Shown here: in pieces, positions 1 through 64,000 of the stretch | Position numbering within the stretch: the stretch's first letter is position 1 | How the letters are laid out: each line of letters opens with the position of its first letter | Source: Rhodanobacter sp. | Lineage (GTDB): Bacteria > Pseudomonadota > Gammaproteobacteria > Xanthomonadales > Rhodanobacteraceae | Reading direction: 5' to 3' | DNA length: 64,000 nt | Assembly (NCBI GenBank): GCA_040371205.1 | Contig: AP031382.1 | Coordinates: 1,609,562-1,673,561 of the forward strand | Made by a program: the position numbers and the translations under genes | The notes under the pieces: generated by a model | Told to the model about the DNA's origin: nothing | Seen by the model: the letters and a program-made list of their open reading frames with translations, nothing else | The model's database searches: none

Positions 1-1
1 C

Positions 2-670
2 GCCAAGAAATGGCTGGCCGAGCGCCACGGCGTGCGCGTGCGCGGCTACTTGGCGCAGCTCGGCGATATCGCGCCAGCCGGCTTCGATTGGGCCGCCGTG
101 GAGCAGAACCCGTTCTTCTGGCCCTGCGCCGAGCAGGTGCCGGCGCTCGAAAAGGCGATGGACGCGCTGCGCAAGTCCGGCGACTCGGTGGGCGCGCGCG
201 TCAGTGTGGTGGCCGAGGGCGTGCCACCGGGCTGGGGCGAGCCGATCTACGGCAAGCTGGACGGCGATCTCGCGAGCGCGCTGATGTCGATCAACGCCGT
301 GAAGGGCGTGGAGATCGGCGACGGTTTTGCCGCGGTTTCCCAGCACGGCAGCGAGCATCGCGACGAAATGCGTTTGGACGGCTTTACGTCCAATCATGCG
401 GGTGGCATCCTTGGCGGCATCAGTACGGGCCAGGCGGTGGTTGCCTCGATCGCGCTGAAGCCCACCTCCAGCATCCTGATCCCCGGCCGCAGCGTGAACC
501 TGGCCGGCGAGCCGGTGGACGTGGTCACCAAGGGTCGCCACGATCCCTGCGTCGGCATCCGCGCCACGCCCATCGCCGAGGCGATGATGGCGCTGGTGCT
601 GATGGATCACGCGCTGCGCCACCGCGCGCAGTGCGGCGACGTCGGCATCGTGGCGCCGCGCATCCCCTGA
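2..670 (+). CDS. aroC: Chorismate synthase, C-terminal part (5' end outside window)
   Basis: Chorismate synthase converts EPSP to chorismate with reduced FMN, the last step of the shikimate pathway. The reading frame is open from the left edge, and 222 residues up to the TGA are visible, so about the first 140 residues of a usual ~360-residue enzyme are missing. Family signatures are plain: residues [14 protein letters not shown], then the GDGF and RDEMRLDGF stretch, [15 protein letters not shown], and [17 protein letters not shown] near the end. It lies 23 nt upstream of a hydroxyacid dehydrogenase and may be co-transcribed with it and asd. No defect is seen in the visible part. Confidence 0.97.
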
Positions 671-693
671 GGCAGCGGCGCGCTGGAGTGAGC

Positions 694-1731
694 ATGGCAG
701 GCAGCAAACCGGTCGTCTGGGTGTCGCGTCCCACCTTCGACAGCGAGATCGCGCGGCTGTCGCCGCATTTCGAAGTGCGCGAGGAAGCGGCGGAAGTGAA
801 GTTCGCCCCGGCCGAGCTGGCCGCGAAGCTGGCCGGCTGCGACGCCGCCATCGTGGGCCTGAAGGAACGCATAGGGGCGGCGGAAATTGCCGGTGCCGGG
901 CGCCTGCGCATCGTCGCCAACCTCGGTGTGGGTTACGACAACCTCGACCTGGCCGCGCTCAGCGCTGCCGGCATCGCCGCCAGCAATACCGCTGACGTGC
1001 TCAACGAGAGCGTGGCCGATTACGCCTGGGCCTTGCTGCTGGGCGCGGCGCGTCGAGTGGGCGCCGCCGAGCGCTGGCTGCGCGCGGGGCAGTGGCATGC
1101 CACCGAGTTCAAGGGCTGGCTGGGCGCCGACGTGCGCGGCCGCACGCTGGGCATCCTCGGCATGGGCCGCATCGGCCAGGCCATCGCGCGGCGCGCGCGG
1201 GGCTTCGGCATGCCGGTGCTCTACCACAACCGCTCGCGCCTGCCGGAGGCCACCGAGCGCGAATGCCGCGCCCGGCTGGTAGACAAGGCCACGCTGCTGC
1301 GTGAATCCGATTTCCTCGTGCTGGTGCTGCCGTTGATGCCGCAGACCCGCCACGCCATCGGCGCCGCCGAGCTGGCGCAGATGAAGTCCACGGCAGTGCT
1401 GGTGAACGTGGCGCGCGGCGGCATCGTGGACGATGCGGCGCTGGCCGCCGCCTTGCGCGAAGGGCGCCTCGCCGCCGCCGGGCTAGACGTGTTCGAGGGC
1501 GAGCCGAACGTGCATCCCGGCCTGCTCGCGCTCGACAACGTGCTGCTCAGCCCGCATATCGCCAGCGCCACGACCGAAACCCGCCGCGCGATGACCGCGG
1601 TGGCGGTGGACAATGTGCTGGCCGCGTTCGGCCACGGCCCGCATGCCGGGCATCCGCCGAATCTGCTCAATCCCCATGTGCTGGCCACGGCCGGCGTTCC
1701 TTCCCCCACCCGCGAAGAATCCACCCGATGA
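694..1731 (+). CDS. D-isomer-specific 2-hydroxyacid dehydrogenase (glyoxylate/hydroxypyruvate reductase-like)
   Basis: NAD(P)-dependent reductase of 2-keto acids, 345 aa. The Rossmann motif GILGMGRIGQAIA is followed by HNRS, where the Asn-Arg pair in place of an acidic residue suggests NADPH. Catalytic Arg sits in VARGGIVDD, Glu in FEGEP and His in LSPHIAS, the family triad. The ATG at 694 is preferred although the frame stays open further upstream, because homology starts here (KPVVWVSRP). The stop overlaps the asd start by 4 nt (ATGA), so translation is probably coupled. The exact substrate is unknown; glyoxylate or hydroxypyruvate reduction (GhrB/TkrA type) is the likeliest, 2-ketogluconate also possible. 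Confidence 0.9.
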   Translation: MAGSKPVVWVSRPTFDSEIARLSPHFEVREEAAEVKFAPAELAAKLAGCDAAIVGLKERIGAAEIAGAGRLRIVANLGVGYDNLDLAALSAAGIAASNTADVLNESVADYAWALLLGAARRVGAAERWLRAGQWHATEFKGWLGADVRGRTLGILGMGRIGQAIARRARGFGMPVLYHNRSRLPEATERECRARLVDKATLLRESDFLVLVLPLMPQTRHAIGAAELAQMKSTAVLVNVARGGIVDDAALAAALREGRLAAAGLDVFEGEPNVHPGLLALDNVLLSPHIASATTETRRAMTAVAVDNVLAAFGHGPHAGHPPNLLNPHVLATAGVPSPTREESTR

Positions 1732-2756
1732 GCAAGAAGAGCAGTTACAAGGTTGCGATGGTCGGCGCTACCGGCGCCGTGGGCGAGACCCTGCTCGCGA
1801 TCCTCGCCGAGCGCAATTTCCCGGTCAGCGAGCTGGTACCGCTGGCCAGCGAGCGTTCGGCCGGCGGCAAGGTGGAGTTCGCCGGCAAACAGGTCACGGT
1901 GAAGAACCTCGCCGACTACGACTTCGACGGCGTGGACATCGCCTTCTTCTCGGCCGGCGGCTCGGTCAGCAAGGCGCATGCGCCGCGCGCGGCGGCGGCC
2001 GGCGCGGTGGTGATCGACAACACCTCCGAGTTCCGCTACCAGGACGACATCCCGCTGGTGGTGAGCGAGGTGAACCCGCACGCCATCGCGCAGTACACCA
2101 CCCGCGGCATCATCGCCAACCCCAACTGCTCGACGATGGGTATGCTGGTGGCGCTGGCGCCGATCCATCGCGCCGTGGGCATCGAGCGCATCAATGTGGC
2201 CACCTACCAGTCGGTCTCCGGCGCAGGCCGCTCGGGCATGGAGGAGCTGGGCAAACAGACCGCGGCACTCCTCAACTTCCAGGACGTCGAGAAGGGCAAG
2301 TTCCCCAAGCAGATCGCCTTCAACGTGATCCCGCACATCGACGACTTCCAGCCCAACGGCTACACCAAGGAAGAGATGAAGATGGTGTGGGAGACGCGCA
2401 AGATCCTGGAGGACGACTCCATCGCGGTGAACCCCACTGCGGTGCGCGTGCCTGTGTTCTACGGCCACTCCGAGGCGGTGCACATCGAGACCCGCGACAA
2501 GATCACCGCCGAGCAGGCCCGCGAACTGCTGGAGCAGGCCGAGGGCGTGGTGGTGATGGACGAGCGCAAGGCCGGCGGCTATCCCACCCCGGTGGGCGAC
2601 GTGGCCGGCAAGGACCCGGTCTACGTCGGCCGCATCCGCGAGGACATCTCGCACGAGCGCGGCCTCGACCTGTGGATCGTCTCCGACAACATCCGCAAGG
2701 GCGCCGCCCTGAATGCCGTGCAGATCGCCGAGTTGCTGATCGAGGACTATCTGTGA
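1728..2756 (+). CDS. asd: Aspartate-semialdehyde dehydrogenase
   Basis: Reduces L-aspartyl-4-phosphate to the semialdehyde with NADPH, the branch point to lysine/diaminopimelate, threonine and methionine. 342 aa. The N-terminal GATGAVGE is the nucleotide-binding loop; the catalytic Cys lies in NPNCSTMGM at about residue 135; the substrate-binding region includes RVPVFYGHSE. The ATG overlaps the stop of the preceding dehydrogenase by 4 nt, and the stop overlaps the GTG of the next small gene, suggesting one transcript. Lengths and motifs match the shorter Gram-positive-like/Pseudomonas type of Asd. Confidence 0.98.
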   Translation: MSKKSSYKVAMVGATGAVGETLLAILAERNFPVSELVPLASERSAGGKVEFAGKQVTVKNLADYDFDGVDIAFFSAGGSVSKAHAPRAAAAGAVVIDNTSEFRYQDDIPLVVSEVNPHAIAQYTTRGIIANPNCSTMGMLVALAPIHRAVGIERINVATYQSVSGAGRSGMEELGKQTAALLNFQDVEKGKFPKQIAFNVIPHIDDFQPNGYTKEEMKMVWETRKILEDDSIAVNPTAVRVPVFYGHSEAVHIETRDKITAEQARELLEQAEGVVVMDERKAGGYPTPVGDVAGKDPVYVGRIREDISHERGLDLWIVSDNIRKGAALNAVQIAELLIEDYL

Positions 2757-3031
2757 AGCCTGGCGCGTGCCGGCTGGGGCTGATCGGTTTGCTGGCGGCC
2801 ATGCCGGTGGCGCAGGCATGGCCGGCGATCAAGACCGCGCAGCAGGCTGCGGCCGCCGTGGCCAGGCAGCAGGCCGTGGTCGACCGTCTGCGGAAGAACG
2901 TGAAGGCGCAGGAATCCGACAGCCAGGCTGCGGCGGCGAAGCTGAAGCGGCAGGATGCCGAAATCGCCGCGTTGCAACGGCAGCTGCAGGCGGTGCAGCG
3001 GTCGGAGAAGGCGGCGGCGGCGGGACCCTGA
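2753..3031 (+). CDS. Small exported coiled-coil protein of unknown function
   Basis: 92 aa if the GTG at 2753, which overlaps the asd stop (GTGA), is the start. The first ~24 residues look like a Sec signal peptide: a short basic start, a hydrophobic run GLIGLLAAMPVA, then AQAWPA as a possible signal peptidase I site. The rest is Ala/Gln/Lys-rich and helical with heptad-like spacing (residues ~30-85: VARQQAVVDRLRK, KRQDAEIAALQRQLQ), so a coiled coil. No catalytic motif is seen. Its place between asd and fimV, and its periplasmic prediction, could mean a cell-envelope role, but this is a guess. A spurious ORF is possible though the frame and start overlap argue for a gene. Confidence 0.7.
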   Translation: MKPGACRLGLIGLLAAMPVAQAWPAIKTAQQAAAAVARQQAVVDRLRKNVKAQESDSQAAAAKLKRQDAEIAALQRQLQAVQRSEKAAAAGP

Positions 3032-3109
3032 GCGTCTTCGGGCCTGTCGCGCGACTTGCCATTGCTGGAATGCGCAGCAGAAATGCGTCGCAAGTCTGCG
3101 TCCCGCCTA

Positions 3110-3138
3110 TTGTTGATCGGTCCGCATCTAACTAAAGT
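3110..3138 (+). promoter_or_regulatory. Possible sigma70 promoter for fimV
   Basis: TTGTTG (3110-3115), a 17-nt spacer and TAAAGT (3133-3138) lie 77 nt upstream of the fimV ATG in the 183-nt gap after the small exported-protein gene. Both hexamers deviate from consensus, so this is tentative. Confidence 0.35.
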
Positions 3139-3214
3139 GGCAACCTGTCTGGCCGAAGGGCCGCCATTGTGGTGGCCTTGCCGGGGGGCTGTGGCCTGTT
3201 CGGGGGAGCACGTA

Positions 3215-5398
3215 ATGAATCGTTCGTTGAAACTGCCACTGCTGATGGCCTTGGCGCTGGGCAGCAGCCAGGCGCTGGCGATGGATCTGGGCCAGATCCA
3301 GGTCAAGTCGACACTGGGCCAGCCGTTGCTGGCGGAGATTCCGGTGCAGCAGGCCTCGCCGGCCGAGCTGCAGCAGCTCAGCGTGCAATTGGCCTCGGGC
3401 GATGCTTCCGCCGGGATTCCCCTGCACTTTGCCGTGGTCGAGGGGGCCAATGGCCACAAGGTGATCCGCATCACCAGCGATGCGGCGGTCAACGATCCGT
3501 TCCTCGACCTGCTGGTCGAGATCCATGGCGGCAACGGCAAGAGCGTGCGCGAGTTCACCATCCTGCTCGACCCGCCCGGCAGCAGCCCCGCGCCGCAACC
3601 TTCGCCCGCCCGCGTCGAGCATGTGGCGCAGCCCGCCGCGATGGCGCCTAGGCCGTCGGCAGCGCCGGTCACCGGCCAGTGGCATGTGGAAAGCGGCCAG
3701 TCCCTGTCCACGGTGGCCCGCAAGACCGCCCCGGCCGGCGTGGACGTCAATCAGATGATGCTGGCGTTGAAGCAGGCCAATCCCGACGCCTTCTACCGCG
3801 ACAACATCAATGCCCTGAAGGCCGGTACGGTGCTGCGCATCCCGAGCAAGGCCGAGGCCGAAGCGATGGCCGTGGCCGCCGCCGCCGAGGAAGTGCGCCG
3901 CCAGAACGGCGACTGGCGCAACGGCCCGATCGCCAACGCGCCCACCAGCGTGGCCGACGCCGGCACGCGCGCCGGCACGTCCAGTTCGCCCACCGCGACC
4001 AAGGCCGACGCTGGCGACCACCTCGCCCTGGTGCCGGCGAAACAGGGCGAGAAGTCCGCCACCGACACCAGCAGCACATTGCGTCAGGACCTGCAACGCA
4101 GCCAGGAAAGCATCGCCAACCTGCAGCAGCAGGGCGCCGACCTGAAGTCGCGCCTGAAGGAGCTTGGCGACCTCAACAGCAAAAACCAGCGCTTGCTGGC
4201 CCTCAAGGACAACGAGATCGCCGAGCTGCAGCAGAAGCTCGCGGCAGCGCGCAAGTCCGCCGACATGCCGGCCGGGGCGAAGCCCGCCGCAGCAGAGGAA
4301 GCGGCGGCCGCGAAACCTGCGGCCGCGACTTCCGCCCCGGCGACGCAGGCGCCCGCGGCCAGTGCGACTGTGGCCAAGGCGGCATCGACCCCGGCCCCGG
4401 CCAGCAGCGCCGCGGCGACGCCGGCCGCCAGCGTCGCGAGCCCGGCCAAGGCCGAGCCAGCCAAGCACGAAGCGGCCAAGACCGCGCCGCTCAAGCCTGC
4501 GTCGGCCAGCGAAGAACCCTGGTACGCCCAGCTCTGGGTGCAGGCCCTGGGCGGTGTCGCCGTCCTGCTGCTGTTGCTGTGGGCATTGGCTGGCCGCCGC
4601 AAGGCGAAGCCCGCGTCCTCGCTGCCGAAGCCGCCGTCCTCGCTGGCCGACCGTTTCGGTGCCGAGCCGCTGCTCGACGACGCGGGCGACGACATCGACC
4701 AGAACCTGCTGCTGGACCAGTTGGCCGAGCACCCGGACGACATCGGCCTGCACCTGGAACTGGTCAGCCTGTACTACGGCCGCCGCGACATCGAGCACTT
4801 CGAGGCTGCGGCCGAGGCCATGCATGCCCACGTCACCGATCCGCATCAGGAGGAGTGGCAGCAGGTGGTGCGCATGGGCGAAGACCTGGTGCCGGCCCAT
4901 CCGCTGTTCGCCAACCACGGCGACATGGCGATGGACGAACACGAGGGGCACCACGGCTTCGATATCGACCAGTACGCCGCCGAGCCGGCAGCTTCACCCG
5001 CTCCGGCCGTGCCGCCGCCGATGCCGGCCAACCCGGTCACGGTGAGCGAATACAACTTCAATTTCGATCTCACTCCGCCGCACGACAAGCGTGCCGACGA
5101 CGCCAGGCCGGCGCCGGAGCATGTCGAAGACGAAGACGCCACGGTCATCCGCAACGCCGAGCCGAAGTCGACCTGGCAGTTCGGCGAGGAGCCGGAGTCG
5201 CATGTGCAGACCATCGGCCACGACATCGAGCCGCGCGAGTTCAGCGACGATCCGGTGGATACCAAGCTCGACCTGGCCCGTGCCTACCTCGACATGGGCG
5301 ATCCGGAAGGCGCGCGCGCCATGCTCGAAGAGGTGTTGCACGAAGGCAGCCAGATGCAGCGCGACGTGGCCAAGCGCCTGCTCGACGACCTGCACTGA
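3215..5398 (+). CDS. fimV: FimV family polar assembly protein (peptidoglycan-binding, TPR)
   Basis: FimV organises type IV pilus and polar machinery in the inner membrane. 727 aa from the ATG at 3215. Visible order: signal peptide (residues 1-23, LPLLMALALGSSQALA), conserved N-terminal FimV domain starting MDLGQIQVKSTLGQPL, a LysM-like segment from about residue 156 (WHVESGQSLSTVARK), a coiled coil at ~289-342, an Ala/Pro/Lys-rich linker, one transmembrane helix at ~441-460 (VQALGGVAVLLLLLW), and a long acidic cytoplasmic part ending in the FimV C-terminal TPR domain (~681-727, LDLARAYLDMGDPEGAR). Shorter than the ~900-residue Pseudomonas protein, mainly in the linker. Location before truA and trp genes is as in other gammaproteobacteria. 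Confidence 0.95.
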   Translation: MNRSLKLPLLMALALGSSQALAMDLGQIQVKSTLGQPLLAEIPVQQASPAELQQLSVQLASGDASAGIPLHFAVVEGANGHKVIRITSDAAVNDPFLDLLVEIHGGNGKSVREFTILLDPPGSSPAPQPSPARVEHVAQPAAMAPRPSAAPVTGQWHVESGQSLSTVARKTAPAGVDVNQMMLALKQANPDAFYRDNINALKAGTVLRIPSKAEAEAMAVAAAAEEVRRQNGDWRNGPIANAPTSVADAGTRAGTSSSPTATKADAGDHLALVPAKQGEKSATDTSSTLRQDLQRSQESIANLQQQGADLKSRLKELGDLNSKNQRLLALKDNEIAELQQKLAAARKSADMPAGAKPAAAEEAAAAKPAAATSAPATQAPAASATVAKAASTPAPASSAAATPAASVASPAKAEPAKHEAAKTAPLKPASASEEPWYAQLWVQALGGVAVLLLLLWALAGRRKAKPASSLPKPPSSLADRFGAEPLLDDAGDDIDQNLLLDQLAEHPDDIGLHLELVSLYYGRRDIEHFEAAAEAMHAHVTDPHQEEWQQVVRMGEDLVPAHPLFANHGDMAMDEHEGHHGFDIDQYAAEPAASPAPAVPPPMPANPVTVSEYNFNFDLTPPHDKRADDARPAPEHVEDEDATVIRNAEPKSTWQFGEEPESHVQTIGHDIEPREFSDDPVDTKLDLARAYLDMGDPEGARAMLEEVLHEGSQMQRDVAKRLLDDLH

Positions 5399-5423
5399 GC
5401 GGTCTGGTTCTTCAGTAACGCGC

Positions 5424-5450
5424 AAACGGGCCGGCCATGCCGGCCCGTTT
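5424..5450 (+). terminator. Strong hairpin after fimV, probable terminator
   Basis: A perfect 12-bp inverted repeat with a 3-nt loop (AAACGGGCCGGC / CAT / GCCGGCCCGTTT), 25 nt after the fimV stop, followed by GATTTTC. The GC-rich core with flanking A and T tracts fits a bidirectional intrinsic terminator, and it is also the first element of the duplicated module described next. Confidence 0.7.
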
Positions 5451-5537
5451 GATTTTCGCGACCAGGGGCGGTCGCAAGTTCTGAAGAGTGCGGCCAAGGA
5501 TGGCCGCCCGTTTGATTTCGCGATCACGGACGATCGC
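5424..5537. repeat. Two tandem hairpin modules between fimV and truA
   Basis: Module 1: hairpin 5424-5450, the linker CCCGTTTGATTTTCGCG, then hairpin GCGACC/GGTCGC (5458-5475). Module 2: hairpin GCGGCCA/TGGCCGC (5490-5507), the near-identical linker CCCGTTTGATTTCGCG, then hairpin GCGATC/GATCGC (5520-5537). The second hairpin arms differ in sequence between modules but keep complementarity (covariation), which suggests selection on structure. It resembles a REP-like element; no further copies were noticed in the window. Confidence 0.6.
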
Positions 5538-5593
5538 AGGGAAGATGCCTGTTACGCTCACCATCTTTGAACATTGAATCGACAGCACGATCC

Positions 5594-6361
5594 ATGCGCA
5601 TTGCCCTGGGCATCGAATACGACGGCACCGACTTCCTCGGCTGGCAGCGCCTGACCCATGGCGACACGGTGCAGGGCGCATTGGAACAAGCCTTGTCCAA
5701 GGTGGCCGCGCAGCCGGTCGAGGTAACCTGCGCGGGCCGTACCGACGCCGGTGTGCACGGCCGTTGCCAGGTGGTGCATTTTGACGCGCCGGTGGAGCGC
5801 GAAATGCGCGGCTGGCTGCTTGGCGCGACCTCCAACTTGCCGCGCAGCGTGGCGGTGCTGTGGGCGCAGCCGGTGGCGGAGGATTTCCATGCACGCTTTT
5901 CCGCGCGCAGCCGGCGCTACCGCTACACCATCCTCAACCGGCCGGTGCGTGCGGCGTTGGACGCGCGCTACGTCACCTGGGAACGCCTGCCGCTGGATGC
6001 CGCGCGCATGCATGCCGCAGCGCAAGCCCTGCTGGGCGAGCACGATTTCTCCGCGTTCCGCGCGGTTTCCTGCCAGGCCGCGCATCCGCGCCGCTGCGTG
6101 CTGGCGGTGAGCGTGCGGCGCGAGGACGAGCAGGTGATCGTGGAAATCGAGGCGAACGCCTTTCTTCACCACATGGTGCGCAACATCGTGGGTTCGCTGC
6201 TGCCGGTGGGGCGTGGCGAGCAGCCGGTGGAATGGGTCGCCGAACTGCTGGCCGGCCGCAACCGCGAGCTAGCCGGGCCCACGGCGCCGTCATCGGGCCT
6301 GACCTTCCTCGGTCCGCGTTACGAGGCGCATTGGGGCCTGCCGGCAGAGGTGTCGCAATGA
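5594..6361 (+). CDS. truA: tRNA pseudouridine(38-40) synthase
   Basis: TruA isomerises U38-U40 in the anticodon stem-loop of tRNAs. 255 aa from the ATG at 5594 ([18 protein letters not shown]); a TTG 27 nt upstream is in frame but the family begins at [11 protein letters not shown]. The catalytic Asp lies in [10 protein letters not shown] (about residue 52), and the C-terminal [12 protein letters not shown] is the conserved core. Its stop overlaps the trpF start by 4 nt, so truA, trpF and the following cupin-like gene look like one operon beginning after the hairpins downstream of fimV. Confidence 0.97.
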
Positions 6362-6993
6362 CCCGCATCAAGTGCTGCGGCATGACCCGCGTCGAGGATG
6401 CGCTGCTGGCCGCGCGGCTGGGCGCGGACGCGATCGGCCTGGTATTCACCGCACGCAGCAAGCGCCGGGTGGCGCTGGAGCAGGCGCGGACGATCCGCCG
6501 CGCGTTGCCGCCCTTCGTGGATGCCGTGGCCCTGTTCATGGACGACGAGGCAGGCCTGGTCGAGGACGTCGTGGCGACGGTGCAACCCGACCTGCTGCAA
6601 TTCCACGGCGACGAACCTGATGCGTGGTGCGCGCGTTTCGGGCGGCCCTACCTCAAGGCCATTGCGATGGGCGAGGGCGCCGCGGCGTTGCCGCGCCTGC
6701 GCGACTATCCGCAGGCCGCCGCGTTGCTGCTAGATGGCCATGCCGCGGGCGAAGCCGGCGGCAGCGGCAAGGCGTTCGACTGGTCGTTGCTGCCCGGCGA
6801 TCTAGCGCAGCCGGTGATACTCGCCGGCGGCCTGCATGCGGGCAACGTGGGTGCGGCGATACGCGCGGCGCGGCCATGGGCGGTGGACGTGGCCAGCGGC
6901 GTGGAATCGGCGCCGGGCATCAAGGACGCCGGCAAGTTGCGGGATTTCATCGCGGCGGTGCGTGCCGCGGACCAGGGGGATGCAAAGTCATGA
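6358..6993 (+). CDS. trpF: Phosphoribosylanthranilate isomerase
   Basis: Amadori isomerisation of phosphoribosyl anthranilate to CdRP in tryptophan synthesis; (beta/alpha)8 barrel, 211 aa. Start [11 protein letters not shown] carries the catalytic Cys (residue 7), and GLVF, LQFHGDE and the phosphate-binding ILAGGL and VDVASGVE motifs follow in order, with the general-acid Asp in VDVASG. It is fused to its neighbours by 4-nt ATGA overlaps on both sides (truA before, JmjC-like gene after). trpB and trpA lie 2 kb downstream but are separated by the divergently oriented regulator. Confidence 0.97.
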
Positions 6994-8024
6994 GCGAAGT
7001 TTCCAGCACGGTGCCGGTACCGGCCGCGATGGAGGAGTGCCGGGTCGATGCAAGCCATCCCTTCGATCCGCGCATCCTGATCGACCGCGAGCGTCCACTG
7101 GCGATCCGCGGCCTGGTGCGCGACTGGCCGATCGTGCAGCTCGCGCTGCAGTCGGACACCGCCTTCGCGCAGCGCCTGGCCGAGCTGGACAACGGCGCCG
7201 ATGTCAGCACGCTGATGGTGGCGCCGGAGGCCGACGGCATCGTCGGCTACTCGGCGGACCTGGGCGAGATGAACTACCAGCACTTCAAGGTGCCGGTGAC
7301 CCTGGGCCTGCAGCGGCTGGCCAGCTACAGCCGGCGCGAGCACGCGCCGGCGCTGGTGATCCAGAGCGCGCGCGTGCGCGAATGCCTGCCCGGCTTGCTG
7401 GAAGACCACACGCTGCCGTTCCTCGATCCCTCGGTGGAGCCGCGCCTGTGGGTGGGCAACAAGGCCACCACGCCCACCCATTTCGATTCGATGCGCAACA
7501 TCGCCTGCGTGCTGTGCGGCGCACGGCGCTTCACCCTGTTCCCGCCGGAGCAATTGCCCAACCTCTACATCGGCCCGCTGGATTTCGCGCCCACCGGCGC
7601 GGCGATCAGCCTGGCGCGGCTGGACCGCCCCGACGATCCGCGCTATCCGCGCCTGAAGCAGGCGCTGGCCGCCGCGCAGGTAGTCGAGCTGCATCCCGGC
7701 GACGCGATCTACATCCCGCCGCTGTGGTGGCACAACGTGGAGTCGCTGCAGCAGCTCAACGCGCTGATGAACTACTGGTGGAGCCCGGTGGACGTGCCCG
7801 GCTACAACTCCGGCTATGCGCGCGCGGCGCTGTTCCACTGCCTGCTGGCCTTCCGCGAGCTGCCGCCGGCCGAACGGGAACAATGGCGCCGGCTGCTGGA
7901 TTACTACGTGTTTGGCGGCGAAGAAAGCGTGGCGCACATCCCGGAGCAGCGCCGCGGCGTGCTGGGGCGGCAGACGCCGGAGATCGTGGAGAAGCTGAAG
8001 GAAGGCGCGCGGCAGAATCTTTGA
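6990..8024 (+). CDS. JmjC/cupin_8-type Fe(II)/2-oxoglutarate oxygenase-like protein
   Basis: 344 aa. The metal facial triad of JmjC-like oxygenases is visible: HxD in PTHFDSMRN (about residue 166-168) and the distal His in PPLWWHNVES, with the IYIPP strand between. These proteins hydroxylate protein side chains or small molecules using 2-oxoglutarate; the substrate here cannot be read. It overlaps trpF by 4 nt, so it is expressed with truA and trpF, and it converges on trpI with 12 nt between stops. There is no secretion signal. Placement inside trp genes need not mean a tryptophan substrate. Confidence 0.85.
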   Translation: MSEVSSTVPVPAAMEECRVDASHPFDPRILIDRERPLAIRGLVRDWPIVQLALQSDTAFAQRLAELDNGADVSTLMVAPEADGIVGYSADLGEMNYQHFKVPVTLGLQRLASYSRREHAPALVIQSARVRECLPGLLEDHTLPFLDPSVEPRLWVGNKATTPTHFDSMRNIACVLCGARRFTLFPPEQLPNLYIGPLDFAPTGAAISLARLDRPDDPRYPRLKQALAAAQVVELHPGDAIYIPPLWWHNVESLQQLNALMNYWWSPVDVPGYNSGYARAALFHCLLAFRELPPAEREQWRRLLDYYVFGGEESVAHIPEQRRGVLGRQTPEIVEKLKEGARQNL

Positions 8025-8036
8025 GCGCCCGCCTTC

Positions 8037-8930
8037 TCATGCTTCGCTCAGTTCGCGGTGCAGCCAATCCGCCAGCGCGGCGAGGCGCGCATCGCCGCCG
8101 CGCCCTGCCGAAACCAGTGCCCAGCACGCGGAGGTTTCGCGGAACCCCCAGGGTGCGAGCAGCCGTCCGCTGGCGAGGTCGTCGGCCACCAGCGGCTGCG
8201 GCGCGATCGCCACGCCCAGTCCGGCTGCAGCGGCCTCCAGCAGGAAATAAAGATGGGGCAGGGCCTGGGTCTGCTGCAGCGATTCGGGCGGCAGGCCCAT
8301 GGCGCGCGCCCATTCCGGCCATGCCTGCGGGCGCGAGGCGGTGTGCAGCAACGGTTCCTCGCACAATGCGCTGGCGGGCGATTCGCGCAGGCGGTCGGCG
8401 CCGGGGTAGCGCGGGCTGAGCACGGGGCCGATGCGTTCGGGGGCCAGCTCGTGCACCTGCCAGCCGGCGGGAAAGGGCGGTGCGGCCAGCAGCAAGGCGG
8501 CATCCACGTCGGCGAGATGGTCGACGACGGGTTCCTCCTGCACGGCCAGGTGCAGGGTCAACGCGGGCAGGTCGTGGCGCAGGCGGTCGAGTCGCGGAAT
8601 CACCCAGCGCGCCAGCACGCTGCCGGAACAGCCGAGTACGCAGGCCGCATTGGCGTGGGCGTTACGCAACTGCAGCCAACCCTCCCGCAACTGCCCGAAG
8701 GCGCTGCTGCATTGCTCGCGCAACTGCTGGCCGGTCGCGGTGAGCGCGACGCCGCGCCCCTGGCGGACGAACAATGGCTGCCCCAGCGCCTCTTCCAGCG
8801 TGCGCACTTGCCGGCTCACCGCACCGTGGGTCACGTGCAGTTCCTGTGCGGCAAGGCTCATGCTGCCCAGCCGCGCAGCGGACTCGAAGGCGCGCAGGGC
8901 ATTCAGCGAGGGCAGGTCGCGATCCGGCAT
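8037..8930 (-). CDS. trpI: LysR-family activator of trpBA
   Basis: 297 aa. N-terminal winged HTH (DLPSLNALRAFESAARLGS, LHVTHGAVSRQVRTLEEALG) and a periplasmic-binding-like effector domain with LLHTASRPQAWPEWA and LAPWGFRETSA, which closely recall Pseudomonas TrpI, the activator of trpBA that responds to indoleglycerol phosphate. It is divergent from trpB with 103 nt between start codons, exactly as in Pseudomonas. By analogy it activates trpBA and represses itself. A GcvA-like regulator is the alternative, but the context makes TrpI much more likely. Confidence 0.92.
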   Translation of the reverse strand: MPDRDLPSLNALRAFESAARLGSMSLAAQELHVTHGAVSRQVRTLEEALGQPLFVRQGRGVALTATGQQLREQCSSAFGQLREGWLQLRNAHANAACVLGCSGSVLARWVIPRLDRLRHDLPALTLHLAVQEEPVVDHLADVDAALLLAAPPFPAGWQVHELAPERIGPVLSPRYPGADRLRESPASALCEEPLLHTASRPQAWPEWARAMGLPPESLQQTQALPHLYFLLEAAAAGLGVAIAPQPLVADDLASGRLLAPWGFRETSACWALVSAGRGGDARLAALADWLHRELSEA

Positions 8931-8934
8931 GCTG

Positions 8935-8947
8935 TGAGTTTAGCTCA
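8935..8947. promoter_or_regulatory. LysR-type operator (T-N11-A palindrome) between trpI and trpB
   Basis: TGAG-TTTAG-CTCA is a perfect 4-bp palindrome with the classical T-N11-A spacing of LysR sites, 4 nt upstream of the trpI start codon and 87 nt upstream of trpB. Another GTGAG half-site occurs at 8998-9002 nearer trpB. Binding by TrpI is inferred. Confidence 0.55.
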
Positions 8948-9033
8948 AGTATGAGTGCGATCTTTTCGCTTTTTTGCGGCTTTCCAAGGCGGTAAGGTGT
9001 GAGACTGACGCTGAACCTTCCAATGGAGTCGCC

Positions 9034-10241
<1,208 letters not shown>

Positions 10242-10245
<4 letters not shown>

Positions 10246-11042
10246 ACCGCATCGACCGCCGCTTTGCCGCGCTGAAGTCCGCCGGCCGCACCGGCCTGAT
10301 TCCCTTCGTCACTGCCGGCGATCCCTGGCCCGAACACGTGGTGGCGCTGATGCATGCGCTGGTTGAATCCGGCGCCGACGTGATCGAGCTGGGCGTGCCG
10401 TTCTCCGACCCGATGGCCGACGGCCCGGTGATCCAGCACGCCAGCGAGCGCGCCCTCGACAAGGGCGTGGGGTTGGGCGACGTGCTGCGCTGGGTTGCCG
10501 AGTTCCGCCAGCGCGACACCGACACGCCGGTGGTGCTGATGGGCTACCTGAATCCCGTCGAGATCCATGGCTACGAACGTTTCGCCGCCGAGGCCGTGCG
10601 GGCCGGCGTCGATGGCGTGCTGCTGGTCGACTGCCCGCTGGAAGAGGCCGAAGTGCTGGCGCCGCTGCGCGCGGCCGGCCTGGCGCAGATCCTGCTCGCG
10701 GCGCCCACCACCTCGCCGGTGCGCCTCGCGAAGCTGTGCGCGGCGGCCGAGGGTTTCCTCTACTACGTGTCCTTCGCCGGCATCACCGGCGCGGCGCGCC
10801 TGAGTACCGACGACATCGCCGCGCGCGTGGCCGACCTGCGCGCGCATGCGAAGGCGCCGGTGGCCGTGGGCTTCGGCGTGCGCGATGCGGCCAGCGCAAA
10901 GGCCATTGCCGGTTTCGCCGATGCGGTGGTGATCGGCAGCGCGCTGGTGGAGCGGCTGGAAGGCGCGGCCACCGCCGAGGAAATCGCTGCGCGCTTGGCC
11001 GCGTTCCTGCGGCCCGTGCGGGAAGCGCTCGACGCGCGTTGA
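10242..11042 (+). CDS. trpA: Tryptophan synthase alpha chain
   Basis: Cleaves indoleglycerol phosphate to indole and glyceraldehyde-3-phosphate and channels indole to TrpB. 266 aa. Catalytic Glu lies in [16 protein letters not shown], catalytic Asp in [10 protein letters not shown], and the flexible loop 6 is recognisable as [11 protein letters not shown]. The phosphate-binding GFGVRDA follows. It overlaps trpB by 4 nt. The gene ends 10 nt before the stop of a convergent regulator gene, with no clear hairpin between. Confidence 0.98.
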
Positions 11043-11052
11043 GTCGCGTCCG

Positions 11053-11913
11053 TCAGCGGCCTTCCCGCGCGCGGATGAGTTCGAGCATCCTGGCCGCGTC
11101 CGCCGGCGTGGCCGGGTTGAACACCATCATGCCCAGGTCGGGACGGCCGTCCACCGCGAAGGACGAGTATTCCAGCGCGATCTCTCCGGCCTGCGGATGG
11201 GTCAATCGCTTGCTGCCTTCGCCGAAGTGGCGCACGTCGCTGTCGCGCCACATGGCGGCGAACTCGGGGCTTTGCCGCGCCAGTTCGTCGACCAGGGCGC
11301 GCACGCTTTCCGACGCACCTGCACCTGCGCGTGCCACGTCGGCGCGGAACACCGCCACCACCGAGCGCGCCACGCTTTCCCAGTTGTGCTGGGCCGCCCG
11401 CACGCGCGGATCGCTGAACATCAAGCGCAACGCGTTGCGCTGGTCGGGCGGGAGCGCGCCGTAATCGGTAAGCACCGCGGCGGCGGCGCGGTTCCATGCC
11501 ACCACGTCCCACGTAAAGGTCTTGATCAGCGCCGGGCTGGATTCCATCGCGTCCAGCACGCGTTGCAGGCGTGGCGTGACGCCGCCGCCCGGTTGGAAGC
11601 GGACTTCCGGCGGATGGCCGAGCGCGAGCAGGAACAGATGCTCGCGCTCGGCACGGTCGAGCTGCAGCGCTGCGGCGATGCGTTCGAGCGTTTCGGGCGA
11701 AGGCGCGCCGCCGCGGCCCTGCTCCAGCCAGGTGTACCAGGTCACGCTGACGTGCGCGCGCTGCGCCACTTCCTCGCGCCGCAGCCCGGGCGTGCGGCGC
11801 CGCTCCAGCGGCAGGCCCAGCGCCGACGGATCAAGCTTCGCGCGCCGGGCCCTGAGATAGCTTCCCAGACGGTTCGGCTCCGCGGCCGGTGGCGGTTTCC
11901 TGTTAGTGCTCAT
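11053..11913 (-). CDS. XRE/MmyB-type HTH transcriptional regulator
   Basis: 286 aa. An N-terminal XRE helix-turn-helix (residues ~14-80: LGSYLRARRAKL, RRTPGLRREEVAQRAHVSVTWYTWLEQGR) is followed by a MmyB-like ligand-binding domain (from ~100: PALIKTFTWDVVAWNRAAAAVL, ALRLMFSDPRVR). Members bind fatty acyl-like ligands in a PAS-like fold and typically repress or activate an adjacent divergent reductase gene. Here the divergent neighbour is an SDR/epimerase-like gene starting 84 nt away, a classical regulator/target pair. The ligand is not known. Confidence 0.88.
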   Translation of the reverse strand: MSTNRKPPPAAEPNRLGSYLRARRAKLDPSALGLPLERRRTPGLRREEVAQRAHVSVTWYTWLEQGRGGAPSPETLERIAAALQLDRAEREHLFLLALGHPPEVRFQPGGGVTPRLQRVLDAMESSPALIKTFTWDVVAWNRAAAAVLTDYGALPPDQRNALRLMFSDPRVRAAQHNWESVARSVVAVFRADVARAGAGASESVRALVDELARQSPEFAAMWRDSDVRHFGEGSKRLTHPQAGEIALEYSSFAVDGRPDLGMMVFNPATPADAARMLELIRAREGR

Positions 11914-11928
11914 ACCCGTATGACGTCA
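11911..11928. promoter_or_regulatory. Palindromes at the regulator start, likely autoregulatory operator
   Basis: CATAC-CC-GTATG (11911-11922) is a perfect inverted repeat that includes the regulator's start codon, and it abuts the palindrome TGACGTCA (11921-11928). Both lie between the divergent MmyB-type regulator and the reductase gene. Confidence 0.45.
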
Positions 11929-11997
11929 CGGCTTCATCGGCAATAGGCAAGGCGTCGATAGTAGCGACCATTCCATGCGTTGCAGAGGACAAATTCC

Positions 11998-12888
11998 ATG
12001 CGTGTATTCGTTACCGGCGCCACCGGTTTCATCGGTTCGGCCATCGTCGCGGAGCTGTTGCGCCACGGTCATCGGGTGCTTGGGTTGACCCGCTCGGACG
12101 CCGGCGCGCAAGCGCTGGCCGGGATGGGCGCGGAAGTACACCGCGGCGACCTCGAAGATCTCGACAGCCTGCGCCGCGGCGCGGCCCAATCGGACGGCGT
12201 GATCCATTGCGCCTTCGACCACGACTTCTCCAACTTCGTCGCCAATTGCGAGAAGGACAGCCGCGCCATCGCGGCGTTGGGCTCCGCGCTCGCCGGTTCG
12301 GATCGCCCGCTCGTCGTCACGTCCGGTGTCGGCATGGGAAGTCTGGAGCACTCACAGCCGGCCGTCGAGGACGTCTTCAATCCCGAGCATCCCAATCCGC
12401 GCAGGGCCTCGGAATTGGCCGCGAACGCGCTGGCGGCAGACGGGATCAACGTGTCGATCGTGCGCCTGCCGCAGGTCCACGACACGACGAAGCATGGACT
12501 GATCACCTACTTCATTGCGGTGGCTCGCGACAAGGGCGTCTCCGCCTTCGTGGACGATGGAGGCAACCGCTTTGCGGCCGCGCACGTGCTCGACGTGGCG
12601 CGGCTCTACCGGCTCGCCATCGAGAGGGGTGAGCCGGGTGCCCGCTACCACGCGGTGGCTGAGGAGGGCGTGGCGTTGCGCGACATCGCCGAGGTCATCG
12701 GTCGCGGCTTGGGCGTCCCATCGGTCTCGCTGTCGTCGGAGCAGGCCGCGACGCATTTCGGCTGGCTCGGCATGTTCGCCGGGCACGACATGACCGCGCT
12801 CAGCGCGCAAACCAAGGCCAAGCTGGATTGGGCGCCGATGGGGCCGGGACTGCTGCAAGACCTCGAAGGCCACTTCAAGACGCCGTGA
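11998..12888 (+). CDS. NAD(P)-dependent epimerase/reductase (extended SDR, atypical)
   Basis: 296 aa. The N-terminal MRVFVTGATGFIGSAIV is the extended-SDR nucleotide-binding motif, with RSDAGAQAL and RGDLEDLDSL following. The usual YxxxK active site is not obvious: the region after VTSGVGMGS shows ASELAANALA instead, as in a set of atypical NmrA-like/epimerase-like reductases, so the chemistry is uncertain. C-terminal AAHVLDVARLYRLAIE matches the substrate-domain helix of this group. Divergent from the MmyB-type regulator, which probably controls it. Confidence 0.85.
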   Translation: MRVFVTGATGFIGSAIVAELLRHGHRVLGLTRSDAGAQALAGMGAEVHRGDLEDLDSLRRGAAQSDGVIHCAFDHDFSNFVANCEKDSRAIAALGSALAGSDRPLVVTSGVGMGSLEHSQPAVEDVFNPEHPNPRRASELAANALAADGINVSIVRLPQVHDTTKHGLITYFIAVARDKGVSAFVDDGGNRFAAAHVLDVARLYRLAIERGEPGARYHAVAEEGVALRDIAEVIGRGLGVPSVSLSSEQAATHFGWLGMFAGHDMTALSAQTKAKLDWAPMGPGLLQDLEGHFKTP

Positions 12889-12934
12889 CGGCGCACACCA
12901 CACGCCCGCGTCCGGTGCCAGCGGCGAACTCGGC

Positions 12935-12940
12935 TAGAAT
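12935..12940 (+). promoter_or_regulatory. -10 element of accD promoter
   Basis: TAGAAT in the context GGCTAGAATGCGCGC, 24 nt upstream of the accD ATG. No good -35 hexamer is visible. The same TANAAT plus GC-rich discriminator pattern recurs in front of gltX and tRNA-Gly. Confidence 0.5.
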
Positions 12941-12964
12941 GCGCGCTTCACCAGAGGCTTCGCT

Positions 12965-13834
12965 ATGAACTGGCTGCAGAAAATCATGACCCCGCGTGCG
13001 CACACGCAAGGCTCCGGCGCGGGCAAGGGCAAGGTGCCCGAGGGTGTGTGGGAGAAATGCGCGGGCTGCGGCTCGGTGCTGTACAAGCCCGAGCTGGAGC
13101 GCAACCTGATGGTCTGCCCCAAGTGCGACCACCATCATGCGATCCGTGCCCGCACCCGCCTGCTTGCGCTGCTCGACGAAGGCTCGACGCAGGAGCTGTG
13201 GCCGAGCATGGAGGCCACCGATCCGCTCAAGTTCCGCGACTCCAAGAAGTACCGCGAACGCATCGCCGCCTCGCAGAAATCCAGCGGCGAGAAGGACTCG
13301 CTGATCGCGATGAGCGGCCTGCTGAAAGGGCGGCCGCTGGTCGCCACCGCGTTCGAGTTCGGCTTCGTCGGCGGCTCGATGGGCTCGGTCGGCGGCGAGA
13401 AGTTCTCGCGAGCGGGCGAGCGCGCGCTGGCCGAGAAGAGCGCCCTGGTGTGCTTCGCCGCCAGCGGCGGCATGCGCATGCAGGAAGGCCTGTTCTCGCT
13501 GATGCAGATGGCCAAGACCTCGGCGGTGCTGGCGAAGCTGCGCGACGCCGGCGTGCCCTACATCAGCGTGCTGACCAACCCGTCCACCGGCGGCGTCTCC
13601 GCCAGCATGGGCATGCTGGGCGACATCAACATCGGCGAGCCGAAGGCGCTGATCGGCTTCGCCGGTCCGCGGGTGATCGAGCAGACCGTGCGCGAGACCC
13701 TGCCCGAGGGCTTCCAGCGTTCCGAGTTCCTGTTGGAGCACGGCGCGATCGATCTGATCGTCGACCGCCGCGCGATGCGCGACAAGCTGGCCGACCTGCT
13801 CAACCTGCTGCAGAAGGCGCCGCGCGCGGCGTGA
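12965..13834 (+). CDS. accD: Acetyl-CoA carboxylase carboxyltransferase subunit beta
   Basis: Transfers the carboxyl group from biotin carboxyl carrier protein to acetyl-CoA, making malonyl-CoA for fatty acid synthesis; acts as an alpha2beta2 complex with AccA. 289 aa. A four-cysteine zinc ribbon is visible at C32, C35, C51 and C54, followed by the crotonase-like domain with [13 protein letters not shown] and the oxyanion-hole region [15 protein letters not shown]. Length is normal for a bacterial AccD. It is usually followed by folC in related gammaproteobacteria; here a 278-nt non-coding stretch and a convergent PAP2 gene follow. Confidence 0.98.
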
Positions 13835-13896
13835 TCTGTCGCTTCGTGGCGCGATGCGATGCCGCCTGCGGGCGGCATCGTCGTTTCCGCGGCGCG

Positions 13897-13942
13897 GTTT
13901 TCCACAAGCGGTGTGGATGCCTGCTGCACAAAGCTGTGGACA
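13897..13942. repeat. TGTGGA module, copy 1
   Basis: Begins GTTTTCCACA, a 5-nt loop, TGTGGA (6-bp stem), 17 nt, then TGTGGACA. The spacing of all three hexamers is identical in copy 2, 115 nt downstream. The hexamers sit in DnaA-box-like 9-mers (TTTTCCACA; TTGTCCACA on the other strand), each one mismatch from TTATCCACA. Confidence 0.6.
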
Positions 13943-14011
13943 AGCCGCGTTCGCCGCTTTGGCGACAGGCACTTGGCACGCATTGGTGAATTTCTGCGCA
14001 GCGCGCTGCGC

Positions 14012-14057
14012 GTTTTCCACAGTCCATGTGGACGCATGCAGGCATAGCCTGTGGACA
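14012..14057. repeat. TGTGGA module, copy 2
   Basis: Same architecture as copy 1: GTTTTCCACA, 5-nt loop, TGTGGA, 17 nt, TGTGGACA. The loop (GTCCA versus AGCGG) and the 17-nt spacer have diverged while the hexamers and distances are unchanged, so the conserved part is probably functional or recently copied. Confidence 0.6.
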
Positions 14058-14112
14058 GGTGCCGCAAGTGCTTGAGCATGCAGCAGTACGCGACGCGATG
14101 CGCAGAAATTGC

Positions 14113-14670
14113 TCAGGCGAGAATGGCGGCCGCATGCGCCAACCACAGCGACAGCATGCCGAGTGCGCCGCCGATGACGGTGGCGGCGAGTACGTCGCTG
14201 GGGTAGTGCAGGCCGAGGATCACGCGCGATGCGGCGACCAGCGCGGTGAAACCGAGCAGCAGCGGCGCCAGCAGCGGATACCAGGTCAGCGCCACCACGG
14301 TGAAGCTCACGGCCTGCAAGGTGTGGCCAGACGGGAAACTGAATTCGTCCAGCGGCGGCACGTGCGCGATCACGCCAGGGCAGGCGCGGAACGGGCGCGG
14401 CCGCCGCGTATGCCGTTTCAGCAGGCGGTAGAGCAGCAGGGCGGCCAGCCCGGTGGCGGCCATGTGCGCGGCGGCAAGGCATCCGCGCCGGCCGTCCACG
14501 GCGATCAGCGCCAGCATCAGCGCGTACCAGAAGATGCCGTCGCCGAGCCGGCTGATGGCGCCGAAGAACGCGCCCACCGCGCGGCGCGTGCCCCAGCGGT
14601 TCGCCGCCACGCAGACGCGGCGGTCGAAGGCCAGGCCTCTAGGCGTGAATGGCGACGGTATCGTGGTCAT
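14113..14670 (-). CDS. PAP2-superfamily membrane phosphatase
   Basis: 185 aa from the ATG at 14670. The three PAP2 motifs are present in order: LLKRHTRRPRP (K-x6-RP), FPSGHTLQAV (PSGH) and SRVILGLHYPSDV (SR-x5-H-x3-D). Hydrophobic stretches around them fit five to six transmembrane helices, so it dephosphorylates a lipid phosphate (phosphatidate, phosphatidylglycerophosphate or undecaprenyl diphosphate) at the inner membrane. The start overlaps the 3' end of the upstream glycosyltransferase by 32 nt, so the two are co-transcribed. An upstream in-frame start exists but lies entirely inside the glycosyltransferase. Confidence 0.88.
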   Translation of the reverse strand: MTTIPSPFTPRGLAFDRRVCVAANRWGTRRAVGAFFGAISRLGDGIFWYALMLALIAVDGRRGCLAAAHMAATGLAALLLYRLLKRHTRRPRPFRACPGVIAHVPPLDEFSFPSGHTLQAVSFTVVALTWYPLLAPLLLGFTALVAASRVILGLHYPSDVLAATVIGGALGMLSLWLAHAAAILA

Positions 14671-15799
14671 GACGTTGCTCCTCGGCCAGTTCGCGCAGCA
14701 GTAACTCGAATTCGCGGATGACCTGTTCCGGCGACAGCCGCGCCGTGCTCTCGTGCGCACGGCGGCCCATATGGCGGATCAGGGCCGGATTGCCGGCCAG
14801 CCTGGCGGTGGCCGCGACGAATGCATCGGCGTCGCCGGACGCGACGCAGTAGCCGTTGTAGCCGTCGCGCAGATGTTCGCGCGCGGCGCCCTCGCGGTAG
14901 GCGATCACCGGCACGCCGCAGGCCAGCGCCTCCAGGATCACGTTGCCGAAGGTTTCGCTGAGGCTGGGGAAGGGGAACAGGTCCGTGCTGGCGACGTGCC
15001 GGGCCAATGCCACGCCGCGTTGCATGCCGGCGAAGATGAAGTCCGGGTTCGCCTCCTGCAGTGCGGCGCGGGCGGGACCGTCGCCCACCCACACGTAGCG
15101 CATCGCAGGTTGCTGCCGCTGCGCGGAGCGGAAGGCCTGCACGGCGAGGTCGAGGTTTTTCTCCGCGGCGATGCGGCCGACGTACAGCATCACCGGCGTG
15201 CCGGCGTCGACGCTCCAGCGCGCGCGCAGCGCCGGATCGCGTTGGCCGGGGTGGAACAGTTGCGTGTCCACCGCGCGTCGCAGCAGGCGGGGATTGTCCA
15301 CGCCGAGTCCGGCGAGCTCGTCGGCCAGCGCGTCGGTGGGAACCAGGGTGGCGCCGGCACGGTTGTGGAAGCGGCGCAGATGGCCGCGCACCAGCGGCGT
15401 GAGCCAGCGCAGGCCGTAGTGCCCTGCATAGCTGTCGAAGCGTGTGTGGAAGCCGCTGGCCGCCGGAATGCGCAAGGCATTCGCCGCGCGCAGCGCCGAG
15501 CTGCCCAGCGGACCTTCGGTGGCGACGTAGATCGCATCGGGGCGCTCCCGCGCCCAGCGTTCCCGCAGGATTCGTCCGGCAGGCAGGCCGAAGCGCAATC
15601 CCGGATAGCGGGGCAATGCCGCACCGCGGGTGAATACGGTCTCGAACTGCGGCTCCGCCGCGCTTGGCCACGCCTGGCGTGGCCGCACCACCTCGACCGC
15701 GTGGCCGCGTGCCGCCAGCCCGTTGGCGAGGCCGTGCACGGTGAGCGCGACGCCATTGACCTCTGGCGGCCAGGTTTCGCTGACGATGCCGATGCGCAT
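14639..15799 (-). CDS. Glycosyltransferase family 4 (mannosyltransferase-like)
   Basis: 386 aa, GT-B fold. Opens MRIGIVSETWPPEVNGVA, the typical GT4 N-terminus of MgtA/SQD2-like enzymes, and the C-terminal nucleotide-sugar domain starts at LYVGRIAAEKNLD with the E-x7-E motif in SETFGNVILEALACGVPV. Such enzymes transfer glucose, mannose or glucuronic acid from a nucleotide sugar to diacylglycerol or a lipid-linked acceptor. Together with the overlapping PAP2 phosphatase gene this suggests a step in glycolipid or phospholipid-replacement metabolism, by inference. No membrane segment is visible. Confidence 0.88.
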   Translation of the reverse strand: MRIGIVSETWPPEVNGVALTVHGLANGLAARGHAVEVVRPRQAWPSAAEPQFETVFTRGAALPRYPGLRFGLPAGRILRERWARERPDAIYVATEGPLGSSALRAANALRIPAASGFHTRFDSYAGHYGLRWLTPLVRGHLRRFHNRAGATLVPTDALADELAGLGVDNPRLLRRAVDTQLFHPGQRDPALRARWSVDAGTPVMLYVGRIAAEKNLDLAVQAFRSAQRQQPAMRYVWVGDGPARAALQEANPDFIFAGMQRGVALARHVASTDLFPFPSLSETFGNVILEALACGVPVIAYREGAAREHLRDGYNGYCVASGDADAFVAATARLAGNPALIRHMGRRAHESTARLSPEQVIREFELLLRELAEEQRHDHDTVAIHA

Positions 15800-15889
15800 G
15801 ACGGTTGCCCTCGCGTGACCTGCGGGCAGCTTCGCCGCGCGGCTTTGCGTGCGGGTGGCGAATGCGTGACGCGACGATGACGGCGGTTT

Positions 15890-16660
15890 TCAGTGCCCGA
15901 AATACACCGACACGCCGAGGCCGGCCTCCCACTCGGGGGCCGCGCCGCCGATCCGGTGGCGCATGCTGGCGTCCAACTGCACGCGTGGCGTGAGCATCCA
16001 CGCCAGCCCCGCACCGGCACGGCTGCCGTGGCCGGAGCCGGCGACATCCATTACATCGAATTCGACGTAGCCGTTGAGCGTCGAAGTGAATGCGTAGCCG
16101 TCGTTGACGGCAAGCTGGCGGCTGTCCTGGCCGCCGCTGCGGATGTCTTCCAGATACAGCGCGGCGCTGTTGCGTGCGTCGAGTTGCCAGTTGAAGGCGG
16201 CGCCCAGCAGGTATTGGCGGCGCGGATTGCGGAAGTCGGCTTCGCCATCGGTGAACTCCACGCTGCCAAGCAATCCCCAGCTGAAATTGCCGTGTGCGGG
16301 CAGGACGAATTTCACCCCCAACGTGGTGTCGCCGCGCCCGTAGTCGATGGCGCCGCCCTGCGCGAGGCGGTTGTAGGAGCTGCCGAGCTGCAATTCCAGC
16401 GCGTGGCCGATGCCAAGCCGCAACAGGCTGTCGGCGGTGTATTGCGCGCTGCTGCCGCCGCCGTCGCGGCTGAGGCTCCAGTCCGGCAGGCCCTGTTCCA
16501 GCGTGATGTCCCCGCTGCCGAGCACGGCCGGCGTGAAGCCGAGGCCGGGGCGGTCGTAGCCGGGGTTGTCCAGGGCTGCGGCGTTCGAGGCAAAGCCGGC
16601 CAGCAGCAGTGCCGCGCCGAAGCATCGGCGGTATCGGCTAAAATCCGCGGTTTCTCGCAT
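15890..16660 (-). CDS. Outer-membrane beta-barrel, MetA-pathway/transporter-like
   Basis: 256 aa from the ATG at 16660 (a GTG three codons earlier is possible). A signal peptide is clear (residues 1-29, [19 protein letters not shown]), followed by alternating strands rich in Gly/Asn/aromatics ([45 protein letters not shown]) and a C-terminal VSVYFGH ending as outer-membrane barrels do with an aromatic. This resembles the PF13557 family annotated as putative MetA-pathway of phenol degradation proteins, whose substrate is unknown. Its start codon is only 14 nt from the divergent gltX start. Confidence 0.75.
16639..16644 (+). promoter_or_regulatory. -10 element of gltX promoter
   Basis: TAAAAT in GGCTAAAATCCGCGG, 30 nt before the gltX ATG. 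It lies inside the signal-peptide codons of the divergent outer-membrane protein gene, so transcription of gltX starts within that gene on the opposite strand. Confidence 0.5.
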
Positions 16661-16674
16661 TCCTGACACTCTCC

Positions 16675-18075
16675 ATGACCGTCCGCACCCGTTTCGCCCC
16701 CAGCCCCACCGGTTTCCTGCATATCGGCGGCGCGCGCACCGCGCTTTACTGCTGGCTCGAAGCGCGGCGTCGCGGTGGCGAATTCCTGTTGCGCATCGAG
16801 GATACCGACCGCGAGCGCTCCACCGACGAAGCCGTGCAGGCGATCCTCGATGCGATGGCCTGGCTCGATCTTTCCGCCGACGCGGCTCCGGTGTACCAGA
16901 CCCACCGCCTTGCGCGCTACCGGGAAGTGGCCGAGCGCCTGCTCGCCGAAGGCAAGGCCTATTACGCCTACGAGAGCAAGGAGGAGATCGAGGCGATGCG
17001 CGAGGCCGCGATGGCGAAGGGCGGAAAGCCCCGCTACAACGGCTACTACCGCGACCGCAACGAGCCGTACCGCGAGGACCCGAACCGGGTGATCCGCTTC
17101 CGCAATCCGCTGGAAGGCGCGGTGGTGTTCGACGACAAGGTGAAGGGCCGGGTGGAATGGGCCAATGCCGAGCTGGACGACCTGGTGATCTTCCGCTCCG
17201 ACGGGTGGCCCACCTACAACTTCGCCGTGGTGGTGGACGACATCGACATGGGCATCACCGAGGTGATCCGCGGCGACGACCACGTCAACAACACGCCGCG
17301 CCAGATCAACATCTACCGCGCGCTGGGCGCGCCGGTGCCGGAGTTCGCGCACCTGCCGATGATCCTCGACAAGGAGGGCAAGAAGCTCTCCAAGCGCACC
17401 AACTCGGTGAGCGTGATGGAGTACCGCGAGGAAGGCTACCTGCCGCACGCCATCCTCAACTACCTGGTGCGCCTCGGCTGGTCGCACGGCGACCAGGAGA
17501 TCTTCTCGCGCGAGGAAATGATCGCGCTGTTCGACGCCGCCGACGTCAACAAGGCCGCCTCGCGCTTCGACACCGAGAAGCTCAACTGGCTCAACCAGCA
17601 TTACCTCAAGACCGATGATCCGGCCGCGCTCGCGCCCGAGTTCGCGTGGCACCTCGCGCGCGCCGGCATCGATGCGACGCACGGCCCCGCGCCCGCCGAC
17701 GTGATCGTGGCGCTGCGCGACCGCGTGCATACGCTGAAGGAAATGGCCGAGCGCGCGAAGATCTGGTACGGCCCCATCGCCGAATGGGACGACAAGGCCG
17801 TCGCCAAGCACCTGAAGAACGACAGCGCGACCGCCGTGCTGGAAGCGGCCAGGGTGCTGCTGGCCGCCGTGGAGTGGAAGCCCGAGCCCATCCACCAGGT
17901 CATCGAGCAGGTGGCGGCGACGCTGGCGCTGGGCATGGGCAAGATCGCCCAGCCGCTGCGCGTGGCGATCACCGGCACGCAGGTCTCGCCGTCCATCGAT
18001 CACACGATCTACCTCTGCGGCCGCGACGAGGCGCTGAAGCGCATCGACCACGCGCTGTCGCTGGCGCGGGGCTGA
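16675..18075 (+). CDS. gltX: Glutamyl-tRNA synthetase
   Basis: Class I synthetase charging tRNA-Glu, 466 aa. The HIGH-type motif is in [14 protein letters not shown] (residues ~9-22) and the KMSKS-type motif is KKLSKRT at about residue 238-244. The catalytic domain continues through [10 protein letters not shown] and [17 protein letters not shown]; the C-terminal anticodon-binding helices follow ([14 protein letters not shown]...). The motif set and length fit a standard bacterial GluRS. It is followed 13 nt later by a small membrane-protein gene. Confidence 0.98.
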
Positions 18076-18088
18076 GCCGGGCGCGGCA

Positions 18089-18367
18089 GTGGACGAGCTG
18101 CTTGCGCGCGCCCTGCACGGCGTCGATCCGAATGCGCCAGGCGCGTATTGGCAGATCTGCCGCAACCTGTGGGACATGGTGCCGTGGACCGCGCTGTTCT
18201 GGTGGAACCTGGTGTTCGTGGCGGTGGGCGCGCTGCTGGGCTGGTGGCGGGGCCGCCTGTGGGAGGGCGTCGCCTGGGCCTGGTTCCTGGGGCCGATCGG
18301 CTGGCTGGTGATCTGTTTCCGTCCGCGCCCCAAGCCGCAGGCCGCGCCGCCGCCGTTGCGGCGCTGA
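18089..18367 (+). CDS. Small inner-membrane protein of unknown function
   Basis: 92 aa from the GTG at 18089, 13 nt after gltX. Two hydrophobic stretches are visible, ~residues 33-52 (ALFWWNLVFVAVGALLGWW) and ~59-75 (GVAWAWFLGPIGWLVICF), followed by a basic, proline-rich tail (RPRPKPQAAPPPLRR). Trp-rich segments NLWDMVPWTALFWWN stand out. No known motif is recognised. It probably rides on the gltX transcript and sits just upstream of the Fur-family regulator. Confidence 0.7.
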   Translation: MDELLARALHGVDPNAPGAYWQICRNLWDMVPWTALFWWNLVFVAVGALLGWWRGRLWEGVAWAWFLGPIGWLVICFRPRPKPQAAPPPLRR

Positions 18368-18398
18368 CCCATTGCATCGCCCTGGCGGCGGGCGCATG

Positions 18399-18404
18399 TA
18401 TGAT
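18399..18404 (+). promoter_or_regulatory. -10-like element before the Zur-type gene
   Basis: TATGAT 20 nt upstream of the GTG, in the context GCATGTATGATCCTCTGCG. A TTGCAT lies too far upstream (21-nt spacer) to be a good -35. A ribosome-binding site GAGGAG is present just before the start. Confidence 0.35.
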
Positions 18405-18424
18405 CCTCTGCGAGGAGAGTCCAC

Positions 18425-18910
18425 GTGGTCCACGACGCCGCCAGCAAGCCGCACATCCACCACGCCCATCCGCGCGACGCGAAGAGTTTCGTGCGCGAGG
18501 TGGCGCATGTCAGCGAGGAGCGCGGCCTGCGCCTCACCCCGCTGCGCATGGAAGTGCTGGAGCTGGTCGCCGCCGCGGACAAGCCGGTGAAGGCCTACGA
18601 CCTGCTCGACCAGTTGCGCGAGCACCACGGCAACGCGGCGCCGCCGACGGTGTACCGCGCGTTGGATTTCCTGCTGGAACAAGGGTTCATCCACAAGCTG
18701 TCGTCGATCAACGCTTTCGTCTCCTGCCATCATCCGGCCGAGGCGCACCAGGTGCCGTTCCTGATCTGCGACGTCTGCTCGGGCGCGGAGGAGGTCTGCG
18801 ACCCGCGCGTGGCGGAACTGATCGAGGGGCAGGCCCGGGCCCTGGGCTTCCGTGCCCAGGCGCAAACGCTGGAAGTGCACGGCGTCTGCAAGCGCTGCCG
18901 GCAATCCTGA
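18425..18910 (+). CDS. zur: Fur-family regulator, probable zinc uptake repressor
   Basis: 161 aa from GTG at 18425, which has GAGGAG 10 nt upstream. Winged-helix DNA-binding part: RGLRLTPLRMEVLELVAAADKPVKAYDLL and AAPPTVYRALDFLLEQGFIHKL. Dimerisation part with the structural zinc site CDVCS and a second CKRC pair at the C-terminus (C-x2-C twice), as in Zur/Fur. Overall composition (SSINAFVSCHHPAEAHQVPFLICDVC) is closer to Zur than to Fur or PerR. The adjacent Zur-box-like palindrome and the zinc-related genes downstream support Zur; iron Fur cannot be excluded on sequence alone. Confidence 0.85.
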   Translation: MVHDAASKPHIHHAHPRDAKSFVREVAHVSEERGLRLTPLRMEVLELVAAADKPVKAYDLLDQLREHHGNAAPPTVYRALDFLLEQGFIHKLSSINAFVSCHHPAEAHQVPFLICDVCSGAEEVCDPRVAELIEGQARALGFRAQAQTLEVHGVCKRCRQS

Positions 18911-18947
18911 CGCCAGCCCGGTCGATCGGACCCGCTTGTGCTGCATG

Positions 18948-18966
18948 AATGTTATAAAGTAACATT
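18948..18966. promoter_or_regulatory. Zur-box-like operator upstream of the MerC-domain gene
   Basis: AATGTTATAAAGTAACATT: a perfect 7-bp inverted repeat around a 5-nt centre, close to the gammaproteobacterial Zur consensus (a GTTATA / TATAAC-type palindrome). It ends 6 nt before the ATG of the MerC-type gene and contains TATAAA, which could be the -10 hexamer, so binding would block transcription. Confidence 0.7.
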
Positions 18967-18972
18967 ACAGGC

Positions 18973-19476
18973 ATGAGCAGGATCGGATCCCCAGCCGAAG
19001 CCGAAAGTGCGTTGAACCGTCCCGTGGCAGATGGCGCGGACGGCATGCCGCTGTCTGCGCGCTGGTGGCATGTGGCCGACCGCGTGGGCGCCACGGCGTC
19101 GTTCCTGTGCGCCATCCATTGCGCGCTGCTGCCGTTCGTGTTGACCCTGCTGCCGCTGCTCGGGCTGGGTTTCCTGGCGGGGCATCGTTTCGAGCGCGAC
19201 TTCGTGCTGTTCGCCGCCTCGCTGGCGCTGTTCGCCCTGATCGGCGGCTACCGCAGGCACCGCTATCCGTTGCCTCTGTGGCTGGCCTTGCCGGGATTGG
19301 CGCTGCTGGTACTCGGCGTCGTTTGGGTGTCGGAACAGCAGCACATCGTCGTGCACAGCGTGATGGTGACCTGCGGCGGCCTGCTGGTGGCCTCGGCGCA
19401 TTTCGTGAACCTGTACATCGACCGTCGCCATGCGCATGCCGAAACGCATGTGCACGGTCCGCAATGCGCGCATTGA
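18973..19476 (+). CDS. MerC-domain membrane protein, putatively Zur-controlled
   Basis: 167 aa from the ATG at 18973; an internal ATG at 19045 (MPLSARWWHVADRVG) fits MerC homologues better and would leave a ~80-nt leader after the palindrome. Four hydrophobic segments are visible (ATASFLCAIHCALLPFVLTLLPLLG, FVLFAASLALFALIG, LWLALPGLALLVLGVVW, VMVTCGGLLVASAHFV) with the MerC-type Cys pair CAIHC in the first. The C-terminus is His-rich (DRRHAHAETHVHGPQCAH). MerC proteins are known for mercury uptake; here the Zur box and zinc neighbours suggest zinc transport or sensing, which is inference. Confidence 0.75.
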   Translation: MSRIGSPAEAESALNRPVADGADGMPLSARWWHVADRVGATASFLCAIHCALLPFVLTLLPLLGLGFLAGHRFERDFVLFAASLALFALIGGYRRHRYPLPLWLALPGLALLVLGVVWVSEQQHIVVHSVMVTCGGLLVASAHFVNLYIDRRHAHAETHVHGPQCAH

Positions 19477-19499
19477 GCGCCACCCAGGGGCCGTAATCC

Positions 19500-20198
19500 A
19501 TGCCGTCCGCCTCCACGATCCTCATCGTCGGCGCCTCGCGCGGGCTGGGTGCGGCCATCGCTGCCGGATTCCTCGACCGGGGATGGAACGTCATCGGTAC
19601 GGTCAGGGCCGGCTTCGGGACCGACTTGCACGACCTGGCCGGGAAGCATCCGGGGCGCGTCCGCATCGAAGCGCTGGACATCGACGAGGCCGGGCAGATC
19701 GCGGCCCTGCGCCAGCGCCTCGCTGGCAAGGTGCTCGACATCCTGTTCGTCAATGCGGGAATCACCACCCGCGACCAGCACGTGCACATCGGCGAGGTGG
19801 CGACGGATGAGTTCGTCCGCGTGATGGTGACGAACGCGCTCGGCCCGATGCGCACGAACGAGGCGCTGCAGGACCTGGTGCCGGCCGACGGGCTGATCGG
19901 CGTGATGTCATCCGGGCAGGGCAGCATCGCGAACAACGAGACCGGCATGCGCGAGGTCTACCGCGGCAGCAAGGCGGCGCTGAACATGTTCATGCGCAGC
20001 TTCGCGGCGCGCGAGGCCGCGCATCCGCGCGCCATGGTGTCGCTCGCTCCGGGCTGGATCCGCACCGACTTGGGCGGCTCCGACGCGCCCTATACGATCG
20101 AGGAAAGCGTGCCGCTGCTGGTCGATGTGCTGATCGCGAAGCGCGGTGTGCCCGGCCTGCAATATCTCGACCGTTCCGGCCAGGTCGTGCCGTGGTGA
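19500..20198 (+). CDS. Short-chain dehydrogenase/reductase
   Basis: 232 aa, classical SDR. The cofactor motif is GASRGLGAAIA (residues ~11-21), the NAG-type motif is FVNAGIT, and the catalytic Tyr and Lys are in YRGSK, with the catalytic Ser in VMSSGQGS. C-terminal LAPGWIRTDLGG is typical. Substrate unknown. It starts 23 nt after the MerC-type gene and may share its transcript; whether it is zinc-regulated is not known. Confidence 0.88.
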   Translation: MPSASTILIVGASRGLGAAIAAGFLDRGWNVIGTVRAGFGTDLHDLAGKHPGRVRIEALDIDEAGQIAALRQRLAGKVLDILFVNAGITTRDQHVHIGEVATDEFVRVMVTNALGPMRTNEALQDLVPADGLIGVMSSGQGSIANNETGMREVYRGSKAALNMFMRSFAAREAAHPRAMVSLAPGWIRTDLGGSDAPYTIEESVPLLVDVLIAKRGVPGLQYLDRSGQVVPW

Positions 20199-20259
20199 GG
20201 CGTGCCGGCGGCACGCGCGGTGATTGTGTAACGACATCCGCGTTCCCTAGCATCCGGGC

Positions 20260-21225
20260 ATGAGCGACATGCATTCCTGCCAGCACGGCCATTCCCATTC
20301 GCATGGTGCGGAAGGGCACGGCCACGACCATCCGCCGCACGCCGGCCATCGCGGCCGCAAGCTGCTGACGGCCTTCGCGCTGACCACCGTCACCATGCTG
20401 GCCGAAGTGGTCGGCGGCCTGTGGTCGGGCTCGCTGGCGTTGCTCACCGACGGCGGCCACATGATGGTGGACGCGCTGGCGCTGTTCATGGCTTACGTCG
20501 GCGCGCGCCTGGCGCTGCGGCCGGCGGATGCGCGGCGCAGCTACGGCTACGGGCGCATGGAGGTGCTGGTCGGCTTCGTCAATGCCATCAGCCAGTTCGT
20601 GCTGGTCGCCTGGGTGGCCTGGGAGGCGGTGCAGCGCCTGCTGCATCCGGGCGAGATCCTCTCGGGCATGATGCTGGCCGTGGCGGTCGTCGGCCTGCTG
20701 GTGAACCTGCTGGTGCTGCGCAGCCTGCATGGCCACTCGCACGACGACGTGAACCTGGCCAGCGCCAGCCTGCACGTGCTGGGCGACCTGCTTGGCTCGG
20801 TGGCGGCGGTGCTGGCGGCGCTGCTGGTCCGCTGGATGGGCTGGCTATGGGCCGACCCGGTGCTCTCGCTGCTGGTGGCGGCGCTGATCCTCGGCAGCGC
20901 CTGGCAACTGCTGCGCCGTTCCGCGCACATCCTGCTGGAGGGCGTGCCGGACGGCATGGACAGCGCCGAAGTGGAAGCGGCGTTGCGCGGCGCGGACGCC
21001 TCGGTCCGCGGCATCCACCATCTGCACGTGTGGCAGCTGGCCTCCGGTTCGCGCATGGCCACCTTGCATGCCGAACTGCACGACCCGGCCGACGCGGCGC
21101 GGGCGCTGCGCGCCATCAATCGCCTGCTGCGGGAGCGTTTCGGCATCCAGCACGTCACCGTGCAGGTCGACCCGGAAGAATGCCTGGATCCGCCGCGGGG
21201 CTGCGCCGGCCACGGCCGCGCCTGA
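20260..21225 (+). CDS. Cation diffusion facilitator zinc exporter (ZitB/CzcD-like)
   Basis: 321 aa. A His-rich N-terminus (residues 5-29: HSCQHGHSHSHG, HGHDHPPHAGH) precedes six predicted transmembrane helices. The zinc site D-x3-H...H-x3-D is visible as LTDGGHMMVD and as LHVLGD in helix five, with SYGYGRMEV typical of CDF proteins. The C-terminal cytoplasmic domain ends ...VTVQVDPEECLDPP. Exports Zn2+ (possibly Cd2+, Co2+) by H+ antiport at the inner membrane. Its position near a Zur-type regulator completes a small zinc-homeostasis group; it lacks its own clear Zur box. Confidence 0.92.
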   Translation: MSDMHSCQHGHSHSHGAEGHGHDHPPHAGHRGRKLLTAFALTTVTMLAEVVGGLWSGSLALLTDGGHMMVDALALFMAYVGARLALRPADARRSYGYGRMEVLVGFVNAISQFVLVAWVAWEAVQRLLHPGEILSGMMLAVAVVGLLVNLLVLRSLHGHSHDDVNLASASLHVLGDLLGSVAAVLAALLVRWMGWLWADPVLSLLVAALILGSAWQLLRRSAHILLEGVPDGMDSAEVEAALRGADASVRGIHHLHVWQLASGSRMATLHAELHDPADAARALRAINRLLRERFGIQHVTVQVDPEECLDPPRGCAGHGRA

Positions 21226-21265
21226 GCTGGGGGTGGGGCGGCTATGGCGCCGCCGCGGCCGCTGC

Positions 21266-21271
21266 TATGAT
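21266..21271 (+). promoter_or_regulatory. -10 element of the THX gene
   Basis: TATGAT in TGCTATGATGCGCAGC (TG preceding by one base, extended -10 style), 34 nt before the ATG; GAGGAG ribosome-binding site lies at 21293-21298. Confidence 0.45.
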
Positions 21272-21304
21272 GCGCAGCCATCACGCATTCCTGAGGAGAT
21301 TCCC

Positions 21305-21466
21305 ATGGGCAAGGGCGATCGCAAGACCCGTCGCGGCAAGACCTACCGCGGCAGCTATGGCAACACCCGCGTCCACGGCGCGCAGCCGGCCGTGGCCGGC
21401 GCCAAGCCGACCGTGACCAAGACCGCCGCCGTGAAGAAGGCCGCGCCGAAGAAAAAGTCGGCCTGA
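21305..21466 (+). CDS. 30S ribosomal protein THX
   Basis: 53 aa, very basic. The N-terminus MGKGDRKTRRGKTYRGSYGN is the bacterial THX signature (a small peptide in the 30S head that stabilises RNA contacts); the tail is Lys/Ala-rich (AAVKKAAPKKKSA) and variable. Good ribosome-binding site GAGGAG and a -10 TATGAT precede it, and a strong rho-independent terminator follows 25 nt after the stop, so it is a monocistronic unit. Confidence 0.92.
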   Translation: MGKGDRKTRRGKTYRGSYGNTRVHGAQPAVAGAKPTVTKTAAVKKAAPKKKSA

Positions 21467-21490
21467 TCCGGCCTGCCATGCTTCGCGAAG

Positions 21491-21515
21491 AACCCCGCTC
21501 CGGCGGGGTTTTTTT
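21491..21515 (+). terminator. Rho-independent terminator after the THX gene
   Basis: AACCCCGC / TCCG / GCGGGGTT is an 8-bp perfect stem with a 4-nt loop, followed by TTTTT (21511-21515). Confidence 0.92.
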
Positions 21516-21612
21516 GTGCGCGCATTCCGGCCTGCCCGCCGTGCGCCCGGCAACCCTGAATGCCTAGCGCGCAGTGCCGCATCCGCGGCTTGCGTTCAAG
21601 GCCTTCGCTGCC

Positions 21613-21618
21613 TACAAT
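21613..21618 (+). promoter_or_regulatory. -10 element of the his operon promoter
   Basis: TACAAT; a weak -35 (TTGCGT, 21590-21595) is 17 nt upstream. The predicted start near 21625 falls in the operator palindrome, leaving a very short leader before the hisR ATG at 21651. Confidence 0.5.
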
Positions 21619-21626
21619 GACGCTCC

Positions 21627-21650
21627 AATGTACTAATGCGTTAATACATT
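21627..21650. promoter_or_regulatory. TrpR-type operator in front of hisR-hisG
   Basis: A 24-bp imperfect palindrome (left half AATGTACTAATG, right half CGTTAATACATT, 10 of 12 positions symmetric) directly abutting the ATG of the TrpR-family gene. The GTACTA...TTAATAC arrangement is close to known TrpR half-sites. It leaves no space for a Shine-Dalgarno sequence, so hisR may be translated from a leader-poor mRNA. Autoregulation of the operon by its first gene is the likely reading. Confidence 0.7.
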
Positions 21651-21986
21651 ATGAAACGTCGTTCGCTGGATCCCGAGATGCCCGCCGAGTCCGCAGAGCA
21701 GAGCCTGTGCCAGGCGCTGCTGTCGCTGAAGGATGTGTCGGAAATGGAGGCCTTCCTGCGCGACCTGTGCACGCCGGCCGAGCTGGAAGTGCTGGTGGAC
21801 CGCTGGCGCGTGGTGCCGTACCTGCTGGACGGCGTGGCCTACCGCGAGATCCACGAACGCACCGCGGTGAGCATTACCACCATCGGCCGCGTGGCGCGCT
21901 TCCTCAACCAGGGCAACGGCGGCTACCTGGCCGCCGCGGCGCGCGCGTCGCGCCGCCGCGCCGCCACGAAGAGGGCGCGCGCATGA
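21651..21986 (+). CDS. hisR: TrpR/YerC-family regulator heading the his operon
   Basis: 111 aa. TrpR-like helical bundle: LCQALLSLKDVSEMEAFLRDLCTPAEL, then the HTH region YREIHERTAVSITTIGRVARFLNQGNGGY. In Xanthomonadales such a protein in front of hisG is thought to control histidine synthesis (described as HisR, by comparative genomics). The palindrome at 21627-21650 is the probable site, and the gene overlaps hisG by 4 nt (ATGA). Co-repressor is presumably histidine or a derivative, not shown. A basic tail ([13 protein letters not shown]) follows. Confidence 0.85.
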   Translation: MKRRSLDPEMPAESAEQSLCQALLSLKDVSEMEAFLRDLCTPAELEVLVDRWRVVPYLLDGVAYREIHERTAVSITTIGRVARFLNQGNGGYLAAAARASRRRAATKRARA

Positions 21987-22876
21987 AGCCCCGCGACCGC
22001 CTGCGCATCGCGATGCAGAAATCCGGCCGGCTCACCGAACCGGCGCTGGACCTGCTCAAGCGTTGCGGCCTCACGTTCCGGCAAAGCCGCGACAAACTGT
22101 TCTGCTTCGGCGAAGGCGAGCCGGTGGACCTGCTGCTGGTGCGCGACGACGACATTCCCGGCCTGATCGCGCAGGGCGTGTGCGAGCTGGGCATCGTGGG
22201 CCGCAACGTGCTCGACGAATTCCGTCTCACCGACGGGCGCGCGCACGAACCGCTGGCCGAGCTTCGCCCGCTCGGCTTCGGCCGCTGCCGGCTTTCCATC
22301 GCGGTGCCGCAGGAGTTCGATTACCGCGAGCCGGCGCAGCTGGCCGGCCAGCGCATCGCCACGTCCTATCCCGGCCTGCTCGGCGCGTGGTTGCGCGAGC
22401 GCGGCGTCGACGCCGGCGTGGTGACCCTGGCCGGTTCGGTGGAAATCGCGCCCAAGCTGGGTACGGCGGACGCGATCTGCGACCTGGTGCAAAGCGGCGG
22501 CACGCTGGTGGCGAACCAGTTGCGCGAGGCGGACGTGCTGCTGGAAAGCGAGGCGGTGCTGGCCGGCCCGCAAAACCTTCCGGCGGACGAACGCGGCGAC
22601 CTGATCACGCTGCTGCTGAAGCGCCTCGATGGCGTGATTCAGGTGCGCGAGTCGCGCCTGTTGCTGCTGCAGACCCCGCGTTCCACCTTGGAGGCGGTGA
22701 CCCGGCTGCTGCCCGGCGGTCCGCAGCCGACCCTGTTGCCGGTGGCCGGCCAGCCCGACCAGTTGATGCTGCAGGCGCTGTGCGCGGGCGAAGTGAGCTG
22801 GCGCCAGCTGGAAGAAATCAAGAAGGCCGGCGCGCGCGAGATGTTCGTGCTTCCGGTGGAGAAGATGCTGGCATGA
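21983..22876 (+). CDS. hisG: ATP phosphoribosyltransferase
   Basis: First, committed step of histidine synthesis: ATP + PRPP to phosphoribosyl-ATP; feedback inhibited by histidine. 297 aa, i.e. the long hexameric form, with catalytic domains ([43 protein letters not shown]) and the C-terminal ACT-like regulatory domain (~residue 225 on, [17 protein letters not shown]). The PRPP-binding stretch near [25 protein letters not shown] is intact. Starts at the hisR stop by an ATGA overlap. No HisZ partner is needed for this form. Confidence 0.97.
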
Positions 22877-22889
22877 GGAGCGGCGCGCC

Positions 22890-24197
22890 ATGAAATGGAT
22901 CGACTGGGATCTGCTCGACGAGCCGGGCCGCTGCGCAGCGCTGGCGCGGCCGGCGCAGTCGCGCGCCGCGGAACTGCGCGAGGGCACCGGCCGCATCATC
23001 GCGGACGTCCGGGCGCGCGGCGACGCCGCCCTGCGCGAGCTGAGCGCGAAGTACGACCGTTGCGCACTCGCCGAAATCGAAGTGGCCGAGGCGGAGTTCG
23101 CCGAAGCCGAGGCGTCGCTTGATCCCGCATTGAAGGCGGCGATCCGCGAAGCCGCGGGCCGCATCGAAGCCTTCCACCGTGCCGCCGCGCCGCAGGCCGT
23201 GGGCGTGGAGACTGCGCCAGGCGTGCGCGTCGAGCGCATGCTGCGCCCGATCCAGCGCGTGGGCCTGTACGTGCCGGCAGGCAGCGCGCCGCTGCCTTCC
23301 ACCGCCTTGATGCTGGGCGTGCCGGCGCGCATCGCCGGTTGCCGCGAGGTGATCATGTGCTCGCCCGCGCGGGCCGACGGCCGCTGCGACGCGGCCGTGC
23401 TGTTCGCCGCGCGCCTCACCGGCGTGCACAAGGTGTTCAAGCTGGGCGGCGCGCAGGCGATCGCCGCGATGGCCTACGGCACGGCTTCCGTGCCGAAGTG
23501 CGACAAGCTGTTCGGTCCCGGCAACGCGTGGGTTACCGAAGCCAAGCTGCAGGTATCGTCGGAGCCGGATGGCGCGGCCATCGACATGCCGGCCGGGCCG
23601 TCCGAAGTGCTGGTGATCGCCGACGCGGAGGCCCATCCGGCATTCGTTGCCGCCGATCTGCTGTCGCAGGCCGAGCACGGCCCGGATTCGCAGGTGATCC
23701 TGGTCAGCGAGTCCGCTGCGCTGCTGGATCGCGTCGAGATGGAGGTCGAACGGCAGTGCGCCGACCTGCCGCGCGCGGAGATTGCCCGGAAGGCGCTGGC
23801 GCAGAGCCGCCTGGTTTCGGTGTCGTCGCTGGCGCAGGCGGTGGAGGTGAGCAACCGCTACGCGCCCGAGCACCTGATCCTGCAGGTGGCCGCGCCGCGT
23901 GCGCTGCTGGCTGGCATCGAGAGCGCCGGTTCGGTGTTCCTCGGCGCGTGGACGCCCGAATCGGTGGGCGACTACTGCAGCGGCAGCAACCATGTGCTGC
24001 CCACCTATGGCCATGCGCGCAGCTACAGCGGCGTGTCGGTGGCCAGTTACCAGAAGCAGATCACCGTGCAGGAAGTGAGCGCCGACGGCCTGCGCGCCAT
24101 CGGTCCGTGCACCGCCACGCTGGCGGCTGCCGAACAGCTGGAGGCGCATCGCCGCGCGGTGACCCTGCGCCTGGCCGAACTGGAGGCGACGACATGA
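22890..24197 (+). CDS. hisD: Histidinol dehydrogenase
   Basis: Four-electron oxidation of histidinol to histidine with two NAD+, zinc-dependent, homodimer. 435 aa. Motifs seen: [73 protein letters not shown], and the zinc/catalytic region ...[10 protein letters not shown] and [18 protein letters not shown]. Starts 13 nt after hisG; stop overlaps hisC (ATGA). Confidence 0.98.
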
Positions 24198-25324
24198 GCG
24201 TGCTCGACCTCGCGCGGGCGGAAATCCGCGCCCTGCAGCCGTATTCCTCGGCGCGCATGGAAGCCAGCGGCGGGCAACTGCTGCTCAATGCGAACGAATC
24301 GGCATGGGCGCCCACCGGCGATACCGGCACGGGGTGCAACCGCTATCCGCAACCGCAGCCGGATGCCTTGCTGGATGTGCTTGCGCGCCTGTACGGCGTG
24401 CGCCGCGAACAGTTGCTGGTCGGCCGCGGCAGCGACGAGGCCATCGACCTGCTGGTGCGCGCGTTCTGCCGCGCCGGTCGCGATGCGATCCTGATCCAGC
24501 CGCCGACCTTCGGCATGTACGCGGTGTGCGCGCGAATCCAGGACGCCGGGGTGATCGAGGTGCCGTTGCGCAGCGACTTCACGCTGGACGTGGAGGCCGT
24601 GCTGTCCGCCGCCACGGAGGCGGTGAAGCTGGTCTTTGTCTGCACGCCGAACAACCCTGCAGGTAGTGTGGTGCCGCGCGCCGACATCGAGCGGCTGGCG
24701 CGTGCGCTGGAGGGGCGCGCGCTGCTGGTGGTGGACGAGGCCTATGTGGAATTCGCCGACCAAGGCAGCGTGGCCGACCTGCTCGATCGCCACGAGAATC
24801 TTGCCGTGCTGCGCACGCTGTCCAAGGCCTGGGCGCTGGCCGGCGCGCGGATCGGCAGCCTGCTCGCGCATCCCGACGTGATCGCGCTGCTGCGCCGGAT
24901 CATGCCGCCGTATCCCTTGCCGCTGCCCTGCGTGGATGCGGCCCTGCTCGCGCTGTCCGGATGGGGCCAGGCGAATGCCCGCGCGCACATCGACGTGGTG
25001 CGCGCCGAGCGTGCGCGCATGCGTGCGGCGCTGGCCCGGCTGCCGGGCGTGCGTGGCGTGTTGCCGTCGCAGGCGAACTTCCTCACCGTGCGTTTCGGCG
25101 ATGCCGAGGCCGCCTATCGCCGCCTGTTCGAGGCCGGCATCGTGGTGCGCGACGTGCGGCGCTATCCGGGCCTGGGCGATGCGTTGCGCATCACCGTTGG
25201 CGCGCCGGCGGAGAACGCGCAGGTGCTTGCCGTGCTGGCATCTGGCGAAGGCGTGGCCGACGGAGCGGCTTTTCTGAAGAGTCCGGTCATGGATGGGCGG
25301 GGTTTGGCCGAGGGATCGGCATGA
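24194..25324 (+). CDS. hisC: Histidinol-phosphate aminotransferase
   Basis: PLP-dependent transamination of imidazole acetol phosphate with glutamate. 376 aa. Visible: ANESAWAP near the N-terminus, [38 protein letters not shown] and the PLP lysine in [17 protein letters not shown]. The C-terminal ~20 residues ([19 protein letters not shown]) extend beyond the usual end and reach to the next start (ATGA overlap with hisB), a minor extension. Confidence 0.97.
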
Positions 25325-26388
25325 ACAAGCGGAAGATCCTGTTCGTCGACCGCGACGGCTGCCTGATCGAGGAACCCGCCGACGAGCAGATCGACAGCTA
25401 CGAGAAGCTCGCGCTGCTGCCGGGTGTGGTTGCCGCGCTGCAGCGCTTCGTCGCCGCCGGCTACGAGCTGGTGATGGTGACCAACCAGGACGGCCTGGGC
25501 ACGGATAGCTTTCCCGAGGCGCATTTCACCGGCCCTCACGAGCTGCTGCTGCGCATCCTGTCCTCGCAGGGCATCCGTTTCCGCGAGGTGCTGATCGACC
25601 GCAGCTTCCCGCACGAGGGCTTGGACACGCGCAAGCCCGGCACCGGTCTGATGCGCGGCTGGCTGGCCGACGACAGTTGGAGCCGCGCGGCTTCCGCGAT
25701 GGTGGGCGACCGCGAAACCGACCTGAAGTTTGCCGCGAATCTCGGCGTGTGCGGCCTGCGCGTGGGGCCGCAAGGCATGGCATGGAGCGAAGTGGCGCAC
25801 CAGCTGCTGGACGCGCCACGCATCGCCGAGGTGGTTCGCAACACCAAGGAAACGCGTATCCGCGTGCGCGTCGACCTCGACCAAGTCGCCGAGCCCAAGG
25901 TGCATACCGGGCTGGGCTTCTTCGACCACATGCTGGAGCAGATCGGCAAGCATGGCGGCTTCGCGCTGGAGCTGGCCTGCGACGGCGACATCCACATCGA
26001 CGAGCACCACACCATCGAGGATTGCGCGCTGGCGCTGGGGAAGGCGTTGAAGCAGGCGCTGGGCGACAAGCGCGGCATCGCCCGCTACGGCTTCTGCCTG
26101 CCCATGGACGAAAGCGCGGCGGAGGCGCGGCTGGATCTTTCCGGCCGTCCGTACTTCGTGTTCGAAGGCGATTTCCCGCGCGAGCGCGTGGGCGAGCTGG
26201 CGGTGGAGATGGTGCCGCACTTCTTCCGCTCGCTGTGCGAGACATTGGGCGCGAACCTGCATCTGTCGGTGCGCGGCGACAACGCGCATCACATGGTGGA
26301 AGCCTGTTTCAAGGTGGCGGCGCGCACCTTGCGCCAGGCGATCCGCCGCGAGGGCGACGAACTGCCCACCACCAAGGGGACGCTCTGA
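25321..26388 (+). CDS. hisB: Bifunctional histidinol-phosphatase / imidazoleglycerol-phosphate dehydratase
   Basis: 355 aa. N-terminal HAD-type phosphatase (residues ~1-165): catalytic [12 protein letters not shown] and [14 protein letters not shown], with the third HAD motif [12 protein letters not shown]-terminal dehydratase (~170-355): [35 protein letters not shown], and [17 protein letters not shown] with the metal-binding His repeats. Fusion of both is the enterobacterial type. One-base overlap with hisH (TGATG). The order of phosphatase and dehydratase steps means this protein acts at two non-consecutive pathway steps. Confidence 0.98.
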
Positions 26389-26978
26389 TGGCCGTGGTGC
26401 TGGTCGATGCCGGCGGTACCAACATCGGTTCGGTGCGCTATGCGCTGCAGCGCCTCGGCGTGGATACGGCGCTCACCGCCGACGCCGCGGCGATACGCGG
26501 CGCCGACAAGGTGATCCTGCCCGGCGTGGGTGCGGCGGGGCCGGGCATGGCGCGGCTGCGCGAACTTGGGCTGGTCGATTTGATGCGTTCGTTGACCCAG
26601 CCGGTGCTGGGCGTTTGCCTCGGCATGCAACTGCTCTGTACGCACTCGGAGGAGGGCGATACCGCATGCCTGGGCCTGATCCCGGCCACGGTGCGGCGTT
26701 TCGCGGAGCGGCCCGGTTTGCGCGTGCCGCACATGGGCTGGAACGGTTTGTCCGTGCAACGCGATCATCCTTTGTTGCACGGCTTGGCCGAGGGCGAACA
26801 AGCGTATTTCGTGCACAGCTATGCGGTGCCGGCGAACGACTGGACATTGGCCTCCGCCGACTACGGCGAAGCGTTTTCCGCCGTGGTCGCGCGCGGCAAC
26901 TTCCATGGCATGCAGTTCCACCCCGAGCGTTCCGCCGCCGTCGGCGCCAGACTCCTCCAGAATTTTCTCGAATTATGA
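26388..26978 (+). CDS. hisH: Imidazole glycerol phosphate synthase, glutaminase subunit
   Basis: 196 aa. Class I glutamine amidotransferase triad: nucleophile Cys in [12 protein letters not shown] (about residue 77), His in [13 protein letters not shown], with Glu in the same loop. The oxyanion strand is [13 protein letters not shown]. Delivers ammonia through HisF. Overlaps hisB by one nt and hisA by 4 nt. Confidence 0.97.
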
Positions 26979-27703
26979 GTTTCGACGTGATTCCCGCCAT
27001 CGACCTGCGCGACGGCCGCGTGGTGCGCCTGAAGCAGGGCGACTATGCGCAACAGACCACCTACGCGGACGATCCGCGCGCGGTGGCGCAGAGCTATGCC
27101 GATGCCGGTGCGCGCCGGTTGCACCTGGTCGACCTCGACGGCGCGCGCTCGGGCAACCTCGACAATCTTGCCGTGATCGAGGCCATCGCCCGCGATGGCC
27201 TGCAGGTGCAAGCCGGCGGCGGCGTGCGCGAGGAGGCCGACCTGCAACGCCTGTTCGACGCCGGCGTGGCGCGCGTGGTGGTGGGCAGTGTGGCGATCCG
27301 CGACCCCGAGCGCGTGGCCGGCTGGCTGCAGAAACATGGTGCCGAGCGGTTCACGCTGGCGCTGGACACCCGCTGCATCGACGGCCGCTGGACGCTGCCC
27401 AGCGCAGGCTGGATCGAGACGGAGACGCGCACGCTGGACGAGCTGGCGCCCTGGTATGCCGCCCGTGGCGCGCACCACCTGCTGTGCACCGACATCGCCC
27501 GCGACGGCATGCTGGCCGGTTTCAACCTCGACCTCTATCGCCATCTTGCCGAAACCGTGCCGCAACTGGCGGTGCAGGCGTCGGGCGGCGTGCGTTCGCT
27601 GGACGACATCCGCGCGGCGCGCGAAGCCGGCGCGCGCGGCGTGATCCTCGGTCGCGCCTTGCTCGAAGGCCGTTTCACCGTGGCGGAGGCGCTGGCATGT
27701 TGA
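26975..27703 (+). CDS. hisA: ProFAR isomerase (phosphoribosylformimino-5-aminoimidazole carboxamide ribotide isomerase)
   Basis: 242 aa beta/alpha8 barrel. Catalytic Asp in [13 protein letters not shown] (residue ~9) and Asp in [17 protein letters not shown]; phosphate loops [13 protein letters not shown] and [12 protein letters not shown]. Amadori rearrangement preceding HisHF. Eight-nt overlap with hisF start region (hisF ATG at 27697) suggests translational coupling. Confidence 0.97.
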
Positions 27704-28470
27704 GCCGCCGCATCATTCCCTGCCTCGACGTGCGCGACGGCCAGGTGGTCAAGGGCGTGCGCTTCCGCGACCACGTGGTGATGGGCGGCATCGTCGACCT
27801 CGCGCTGCGCTACCGCGACGAGGGTGCCGACGAACTGGTGTTCTACGACATCACCGCCAGCCCGGAAGGGCGCAGCGTGGACCGCGGTTGGGTGGAGAAG
27901 GTGGCGCGGGTCATCGACATCCCGTTCTGCGTGGCCGGCGGCATCCGCTCGGTGGACGAGGCGCGCGTCGTGCTGCATGCGGGCGCGGACAAGGTGTCGG
28001 TGAACTCGCCCGCCCTGGAGCGGCCGGTGTTGATCGCCGAACTCGCCGCGGCCTTCGGTGTGCAGTGCGTGGTGGTGGGCGTGGACTCGTTGCGCGATAC
28101 CGACGGCGAATGGCGCGTGCGCCAGTACACCGGCGACCCGTCGAAGACACGCGCGCTCGCGCGCCGCACGCTGGACTGGGTGGCCGAAGCGCAACGCCTC
28201 GGCGCCGGCGAGATCGTGCTCAACTGCATGGGCAGCGACGGCGTGCGGCAGGGCTACGACCTTGAACAACTGAGGGCCGTGCGTGCGATCTGCCATGTAC
28301 CGCTGATCGCCTCGGGCGGTGCGGGCGCGCCCGAGCATTTCCGCGACGCCTTCGTCGATGCCGACGTGGATGGCGCGTTGGCTGCCAGCGTGTTCCACTC
28401 CGGCGCGATCGCGATACCCGCACTCAAGCGCTACCTGCACGGGCAGGGCGTGGCGGTGCGTATTCCCTAG
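27697..28470 (+). CDS. hisF: Imidazole glycerol phosphate synthase, cyclase subunit
   Basis: 257 aa barrel, starting [15 protein letters not shown] with the catalytic Asp (residue ~11) and a second in [11 protein letters not shown]... later [14 protein letters not shown]. Uses ammonia from HisH to make IGP and AICAR. A 107-nt gap follows before hisI, holding a degenerate inverted repeat; otherwise all his genes upstream overlap or are nearly contiguous. Confidence 0.98.
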
Positions 28471-28497
28471 TTCGTCCTTCAAGGAAGCTGTCAGTTC

Positions 28498-28523
28498 GTC
28501 GTTCCGGCGAGAACAGGAATAAC
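28498..28523. repeat. Degenerate inverted repeat between hisF and hisI
   Basis: GTCGTTCC (28498-28505) and GGAATAAC (28516-28523), 6 of 8 positions complementary, around GGCGAGAACA. It recalls the widely dispersed GTCATTCCnGCGAAAGCnGGAATGAC-type repeats of proteobacteria. It is in the only sizeable gap of the his operon (107 nt). Confidence 0.45.
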
Positions 28524-28577
28524 GGCAGAACCGAATGTCACCGCAAGTCCCGGCACACGCCGGCCACAGGTATCCCG

Positions 28578-29201
28578 ATGACCGACACCGACACCGACCT
28601 CTCCCGTCTCGACTGGCCCAAGGGCGGCGGCCTGCTGCCCGCCGTCGTGCAGCACTGGCTGAGCGGCGAGGTATTGATGCTCGGCTACATGAATGCCGAG
28701 GCGCTGGCGGAAACACAGCGCAGCGGCCACGTCACCTTCTGGAGCCGCAGCAAGCAGCGCCTGTGGACCAAGGGCGAAAGCTCGGGCCACGTGCTGGCGC
28801 TGAAGTCCCTGCGCGTCGACTGCGATGCCGATACCCTGCTGGTCCAGGCCGAGCCGCACGGACCGACCTGCCACAACGGCACGTCCAGTTGCTTCGGCGA
28901 CGACGTGCGCCCGCCGCTGGGCTTTCTCGCCGAGCTCGATGCGCTGGTGGCGCAACGCGATGCCGAGCGTCCGCAGGGCAGCTATACCACCCGCTTGTTC
29001 GAGGGCGGTGTGCGGCGCGTTGCGCAGAAAGTGGGCGAGGAGGGCGTGGAGACCGCGCTCGCCGCCGTGGCGCAGGGCGACGAGGAGCTGCTGGGTGAGG
29101 CGGCGGATCTGCTGTTCCACCTTACCGTGCTGCTGCGCGCGCGCGGCCTGTCGTTGGCCGATGCGGTCGCCGTATTGGCGCAGCGCCACACCGCGCGCTG
29201 A
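28578..29201 (+). CDS. hisI: Bifunctional phosphoribosyl-AMP cyclohydrolase / phosphoribosyl-ATP pyrophosphatase
   Basis: HisIE fusion, 207 aa, doing steps 2 and 3 of the pathway. Cyclohydrolase domain: LMLGYMNAEAL, HVTFWSRSKQRLWTKGESSGH, VDCDADTLLVQ, with Zn/Mg-binding Cys in GPTCHNGTSSCF. Pyrophosphatase domain from ~residue 120: LAELDALVAQR, QKVGEEGVETALAAV and ELLGEAADLLFHLTVLL, the MazG-like EExxE...EADLLFH helices. Ends 9 nt from the stop of a convergent gene. Confidence 0.97.
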   Translation: MTDTDTDLSRLDWPKGGGLLPAVVQHWLSGEVLMLGYMNAEALAETQRSGHVTFWSRSKQRLWTKGESSGHVLALKSLRVDCDADTLLVQAEPHGPTCHNGTSSCFGDDVRPPLGFLAELDALVAQRDAERPQGSYTTRLFEGGVRRVAQKVGEEGVETALAAVAQGDEELLGEAADLLFHLTVLLRARGLSLADAVAVLAQRHTAR

Positions 29202-29210
29202 GCTTCCGTT

Positions 29211-30224
29211 TCAGGGATTCGTCGCCGCGGTGGAGGCGGGAGCCGGCGGCGCCGGCATGAATCGCACGGCCGGGCCGGGCGTGATGCCCTTGCGCCATGC
29301 GGCCAGCTCGTCCTCGATGCCGTCGCCCACGTAGCTTTGCGGTTCCGAAGGCGTGAGCTTGTCGCGTTGTTCCCACTGCGCGATCTCGGTCTTGGCCTGG
29401 GCGAAGGCATCGGTGAAATGGTCGGTGCGGTTCAGCGCATCGACCAGGAAGGCGTGGCCGAAATAGGTGAGGTCCGATTCGGTGCCGCAGCCGAACGAGC
29501 TGCGGTCGGTGCGTGCGGAAGTGAGCACCAGCGTGCCCTGCGTGGCCAGCGGCGGGATAAAGCCGCCGGAGTAGCAGGCGTTGACCACCACCACCTTCCA
29601 CTTGAACGGATGCTCCTTGAGGATGTCGGCGAGATCCTGCGCGCCGATCTGGTCCAGCGGCAGCGGGTCCATGTCCACCAGCAGATCGTGGTCGTCGCTG
29701 CCGTGCGTGGTGAGGTAGAGCATCAGGATGTCGTCCGGCTGCATCACCTTGGAAAGCCCGTCCAGCGCGGCTTCGAGGTTGTTCCAGCCGGCGATGGGGT
29801 AGGTGGACAGCGACGCCGGGTTGTTCTCCAGCACCAGCGTGTGGGTACTGGCGCCGAAGCGTTCGCGGAACATCTTGGCGGCGTACTCGGCCTCGTTGCG
29901 GAACACGTCCTGGCTGCCGTCGCCGGCGAACGCGATCAGGTAGAGGTTGGGCTTGCCGGGCACACGCGGGCCGAGCTTCGCCAGTTCGTCCTGCAGCATC
30001 TTCGGTTGCGCGTACAGCACCTGCTCGGGCGTGGGGCCTTGCTGCGGCCAGTCGGCGTCGCCTTCGCTGTCTTCGCCATCGTCGGCAACCGTGCCGGCCG
30101 TGGCGACGCTGGCGGCGGTTGCAGGCTGCCTGGCGGCGGTCGGCGAAGAGGCGTGGCTGGGCAACCACAGCATCAGCAGGATGCCGGTGGCGAAGGCGAG
30201 CAGGGCGACAAGGGCGGTGCGCAT
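29211..30224 (-). CDS. Peptidase family C13 (legumain-like) membrane-anchored protein
   Basis: 337 aa. N-terminal signal anchor (residues 3-22, ALVALLAFATGILLMLWL), Ala/Thr-rich linker, then a caspase-like fold with the C13 dyad: His174 in LTTHGSDDHD and Cys217 in VVNACYSGGF. GSQDVFRNEAEYAAKMFRERFGA is conserved among bacterial members. Probable cysteine endopeptidase facing the periplasm; substrate unknown. It lies 12 nt downstream of mtnC and is likely on the methionine-salvage transcript, an association with no obvious biochemical reason. The stop is 9 nt from hisI. Confidence 0.88.
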   Translation of the reverse strand: MRTALVALLAFATGILLMLWLPSHASSPTAARQPATAASVATAGTVADDGEDSEGDADWPQQGPTPEQVLYAQPKMLQDELAKLGPRVPGKPNLYLIAFAGDGSQDVFRNEAEYAAKMFRERFGASTHTLVLENNPASLSTYPIAGWNNLEAALDGLSKVMQPDDILMLYLTTHGSDDHDLLVDMDPLPLDQIGAQDLADILKEHPFKWKVVVVNACYSGGFIPPLATQGTLVLTSARTDRSSFGCGTESDLTYFGHAFLVDALNRTDHFTDAFAQAKTEIAQWEQRDKLTPSEPQSYVGDGIEDELAAWRKGITPGPAVRFMPAPPAPASTAATNP

Positions 30225-30236
30225 GGGGCGGCGGGC

Positions 30237-30923
30237 TCAGGCAGTGATGGCGTCGAAATCGGCGTAGGCGGTGTGGGAAGGGGCATCCGGTATCGCCTGC
30301 GGCGGCCGCAGCAGCCAGCCGGTACGGAAACCCGCAGCCTGGGCGGCGTCCAGTTCCTCGACGATGTCGGAAAGGAACAGCAGATGCTGCGGCTGCTCGC
30401 CGATGGCGGCGGCGATCTTCTCGTAGGAAGCGCGTTCGCGCTTGGGGCCGGTCTCGGTGTCGAAATAACCGGCGAACAACGGCGTGAGGTCGCCCGCTTC
30501 GCTGTAGCCGAAGAACAGCTTCTGCGCCGGTACCGAGCCGGACGAATAGACGTACAGCCGCAGGCCGTCGGCACGCCACGCGCGCAGGCGCGCGGCCACC
30601 TCGGGGTAGACGTGGGCCCGATAGTCGCCGGCTTCGTAGCCCTCCTGCCAGATCATGCCCTGCAGGGCCTTCAGCGCGGTGGACTTGCGGTCTTCGGCTA
30701 TCCAGCGCAGCAGCAGTTCGATCACTTCCTGCCGGCTGGCCTCGATGTAGCCGGCTTCCTTCGCCGCCTCGTGCAGCCAGTGCTGCACCTCGGGCCGGTC
30801 GGCGTGGGTCTCGACGAAGGCGGGCAGGCGCTTGCGTGCGTAGGGGAACAGCACGTCCTTGACGAAGCTGATCGAGCTGGTGGTGCCTTCGATGTCGGTG
30901 ACGATGGCGCGGATTTCGGGCAT
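30237..30923 (-). CDS. mtnC: Acireductone synthase (enolase-phosphatase E1)
   Basis: Converts 2,3-diketomethylthiopentyl-1-phosphate to acireductone in the methionine salvage pathway. 228 aa from the ATG at 30923 (MPEIRAIVTDIEGTTSSI); a longer in-frame start adds 13 unlike residues. HAD phosphatase motifs: AIVTDIEGTTS, LYVYSSGSVPAQK and LFLSDIVEELDAA. It follows mtnD after 79 nt and precedes the C13 peptidase gene by 12 nt. Confidence 0.96.
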   Translation of the reverse strand: MPEIRAIVTDIEGTTSSISFVKDVLFPYARKRLPAFVETHADRPEVQHWLHEAAKEAGYIEASRQEVIELLLRWIAEDRKSTALKALQGMIWQEGYEAGDYRAHVYPEVAARLRAWRADGLRLYVYSSGSVPAQKLFFGYSEAGDLTPLFAGYFDTETGPKRERASYEKIAAAIGEQPQHLLFLSDIVEELDAAQAAGFRTGWLLRPPQAIPDAPSHTAYADFDAITA

Positions 30924-31002
30924 GCGGAAACGCCTTTTCGGGCAAAGCCCGAGCTTAGCCAATCGGAACGGGGAGCACGTGTGCCCGGCTGCAGCGCCAG
31001 CC

Positions 31003-31569
31003 TCAGGCGGCGCTGGCGGAAGCGTGCGGCTCCATGCGCGGGAAGCGTTGGGCGATGTCGTTGCCGGTGAAGTGCGCCACCCAGCCTTCCTTGTTGGTGA
31101 ACAGGCGGATCGCCACGAAGTAGGGCGCCTCGCTCATGTCGAACCAGTGGCGGGTGCCGTCGGGCACGCCGATCAGGTCGCCCTGTTCGCACAGCACCTC
31201 GTAGACCTTGCCGGCGATGTGCAGGGTGAACTGGCCGGCGCCGGCGACGAAGAAGCGCACCTCGTCTTCGCTGTGGATGTGTTCGTCGAGGAACTTCCGG
31301 CGCAGCGTGGCGCGTTCGGGGTGATCCGGCTTCAGGCTGATCACGTCCACCGCCTGGTAGCCTTCGGACTCCATCAGGCGGTCGATGTCGCCGCGGTAGG
31401 CTTCGATCACTTCCTCCTGGCTGGCGCCCGGCCACACGGGTTCGCTGGCTTCCCAGCGCTCGAAGCGCACGCCGGCCTGGCGCAATTCGTGTTCGATGGC
31501 CGCGTGATCATGGAACTCGCCGATGGCGGCGTCGGGGTTCTGGTCGTTATAGATGCGCAGGCGGCTCAT
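31003..31569 (-). CDS. mtnD: Acireductone dioxygenase
   Basis: 188 aa cupin. Metal ligands H-x-H...E in [14 protein letters not shown] and the distal His in [11 protein letters not shown]. With Fe2+ it yields the keto-acid precursor of methionine; with Ni2+ an off-pathway product. Its ATG overlaps the mtnB stop by 4 nt (ATGA), so mtnB-mtnD are coupled. Confidence 0.97.
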
Positions 31570-32213
31570 GCGGACAGTCTCCGTAGTTCGAGCTCGCAGC
31601 CCAGCAGGAACTCCAGGGCTTCGAGATGGCGGCGTGCCTCGGCCATGTCGCGGCCCCAGGTGTAGATACCGTGGCCGTCGATCAGGTAGGCGGCGAGCGG
31701 CTTGCCGGCGTCCAGCCAGGCATCGACCTTCGCCACCAGTTCGGGCATGTGCTGGGTGTTGGGGAACACGGGTATTTCCAGCACGTCCTCGTGGGTGGTG
31801 CGGCCAGCGATGGCTTTCTGCAGCTCCCAACCCTGCAGCCGCACTGCGCCGTCGCGCGCGAACAGCCGCGAGGCCACGCTCTGCGTGCGCGAATGGGTGT
31901 GCAGCACCACGTTCGCCTCCGGAAAACGGCGGTAGGCCTGGGTGTGCAATTCGGTTTCCGCGCTGGGACGGGCGTCGGTGCCCACGGCCTTGCCGCGCAT
32001 GTCCACCAGCATGATGTCGTCGCGGCCCAGCTTGCCCTTGTCGCGGCCGGAGATGGTGATGGCCGCATGATCCGCATCGATGCGCATCGAGAAGTTGCTG
32101 CTGGTGGCGGGCGTCCAGCCGGACTGCGCCAGTTCGCGCGCTGCACCGGCGATGGCGTCGGCATGCGCCGCGAACAGGTCGGGCGAAATTGAATCGGGCA
32201 GTTGCTGAGTCAT
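31566..32213 (-). CDS. mtnB: Methylthioribulose-1-phosphate dehydratase
   Basis: 215 aa class II aldolase fold. Zn-binding His in [11 protein letters not shown] and [23 protein letters not shown] near the start is typical. First dedicated gene of the salvage operon here (mtnB-mtnD-mtnC); mtnA and mtnK are not in the window. The upstream 176-nt intergenic region is shared with the divergent HiPIP gene and contains GGACGTCTA on the minus strand, a weak MetJ-box-like match that is not convincing. Confidence 0.96.
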
Positions 32214-32389
32214 GCAAATAGACGTCCAAACGGGCTATTCATCATACCACGCGGGGCACGCCGGCCTGCGGCAACCTGCCCTGGCCAAATGCGAGCCATT
32301 CGCGCCCTGAATCCGGTCGCGGGCGTAGCATGGCGGGGGTTCCATCGCCTGGCGTGATGGAAGTTCTTCACCAACGATAGAGGTTTCCG

Positions 32390-32722
32390 ATGTCGCACGA
32401 CGAAAACAACGAATCGCGCCGCCGCTTCCTCAAACTGGCGGCCGGCACCACGGCGGCCGCAGCGGTGCTGGGCGGCTTGCCGTCTTTGGCGCGCGCGGCC
32501 GATCTGCCGCACGTGACCGATGCCGATCCCACGGCCAAGGCACTGGGTTACGTGGAAGACGCCAGCAAGACCAGCAATCCGAAGCACAAGGCCGGCGACG
32601 ACTGCAGCAATTGCCAGTTCTACTCCGGCGGCCCGACCGGTTACGGTCCGTGCGCGCTGTTTCCCGGCAAGGCTGTCAGCGCCAAGGGCTGGTGCGTGTC
32701 GCATTCGCCGAAGGCGAAGTGA
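32390..32722 (+). CDS. High-potential iron-sulfur protein (HiPIP), Tat-exported
   Basis: 110 aa. A Tat signal (residues 10-37, RRRFLKL and a hydrophobic region ending ARAAD) is followed by a mature ~73-residue protein with four cysteines at 72, 75, 88 and 102 that bind the [4Fe-4S] cluster (C-x2-C, C, C). Periplasmic electron carrier to cytochrome oxidases or reaction centres in other bacteria; the partner here is unknown. A rho-independent terminator follows. Divergent from mtnB. Confidence 0.93.
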   Translation: MSHDENNESRRRFLKLAAGTTAAAAVLGGLPSLARAADLPHVTDADPTAKALGYVEDASKTSNPKHKAGDDCSNCQFYSGGPTGYGPCALFPGKAVSAKGWCVSHSPKAK

Positions 32723-32750
32723 TCGCGCGCCCTGTCCAAGGGCACATCCG

Positions 32751-32779
32751 AAAGGCCGGCACATGTTGCCGGCTTTTTC
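32751..32779 (+). terminator. Rho-independent terminator after the HiPIP gene
   Basis: GCCGGC (32755-32760) / 7-nt loop ACATGTT / GCCGGC (32768-32773), flanked by AAAG and a T-run TTTTT. The stem can extend with A-T pairs. Confidence 0.85.
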
Positions 32780-32849
32780 TTTGGCGCGCGACGCGCAAGC
32801 AGAAGCAGCCGCAGGCGATGCGGGCAGACGTCGGTGAAGGGAGGGAGAC

Positions 32850-33048
32850 TGGCTGAAAAATGCTGCCCGGCGCGTCAGGCTGAGGAGCTACCCACCTGAC
32901 GCGCCGGGCGGCGATCCGGGGCCCACTGCCAAGTGATCAACCCTCGGACTGGGGATCATACCCCCGGCCGGGGCGAATGGGCTGTGGATAGTCGAGACTC
33001 TTTCGGAAGTATTCCGTTAATCCATTCAAATAGAAGAGATTTTTTTTG
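32850..33048. ncRNA. Candidate structured RNA in the gap between the HiPIP and permease genes
   Basis: Region 32723-33155 (433 nt) has no supported ORF but dense structure. A perfect 15-bp hairpin GCCCGGCGCGTCAGG (32865-32879) / CCTGACGCGCCGGGC (32895-32909) is followed by GCCCA (32921-32925) pairing TGGGC (32978-32982), enclosing the hairpin TGATC..GATCA (32934-32958) and the palindrome CCCCGGCCGGGG (32962-32973): a three-way junction. On the + strand CTCTT/AAGAG with inner CGGAA/TTCCG ends in eight T (33040-33047), terminator-like. On the - strand the first hairpin is followed by a T-run (complement of 32856-32860), so an RNA of either polarity is possible. No Rfam family was recognised. 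Confidence 0.5.
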
Positions 33049-33155
33049 TTTTTGATCTGATTGCAGCCCAGGAGTGGGAGCCTGTCATGTAGCCGACCTG
33101 ACCCCTTCAAGATGCCGAAATTGGAAGCATTTGAGCGCTTTTGAGGTCTTTTGGC

Positions 33156-34613
33156 TCAAATTGGCGACGGATCGGCTTTCGTGCGGCGCAGCCGGCTGTG
33201 CCGATAGCCGTAGCCGAAATAGATCGCCAGGCCGACCACGGTCCAGATCCCCATGAGCAGCCACTGGTACCAGTTCTCCCAGTACAGCAGGCCCAGGCAG
33301 CTCAGCACGCCCAAGGTGCAGATCACCGGCGCCCACGGCACGCGGAAGGTGCGTGGCAGCTTGGGATGGGTATAGCGAAGGATCAGCACACCAGCGCACA
33401 CCGCCACAAAGGCGATCAGCGTGCCCATCGAGACGAGGTCACCCAGGATGTCGAGCGGGAACACGGCGGCAAGCGCGGCGATCCCGAGGCCGGTGATGAC
33501 GGTGTTGATGTGCGGGGTCTTGTAGCGCGGGTGGATCTTCGCGAACACCGGCGGCAGCAGGCCGTCGTTGCCCATGATCATGAAGATGCGCGGCTGCGCG
33601 ATGATCATTACCAGCACGACCGAGGACAGGCCGATCAAGGCGCCGATCTCGACCAGCCAGCGCAACCAGCCCAACTCGGGGTGCGCTTTCACGGCGGTCA
33701 CCACCGGTTCGCTGGTGCCCAATTGGTCGAACGGCAGCAGGCCAGTGATCACCGCCGCCATGCCGATGTACAGCACGGTGCAGACGGCCAGCGAAACCAG
33801 GGTGCCGATGGGCAGGTCGCGCTGCGGGTTCTTCGCTTCCTGCGCTGCGGTGGAGGTGGCTTCGAAGCCGATGTAGGCGAAGAACACCAGGGTCGACGCG
33901 CGCATGATGCCGGCCCAGCCGAATTTCTCCGGCCCCTGCTGTGCCGGGATGAACGGGTGCCACAGCGCGGGGTTCACGTACTGCCAGCCGGCGACGATCA
34001 CCACCACGATCAGGCCGACCTTGAGCAGCACCATCGCCAGGTTCGCGCCGCTGGATTCGCGGATGCCCACGTAGCAAAGCCAGGTCAGCGCCAGCGTAAT
34101 GCCCACGGCCGGCAGGTTGAACAGTGCGCCGGTGGCGACGAGGTGGCCATCCGTGTACGCGAGCGGCGCATTGGTCAGCACCGCGGGCAGGTGCAGCCCC
34201 ATGTGATCGAGCAGGCTGGTGAAGTAGCCCGTCCAGCTCACCGCCACCGCCGAGGCGGAGACGCCGTATTCGAGCACCATGTTCCAGCCGATGAACCAGG
34301 CCACCAGTTCGCCCAGCGTGGCGTAGGCGTAGGAATACGAGCTGCCCGACATCGGGATCAAGGTGGCGAACTCGGCGTAGCACAGCGCGGTGAAGCTGCA
34401 GCAGACCGCCGCGATGATGAAGGCCAGGATGATCGCCGGCCCCGCATGTTCGGCCGCGGCCTGGCCGGTGATCACGAAGATGCCGCCGCCGATCACTGCG
34501 CCGATGCCCAGCGCCGTCAGCCCCCAGGGCCCCAGCGTGCGTTTCAACCCGATGTCGTGTGTGCCATCGGTACCGGAGAATTCGGTCTTGCGGGCGAGCA
34601 GTTGCTTGAGCAT
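33156..34613 (-). CDS. APC-family amino-acid permease (proximal copy)
   Basis: 485 aa, start MLKQLLARKTEF at 34613 with GGAAG six nt upstream; an ATG 15 nt earlier is possible. Twelve hydrophobic segments are visible. Motifs of the cationic-type APC transporters: GLTALGIGAVIGGGIFVITG (TM1), GPAIILAFIIAAVCC, IGFEATSTAAQEAKNPQRDLPIG (the conserved glutamate and basic loop) and LMGIWTVVGLAIYF near the end. Substrate cannot be read. It is 74 nt downstream of a second permease that is its paralogue. Confidence 0.9.
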   Translation of the reverse strand: MLKQLLARKTEFSGTDGTHDIGLKRTLGPWGLTALGIGAVIGGGIFVITGQAAAEHAGPAIILAFIIAAVCCSFTALCYAEFATLIPMSGSSYSYAYATLGELVAWFIGWNMVLEYGVSASAVAVSWTGYFTSLLDHMGLHLPAVLTNAPLAYTDGHLVATGALFNLPAVGITLALTWLCYVGIRESSGANLAMVLLKVGLIVVVIVAGWQYVNPALWHPFIPAQQGPEKFGWAGIMRASTLVFFAYIGFEATSTAAQEAKNPQRDLPIGTLVSLAVCTVLYIGMAAVITGLLPFDQLGTSEPVVTAVKAHPELGWLRWLVEIGALIGLSSVVLVMIIAQPRIFMIMGNDGLLPPVFAKIHPRYKTPHINTVITGLGIAALAAVFPLDILGDLVSMGTLIAFVAVCAGVLILRYTHPKLPRTFRVPWAPVICTLGVLSCLGLLYWENWYQWLLMGIWTVVGLAIYFGYGYRHSRLRRTKADPSPI

Positions 34614-34687
34614 GGTGCTTCCGGACATGGAACCGGCACGACGTGGTCGTGCCGGCAGTGTGGCGAATGGCTGGTGCGTGCGGGGTA

Positions 34688-36172
34688 TCAGTCCGCTTCG
34701 ATGCCGCGGGCCAGGTTGCTCTTGCGGTAGCCGTACAGGTAGTACACCACCAGGCCGATCGCGCCCCAAGCAAAGAACGTGATCTTGGCTTCCTTCGACA
34801 GGTTCAGGAACAACAGCAGGCAACCGATCACCGCCAGCGGGCACACCACCCACGGCAGCGGGGTGCGGAACGGACGCGGGCGGTCGGGCTGGGTGCGGCG
34901 CAGGATCAGCACGCCCACGGCCACCATCATGAAGGCGAACAGCGTGCCCGAATTGGTGATGTCGGCGAGGATGCCCACCGGGAACAGCGCGCCGAACAGC
35001 GAGACGAACACGCCGGTGATCAGGGTGATGATGTGCGGCGTGTGGAAGCGCGGGTGGATCTTGGCCAGTCCGCGGGGCAGCAGGCCGTCGCGCGACATGG
35101 TGAAGAAGATGCGGGTCTGGCCGTAGGTCATCGTCAGGATCACCGACGGCAGCGCGATGCCGGCGGCAAAGGCGATGAAGCCGGCGATGGTATTGTGGTT
35201 GAGCAGGTGCACCACGTGGGCCAGCGCCTCCTTGCTGCACACCAGCGCCTGCGAGCCGTTGCAGGCCGCGGCGAAGGCCGGCGTACCCGGTTCCAGCGCA
35301 AGGCCGTTCGGGCCGAGCATCGGTTGCGCGCCCACCGAGCCCACGGCGGCATAGCTCACCAGCAGGTAGTAGATGGTGCACACGCCCAGCGCCCCGATCA
35401 GGGCGATCGGGATGTTGCGGTTCGGGTTCTTGGTTTCCTCGGCGGCGGTCGAGATGGCATCGAAGCCGATGTAGGCGAACACGATGGAAGCCGCCGCGCC
35501 CAGCACGCCGATACCGCCCATCGGGCTGCCCCAGCCGTTCGGCACGAAGGGCGTGAAGTTGGAATCCTTCACCGCCGGCAACGCGACGATGATGAAGGCG
35601 GTAAGGGCGGCGATCTTTACCAGCACCAATACGGTGTTGACCATGGCCGACTTCGAGGTGCCGACCACCAGCAGCCCGGTAATGACCAGGCCGATCAGGC
35701 AGGCCAGCAGGTTGAAGGTGCCGCCGTCCATCGGGCCTACTTGAAGGAAGTGCGGCAAACCGAGTCCGGCATGCATCAGCAAGCCGTTGACGTACCCCGC
35801 CCAGCCCACGCACACCGTGCTGGCGGCAATGGTGTATTCCAGCACCAGCGCCCAGCCGACGATCCATGCGACGCCTTCGCCGAGCACGCCGTAGGTATAG
35901 GTGTAGGCCGAGCCGGCCACGGGCACCATCGCGGCCAGTTCCGCGTAGGCCAGCGCGGCGAAGGCGCAGACCACCGCGGCGATCACGAAGGCGATCATCA
36001 TGCCGGGGCCGGCTTTCTGTCCCGCCTCGGCGGTGAGCACGAAGATGCCGGTACCGATGATTGCGCCGATGCCGAGCATGGTGAGTTGGAAGGCACCGAG
36101 CTGGCGGGTGAGGCTTTTCTTCTCCGCCGTGGCGATGATCTGGTCGATCGGCTTGATGCGTTTGAACAGCAT
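34688..36172 (-). CDS. APC-family amino-acid permease (distal paralogue)
   Basis: 494 aa from the ATG at 36172. Same architecture as the neighbour: QLTMLGIGAIIGTGIFVLTAEAG, GPGMMIAFVIAAVVCAF, IGFDAISTAAEETKNPNRNIPIA. It carries an insertion in the extracellular loop (VGAQPMLGPNGLALEPG with two Cys). The two permeases are clearly homologous but not nearly identical, i.e. an old tandem duplication. Promoter lies in the 162-nt gap to the divergent NUDIX gene. Confidence 0.9.
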   Translation of the reverse strand: MLFKRIKPIDQIIATAEKKSLTRQLGAFQLTMLGIGAIIGTGIFVLTAEAGQKAGPGMMIAFVIAAVVCAFAALAYAELAAMVPVAGSAYTYTYGVLGEGVAWIVGWALVLEYTIAASTVCVGWAGYVNGLLMHAGLGLPHFLQVGPMDGGTFNLLACLIGLVITGLLVVGTSKSAMVNTVLVLVKIAALTAFIIVALPAVKDSNFTPFVPNGWGSPMGGIGVLGAAASIVFAYIGFDAISTAAEETKNPNRNIPIALIGALGVCTIYYLLVSYAAVGSVGAQPMLGPNGLALEPGTPAFAAACNGSQALVCSKEALAHVVHLLNHNTIAGFIAFAAGIALPSVILTMTYGQTRIFFTMSRDGLLPRGLAKIHPRFHTPHIITLITGVFVSLFGALFPVGILADITNSGTLFAFMMVAVGVLILRRTQPDRPRPFRTPLPWVVCPLAVIGCLLLFLNLSKEAKITFFAWGAIGLVVYYLYGYRKSNLARGIEAD

Positions 36173-36334
36173 GCGTGGCTCCCCGGGAAACTGCGGCGTC
36201 ACGCTCGAACGGAAACGCGACGAAAAGGTACGCGACGAGCCGACGGACGCCCAACCATAGCCGAGCGGTTGGAGGGCGACAAGACGCGATGCAGCTAGAG
36301 TACGCTTTGCTTTTCCGCGCCTCTGCCACAAGTC

Positions 36335-36886
36335 ATGCCATACCGGTTTCCGCAACTTGCCGCTGCGCTGGACGACTATCTCGCGCGCCATCCCGAAGAG
36401 GGCGAAACCGTCGCCGACTTCGAGATGTTCCTCGCCTCGCATCCCGGCGTGTTCGAGCGCAGCCATCTGGCCGGCCATTTCACCGGCTCGGCATGGCTGG
36501 TGAGCGCGGACGGCGAGCGCGCGCTGCTGATGCACCACGCCAAGCTGCGCCGCTGGCTGCAACTCGGCGGCCACGCCGACGGCGACTGCGAGCTGGCGCG
36601 CGTGGCGCTGCGCGAAGCGGAGGAGGAATCCGGCCTGCATGCGCTGGCGGTGGAGGCCAAGATCTTCGACATCGACCGTCACCGCATTCCGGCGCGCGCG
36701 GACGAGCCGGAGCACTGGCACTACGACGTGCGTTACGTGGTGCGCGCCAACGGCAGCGAGGAGTACGCCATCAACGCGGAGTCGCTGGCCCTGGCGTGGC
36801 GATCGGTGCACGAGATCGCCCGCGACCCGCAGGCCGACGCCTCGCTGCGCCGCATGGCGAGGAAATGGCTGGCGCGGTCGCGATGA
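36335..36886 (+). CDS. NUDIX hydrolase
   Basis: 183 aa. The Nudix box is GGHADGDCELARVALREAEEESGL (positions ~97-120): the REAEEESG core is intact, but the first acidic residue of GX5EX7REUXEEXGU is displaced by one (Cys where Glu is expected, Glu next). N-terminal ~60 residues (LDDYLARHPEEG, VADFEMFLASHPGVFERSHLAGHFTGSAWL) match a subgroup of uncharacterised NUDIX proteins. A nucleoside diphosphate-X hydrolase by class; substrate unknown. Confidence 0.85.
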   Translation: MPYRFPQLAAALDDYLARHPEEGETVADFEMFLASHPGVFERSHLAGHFTGSAWLVSADGERALLMHHAKLRRWLQLGGHADGDCELARVALREAEEESGLHALAVEAKIFDIDRHRIPARADEPEHWHYDVRYVVRANGSEEYAINAESLALAWRSVHEIARDPQADASLRRMARKWLARSR

Positions 36887-36907
36887 GCGGCCTGGACGCT
36901 TGCGCGC

Positions 36908-37429
36908 CTAGGCGTAGCGTTCCGGCGCGGGGTTGAGGTGCCCGCAGGCCTTGCAGGTGCGCGCCTCGTGCGAGCGGTAGAAGCGTTCGAACACCGGCGG
37001 GAAATCGCGCTCGATGCTGTCGAGGATGAAGTATTCCTCGTACAGCTTGTGGTTGCAGCGCTCGCAGAACCACAGCAGGCCGTCCTTTTCGTGCGGCAGG
37101 CGGCGGCGTTCGATCACCAGGCCGATGGAATCGGCCATGCGCTGCGGCGAATGCGGCACGCGTGGCGGCAGGTAGAACACTTCGCCCGGGCGGATCGGTA
37201 TCTCGCGCGCCGCGCCATCGTCCTGCACCTTCAGCACCATCTCGCCCTCGAGCTGGTAGAAGAATTCCGGACCCTCGTCCCAGTGATAGTCGGTGCGCGC
37301 GTTGGGGCCGCCCACGATCATCACGATGAAGTCGCCGTCGACGATGCACTTGTTGCCCACCGGCGGCTTGAGCAGGTGGCGGTGCTCGTCGATCCAGCGT
37401 TGCAGGTTGAAGGGAGGCGTGAGGGCCAT
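36908..37429 (-). CDS. nbaC: 3-Hydroxyanthranilate 3,4-dioxygenase
   Basis: Opens the ring of 3-hydroxyanthranilate to 2-amino-3-carboxymuconate semialdehyde in the kynurenine route to NAD. 173 aa from the ATG at 37429. Cupin metal ligands in [16 protein letters not shown] (His, Glu) and RVPHSPQR (His). The C-terminus has the bacterial rubredoxin-like second iron site, CERCNHK and CKACGHL (C-x2-C twice). No other kynurenine-pathway genes (kmo, kynU, kynA) are in the window. Convergent with the NUDIX gene, 21 nt apart. Confidence 0.95.
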
Positions 37430-37504
37430 GCGTCTGCGCACCGTGGTGGAAGACCTACCTTAGCGCCGGTGACCGCGACGGGAAAGCTGCATGCCGGGAC
37501 CGAG

Positions 37505-38173
37505 TCAGGCGCCGGCTTTCACCGCACGCAATTCCCACAGCAGATAGGCATGGGGAGGCTTGCGCGTCGACGGATCCTGCTTGCCGCGCAACCAGCGCGA
37601 AAAGCGGCGGACTTGCCGGGCGAACCGCTTCAGCGGCGGGTATCGCCGCAGGTGGCGGCTGTTTTCGGGCGAACCGGGAAGAGCGCTGTACGCAGCCTCG
37701 ACGTGCACCCATTCGATGCGCAGCGCCTCGAAGCGGCCGTTGAAGCCGTACATGCGCGCCAGCGGCCGTTCGCCGCAGAAGTATTCGTGCGTGCGCTCGG
37801 TGATGAGGTTGACGTGCGTGGGATCGACAAACGCCTCCGCATGCGGCCACGCCGGGGTCAGCGCATAGAGGCGGCCGTCGGGGGCCAGCACGCGCCAGAT
37901 CTCGTCCATCAGTCGCACGAACGGAAAGAACGTGTTGCGGCCATCCGCCGTGGCCAGCAGGCGCGGTATGTGTTCGATGAAATCGTAGGCCGAGACCGAG
38001 CCGAAGTCGCCGTCGGCGTAGGGAATCGGATCGAGCGCCAGGTTGGCGATCCGGTAGTCGAAGTCGACCCCGCTCAGCGGACGGATGTCCACCCCGCACA
38101 GCTCGGCGCGGCCGTAGGGATTGCGTGGGAACCGTCCGCAACCGAGATCGAGATGGCGGTCTCCGGCTGGCAT
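37505..38173 (-). CDS. Class I SAM-dependent methyltransferase (DUF-type)
   Basis: 222 aa, start MPAGDRHLDLGCGRFPRNP at 38173, two nt after the parE stop, with GGAAG in the parE tail as ribosome-binding site. Motif I HLDLGCG, then VDFDYRIANL and the FIEHIPRLL motif of class I methyltransferases; AWPHAEAFVDPTHVN follows. Basic C-terminal tail (RQVRRFSRWLRGKQ). The acceptor is unknown. Likely co-transcribed with parE. Confidence 0.82.
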   Translation of the reverse strand: MPAGDRHLDLGCGRFPRNPYGRAELCGVDIRPLSGVDFDYRIANLALDPIPYADGDFGSVSAYDFIEHIPRLLATADGRNTFFPFVRLMDEIWRVLAPDGRLYALTPAWPHAEAFVDPTHVNLITERTHEYFCGERPLARMYGFNGRFEALRIEWVHVEAAYSALPGSPENSRHLRRYPPLKRFARQVRRFSRWLRGKQDPSTRKPPHAYLLWELRAVKAGA

Positions 38174-38175
38174 GG

Positions 38176-40065
38176 TCAGACTTCCAGCGTCGCCAGGTCG
38201 CCCTTTTCTTCCAGCCACGCCTTGCGGTCGCCGGCGCGTTTCTTGGCCAGCAGCAGATCCATCACCTTGGCGGTGCCGTCGTCGCCTTCCACCGTGAGTT
38301 GCACGAGGCGGCGGGTGTCGGGGTGGATGGTGGATTCGCGCAACTGCGACGGGTTCATCTCGCCCAGGCCCTTGAAGCGGGTGACGCTGACCGCGCCCTT
38401 CATCTTCTCGCGCTCGATCTTCTGCAGCATCGCCTGCTTCTCGTTTTCGTCGAGGCAGTAGAACACCTGCTTGCCCACGTCCACGCGGAACAGCGGCGGC
38501 ATCGCCACGAACACGTGGCCTTCGCTGACCAGGTGCGGGAAATGCTTGAGGAACAGCGCCGAGAGCAGGGTGGCGATGTGCAGGCCGTCGGAGTCGGCGT
38601 CGGCGAGGATCACCACCTTGCCGTAGCGCAGACCGGTGAGGTCGTCCTTGCCGGGGTCGCAGCCGATGGCCACGGCGAGGTTGTGCACTTCCTCGGAAGC
38701 GAGCACCGAAGTGGACTCCACCTCCCAGGTGTTGAGGATCTTGCCGCGCAGCGGCAGGATCGCCTGGAACTCCTTGTCGCGCGCCTGCTTGGCGCTGCCG
38801 CCGGCGGAGTCGCCCTCCACCAGGAACAGCTCGGTGCGCGAGAGGTCGGTGGAGGTGCAGTCGGCCAGCTTGCCGGGCAGGGCGGGGCCCTGCACGATCT
38901 TCTTGCGCACCACCTGCTTGGCGGCTTTCAGCCGCGCGCTGGCGCGCTCGATGGCGAGCTGGGCGATGCGCTCGCCGGTTTCCACGTTCTGGTTCAACCA
39001 CAGGCTGAAGGCATCGTGGATCACGTTCTCCACCATGCCGGCGGCCTGCCGCGAGGACAGCCGCTCCTTGGTCTGGCCGGCGAACTGCGGGTCGAGCAGC
39101 TTGGCGCTCAGCACGAAGGCGAGCCGCTCCCACACGTCCTCCGGCGCCAGCTTCACGCCGCGCGGCAGCAGGTTGCGGATGTCGCAGAACTCGCGGATGG
39201 CGTTGGTGAGGCCGGAGCGCAGGCCGTTGACGTGGGTGCCGCCCTGCGCGGTGGGGATCAGGTTGACGTAGCTCTCCTGCACCAGCTCGCCTTCCGGCAA
39301 CCAGGCCAGCGCCACGTCCATGCCCTCGGTGTCGCGCGCCACGTGGTGCACGAACAGCTCCGCCGGCAGCGCCTCGCCGCCGTCGAGTTCGCCGCGCAGG
39401 TAGTCGCGCAGGCCGTCCTCGTAGAACCATTCGCTGGTCTCGCCGCTGGCCTCGTCGGTGAGCTTCACCGACAGGCCGGCGCACAGCACGGCCTTGGCGC
39501 GCAGCAGGTGCTTGAGCCTGGGCAGCGAGATGCGCGGCGAGTCGAAGTATTTCGGGTCGGGCCAGAAATGCACGGTGGTGCCGGTCTTCTTCTTCGGCAC
39601 CGTGCCGATGATTTCCAGCGCACTGACGCGGTCGCCGTGCTCGAAGGCCATGCGGTATTCGTTGCCGTCGCGGCGGATGGTCACTTCCACCCGCTGCGAC
39701 AGCGCGTTCACCACCGACACGCCCACGCCGTGCAGGCCGCCGGAGAAGTTGTAGTTCTTGCCGCTGAACTTGCCGCCCGCATGCAGCCGGGTAAGGATCA
39801 GTTCCACGCCGGGGATGCCTTCCTCGGGGTGGATGTCCACCGGCATGCCGCGGCCGTCGTCGCTGACCTCCACCGAGCCGTCCGCATGCAGCACCACCTC
39901 GATGGATTTCGCATGGCCGGCCAGCGCCTCGTCCACCGAGTTGTCGATCACCTCCTGCGCCATGTGGTTGGGGCGGGTGGTGTCGGTGTACATGCCGGGG
40001 CGGCGCTTGACCGGGTCCAGGCCGGAGAGGACTTCGATGTCGGCGGCGTTGTAGCGACTGCTCAT
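38176..40065 (-). CDS. parE: DNA topoisomerase IV subunit B
   Basis: 629 aa, start MSSRYNAADIEVLSG at 40065; an in-frame GTG/ATG upstream adds a spurious extension. GHKL ATPase motifs: VIDNSVDEALAG, DDGRGMPVDIH, GLHGVGVSVVNAL. TOPRIM domain: LVEGDSAGGSAKQARD and DADSDGLHIATLL. C-terminal RFKGLGEMNP. Decatenates chromosomes with ParC. Distinguished from GyrB by its ParE-like length and KTGTTVHFWPDPKYF. Confidence 0.96.
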   Translation of the reverse strand: MSSRYNAADIEVLSGLDPVKRRPGMYTDTTRPNHMAQEVIDNSVDEALAGHAKSIEVVLHADGSVEVSDDGRGMPVDIHPEEGIPGVELILTRLHAGGKFSGKNYNFSGGLHGVGVSVVNALSQRVEVTIRRDGNEYRMAFEHGDRVSALEIIGTVPKKKTGTTVHFWPDPKYFDSPRISLPRLKHLLRAKAVLCAGLSVKLTDEASGETSEWFYEDGLRDYLRGELDGGEALPAELFVHHVARDTEGMDVALAWLPEGELVQESYVNLIPTAQGGTHVNGLRSGLTNAIREFCDIRNLLPRGVKLAPEDVWERLAFVLSAKLLDPQFAGQTKERLSSRQAAGMVENVIHDAFSLWLNQNVETGERIAQLAIERASARLKAAKQVVRKKIVQGPALPGKLADCTSTDLSRTELFLVEGDSAGGSAKQARDKEFQAILPLRGKILNTWEVESTSVLASEEVHNLAVAIGCDPGKDDLTGLRYGKVVILADADSDGLHIATLLSALFLKHFPHLVSEGHVFVAMPPLFRVDVGKQVFYCLDENEKQAMLQKIEREKMKGAVSVTRFKGLGEMNPSQLRESTIHPDTRRLVQLTVEGDDGTAKVMDLLLAKKRAGDRKAWLEEKGDLATLEV

Positions 40066-40128
40066 GCGTGCTCGTCGGGCGAATGAAAGCGCCGCAGCAT
40101 GGCGGCGCACGGATGGAGGGTCAAGGAT

Positions 40129-41931
40129 TCACAGCGGTGCGCAGTGGCGTTCCAGCCATGCGAGGTCGGCGCCTTCCAGCAAGGGCGCGAGCGCGGCCCG
40201 CACGGTGGCGTGGTAGTCGTCCAGCCAGGCGCGCTCCTCGGGATTGAGCAGGCCGGGCTCCAGCGCGCGGCGGTCGAACGGGCACAGCGTGAGCGTTTCG
40301 AAGGCGTAGTAGTCGCCGAACTCGGTGTGCTCGGCCTCGACCACCACGGCGAGGTTCTCGTGGCGGATGCCGTGGCGGCCGGGCTTGTACAGGCCCGGCT
40401 CGATCGACGAGATCATGCCCGGTTCCAGCGCCACCAATGCGCCGCCGGAAACCGGCGGGCGGATCGACTGCGGGCCTTCGTGCACGTTGAGGAAGTAGCC
40501 CACGCCATGGCCGGTACCGTGGCCGTAGTCGCAGCCGGCGGCCCACAGCGGCGCGCGCGCCAGCGCATCGAGTTGCGGGCCGCTGGCGCCTTTCGGGAAG
40601 CGCGCGCGGGAGAGCGCGATCATCCCCTTCATCACCAGGGTCGCGTCGCGGCGCTGCTCGGCGGTGGTTTCGCCCAGCGCCAGCACGCGGGTGATGTCGG
40701 TGGTGCCGCCGAGGTACTGGCCGCCGGAGTCGATCAGCAGCAAGCCCTTCGCCTGCAGTGCGCCGTGCGACGCCTGCGTGGCGCGGTAGTGCGGCAACGC
40801 GCCGTTGGCCTGGTAGCCGGCGATGGTGGCGAAGCTCTCGCCCACGAACTCGGGCTGTGCGGCGCGCGCGGCATGTACCAGGCGGTGCACGTCCAGCTCG
40901 GTGAGCGGCTTGCCTTGCGCGAGCTGGTGCTCGATCTCGCGGAACGCGCCGGCCAGCGCCGCGCCGTCGCGGCGCATCACTTCGCGCACGTGGTCCAGTT
41001 CGGCCGGGGTCTTCAGCGCCTTGAAGGCGGTGCTGGGGTTGGCGGCCTCGATGCGCCGCGCGGCGGCGGGGATCGCGTTGCCGATCGCGCAGACCACGCG
41101 GCCCGGATCGAACAGCAGCGCGTCGGCCTGGCCCAGTTCGGCCAGCGCGCCGGTGATGCCGTCGTAGGCCGCGATGGCGACGCCGTCGGCGGCAAGCTGG
41201 GCCACCAGCGCGTCGTCGAACTTGCCGCGCTCGGCGAACAGCGTGGCCTTGCCGTCGGCCGCCACCAGCAGGTGGGCTAGGAACACCGGATTGCATTCCA
41301 CGTCGCTGCCGCGCAGGTTGGTCAGCCAGGCGATGTCGTCCAGGCTGGAAACCAGGTGGTGCGTGGCGCCTTGCTTGCGCATCGCACCGCGCAGGCGGGC
41401 GAGCTTGTCCGCGCGGGTGGTGCAGGCCCAGGCGATGGGGTGTTCGACGATGCGCGCATGCGGCAGGGCTGGACGGTCGTGCCAGACCGCGCCGGGCAGG
41501 TCGAGATCGCTGCGCACGCGCACGCCGTGTCCGGCCAGCTTGCCTTCCATCGCGCGCAACGCGGCCGGCGAGACGCTGTCGCCGGCCACCGCCAGCACGT
41601 CGTCGTGCTTCAGCTGCGCGGCCAGCCATTCGATGTGCTCGGGCGTGTGCGGCACGCGCAGCTTCATCAGCGCGATGCCGCTGCCGGCGAGCTGCTGTTC
41701 GGCCTGCGCGAAGTAGCGCGAATCCGTCCACAACCCGGCATGCGCCTGCGTGACGATCAGCGTGCCCGCCGAGCCGTCGAAGCCGGACAACCACGCCCGC
41801 GCCTGCCAGCGCGCGGGCAGGTATTCGGACAGGTGCGGGTCGGCACTGGGGACGATCACGGCGGCGACGCCGTGCTGCTGCATGGCCGCGCGCAGCGCGG
41901 CGATCCGGGCGGGGATGTGGGGACTGTTCAT
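40129..41931 (-). CDS. Xaa-Pro aminopeptidase (M24B)
   Basis: 600 aa, three-domain aminopeptidase P of the long XPNPEP type with two N-terminal creatinase-like domains. Dinuclear metal site (D, D, H, E, E): [67 protein letters not shown]. Removes the N-terminal residue before proline. ATG at 41931 is chosen ([13 protein letters not shown]); the frame is open further upstream. Only 63 nt before parE on the same strand, possibly part of its transcript. Confidence 0.95.
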
Positions 41932-42148
41932 GCGTCGCACTTTAGCAGGCGCGGCGGCGAAGCCCGCGAATCGCTGTGGCGATGGATCGATGGGCCCCCG
42001 CGCCCGCATGCGCGAGGCTGGGGGAGCGGAGGGCGTATGTGTAGACTCCATGCCCGATGGATTCCCCCGCCCGGCGCATCGGCGGCAGGGACATCCGGCC
42101 GTCCCGCGGCATCCTCATCCACCCGTCAACGTTTCGGCAGCGCAACGC

Positions 42149-42922
42149 ATGATCCCGGTTCCGCCCTTCATCGTCGCCATTCCCGCCCGCTACGGCTCCA
42201 CCCGCCTGCCCGCCAAGCCGCTGCGCGAGATCGCCGGCGTGCCGATGGTGGTGCGCGTGGCGCAACGCGCCCTGCAGGCGGGGGCAGTGGACGTGGTGGT
42301 GGCGACGGACGACGCACGCATCGCGGAGGCGCTGGCCGGGCAGGGCGTGAACGTCTGCATGACGCGCGCCGACCACGCCTCCGGCAGCGACCGCCTCGCC
42401 GAGTGCGCCGCACAGTGCGGCTGGGATGACGACGCCATCGTGGTGAACCTGCAAGGCGACGAGCCGTTCGCGCCCGCCGCGGGCATCCGCGAGGTGGCGC
42501 GTGCGCTGGCCGAGGACGACGCGCCGATGGCCACACTGGCGACACCCATCGCCGGTGCTCATGAGCTGTTCGACGCCAACGTGGTGAAGCTGGTGCGTGG
42601 CGCCGACGGCCGTGCCCTGTATTTCAGCCGCGCGCCGCTGCCGTGGGCGCGCGATGCCTTTGCCGCGAACCGCGAATTCTTGCCGGCGGACGTGCCGTTC
42701 CTGCGCCATATCGGCATCTATGCCTACCGCGCCGGTTTCCTTGCGCAGTACGCGCGGCTGGCGCGCACGCCGCTGGAACAGGCCGAGTCGCTGGAGCAGT
42801 TGCGCGTGCTGGAACACGGCCACGCCATCGCGGTACGGCTCACGCCGGAACCGTTCCCGCCCGGCATCGACACCGAGGCCGACCTCGCGCGTGCCGAGCA
42901 ATGGCTGCAGGCGCAGCGATGA
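42149..42922 (+). CDS. kdsB: 3-Deoxy-manno-octulosonate cytidylyltransferase
   Basis: Activates KDO as CMP-KDO for lipopolysaccharide inner core. 257 aa. [14 protein letters not shown] is the nucleotide-binding loop, [14 protein letters not shown] and [10 protein letters not shown] are family signatures. Start ATG 42149 ([16 protein letters not shown]), with overlap ATGA to the next phosphatase gene. In a 217-nt divergent gap with aminopeptidase P a -10-like TAGACT occurs around 42039. Confidence 0.96.
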
Positions 42923-43395
42923 GCGTGCGTCGCGTGCTGTTCGTTTGCCTGGGCAACATCTGCCGTTCGCCGCTGGCGGAGGCGGTGGCGCGCAGGCGTC
43001 TGGCCGAAGCCGGGTTGGACGTGTGCGTGGCCTCCTGCGGCACCGGCGGCTGGCATGCGGGCGAGGGCGCCGACCCGCGCATGGTCGCGGCGGCGCGTGC
43101 CGCAGGCCACGACTTGTCGAAGCATCGCGCGCGCCAGCTGCTTGCACGCGATTTCGCGGACCACGACCTGTTGCTGGCGATGGATCGCGACAATCTCCGC
43201 GAAGCGCGCAAGCTCGCCGCCACGCCGGAACAGGCGGAGCGGGCGGTGTTGTTCCTGGAGTGGACGGGGGTATCGCCGCCGCAGGATTTTCCCGACCCCT
43301 GGTACGGCGATGCGGCCGGCTTTGCCGCGGCGGTCCGCCTGGCGGAGCGTGGCGTTGCCGCCCTGGTCGAGCGCCTGCGCGGCACCAACGGCTAG
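42919..43395 (+). CDS. Low-molecular-weight protein-tyrosine phosphatase
   Basis: 158 aa. Catalytic P-loop C10-LGNIC-R16-S17 (CX5RS) at the N-terminus and the general-acid Asp in [12 protein letters not shown]. Bacterial homologues act on tyrosine kinases of polysaccharide export or on small phosphoesters. Four-nt overlap with kdsB suggests coupling with LPS synthesis; target unknown. Confidence 0.92.
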
Positions 43396-43404
43396 GATTC
43401 CCGC

Positions 43405-45231
43405 ATGGCATCCGACACGCCGCAAGCCTTCGACGGCAAGGCCTTCGTCCGCACCCTCACTTCCTCGCCCGGCGTCTACCGCTATTTCGACGCCGAGGGC
43501 GAGCTGCTCTACGTGGGCAAGGCCGGCAACCTCAAGAAACGCGTCGGCAGCTATTTTCTGAAGCCCGCCCTGCAGCCGCGCATCGCAGCGATGGTGGCGC
43601 AGATCGCACGCGTCGAGACCACCGTCACCCGCACCGAGGGCGAGGCGCTGCTGCTGGAATCGCAGCTGATCAAATCGCTGAAGCCGCGCTACAACATCAT
43701 GTTGCGCGACGACAAGAGCTACCCGTACATCTACCTGTCGGGCGGCGAGGACTATCCGCGGCTGGCCTTCCACCGCGGGGCGAGGAACCTGCCGGGGCGC
43801 TACTTCGGCCCGTACCCGAGCACCTTCGCGGTGCGCGAGAGCCTGGGCCTGATGCAGAAGCTGTTCAAGGTGCGCCAGTGCGAGGACAGCTATTTCCGCA
43901 ACCGCTCGCGCCCCTGCCTGCAGCACCAGATCGGCCGCTGCACCGCGCCGTGCGTGCAACTCGTCACGGTCGACGACTACCGCAGCGACGTGCGCCATGC
44001 CGAGATGTTCCTCGAAGGCCGCAGCAGCGCGGTGATCGACGAACTGGCTACGGCGATGGAACAGGCCAGCGCGAAACTGGATTTCGAGCGCGCTGCCGCG
44101 TTGCGCGACCAGGTGGCCGCGCTGCGCCAGTTGCAGGCGCAACACCACGTGCAGGGCGCCAGCGCCGACATGGACGTGATCGCCTGCCGCATCGAATCCG
44201 GTATGGCCTGCGTCAGCGTGCTGTACTTCCGCGACGGCATCAGCCTGGGCACGCGCGATTTCTTCCCGCGCCTGCCGCTGGATGCCGAGCCGGCCGACGT
44301 GCTGGCGCAATTCGTAGCGCAGTACTACCTGGATCGCCCGGTGCCGCGCGAACTGGTGGTGGGCGACGATTTGCCCGAGAGCGGCATGCTGGCCGAAATG
44401 CTGTCGGAGCAGAGCGGGCACACGGTCGAACTGAAGAGCCGCGTGCGCGGCGAGCGTGCGCGCTTCCTGCAGATGGCCGAGCGCAACGCGCAGGCTTCGC
44501 TCACCCAGCGCCTCGCCAGCCGGCAGACCTTGGGCGCACGCTTCGAGGACCTGCAGAAACTGCTGGAACTGCCCGAACCGCCGCGGCGCATCGAGTGCTT
44601 CGACATCAGTCACACCCGCGGCGAACTCACCGTGGCGTCCTGCGTGGTGTTCGGGCCGGAAGGGCCGGAGAAATCGCACTACCGCCGCTTCAACATCGCC
44701 GGCATCACGCCCGGCGACGACTACGCGGCGATGCACCAGGCGCTGACCCGGCGCTTCCGCAAGGTGGCCGAGGGCGAGGGCGCCAAGCCCGACGTGCTGC
44801 TGATCGACGGCGGCGGCGGCCAGGTGGCGCAGGCGCTGGACGTGCTGAAGGAGCTCGGCGTCACGGGTATCCACGTCATCGGCGTGGCCAAGGGGCCGGC
44901 GCGGCGGGCGGGCGAGGAAACCCTGATCCTGGTCGACCAGGGCCGCGAGATCCATCCCGGCCCGACCTCGCCGGCGCTGCACCTAGTGGCGGCCGTACGC
45001 GACGAATCGCACCGCTTCGCGATCAGCGGGCACCGCAAACGCCGCGAAAAAGCCCGCGAACGCAGCGTGCTGGAAGACGTGCCGGGCGTGGGCGCGCGCC
45101 GCCGTACCGCACTGCTCAAGACCTTCGGCGGACTGGCCGGCGTGGAGGCTGCCGGCGTGGAAGAGCTGATGCGCGTGAAGGGCATCGACCGCGGCCTGGC
45201 CGAACGCATCTACGACGCGCTGCACGGCTGA
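43405..45231 (+). CDS. uvrC: Excinuclease ABC subunit C
   Basis: 608 aa. N-terminal GIY-YIG nuclease (residues ~16-95: SSPGVYRYFDAEGELLYVGKAGNL), UVR motif (~205-240: IDELATAMEQASAKLDFERAAALRDQ), C-terminal RNase H-like endonuclease with IECFDISHTRGE, IDGGGGQVAQA, and HhH region DVPGVGARRRTALLKTFGGL. Makes the dual incisions in nucleotide excision repair. Order uvrC-pgsA-tRNA is shared with E. coli. Confidence 0.98.
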   Translation: MASDTPQAFDGKAFVRTLTSSPGVYRYFDAEGELLYVGKAGNLKKRVGSYFLKPALQPRIAAMVAQIARVETTVTRTEGEALLLESQLIKSLKPRYNIMLRDDKSYPYIYLSGGEDYPRLAFHRGARNLPGRYFGPYPSTFAVRESLGLMQKLFKVRQCEDSYFRNRSRPCLQHQIGRCTAPCVQLVTVDDYRSDVRHAEMFLEGRSSAVIDELATAMEQASAKLDFERAAALRDQVAALRQLQAQHHVQGASADMDVIACRIESGMACVSVLYFRDGISLGTRDFFPRLPLDAEPADVLAQFVAQYYLDRPVPRELVVGDDLPESGMLAEMLSEQSGHTVELKSRVRGERARFLQMAERNAQASLTQRLASRQTLGARFEDLQKLLELPEPPRRIECFDISHTRGELTVASCVVFGPEGPEKSHYRRFNIAGITPGDDYAAMHQALTRRFRKVAEGEGAKPDVLLIDGGGGQVAQALDVLKELGVTGIHVIGVAKGPARRAGEETLILVDQGREIHPGPTSPALHLVAAVRDESHRFAISGHRKRREKARERSVLEDVPGVGARRRTALLKTFGGLAGVEAAGVEELMRVKGIDRGLAERIYDALHG

Positions 45232-45297
45232 AGGGCCGTCCACGCTGCGCACCGGCGCGGCGGCGTGCGACACTGTGACAAATCCGCAGGCGCTCCC

Positions 45298-45906
45298 ATG
45301 CACATCAATCTACCCACCTGGCTGACCCTGTTCCGCGTGCTGCTGCTGCCGGTGATGGTGGTGGTGTTCTACCTGCCTTTCCCCGGCCACAACATCACGG
45401 CCGCCATCGTGTTCCTGCTCGCCGCCATCACCGACTGGCTGGACGGTTTCCTCGCCCGGCGCATGAACCTCACGTCGGCGTTCGGCGCCTTCCTCGATCC
45501 GGTCGCGGACAAGCTGATGGTGGCGGTGACGCTGTTCCTGCTGGTGGAGTCGCACCCGGAAGGCTGGTCCAGCATCGTGATGGCGGTGACCGCGGCGGTG
45601 ATCGTGGGGCGCGAGATCAGCATTTCCGCGTTGCGCGAATGGATGGCCGAGGTCGGCATGCGCGCCACGGTGAAAGTGGCCTTCATCGGCAAGCTGAAGA
45701 CGGTGATGCAGATCGTGGCGCTGGTGGTGCTGATCGTGCAGCACGAGAAGGAAGCCACCGCGTTGCGCCTGTACCACATCGGCGAAGCGCTGCTGGTGCT
45801 GGCCGGCGTGCTCACCATCTGGTCGGGCCTCTACTATTTGCGCGCCGCGTGGCCCAGCCTGCGCGGCGATGCGCCGGCACAACTCGGCGGCCGCAATCAG
45901 GATTGA
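45298..45906 (+). CDS. pgsA: CDP-diacylglycerol-glycerol-3-phosphate 3-phosphatidyltransferase
   Basis: Makes phosphatidylglycerophosphate, committed step to PG and cardiolipin; inner membrane. 202 aa, four hydrophobic segments. CDP-alcohol phosphatidyltransferase motif D-G-x2-A-R-x8-G-x3-D-x3-D: TDWLDGFLARRMNLTSAFGAFLDPVADK. Downstream is the tRNA-Gly promoter 9 nt past the stop. Confidence 0.97.
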   Translation: MHINLPTWLTLFRVLLLPVMVVVFYLPFPGHNITAAIVFLLAAITDWLDGFLARRMNLTSAFGAFLDPVADKLMVAVTLFLLVESHPEGWSSIVMAVTAAVIVGREISISALREWMAEVGMRATVKVAFIGKLKTVMQIVALVVLIVQHEKEATALRLYHIGEALLVLAGVLTIWSGLYYLRAAWPSLRGDAPAQLGGRNQD

Positions 45907-45914
45907 GGGAAGTC

Positions 45915-45942
45915 TTGACGCGGCGCGTTCGCGTATTAGAAT
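45915..45942 (+). promoter_or_regulatory. Promoter of the tRNA-Gly-1 gene
   Basis: -35 TTGACG (45915-45920), 16-nt spacer, -10 TAGAAT (45937-45942), then a GCGC-rich discriminator; the tRNA starts at 45955. This is the clearest promoter in the window and its GC-rich discriminator is typical of stringently controlled stable-RNA genes. Confidence 0.85.
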
Positions 45943-45954
45943 GCGCCCTCCCAA

Positions 45955-46030
<76 letters not shown>

Positions 46031-46140
46031 GTTTCGTGCACGAAGCCCCGGCCTGCCGGGGCTTCGTCGTTCGGGGGATCGGCCGTGCGGCAGCGGGCAG
46101 GTTCGGATGGTTCGGGGCTTCCCATCCGGTATTCTTCTGC

Positions 46141-46146
46141 TATCAT
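46141..46146 (+). promoter_or_regulatory. -10 element upstream of tRNA-Gly copy 2
   Basis: TATCAT in TGCTATCATTTGCGG, an extended -10 (TG plus one base), 14 nt before the tRNA. A -35 is not clear. Confidence 0.4.
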
Positions 46147-46160
46147 TTGCGGCTCACCAA

Positions 46161-46236
<76 letters not shown>

Positions 46237-46251
46237 GTTTCATCGCAGTTT

Positions 46252-46325
46252 GGCCTGGTGGCAGAGTGGTCATGCAGCGGACTGCAAATCCGCGTACGCC
46301 GGTTCGATTCCGACCTAGGCCTCCA
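46252..46325 (+). tRNA. tRNA-Cys(GCA)
   Basis: 74 nt with encoded CCA. Acceptor GGCCTGG/CTAGGCC (one G-U pair), anticodon stem loop CTGCAAA with anticodon GCA, T-loop TTCGATTC. 15 nt downstream of Gly copy 2, so probably one transcript with it. Confidence 0.96.
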
Positions 46326-46349
46326 AAATGCGTACGCAACACCTTGAAG

Positions 46350-46379
46350 GGCAACGGCTTTCCGGTCGTTGCCTTTTTT
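46350..46379 (+). terminator. Rho-independent terminator after tRNA-Cys
   Basis: GGCAACG (46350-46356) / CGTTGCC (46367-46373) stem with a 10-nt loop, followed by TTTTTT (46374-46379), 24 nt after the tRNA-Cys end. It separates tRNA-Leu transcriptionally from the Gly-Cys unit. Confidence 0.85.
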
Positions 46380-46604
46380 GTTGCGCACAGTTCCACGCAC
46401 ACGTGCGGAACGGGATGCTTCGAGAGCGAGTATCGCGACCGGTCTCGCGCACCGCGCAGCACGCATGTCGTCTCCGACATTTGCCTGCACGTGCCTGACG
46501 CACGATGCGGGGCCTGCGTAGCTGTGCCGGGACGCTCGTCGACTACGCGATCTGCGAATAGGGAGTATGGTCGATGGCTCGTCTCTCGTGATCAGGCCAT
46601 TCGA

Positions 46605-46787
46605 ATGAGCAAGTCGCCCCCGACCTTGACTGTCGCCAACATCCACTCCGTGTATTCCGGCAAGAAGGTCGAATCCGTCGTCGAACATGCGACGCAGTTC
46701 AAGTCGACCAAGCGGTTTGTACGCGACCCCTCACACTCCGGCCACGCGCCAGTGAACCCCAGGGATCTAAAAGGCCGTCGCCGCTGA
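46605..46787 (+). CDS. Small hypothetical ORF in the insert between tRNA-Cys and tRNA-Leu
   Basis: 60 aa, start ATG 46605. The first ~40 codons use mostly G or C in the third position (TLTVANIHSVYSGKKVESVV), as coding sequence in this genome does, then the bias fades (last ~20 residues SHSGHAPVNPRDLKGRRR). No ribosome-binding site is obvious. It may be the remnant of an inserted gene. The same frame stays open back through the tRNAs, so length alone is no evidence. Confidence 0.35.
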   Translation: MSKSPPTLTVANIHSVYSGKKVESVVEHATQFKSTKRFVRDPSHSGHAPVNPRDLKGRRR

Positions 46788-46928
46788 TCGGTGCAAACAG
46801 CGCGCAACTGAGTCGGCCAGGCCACTGCATCTGCAGCGGCTTGGGCCTTCATAGTGCCGCCTGCGGATGGTCCCACGCTGGCCGCATGCTACGATCCGCG
46901 CCGCCTGCACAAAGGCGATCCGCACGCC

Positions 46929-47015
46929 GCCCGGATGGCGAAACTGGTAGACGCAAGGGACTTAAAATCCCTCAGCCGCAAGGCTATGCGGGTTCGATCC
47001 CCGCTCCGGGCACCA
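46929..47015 (+). tRNA. tRNA-Leu(UAA)
   Basis: 87 nt, class II with a long variable arm and encoded CCA. Acceptor GCCCGGA/TCCGGGC, anticodon loop CTTAAAA (anticodon TAA), T-loop TTCGATCC. This corresponds to E. coli leuZ in position. Its 3' end overlaps, in antisense, the terminal codons of the downstream MutS-like ORF. Confidence 0.97.
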
Positions 47016-48657
47016 CGATGCCGGCGTGCGTCGACGACGCTGCTTGGCCAGCGCGCTTCACGCAGTCCATCGCCGCGTCCACCACCTCGGGCGGGAAACC
47101 CATGCGTGCGAGCAGGCGGATGGCGTTGCGTTCGATGGCGGCGCCGGTGCGCAGGCGGTAGTCGAAATAGCCGTCCACTTCGGGGTTTTCCTGGAAGTGG
47201 TAGAGCGCGTAGCGTTCGCCCAGCATCGCCTGCAGTTCCACGTCGTGCGTGGTAACCAGTACCAACGAATGCTCGCCGAGCGCGCGCAGCACGGCGCTGG
47301 CGATGGCGATGCGTTCGATCGTATTGGTGCCGCTGAAGGGTTCGTCGAGCACGAACAGGAGGCCGCCGCCGTGGTGAGCCTCACTGTCGAGGAAGCCGCG
47401 GATCGCCTCGATTTCCGCGAAGTAGTGGCTCTTGCCTGATTCCACCGAATGCTCGCCGCGGATCGCGGCCATCACCGGCAGGCGCGGCAGCACGGCGCGC
47501 GAGGCCAGGCAGAAGCCCGCGGTGCGGCCGAGGATGGCGTTGATCGCGAGCATCTTCACGAAGGTGGTCTTGCCGGCCATGTTCGAGCCGGTGACCAGGG
47601 CGGAGCGGCCATCCAGCCGTATCGAGTTGCACACGCCATCGGGCAGCAGAGGGTGGCAGCCTTCGAGGATCTCCAGCGTGGGCGTGGCGGCCAGTTCCGG
47701 CTGGCAATGCCGCGGGTGCATGGCCAGCGCCGAGGCCAGCGCGATGGCGGCATCGATACCGCCCACCAGTCCGAACGTGGGATGGAGCTTTTCGCGCAGG
47801 CGATAGAACTGTTCCATCGACCACACGTGCACGACCAGTTCCAGCAGGAAGGCGACGTTGAGCCACGGCATCATCCACGACACAATGTCCAACTTGCATG
47901 CGTGCATGAGCCACGATGCGCCGCGGACTTCGTTGCGCGCCGCACGCTCTTCGCGCAGGGCCTGCAGCAGCGGCAGCTCGCTCTTGATCGAACACAGCGC
48001 TTCGGCCACGCCGAGCATGCGCAGGCAGCCGCCCAGCGCATCGATCTCCCGCAGGCTGCGCCAGCTGTAGCGATAGAGGATCGCGGCATTCACCGGCAGC
48101 AGCGCCAGCCACCACCACGCCGACCACGACCATCCGATCACTGCCACCATCAGCGCCAGCGAAAGCGCGCTCCACAGGCTTAGCAGTCCGCGTCGCGCTG
48201 GCGGTTCCGGAATGTCGGCATACAGGGCATCGACGACATGCGCATGCGAGGACTCGCGTAGCGGCAACAGGCCCAGTTGCAGGTGTTCGCGCAGGACAGG
48301 GGCGTCGCGCAGGACAGGGGCGTCGCGCAGTTGCTCGTGCATGGCATGGCGTGCGGCCAGTTCGGCGGGATCGTCCACGTATTCGCGTAGTTGTTTGTGC
48401 AGCGCCTGGCTGCCCAGCGGCGTCACCGTAGTGTCCAGGTCGGCGAACAGGCGCGGGAACTCCAGGTCGGCCCAGGTCTTGTCGTCGACGCAGGCTGTCG
48501 CAGGGCGGGTCAGTTGGAACCAGCGGCCGGCGAAGGGCTCGTGCTTGCCGCCCGGCTTTCCCCATTGCTCGCGCAGTTCGGCGAGCGCCTTGCGGCGGGG
48601 AAGCAGGGCATCGAGCGTCAGGCGCAAGCGATCCTTGGCGTGATGGATGGCGTTCAC
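46984..48657 (-). CDS. Membrane-associated MutS-like ATPase
   Basis: 557 aa; start GTG at 48657 preceded by AAGGAGA. The N-terminus has an unusual helical/hydrophobic part (~residues 155-200, GLLSLWSALSLALMVAVIGW and WWWLALLPVNAAIL) and then the MutS ATPase core: Walker A TGSNMAGKTTFVKM, Walker B LLFVLDEPFSGTNT and VTTHDVE. It lacks the mismatch-binding domain, so it is not a canonical MutS; role unknown. The last ~12 residues (STHAGIVVPGAGIEPA) are read antisense across tRNA-Leu, so the natural stop may have been earlier or lost. A tandem DAPVLR repeat lies near residue 118. Confidence 0.82.
   Translation of the reverse strand: MNAIHHAKDRLRLTLDALLPRRKALAELREQWGKPGGKHEPFAGRWFQLTRPATACVDDKTWADLEFPRLFADLDTTVTPLGSQALHKQLREYVDDPAELAARHAMHEQLRDAPVLRDAPVLREHLQLGLLPLRESSHAHVVDALYADIPEPPARRGLLSLWSALSLALMVAVIGWSWSAWWWLALLPVNAAILYRYSWRSLREIDALGGCLRMLGVAEALCSIKSELPLLQALREERAARNEVRGASWLMHACKLDIVSWMMPWLNVAFLLELVVHVWSMEQFYRLREKLHPTFGLVGGIDAAIALASALAMHPRHCQPELAATPTLEILEGCHPLLPDGVCNSIRLDGRSALVTGSNMAGKTTFVKMLAINAILGRTAGFCLASRAVLPRLPVMAAIRGEHSVESGKSHYFAEIEAIRGFLDSEAHHGGGLLFVLDEPFSGTNTIERIAIASAVLRALGEHSLVLVTTHDVELQAMLGERYALYHFQENPEVDGYFDYRLRTGAAIERNAIRLLARMGFPPEVVDAAMDCVKRAGQAASSTHAGIVVPGAGIEPA
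48289..48330 (-). repeat. 18-bp tandem repeat inside the MutS-like gene
   Basis: Two exact copies of an 18-bp unit (48289-48306 and 48307-48324; starts GCGCAGG) plus a 6-bp partial copy. In the protein it gives LRDAPVLRDAPVLREHL, i.e. an in-frame hexapeptide repeat. Confidence 0.8.
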
Positions 48658-48703
48658 GAGTCTCCTTGGCAAACGCAGGCGATACGGCCAGCGGCGAATT
48701 TCC

Positions 48704-50470
<1,767 letters not shown>

Positions 50471-50535
50471 CGGGATGTCACGCAGGGCGGCCGGTTTGCC
50501 GCAACCTGTTCCAGATGGGGCTACGGCGGGGCGAT

Positions 50536-51648
50536 TCAACCATCGAGCGCCGGGGTCGCCAGTCGCGGCTCGGCCGGATCGCGGCGGTGGCCGATGCCCA
50601 GCCCGGCGCGCAGGCGGAGGAAGGGCCGTTCGATGGCGTAGTGCAGCAGTGCGCCGGTGGCAAGGATGGCGACCGCATGCAAGGCGAAGGCGGCGAGGCC
50701 ATGTACCGCAGGCCAGCGCGCCAGCGCTTCGTGCACCGCATGCATGGGCAGCTTGTGGCTGAGGTACAGGCTGTACGAAATGCCGGCGATCCAGCCCGCG
50801 CCCGGGATGCGCCAACGCCCCAGCCAGCTGCGGGTGCCTGCACCGGCGGCCACCAGCAAGGCCAGCGCAAGCGAGAGCAGCGGGAAGCCGAACACGCTGG
50901 CGGCGAACCCGCTCTTGTCGCGAAACAGCCAGATCGCCGCGGCGGCCAGCAACAGCCCCGCGATGGCCAAGGCGTTGGCGCGCTGCTGCAGGTGCGCCCA
51001 CCAGCGCGGGCGATAGCACTGGATCGTCGCCAGCACCACGCCGCCCAGCAGACCGTCCAGGCGCGTCCATGTCGGGTAGTAGACGCTTTCCAGCCAGTCC
51101 TTGCCGTGCAACACGGCGTATCCGCGCAGCAGCATGCCGGCCAGCACGACCAGCACGCCGCCGCCGATCGCCAGCGCGCGCGACGAACGCCGCGCCAACC
51201 ACCATGCCAGCAGCGGGAACACCAGGTAGAAGTGTTCCTCCACGCACAACGACCAGGCGTGCGAGAACGCCTGGTTATGCCGGTAGTCGATCAGCAGGTT
51301 CAGCGTGAAAGTGAGGAACTGCCACGCCGGCTGCATGCCCGGCGCCTCGCGCCAGCCGGGAAACAGCTCGTACACCGCCAGCACCGCGAGGAAGGCGGGC
51401 AGGATGCGGAAGGCGCGGCGCAGGTAGAACGCGCCGAAGTGCAGCGGCTCGCCGCGGCTCAGCGGTTCCAGCAGTTGCCGGCCGATCAGGTAGCCGCTGA
51501 GCACGAAGAACAGGTCCACCCCCATCCAGCCATCGTCGGCGACGGGCTGCCACGGGCCGCCGATGCCGCCGATCATCCACGAGTGGAACAGCATCACCCA
51601 GACGATGGCGATGGCGCGCAGCAGGTCGAGGCCGGGCAGGCGGGTCAT
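50536..51648 (-). CDS. Acyltransferase family 3 (OafA/YrhL-type) membrane protein
   Basis: 370 aa, start MTRLPGLDLLRAIAIVWVM with GAGGGG upstream. Ten or so hydrophobic segments; the AT3 motifs are an early His (LFHSW), GVDLFFVLSGYLIGRQLL, FYLRRAFRILPAF and SWSLCVEEHFYLVFPLL. Such proteins O-acetylate LPS, exopolysaccharide or peptidoglycan at the inner membrane. Substrate unknown. Confidence 0.9.
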   Translation of the reverse strand: MTRLPGLDLLRAIAIVWVMLFHSWMIGGIGGPWQPVADDGWMGVDLFFVLSGYLIGRQLLEPLSRGEPLHFGAFYLRRAFRILPAFLAVLAVYELFPGWREAPGMQPAWQFLTFTLNLLIDYRHNQAFSHAWSLCVEEHFYLVFPLLAWWLARRSSRALAIGGGVLVVLAGMLLRGYAVLHGKDWLESVYYPTWTRLDGLLGGVVLATIQCYRPRWWAHLQQRANALAIAGLLLAAAAIWLFRDKSGFAASVFGFPLLSLALALLVAAGAGTRSWLGRWRIPGAGWIAGISYSLYLSHKLPMHAVHEALARWPAVHGLAAFALHAVAILATGALLHYAIERPFLRLRAGLGIGHRRDPAEPRLATPALDG

Positions 51649-51727
51649 GGATTCCCCTCGGGTGCGATGGAGCCCGCGCAGTATGCATGGCGGATGAGGC
51701 GGAAATCTGGCGCAACAGGGGCCTGCT

Positions 51728-52324
51728 TCAATCCATCCGCCGTGCGGCGATCCGGCCGCGGCTGAGGTCGCCGATGCGTGCCTGCACCTCGGCCACCCGC
51801 TGCGCGGGCAACTCGCATTCCAGCGTCACGCCGTCGGCGCCGAACGACTCGTGTACGGTCTCGGCTTCCAGCTCGCGCAGGCGTGCCTTGAACAGCGCCA
51901 GTTCCGCGAAATCGCAACGGAAGCCCAGCCGCGCCATCGCCACGATGGCCACGCGGTCGGCGTTGCGCAGGCATTCCGCCGCGGTGCCGCCGTAGGCGCG
52001 GGCCAGGCCGCCGGCGCCGAGCTTGATGCCGCCGTACCAGCGCGTCACCACCACGGCCACGCGGTCGCAGCCCTGGCCCTCGATGGCCTGCAGGATGGGG
52101 CGGCCGGCGGTGCCGCCGGGTTCGCCGTCGTCGTTGAAGCGGTAGTCCTGGCCGATGCGGTAGGCCCAGCAGTTATGTGTGGCATCGGCGGCGGACACCT
52201 CGCGCACGAAGGCCAGCGCCTGTTCCGGTGTGGCGACCGGGGCCGCTTGCGCGAGAAAACGGCTTTTCTTGATGTCCTCGGCGTGGCGGCAGGCGGCGAC
52301 GAGGGTGTGCAGCGGTTCGCTCAT
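51728..52324 (-). CDS. YigZ/IMPACT family protein
   Basis: 198 aa, start MSEPLHTLVAACRH at 52324. IMPACT/UPF0029 domain: KKSRFLAQAAPV, ATHNCWAYRIG, RFNDDGEPGGTAGRPIL, VVVTRWYGGIKLGAGGLARAYGG. The C-terminal ~60 residues match the DUF1949 segment of YigZ. Cytoplasmic, function unclear, sometimes linked to proline peptidase neighbours in other genomes. Confidence 0.92.
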   Translation of the reverse strand: MSEPLHTLVAACRHAEDIKKSRFLAQAAPVATPEQALAFVREVSAADATHNCWAYRIGQDYRFNDDGEPGGTAGRPILQAIEGQGCDRVAVVVTRWYGGIKLGAGGLARAYGGTAAECLRNADRVAIVAMARLGFRCDFAELALFKARLRELEAETVHESFGADGVTLECELPAQRVAEVQARIGDLSRGRIAARRMD

Positions 52325-52395
52325 GCGCGCAGGGTAGGGCAACGTGTCATGCCTTTGCATTAACCTGCCGGTTTCGTTCGAGGCGGAATGTCGCG

Positions 52396-53154
52396 ATGTC
52401 GCTGGATGTACTGATCCTCGCCGTGCTGCTCGGTCTGCTGCTGCGCGCCTTGAAGCGACGCCGTGCGGCGGCCGCCGCGCTGGCGCTGGCCGTCGTGCTG
52501 TTCGTGGTCACTGGCTGCGGCCTGTTGCCGGCGTGGCTGCTGCGCGGCCTGCAATCGCCGTATGCGCGGCAAGCAACGCCGGCCTGGGCGCCGCGCAACG
52601 CCATCGTGTTGCTGGGCGCCGGCACCGTGCGCACGCCGGACGGCGCGGTGGAGCCCACCTTGTTCGCGAACGGCCGTATCAACGAGGCGCTCGCGCTGTA
52701 CCGCGAATGCAAGGCCAGCGGCCACGATTGCAAGCTGGAAGTCAGCGGCGGCGACGCATGGCACACGGGCCGGACGGAGGCCGACGTGTACGCCGCGCTG
52801 CTGCGGCGCCTCGGCGTCCCGGCCGGCGACCTGCTGCTGGAGCCGCGCAGCATGAACACCTGGCAGAACGCCCAGTTCAGCGCACCTCTGTTGCGCGGCT
52901 ACGGCGCGCAGCGGGTGGTGCTGGTGTCGTCCGCCGTGCACCTGCGCCGTGCCAGCCTGTATTTCGCCCACTTCGGCATCGTGGCCATGCCGGTGCGCGG
53001 CGACTGGCTGAAGGCACGCCTGGACTGGTGGCCGCAATCCTGGAACTTCGCGCTGGCCGACGCGGCGCTGCACGAGTACGTCGGCGTGCTGCGTTACCGC
53101 GTCTACAACGCGTTGGGCTGGAACGTGCGCGCGACTAGTCCCGGCGCCGCGTGA
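52396..53154 (+). CDS. ElyC/YdcF (DUF218) envelope protein
   Basis: 252 aa. N-terminal signal anchor (LILAVLLGLLLRAL, AALALAVVLFVVTGCG; two hydrophobic segments), then the DUF218 domain with AIVLLGAGTVRT, the catalytic-like SGGDAWHTGRTEA and SSAVHLRRASLYF. E. coli ElyC influences peptidoglycan assembly and osmotic stability at low temperature. Convergent with the aldehyde dehydrogenase gene. Confidence 0.88.
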   Translation: MSLDVLILAVLLGLLLRALKRRRAAAAALALAVVLFVVTGCGLLPAWLLRGLQSPYARQATPAWAPRNAIVLLGAGTVRTPDGAVEPTLFANGRINEALALYRECKASGHDCKLEVSGGDAWHTGRTEADVYAALLRRLGVPAGDLLLEPRSMNTWQNAQFSAPLLRGYGAQRVVLVSSAVHLRRASLYFAHFGIVAMPVRGDWLKARLDWWPQSWNFALADAALHEYVGVLRYRVYNALGWNVRATSPGAA

Positions 53155-53155
53155 G

Positions 53156-54586
53156 TCAGCTCCGGCGCATCACCATCAGGCGCAGCTCGCTCATGTCCTC
53201 GATCGCGTAGCGCACGCCTTCGCGGCCGAGGCCGGACAGCTTCACGCCGCCGTAGGGCATGTTGTCCACGCGGAAGCTGGGAATGTCGTTCACCACCACG
53301 CCGCCCTGTTCCAGTTCGTCCCAGGCGCGCATGGCGTGGTCGAGGCTGTCGGTGAAGATGCCGGCCTGCAGGCCGTAGTCGGAGTCGTTGACCAGCCGGA
53401 CGGCCTCGTCGAAGGTGCGGAACGGCGCCAGCAGGGCGAACGGGCCGAACGCCTCCATGCGGTTCGCCTTGGCCTCGCGCGGCACGTGTTCCATCAGCGT
53501 GGCGTCGAGCATGTTGCCCTGGCGCTTGCCGCCGCAGAGGATTTTTCCGCCGGCCTTCTTCGCTTCCATGATCCAGCCGTGCAGGCGTTCGGCGGCGGCC
53601 TCGTCGATCATCGGGCCGAGGAACACGCTCTTGTCCTTCGGATCGCCGGCCTTGAGCTTTTTCGTCGCCGCGACCAGCTTCTTTTTCAGCTTCTCGTAGA
53701 CGTCGGCGTGGGCATAGATGCGCTGCACGCCGATGCAGCTCTGGCCGGACTGGTAGAACGCGCCGAAGATCAGGCGCTGCACCACCTTGTCCAGCTTGGC
53801 GCCCTGGTCGGCATCGACGATGCAAGCCGCGTTGCCGCCCAGTTCCAGCGTCACCTTCTTGCGTCCGGCGCGGGCCTTCAGGTCCCAGCCGATCTGGCCG
53901 CCGGTGAAGGAGAGCAGCTTGAAGCGTTCGTCTTCCACCAGCGGCGCGGCGTGCTTGCCGTCCAGCGGCAGGATCGAGAACGCGCCCTTCGGCAGGTCGG
54001 TTTCCGCCAGCACCTCGCCGATGATCAGCGCGCCGATGGGGGTCTTTTCCGAGGGTTTCAGCACGAACGGGCAGCCGGCGGCGATCGCCGGCGCCACCTT
54101 GTGCGCCACCAGGTTCAGCGGGAAGTTGAACGGCGTGATGAAGGACACCGGGCCCAGCGGCACGCGTTTGGTATAGCCGTGGTAGCCGTCGAGGCGTTCC
54201 GCGAGTTCCAGGTTCAGGGTCTCGCCGTTGATGCGCACGGATTCCTCGGCGGCGATGCGGAAGGTCTCGATCAGGCGTGTCACTTCGCCCGCCGCGTCCT
54301 TGATCGGCTTGCCAGCCTCGATGCACAGCGCCTCGGCCAGCTCGTCGCGGCGCGCCTCGAAGCGATCCACGCAATGCTGCAGCACCGCCTGCCGCGCCCA
54401 TGGCTTGAACTCGCGCATCGGCCCGGCCGCCTGTACCGCGGCGGCGATGGCCTTCTCGGTGGCCTTGGCGTCGGGCATGGCCACACGGGTGGCCAGCTTG
54501 CCGCTGTACTTGTCGAGGACGTCCAGTTGGGTTTTCGAGGTCTGCGGCCGGTTGGCGAGGTAGTAGGGATAGGTCTTGGCGAGCAT
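53156..54586 (-). CDS. NAD(P)-dependent aldehyde dehydrogenase
   Basis: 476 aa, start at 54586 with GGAGAAATCC before ATG. Catalytic Cys in YQSGQSCIGVQRI, Glu in TLELGGNAACIV, cofactor motif FTGGQIGWDLK, PFNFPLNLVAHKVAPAIAAGC. It is 13 nt downstream of an acetolactate synthase gene. Substrate unknown; the pairing of these two genes is also seen in other Xanthomonadales and may indicate a shared catabolic route. Confidence 0.92.
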   Translation of the reverse strand: MLAKTYPYYLANRPQTSKTQLDVLDKYSGKLATRVAMPDAKATEKAIAAAVQAAGPMREFKPWARQAVLQHCVDRFEARRDELAEALCIEAGKPIKDAAGEVTRLIETFRIAAEESVRINGETLNLELAERLDGYHGYTKRVPLGPVSFITPFNFPLNLVAHKVAPAIAAGCPFVLKPSEKTPIGALIIGEVLAETDLPKGAFSILPLDGKHAAPLVEDERFKLLSFTGGQIGWDLKARAGRKKVTLELGGNAACIVDADQGAKLDKVVQRLIFGAFYQSGQSCIGVQRIYAHADVYEKLKKKLVAATKKLKAGDPKDKSVFLGPMIDEAAAERLHGWIMEAKKAGGKILCGGKRQGNMLDATLMEHVPREAKANRMEAFGPFALLAPFRTFDEAVRLVNDSDYGLQAGIFTDSLDHAMRAWDELEQGGVVVNDIPSFRVDNMPYGGVKLSGLGREGVRYAIEDMSELRLMVMRRS

Positions 54587-54599
54587 GGATTTCTCCGGA

Positions 54600-56243
54600 T
54601 CAGACCGCCGCGCTGAGCTGGCGGATTTGTTCGTCGAGGATGCGATGGTTGTCGGTATAGTCGATGGCCAGGTCGATCAGGTGCACGCCGCCGGCGTCGA
54701 ACGCCGCGCGCAGCGTGGGCAGGAAGTCTTCCGCGCTGTCCGGCCGGTGGCCATGCGCGCCATGCGCCTCGGCGAACATCACGAAATCGGGATTGCCGAA
54801 GTGCATGCCGAAGTCGGCGAAGCCCATGTCGGCCTGCTTCCAGCGGATCATGCCGTAGGCGTCGTCGCGCAGCAGCAGGATCACCAGGTCGAGCTTGAGC
54901 CGCACCGCGGTCTCCAGCTCCTGCGCGTTCATCATGAAGCCGCCGTCGCCGCAGATCGCCAGCACCTTGCGCTCCGGATGCACCAGTTTCGCGGCGATCG
55001 CCGAGGGCAGGCCGGCGCCCATGGTCGCCAGCGCGTTGTCCAGCAGGATCGTGTTCGGCTGGCGGGCGCGGTAATAGCGTGCGTACCACAGCTTGTACAT
55101 GCCGTTGTCCAGGCACAGCATGCCGTCGTCCGGCATGCATGCGCGGGTGTCGTCGACCACGCGCACCGGATGCATCGGAAAGCGCGGGTCGTCGGCGTGT
55201 TCCTTCAGCTGCGCATGGAACGCCTTGCGCACCTTGTCGAAGTAGCCGAAGTCCCAGTGCGGCTGCTTCTGCAGCGCGTCGGTGAGCCGCTCGATGGTGT
55301 GAGCGATGTCGCCCACCACCTCGATCTGCGGGAAGTACACCGCGTCCACCTCGGCGGTGGAGAAGTTGATGTGGATCACCGTGCGGCGGCCTTTGTGCAT
55401 GAAGAACGGCGGCTTCTCCACCACGTCGTGGCCGGCGTTGACGATCACGTCGGCGGCGTCGATCGCGCGGTGCACGAAGTCGCCGTCGGACAGCGCGGCA
55501 TTGCCCAGCCACAGCGGGTGGTCCTCGTCCACCACGCCCTTGCCCATCTGCGTGGTGAAGAACGGGATGCCCAGCTTGTCGATGAAGGCGCGCAGCGCCA
55601 CCGCGGTGCGCTGGCGGTTCGCCGCCGCGCCTATCATCAGGATCGGGTGTTTCGCCTGGCTGATCGCTTCGCCGGCCTGCAGCAGGGCGGCGTCGTCGGG
55701 CGAAGGCCGGCGGGCGTACTCGGTGGGCAGCAGGATGGCGTCGTCCAGCTCGTCGCGCGCGACGTCCTCGGGCAGTTCCAGGTGCGCCGCGCCGGGGCGC
55801 TCCTCCTCGGCGCGGCGGAACGCCTCGCGTATCCGCGCCGGGATCGTCGCGGCGGACACCACCTGGCGCGTGTACTTGGTCAGCGGCTGCATCATGTCCA
55901 CCACGTCGACCAGTTGGAACAGGCCTTGCCGGTGCAGGCGGATGGGTTTCTGCCCGGTGATCATCAGCATCGGCATCGCGCCCAACTGGGCATAGGCCGC
56001 CGCGGTGACCAGGTTGGTCGCGCCCGGTCCCAGTGTGGACAGCGCCACGCCGGCTTCGCCGGTGAGCCGGCCCCAAGTAGCCGCCATGAAACCGGCGGCC
56101 TGTTCGTGACGGGTCACGATCAACCGTATCGAGGACTCGCGCAATGCCTCGACCAGATCGAGATTCTCCTCGCCCGGCACGCCGAAGATGCAACGCACAC
56201 CTTCGGCCTCCAGTGCCTTCACGAACAACGATGCAGCTTTCAT
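54600..56243 (-). CDS. Thiamine-diphosphate enzyme, catabolic acetolactate synthase-like
   Basis: 547 aa, start at 56243 (MKAASLFVKALEAEGV) with GAGGAG five nt upstream. ThDP-binding GDGGFMMNAQELETAVR and the N-terminal catalytic Glu region VPGEENLDLVEAL, IVTRHEQAAGFMAA, ALSTLGPGATNLVTA. It most resembles the large subunit without partner, AlsS-like; pyruvate decarboxylation is likely but not certain. The 238-nt upstream region to xseA is non-coding with no notable elements beyond a likely promoter. Confidence 0.87.
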   Translation of the reverse strand: MKAASLFVKALEAEGVRCIFGVPGEENLDLVEALRESSIRLIVTRHEQAAGFMAATWGRLTGEAGVALSTLGPGATNLVTAAAYAQLGAMPMLMITGQKPIRLHRQGLFQLVDVVDMMQPLTKYTRQVVSAATIPARIREAFRRAEEERPGAAHLELPEDVARDELDDAILLPTEYARRPSPDDAALLQAGEAISQAKHPILMIGAAANRQRTAVALRAFIDKLGIPFFTTQMGKGVVDEDHPLWLGNAALSDGDFVHRAIDAADVIVNAGHDVVEKPPFFMHKGRRTVIHINFSTAEVDAVYFPQIEVVGDIAHTIERLTDALQKQPHWDFGYFDKVRKAFHAQLKEHADDPRFPMHPVRVVDDTRACMPDDGMLCLDNGMYKLWYARYYRARQPNTILLDNALATMGAGLPSAIAAKLVHPERKVLAICGDGGFMMNAQELETAVRLKLDLVILLLRDDAYGMIRWKQADMGFADFGMHFGNPDFVMFAEAHGAHGHRPDSAEDFLPTLRAAFDAGGVHLIDLAIDYTDNHRILDEQIRQLSAAV

Positions 56244-56481
56244 GCACACTCCTCAGCAGGAAGCAGACGGACAGGGTGCGTGATGCCGCGTTCAATGCAT
56301 GTGAGCGGGGTTCGCGCGTCGCACGCGCGCCATTGCGCTTCGTGAGCGGCTTCGCGATGTCGAATTCGCGCAGGGCGGTTTGCCGCGGATGGTTGCGGAC
56401 GGAACGCTCATGCGAGTGAGCGCGCTTTCTCGAATGAGCTGGGCATGGTTCCGGTTCGGCACGGAACAGGGCGTTGCGGGA

Positions 56482-57834
56482 TTACTTGCCAAGCACGCGC
56501 AAGGCCAGTTCGCCTTCGGCGAGACGGGCCCGAAGGTCGTCGCCTTCGCGCACCTCGTCCGCAGCACGCACGACCTTGCCTTCGCCATCGAACAGGATGG
56601 CGTAGCCGCGCTCCAGCGTGGCCAGCGGGCTTACCGCGTGCAGTGTGCGGGCGGCCTGCTGCAGGGCGTGGCGGTCGCGTTCCAGCTGGCGGGCGATGGC
56701 CTGGCGCAGGCGTTGCGATTGTTCGGCCAGCTGACGTTGCAACAGCGGCAGACGCTGTTGCGGATGGCGCGCCAGCAGGCGTGCGTGCAAGCGATCCAGC
56801 CGGTTGCGGTCGCGTTGCTGGCGTTCGCGCAGCGCGGCGAGCAGGCGGTGCCGAAGGTGGGCGAGGCGTTCGCGGTCGCGCGACAGCCGTGCCTGCGGAC
56901 GTTGCGCCTGCAGGCGTGCGAGCAGGTGGTCCACGCGCTGGCCGAGCGCCTGCAGGCGACGCTGCTCGAACAGCGCGAGGCGTTGCCGCAACTGGCGCAG
57001 GTGGCGCAGCGTGGCCTGCGCGTCGGGCACCAGCAGTTCGGCGGCGGCGGACGGCGTGGGGGCGCGCAGGTCGGCCACGAAGTCGGCGATGCTGAAATCC
57101 ACCTCGTGGCCCACCGCGCTCACCACCGGCACCGCGCTGGCGTGGATGGCACGCGCCACGGCCTCGTCGTTGAAGGCCCACAGGTCTTCCAGCGAGCCGC
57201 CGCCGCGGGTGACCAGCAGCACGTCATAGCGCGCGCTGGCCGAGGCCTTCTTCAGCATCGCGACGATCGCGGGCGGTGCCTCGCGGCCCTGCACCGGCAC
57301 CGGCAGCACATCCACCTCGGCCAGCGGCCAGCGCCGCGCGAGCACGCTGAGCACGTCGCGGATCGCCGCGCCGGTGGCGGAGGTGATCACGCCGATGCGC
57401 CGCGCGTAGCGGGGCAGTGGGCGCTTGCGCGCGGCGTCGAACAGGCCTTCGGCGTCGAGCTGCGCCTTCAGCCGCTCGAACTCGCGCTGCAAAGCGCCTT
57501 CGCCGGCCGGCTCCATGTGCTCGGCGACCAGCTGGAATTCGCCGCGCGGCTCGTACAGGCCCACCCGCGCGCGCAGCAGCACCTGCATGCCGTCGGCCGG
57601 CTTGAAGCGCAGCGCGGCGCTCTTCGGGCGGAACATCGCGCAGCGCACCTGGGCGCCGCTGTCCTTCAGCGTGAAGTAGAGATGCCCCGAGGCCGGGCGC
57701 GCCACGTTGGACAGCTCGCCCTCGATCCACACCAGCGGCAAGGCGTCCTCCAGCAACCCGCGCACCAGCCGGTTCAGTGTGCTGGGCGTGAGGATGTGGC
57801 GGGCTGGGGCGGGCTGGTCGTCGGGCGCGTGCAT
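56482..57834 (-). CDS. xseA: Exodeoxyribonuclease VII large subunit
   Basis: 450 aa. N-terminal OB fold (ILTPSTLNRLVRGLLEDALPLVWIEGELSN), RFKPADGMQVLLRA, catalytic core PRYARRIGVITSATGAAIRDVL and VTRGGGSLEDLWAFNDEAVARAI, a long Arg/Gln/Leu coiled coil (~260-400) and C-terminal LERGYAILFD. Partner XseB is not in the window. Divergent from ispG with 170 nt between. Confidence 0.96.
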   Translation of the reverse strand: MHAPDDQPAPARHILTPSTLNRLVRGLLEDALPLVWIEGELSNVARPASGHLYFTLKDSGAQVRCAMFRPKSAALRFKPADGMQVLLRARVGLYEPRGEFQLVAEHMEPAGEGALQREFERLKAQLDAEGLFDAARKRPLPRYARRIGVITSATGAAIRDVLSVLARRWPLAEVDVLPVPVQGREAPPAIVAMLKKASASARYDVLLVTRGGGSLEDLWAFNDEAVARAIHASAVPVVSAVGHEVDFSIADFVADLRAPTPSAAAELLVPDAQATLRHLRQLRQRLALFEQRRLQALGQRVDHLLARLQAQRPQARLSRDRERLAHLRHRLLAALRERQQRDRNRLDRLHARLLARHPQQRLPLLQRQLAEQSQRLRQAIARQLERDRHALQQAARTLHAVSPLATLERGYAILFDGEGKVVRAADEVREGDDLRARLAEGELALRVLGK

Positions 57835-58004
57835 GGACTGGCGAGCCTAGCATGTCCGGGCGGCATCAGCGCTTGCGCAACAGCGAGTTGGCGACGGTTG
57901 TGCAGGTAATCTCTGATGTAACGGTCGGGCGATGGTCATGGCTGTTCCGCTAGACTTCGCAGCTTGACGCCGCCTCTCGCGGCGATGGACGGCCGCTTGC
58001 ACGC

Positions 58005-59264
<1,260 letters not shown>

Positions 59265-59269
59265 CCGGC

Positions 59270-59968
59270 GTGGTCGCCGACGCGCAGGAAAGTCTGATCC
59301 TCGACGCCTGGCACGCGAATGCACAGGCATGGGAGCGCGCGGTGCGCGAGCGGCGCATCGCAAGCCGCAGGCTGGTGACCGATCAGGCCATCCTCGATGC
59401 CGTGCGGGCGCGTTCGCCGCGCACGGCGATCGACGTGGGATGCGGCGAGGGCTGGCTGGCGCGGGCGCTGGCCGAGAAGGGCGTACAGGTGCTCGGCGTG
59501 GATGCGGTGCCGGCGCTGGTCGAAGCGGCGAGCGTCAAGGGCGGCGGCGAGTTCCGTGTCATGTCCTACGAAGAAATCGCCGCGGGCGCGCTGGATCGGC
59601 GGGCCGACGTGGTGGTCTGCAATTTTTCCCTGCTGGGCGGGGCATCGGTCGATGCCTTGCTCGCCGCGATGCCCGGCCTGCTGGAAGCGGGCGGCGCGTT
59701 GATCGTGCAGACCGTGCACCCGGCGATGGCTGGCGAGCCCTATGCGGATGGCTGGCGCGATGGTTCGTGGATGGGATGCGGCGAAGGCTTCGGCCAAGCC
59801 GCGCCGTGGTACTTCCGTACCCTCGGCACGTGGTTGCGCACTTTCGAGGCGGCGGGTTTGTGTCTTGTGCAGTTGCTCGAGCCGTTGCATCCCGATACCC
59901 AACGTCCGGCGTCGGCAATCTTCGTTGCCGCGGCGCGTCAGGCGCCGTCCAGCAAGTCCGCCGGCTGA
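59270..59968 (+). CDS. Class I SAM-dependent methyltransferase
   Basis: 232 aa from the GTG at 59270, five nt after ispG; a TTG at 59261 overlapping the ispG stop is an alternative. Motif I AIDVGCGEGWLARALAEKG and motif VQVLGVDAVPALVEAA; later VVVCNFSLLGG (motif IV-like). A small-molecule acceptor such as a quinone or tRNA base is possible but not shown. The 3' end overlaps the convergent aat gene by 31 nt. Confidence 0.8.
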   Translation: MVADAQESLILDAWHANAQAWERAVRERRIASRRLVTDQAILDAVRARSPRTAIDVGCGEGWLARALAEKGVQVLGVDAVPALVEAASVKGGGEFRVMSYEEIAAGALDRRADVVVCNFSLLGGASVDALLAAMPGLLEAGGALIVQTVHPAMAGEPYADGWRDGSWMGCGEGFGQAAPWYFRTLGTWLRTFEAAGLCLVQLLEPLHPDTQRPASAIFVAAARQAPSSKSAG

Positions 59969-60672
59969 AGCCGCGCAGCACATGAAGCCCAGCTTCCCAC
60001 CTGGCCGGGCAGGGTGGTGAGGCGAGCCGCTTCGCGCAGGTAGCTCTCGCGGGGAATTTCCTTGGCGCCCAAGCCTAACGTGTGTGCGTTCGCCACCTGC
60101 GCGTCGATCAAGGGCCAGCCCCATGATCGCAGCAGGGCCGCCAGCGCCATCAAGGCAAGCTTGGAACCGCCGCTTTCGGCGCTGAACATCGACTCGCCGC
60201 AGAACAGCCGGCCGACCGCCACGCCGTAGATGCCGCCGACCAGCTGCGCGTCGTCCCATACTTCCACGCTGTGCGCGTGGCCAAGGCGGTGCAGCGCGAC
60301 GTAGGCATCCATCATCTCCGGCACGATCCAGGTGCCGCCGCGCGCTTCGCGCGGCGCGGCGCAGGCGCGGATCACCGCCTCGAACGCGCCATCCACGCTC
60401 ACCCGCCACGGTTTGCCGCGCAGCTGCCGGCGCAGGCTGCGGTTGACGCGCAGCGTGGCCGTGCGGAACACGCAGCGCGGATCGGGCGACCACCACAGGA
60501 TGGGCTCGCCCTCGCCGTACCACGGGAAGATGCCCTGGCCATAGGCGGCCAGCAGCCGCGCTGGCGAAAGGCCGCCGCCGAACGCGAGCAGGCCGTTCGG
60601 GTCGCGCAGCGCATGGCACGGATCGGGAAAGCGCTGCGGCGTGGCGGGATCGAGCAGGGGCAGGCGGATCAT
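59938..60672 (-). CDS. aat: Leucyl/phenylalanyl-tRNA-protein transferase
   Basis: Transfers Leu or Phe from aminoacyl-tRNA to N-terminal Lys/Arg, creating N-degrons for ClpAP. 244 aa from ATG 60672 (MIRLPLLDPATPQRFPDP). YGQGIFPWYGEGEPILWWSPDPR is the signature; SVEVWDDAQLVGGIYGVAVGR and FCGESMFS follow. A longer ORF upstream was not used because the family begins here. Confidence 0.96.
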   Translation of the reverse strand: MIRLPLLDPATPQRFPDPCHALRDPNGLLAFGGGLSPARLLAAYGQGIFPWYGEGEPILWWSPDPRCVFRTATLRVNRSLRRQLRGKPWRVSVDGAFEAVIRACAAPREARGGTWIVPEMMDAYVALHRLGHAHSVEVWDDAQLVGGIYGVAVGRLFCGESMFSAESGGSKLALMALAALLRSWGWPLIDAQVANAHTLGLGAKEIPRESYLREAARLTTLPGQVGSWASCAARLQPADLLDGA

Positions 60673-60703
60673 CGCTGGCCGTCGGGATGGCAGGAAAGCG
60701 AAT

Positions 60704-61114
60704 CTACCGCTTGCGGATGAAGCGGCGCATGACCAGGCCCGCACTGGTGCGGAAGGCCGTCGGCCGCGGCATGCCTTCGTCGGCCGCGACGAAGACGAAA
60801 TGCTCTCCGTCGAGCCGATAGATGGCGGGCAACCGCTTGCCGGCATCGGCGCCGATCGAATCGACCCAGGTGATGGACTTCGGCGCGGTGGATGCGTCGA
60901 GCGTGAAGTCGCCTTCCAGCAGCCGTTCGCCCTCGACGGTGCGCACCTCGAAGTGGGTTCCCCGGATCAGGGTGAGTGCGCCGGGGGCGCTGTGGTCGTC
61001 GGGCGGATCGGCAACGCCGTCTACCTCGAGGCCGACCTGCTCCCAGGCACCCTGCAAGGCGGCGAGGTCGTCCGCGGAATCATCCGGGCCTGCGTTGTCG
61101 AACGGCGATGTCAT
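60704..61114 (-). CDS. TIGR03067-type conserved hypothetical protein
   Basis: 136 aa, start MTSPFDNAGPDDSA at 61114. Begins LAALQGAWEQVGLEVDG, the hallmark of the TIGR03067 domain (known mostly from planctomycetes and other environmental bacteria as lipoprotein or serine/threonine kinase partners); TLIRGTHFEVRT, LLEGDFTLDASTAPKSITWVD and LVMRRF at the end. No signal peptide or lipobox here, so a cytoplasmic, single-domain version. 31 nt upstream of aat. Confidence 0.72.
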   Translation of the reverse strand: MTSPFDNAGPDDSADDLAALQGAWEQVGLEVDGVADPPDDHSAPGALTLIRGTHFEVRTVEGERLLEGDFTLDASTAPKSITWVDSIGADAGKRLPAIYRLDGEHFVFVAADEGMPRPTAFRTSAGLVMRRFIRKR

Positions 61115-61152
61115 GTCGATCCTTCGGTGGCGCGTCGCGCCATGATGGCATG

Positions 61153-62265
61153 TCAATGCCGGGCATACGGGCTGTGCGCCATGCACTCGTCCGCGTAGTG
61201 CGCCATGGCCTTGGCTTCCTCGCGCAGTGCCGCGTCCACGGCGGCCCGGAAACCTTCATGCACCAGCAGGTGCCGCGAGTGCGTGCGCACCGGAAGAAAG
61301 CCGCGGGCGAGCTTGTGCTCGCCCTGTGCGCCGGGTTCGAAGCGGCGCAAGCCCTGTGCGATGGCGTATTCGATGCCGCGGTAGTAGCACAGCTCGAAGT
61401 GCAGGCCCGGCACGTCGACACGGCTGCCCCAGTAGCGCCCGTACAGCACGCCGTCGCCTTCGAGGAACAGCGCCATCGCGGCGATGCCGTCGCCGTCGTG
61501 TGCCAGCGCGAGTTGCGCCATGCCGCCGAGCTGGCGGAAGAACGCGGGCGTCAGCGCGGCGTGGTTGCCCTTGGCGTCGAAGGTGGCGAGATAGAGCGCG
61601 TGCACTTCGCCCCACTCGGCACCGGAGAGCGTGCCGCCGTCGCGCCACGCGATGCGCAAGCCGGCCGCGGCGACGCGGGCGCGCTCGTGGCGGATGTTTG
61701 CGCGCTTCTTGTGGCTGAGCGCGGCGAGGAAGTCGTCGAAGTCGCGCCAGCCGCGGTTGTGCCAGTGGAACTGCACGTCCGAACGCGCCAGCCAGTCGGC
61801 GCCGAAGGCGTCGGCTTCGCCGGCCGGCAGGAAGTTCGCGTGCACGGACGAGAGCTGCAGGCGCTCGGCTTCGTCGCGCATCGCTTCGACCAGCATGCGT
61901 TGCAAGCCCGCGTCGCCGCCGGCCAACAGGCGCGGGCCGGTGACCGGCGAGTAGGGCACGCCGCAGAGCAGCTTGGGGTAATAGTCGCCGCCGGCGCGTT
62001 CCCACGCGGCGGCCCAGCTCCAGTCGAATACGAACTCGCCGTGCGAATTGCCCTTGAGGTACAGCGGTGCGGCCGCGCGCAACCGGCCGTCTTCGTAGAG
62101 GCCAAGGTGATGCGCCTGCCAGCCCCAATCCGCGCGGATGCAGCCGGTGTCTTCCAGTGCGTGCAGGAAGGCGTGCGAGACGAAGGGATGGCCGTCGGGG
62201 CGCAGCGCATCCCAGTCGGCGGCCGGGATGTCGGCGATGCGGTCGTGGAAGCGTGCTTCGATCAC
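61153..62265 (-). CDS. FemAB-like / GNAT acyltransferase (DUF482, peptidogalycan family)
   Basis: 370 aa. N-terminal ADWDALRPDGHPFVSHAFLHALEDTG, central GRYWGSRVDVPGLHFELCYYRGIEYAIA and C-terminal FEPGAQGEHKLARGFLPVRTHSRHLL, the PF04339 family of uncharacterised acyl/aminoacyl transferase-like proteins. Possibly transfers amino acids to a peptide; target unknown. 9 nt after the DsbA-family gene on the same strand. Confidence 0.82.
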   Translation of the reverse strand: MIEARFHDRIADIPAADWDALRPDGHPFVSHAFLHALEDTGCIRADWGWQAHHLGLYEDGRLRAAAPLYLKGNSHGEFVFDWSWAAAWERAGGDYYPKLLCGVPYSPVTGPRLLAGGDAGLQRMLVEAMRDEAERLQLSSVHANFLPAGEADAFGADWLARSDVQFHWHNRGWRDFDDFLAALSHKKRANIRHERARVAAAGLRIAWRDGGTLSGAEWGEVHALYLATFDAKGNHAALTPAFFRQLGGMAQLALAHDGDGIAAMALFLEGDGVLYGRYWGSRVDVPGLHFELCYYRGIEYAIAQGLRRFEPGAQGEHKLARGFLPVRTHSRHLLVHEGFRAAVDAALREEAKAMAHYADECMAHSPYARH

Positions 62266-62274
62266 GCGCGAAGG

Positions 62275-64000
<1,726 letters not shown>

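Follow-up and report, generated by a model that had tools for sequence, protein, structure and literature searches.

What occupies the gap between the HiPIP gene and the APC permease gene of Rhodanobacter sp., where a first-pass annotation had noted a large amount of ordered pairing? A structured RNA gene, possibly an sRNA, had been proposed there, read from the plus strand over positions 32850-33048 of the window (the whole stretch of DNA analyzed, 64,000 nucleotides) and built as a three-way junction with a T-run at its end. The structured RNA between these two genes stands, as does its lack of an Rfam match. The polarity, extent, junction and plus-strand end do not: the conserved RNA is shorter (about 32856-32950) and lies on the minus strand. 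We think it likely that the locus encodes a trans-acting sRNA of ~95 nt, transcribed from its own promoter and closed by a terminator-like hairpin, which would pair with the internal ribosome binding site of metJ-H1, a metJ gene fused to a histone-H1-like tail, and repress its translation.

With this assignment, a little-studied family gains an sRNA whose candidate target is specific and could be deduced from the sequence itself. The locus also provides a set of naturally occurring compensatory changes linking an sRNA to its putative target, and draws attention to a MetJ-histone fusion that, with a likely internal start, is possibly a regulated dual-product gene.

The conserved RNA is on the minus strand

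Re-reading the sequence recovered all of the pairing elements that had been described for this gap: a perfect 15-bp stem (32865-32879 with 32895-32909), a closing stem of GCCCA (32921-32925) and TGGGC (32978-32982), an inner hairpin with the arms TGATC (32934-32938) and GATCA (32954-32958), the palindrome CCCCGGCCGGGG (32962-32973), and CTCTT and AAGAG with eight T (33040-33047). On either strand, none of 200 dinucleotide shuffles folds as well as the 199-nt stretch itself (z of -5.39 for the plus and -4.58 for the minus strand), and the fold of the 97-nt minus-strand RNA is more extreme than that of the whole stretch (z of -6.23).

Most of the plus-strand parts are not conserved in the 89 homologous loci that we compared (82 distinct sequences). 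Counted as exact strings, with the locus itself included, the palindrome is found in 2 of the 89, both closing arms in 18 and the T8 run in 4. The inner hairpin keeps both of its arms in 55, because the TATGATC box and the UUGAUCA of the minus strand are conserved. What looked like junction parts correspond to the -10 box, the spacer that precedes it and the 5´ hairpin of the minus-strand RNA.

The kinds of pairs found in the alignment also distinguish the strands. Read on the minus strand, the pair cells hold 308 G-U and 16 A-C combinations (177 and 13 in the terminator-like hairpin alone), which points to the minus strand, since the excess would be inverted for an RNA read from the plus strand. 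The proposed plus-strand RNA (~180-200 nt), whether an sRNA or another structured RNA, is hardly credible given this asymmetry and the poor conservation of its parts, despite its fold score and T8 run, and we rejected the three-way junction on the same two grounds.

Covariation was assessed in two alignments. The larger one (80 distinct rows) leans toward the structure, having been fitted to the model; standard pairs make up 97.6% of its pair cells, and two-sided changes are seen in 15 pairs, versus 8.2 in shuffles, and in 89 cells, versus 14.1; slid controls were at most 46.7% paired. A MAFFT alignment of 30 sequences gave two-sided changes in 9 of 32 pairs. Most of the covariation comes from the terminator-like hairpin, where 12 of 18 pairs have two-sided changes. 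In the 5´ hairpin, such changes are seen in 2 of the 7 outer pairs and in none of the 5 inner ones, and the support there is therefore mainly invariance. Relatives thus show both conservation of the secondary structure and covariation, on one strand, the minus strand.

Organization of the sRNA gene

The following features describe the locus, with positions given in the window.

32856-32950, minus strand: sRNA gene, ~95 nt, delimited by conservation between the -10 box and the T-run in homologous loci and by matches to the covariance model (CM R1)
32955-32960, minus strand: -10 promoter element TATGAT; TATNAT is kept in 87 of 89 loci
32915-32948, minus strand: 5´ hairpin, with the stem UCCG(N)GGG/CCCCGGA (32941-32948/32915-32921) around CACU-UGGC-AGUG, from fold and alignment
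32923-32932, minus strand: targeting element 1, UUGGCAGUGG, near-invariant and complementary to CCACUGCCAA in metJ-H1
32865-32909, minus strand: terminator-like hairpin with the perfect 15-bp stem and the T-run behind it
32882-32890, minus strand: targeting element 2, the apical UAGCUCCUC, an anti-Shine-Dalgarno sequence complementary to GAGGAGCUA in metJ-H1; its first base co-varies
32856-32860, minus strand: T-run behind the terminator-like hairpin, interrupted or short in many relatives
32999-33020, minus strand: upstream element TTAACGGAATACTTCCGAAAGA, a roughly tandem ~11-bp repeat, with related sequence upstream in many, not all, relatives
32390-32722, plus strand: HiPIP gene (Pfam PF01355), the convergent neighbor, downstream of the RNA in 86 of 89 loci
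33156-34625, minus strand: APC permease gene (Pfam PF13520), the same-strand upstream neighbor, upstream in 88 of 89 loci

From this arrangement, the sRNA would begin near 32949-32950 and end near 32856. The minus-strand order of hairpin and T-run had been noted in the first-pass annotation, and it likely marks the 3´ end; the hairpin may also end the permease transcript, the alternative raised in that annotation. At the other end, the TATNAT box starts 9-10 nt before the start of the RNA model, and most columns farther upstream are far less conserved across the 89 loci; a canonical -35 element was looked for upstream of the sRNA and none was found. In the predicted fold, only the UGGC of targeting element 1 is unpaired, and the apical targeting element 2 is partly shut by weak apical pairs.

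The upstream element could be a site for a regulator. It has one copy in its own genome at up to 3 mismatches, and we set aside the idea of a regulon defined by it, as a second genomic copy was not found at that threshold. Two other sequences were seen in this upstream region: TATCCACA in several genomes of the same genus, and TTATCCACA, a DnaA-box-like motif, ~40 nt before the -10 box in L075, L077, L078 and L082 (part of genus g15).

No Rfam 15 family reaches its gathering score at this locus, and permissive matches fell far short of their thresholds, the top-ranked one scoring 20.4 bits against a gathering score of 150. A repetitive element was also rejected, as a search of the own genome returned just the locus itself and its reverse-strand hairpin; the RNA is single-copy in that genome.

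Could the structure have no RNA function beyond terminating the APC permease message and forming its 3´ UTR? The permease is on the same strand, its match ends 50-359 nt upstream of the RNA in 87 loci and 1,615 nt upstream in another (one of the 89 has no match), and a hairpin followed by a T-run is what such an end would look like. However, the -10 box at a fixed spacing, the near-invariant 5´ domain outside the terminator hairpin, the co-variation of a loop base with a distant gene, and the persistence of the RNA where the permease match is just about 40% identical all argue against the 3´ UTR explanation, which we regard as improbable.

Distribution and neighborhood

A search at the DNA level gave matches in 32 of 61 genomes, the own genome among them, and each of the 32 belongs to its own family, Rhodanobacteraceae. 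The covariance model, built from 30 aligned sequences, matches 105 of 147 Rhodanobacteraceae genomes, in 21 of 26 genera, and in a draw of 299 genomes from the order, for which the genomes without a match were partly listed, all 64 genomes with a match belong to Rhodanobacteraceae. The model missed three more genomes, of genus g43, in which motif reading identified a divergent form of the sRNA at the same locus; these three are included in the 108 sRNA-bearing genomes considered below. So far, the sRNA appears, by these searches, to be restricted to Rhodanobacteraceae.

The position of the sRNA gene is fixed: besides the two flanking genes, mtnB lies beyond HiPIP in 89 of 89 loci. The permease itself is 88-94% identical to that of the window in some same-genus genomes and 76-77% identical in others (loci L001-L019). 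This identity is out of step with that of HiPIP and mtnB, possibly reflecting allele exchange beside the sRNA gene. Farther upstream (34688-36811, minus strand), a second amino-acid-permease-like reading frame adjoins the first; judged from the translation, the two are probably tandem paralogues. Behind the convergent HiPIP gene (32752-32781, plus strand), there is a hairpin with a T-run that looks terminator-like by eye, though a scan of the sequence did not list it.

The candidate target is a metJ gene fused to a histone-H1-like tail

When the complement of targeting element 1 was searched in eight genomes, the motif CCACTGCCAA was found at the metJ-H1 locus in all eight, in tandem in seven. 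It is not enriched genome-wide (82 matches versus 83 for the reversed control in the 8 genomes). Among the part of these 82 matches that was compared (62 motif-centered segments from 50 loci, some covering the same place twice), no recurrent gene other than metJ-H1 was found; the metJ cluster also drew in another lysine-rich gene, from G035. A second lysine/alanine-rich reading frame of the own genome, at G000:C1:1421398 (L154, L182), carries CCACTGCCAA in its first codons and could be either a second target or an example of shared codon use. Duplex energy does not discriminate, with 58 of 12,790 windows of the 64-kb stretch scoring equal or better, and was therefore not used as support for a target.

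The target gene (G000:C1:2781583-2782104, minus strand; L169:1584-2105) encodes a protein, of 173 residues in the own genome, in which MetJ continues in frame into a lysine/alanine-rich tail. The MetJ domain matches PF01340 with an E value of 7.9e-35, and the tail matches HC2 (histone H1-like) with an E value of 2.3e-6, below the curated HC2 cut-off. Of the 147 family genomes, 146 have the MetJ part, and in the translated targets MetJ runs on into the beginning of a lysine-rich tail. MetJ homologues are also found in 15 genomes from other families of the order; the 11 of these genes that were read are without the tail and have other codons at the site.

The target stretch reads CCACUGCCAA-N5-GAGGAGCUN...AUG, in which GAGGAGCUN is complementary to the terminator-loop motif. 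A GAGGAG Shine-Dalgarno-like sequence lies 9-12 nt before a conserved in-frame ATG inside metJ-H1. This internal start is ATG in 134 of the 135 targets read and GTG in the remaining one, and it lies in frame shortly after the site despite codon insertions and deletions between the two.

Both target sites are intact in 107 of 108 sRNA-bearing genomes versus 9 of the 27 in which no sRNA was detected (at the mtnB locus by reading in 15 and by the CM scan alone in ten; mtnB was not found in the other two). In 107 sRNA-bearing genomes, codons 3-6, 9 and 10 of the site hardly vary at the nucleotide level, whereas codons 4, 5 and 11 are far more variable in the 27 genomes. Several neighboring codons are frozen in the latter as well, so part of the constraint must have another cause, perhaps the internal ribosome binding site.

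Sequences resembling MET boxes were seen at two places. Weak MET-box-like repeats lie upstream of metJ-H1 in the own genome, and a single MET-box-like AGACGTCC (32220-32230 in the window), matched to the motif given in PMC4239095, lies just upstream of the methionine salvage gene mtnB and is perhaps a MetJ site. A scan for tandem MET boxes within the 64-kb window found none.

The sRNA loop and its candidate target change together

The first base of the apical loop motif would face the silent third base of a Leu codon in metJ-H1. Across the 108 genomes, the loop base and codon base read C/G in 77, U/A in 19, A/U in 2, U-G in 3 and A/G in 1; the loop base was unread in the other six (five g43, one g23). 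With a wider pattern, three of these six, those included in the tree, read C with G in the target.

The tree was built from the nucleotides of mtnB and HiPIP for 104 of the 108 paired genomes, leaving out the three g43 genomes known by motif and G081; a first tree that included the permease was discarded because the permease looks to have been exchanged between lineages. In these 104 genomes, 100 pairs are Watson-Crick and 103 pair when wobble is allowed, G156 (A/G) being the one mismatch. By comparison, the maxima in 20,000 simulations on the tree, in which the target base evolved independently (starting at G, with six changes placed by branch length and base weights that we chose), were 92 and 101, respectively. 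Parsimony assigns six changes each to the loop base and the target base, U/A or A/U pairs occur in five separate groups of the listing, and the two bases co-change in about five lineages.

This pair of positions was chosen after the table had been viewed, and a scan of codons and a prediction made in advance serve as checks on the choice. Among 77 metJ codons, this Leu codon shares by far the most mutual information with the loop base (0.669, versus 0.275 for the next). From a target codon CTT, we predicted that the loop would read AAGCTCC in the sister genomes G102 and G137, and it does in both. A second advance prediction, of a matching TTGGTAGTTG sRNA in genera g9 and g17, failed. The target there reads CAACTACCAA in 7 of the 8 genomes read and CCACTACCAA in one, and the TTGGTAGTTG sRNA was unseen at the mtnB locus; genome-wide matches to the pattern were scattered and at or below the reversed control.

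Targeting element 1, UUGGCAGUGG, is invariant and shows no covariation. A second pairing, of (A/G)UCA with UGA(U/C), was considered and dropped; the 108-genome table does not support it in general, and it is suggestive in genus g2 alone.

The RNA thus has complementarity that co-evolves with a message encoded elsewhere, and we consider both the sRNA gene and this co-evolution well supported by the comparison of genomes. At the level of sequence, the gene, its strand, the two-hairpin structure, the fixed position and the complementarity to metJ-H1 are established; from these we infer expression of the sRNA, pairing in the cell and repression.

A model for regulation of metJ-H1

In the model that we favor, both sRNA motifs would pair in the cell with the neighboring sites in the metJ-H1 message, and the pairing would cover the internal Shine-Dalgarno sequence and ribosome binding site. 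Initiation at the internal start would be lowered, leading to less free H1-like protein, and/or the whole metJ-H1 message would be destabilized, reducing the fusion protein. Since the site is deep in the MetJ frame, the full fusion could be affected only through message decay. One feature of the pairing is unusual: at the site that every sRNA-bearing genus has, the motifs follow one another in the same 5´-to-3´ order in the sRNA and in the target. The usual antiparallel order requires a second CCACTGCCAA after the ATG, which is absent from several genera.

More tentatively, one message could give rise to MetJ with a histone tail or to free H1-like protein, with the sRNA setting the ratio and linking methionine state to compaction of the nucleoid; in about five lineages, paired silent changes would have restored the match between sRNA and target. 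We see this extension as possible, though less likely than not to hold in full.

Two other readings accept the sRNA and differ as to its role. In one, metJ-H1 is mainly a sponge, or pairing activates it by opening a fold between the internal Shine-Dalgarno sequence and an upstream GUUCCUC. The predicted message fold does pair GAGGAGC with GUUCCUC and leaves most of CCACUGCCAA between them, but this fold is no better than that of shuffled sequences (z of 0.73). Moreover, the sRNA loop itself matches the Shine-Dalgarno bases, and so should block rather than free them, and no other recurrent target for a sponge to protect was seen in the part of the matches compared. We find this reading unlikely.

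In the other, which we also doubt, though less strongly, the sRNA acts mostly on other messages via its anti-Shine-Dalgarno loop, like sRNAs with C-rich loops, and metJ-H1 is one of many. GAGGAGCT is located 2-9 nt before an ATG 1-13 times per genome in 8 genomes (3-7 for the reversed control), which could provide such targets; however, a loop that served many messages should not follow the changes of a single silent base in metJ-H1.

Relation to known systems

In the open-license literature, we found neither this RNA nor its target nor the MetJ-H1 fusion described in the titles and abstract openings among the matches listed for sRNAs in Rhodanobacter, Rhodanobacteraceae and Luteibacter, and for MetJ with histone H1-like, small RNA, Xanthomonas and the genera of the family. 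A survey (PMC4239095) reports MetJ in six gammaproteobacterial groups, and passages of it name SamR, not MetJ, for Xanthomonadales. The MetJ domain (PF01340) is common to that regulon and the gene described here; the difference is that here MetJ carries an H1-like tail.

For the mode of pairing, a parallel is OxyS-fhlA of E. coli, in which two loops of one sRNA kiss two sites around a ribosome binding site. We liken the RNA described here to OxyS by this two-loop, two-site principle alone.

Within the same order, sX13 of Xanthomonas is described as an RNA of three stem-loops, with loops 1 and 2 each containing CCCC, encoded beside or downstream of polA in Xanthomonadaceae; it acts without Hfq, and its loop motifs match G-rich sites, some of them at ribosome binding sites (PMC3771888). 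On that description, the two have in common a strong structure and short loop motifs that match G-rich sites. The locus here is flanked by the permease, HiPIP and mtnB rather than lying downstream of polA, and the RNA has two hairpins with other loops and occurs in another family.

HctA is a histone-H1-like protein. In Chlamydia trachomatis, the trans-encoded stem-loop sRNA IhtA represses HctA translation through a loop that pairs around the start codon; one IhtA hairpin is the terminator, and by that report it is loop 1 that acts, at the AUG and not at the Shine-Dalgarno sequence (PMC4355289). Judged from this account, IhtA-hctA is the nearest working parallel that we found: a stem-loop sRNA with a terminator or terminator-like hairpin that acts, or here would act, on a histone-H1-like message. 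The bacteria belong to different phyla, and we liken the systems by working principle alone. Where IhtA is described as using loop 1 at the AUG, the terminator loop of the RNA described here matches the Shine-Dalgarno sequence, and its putative target is fused to MetJ.
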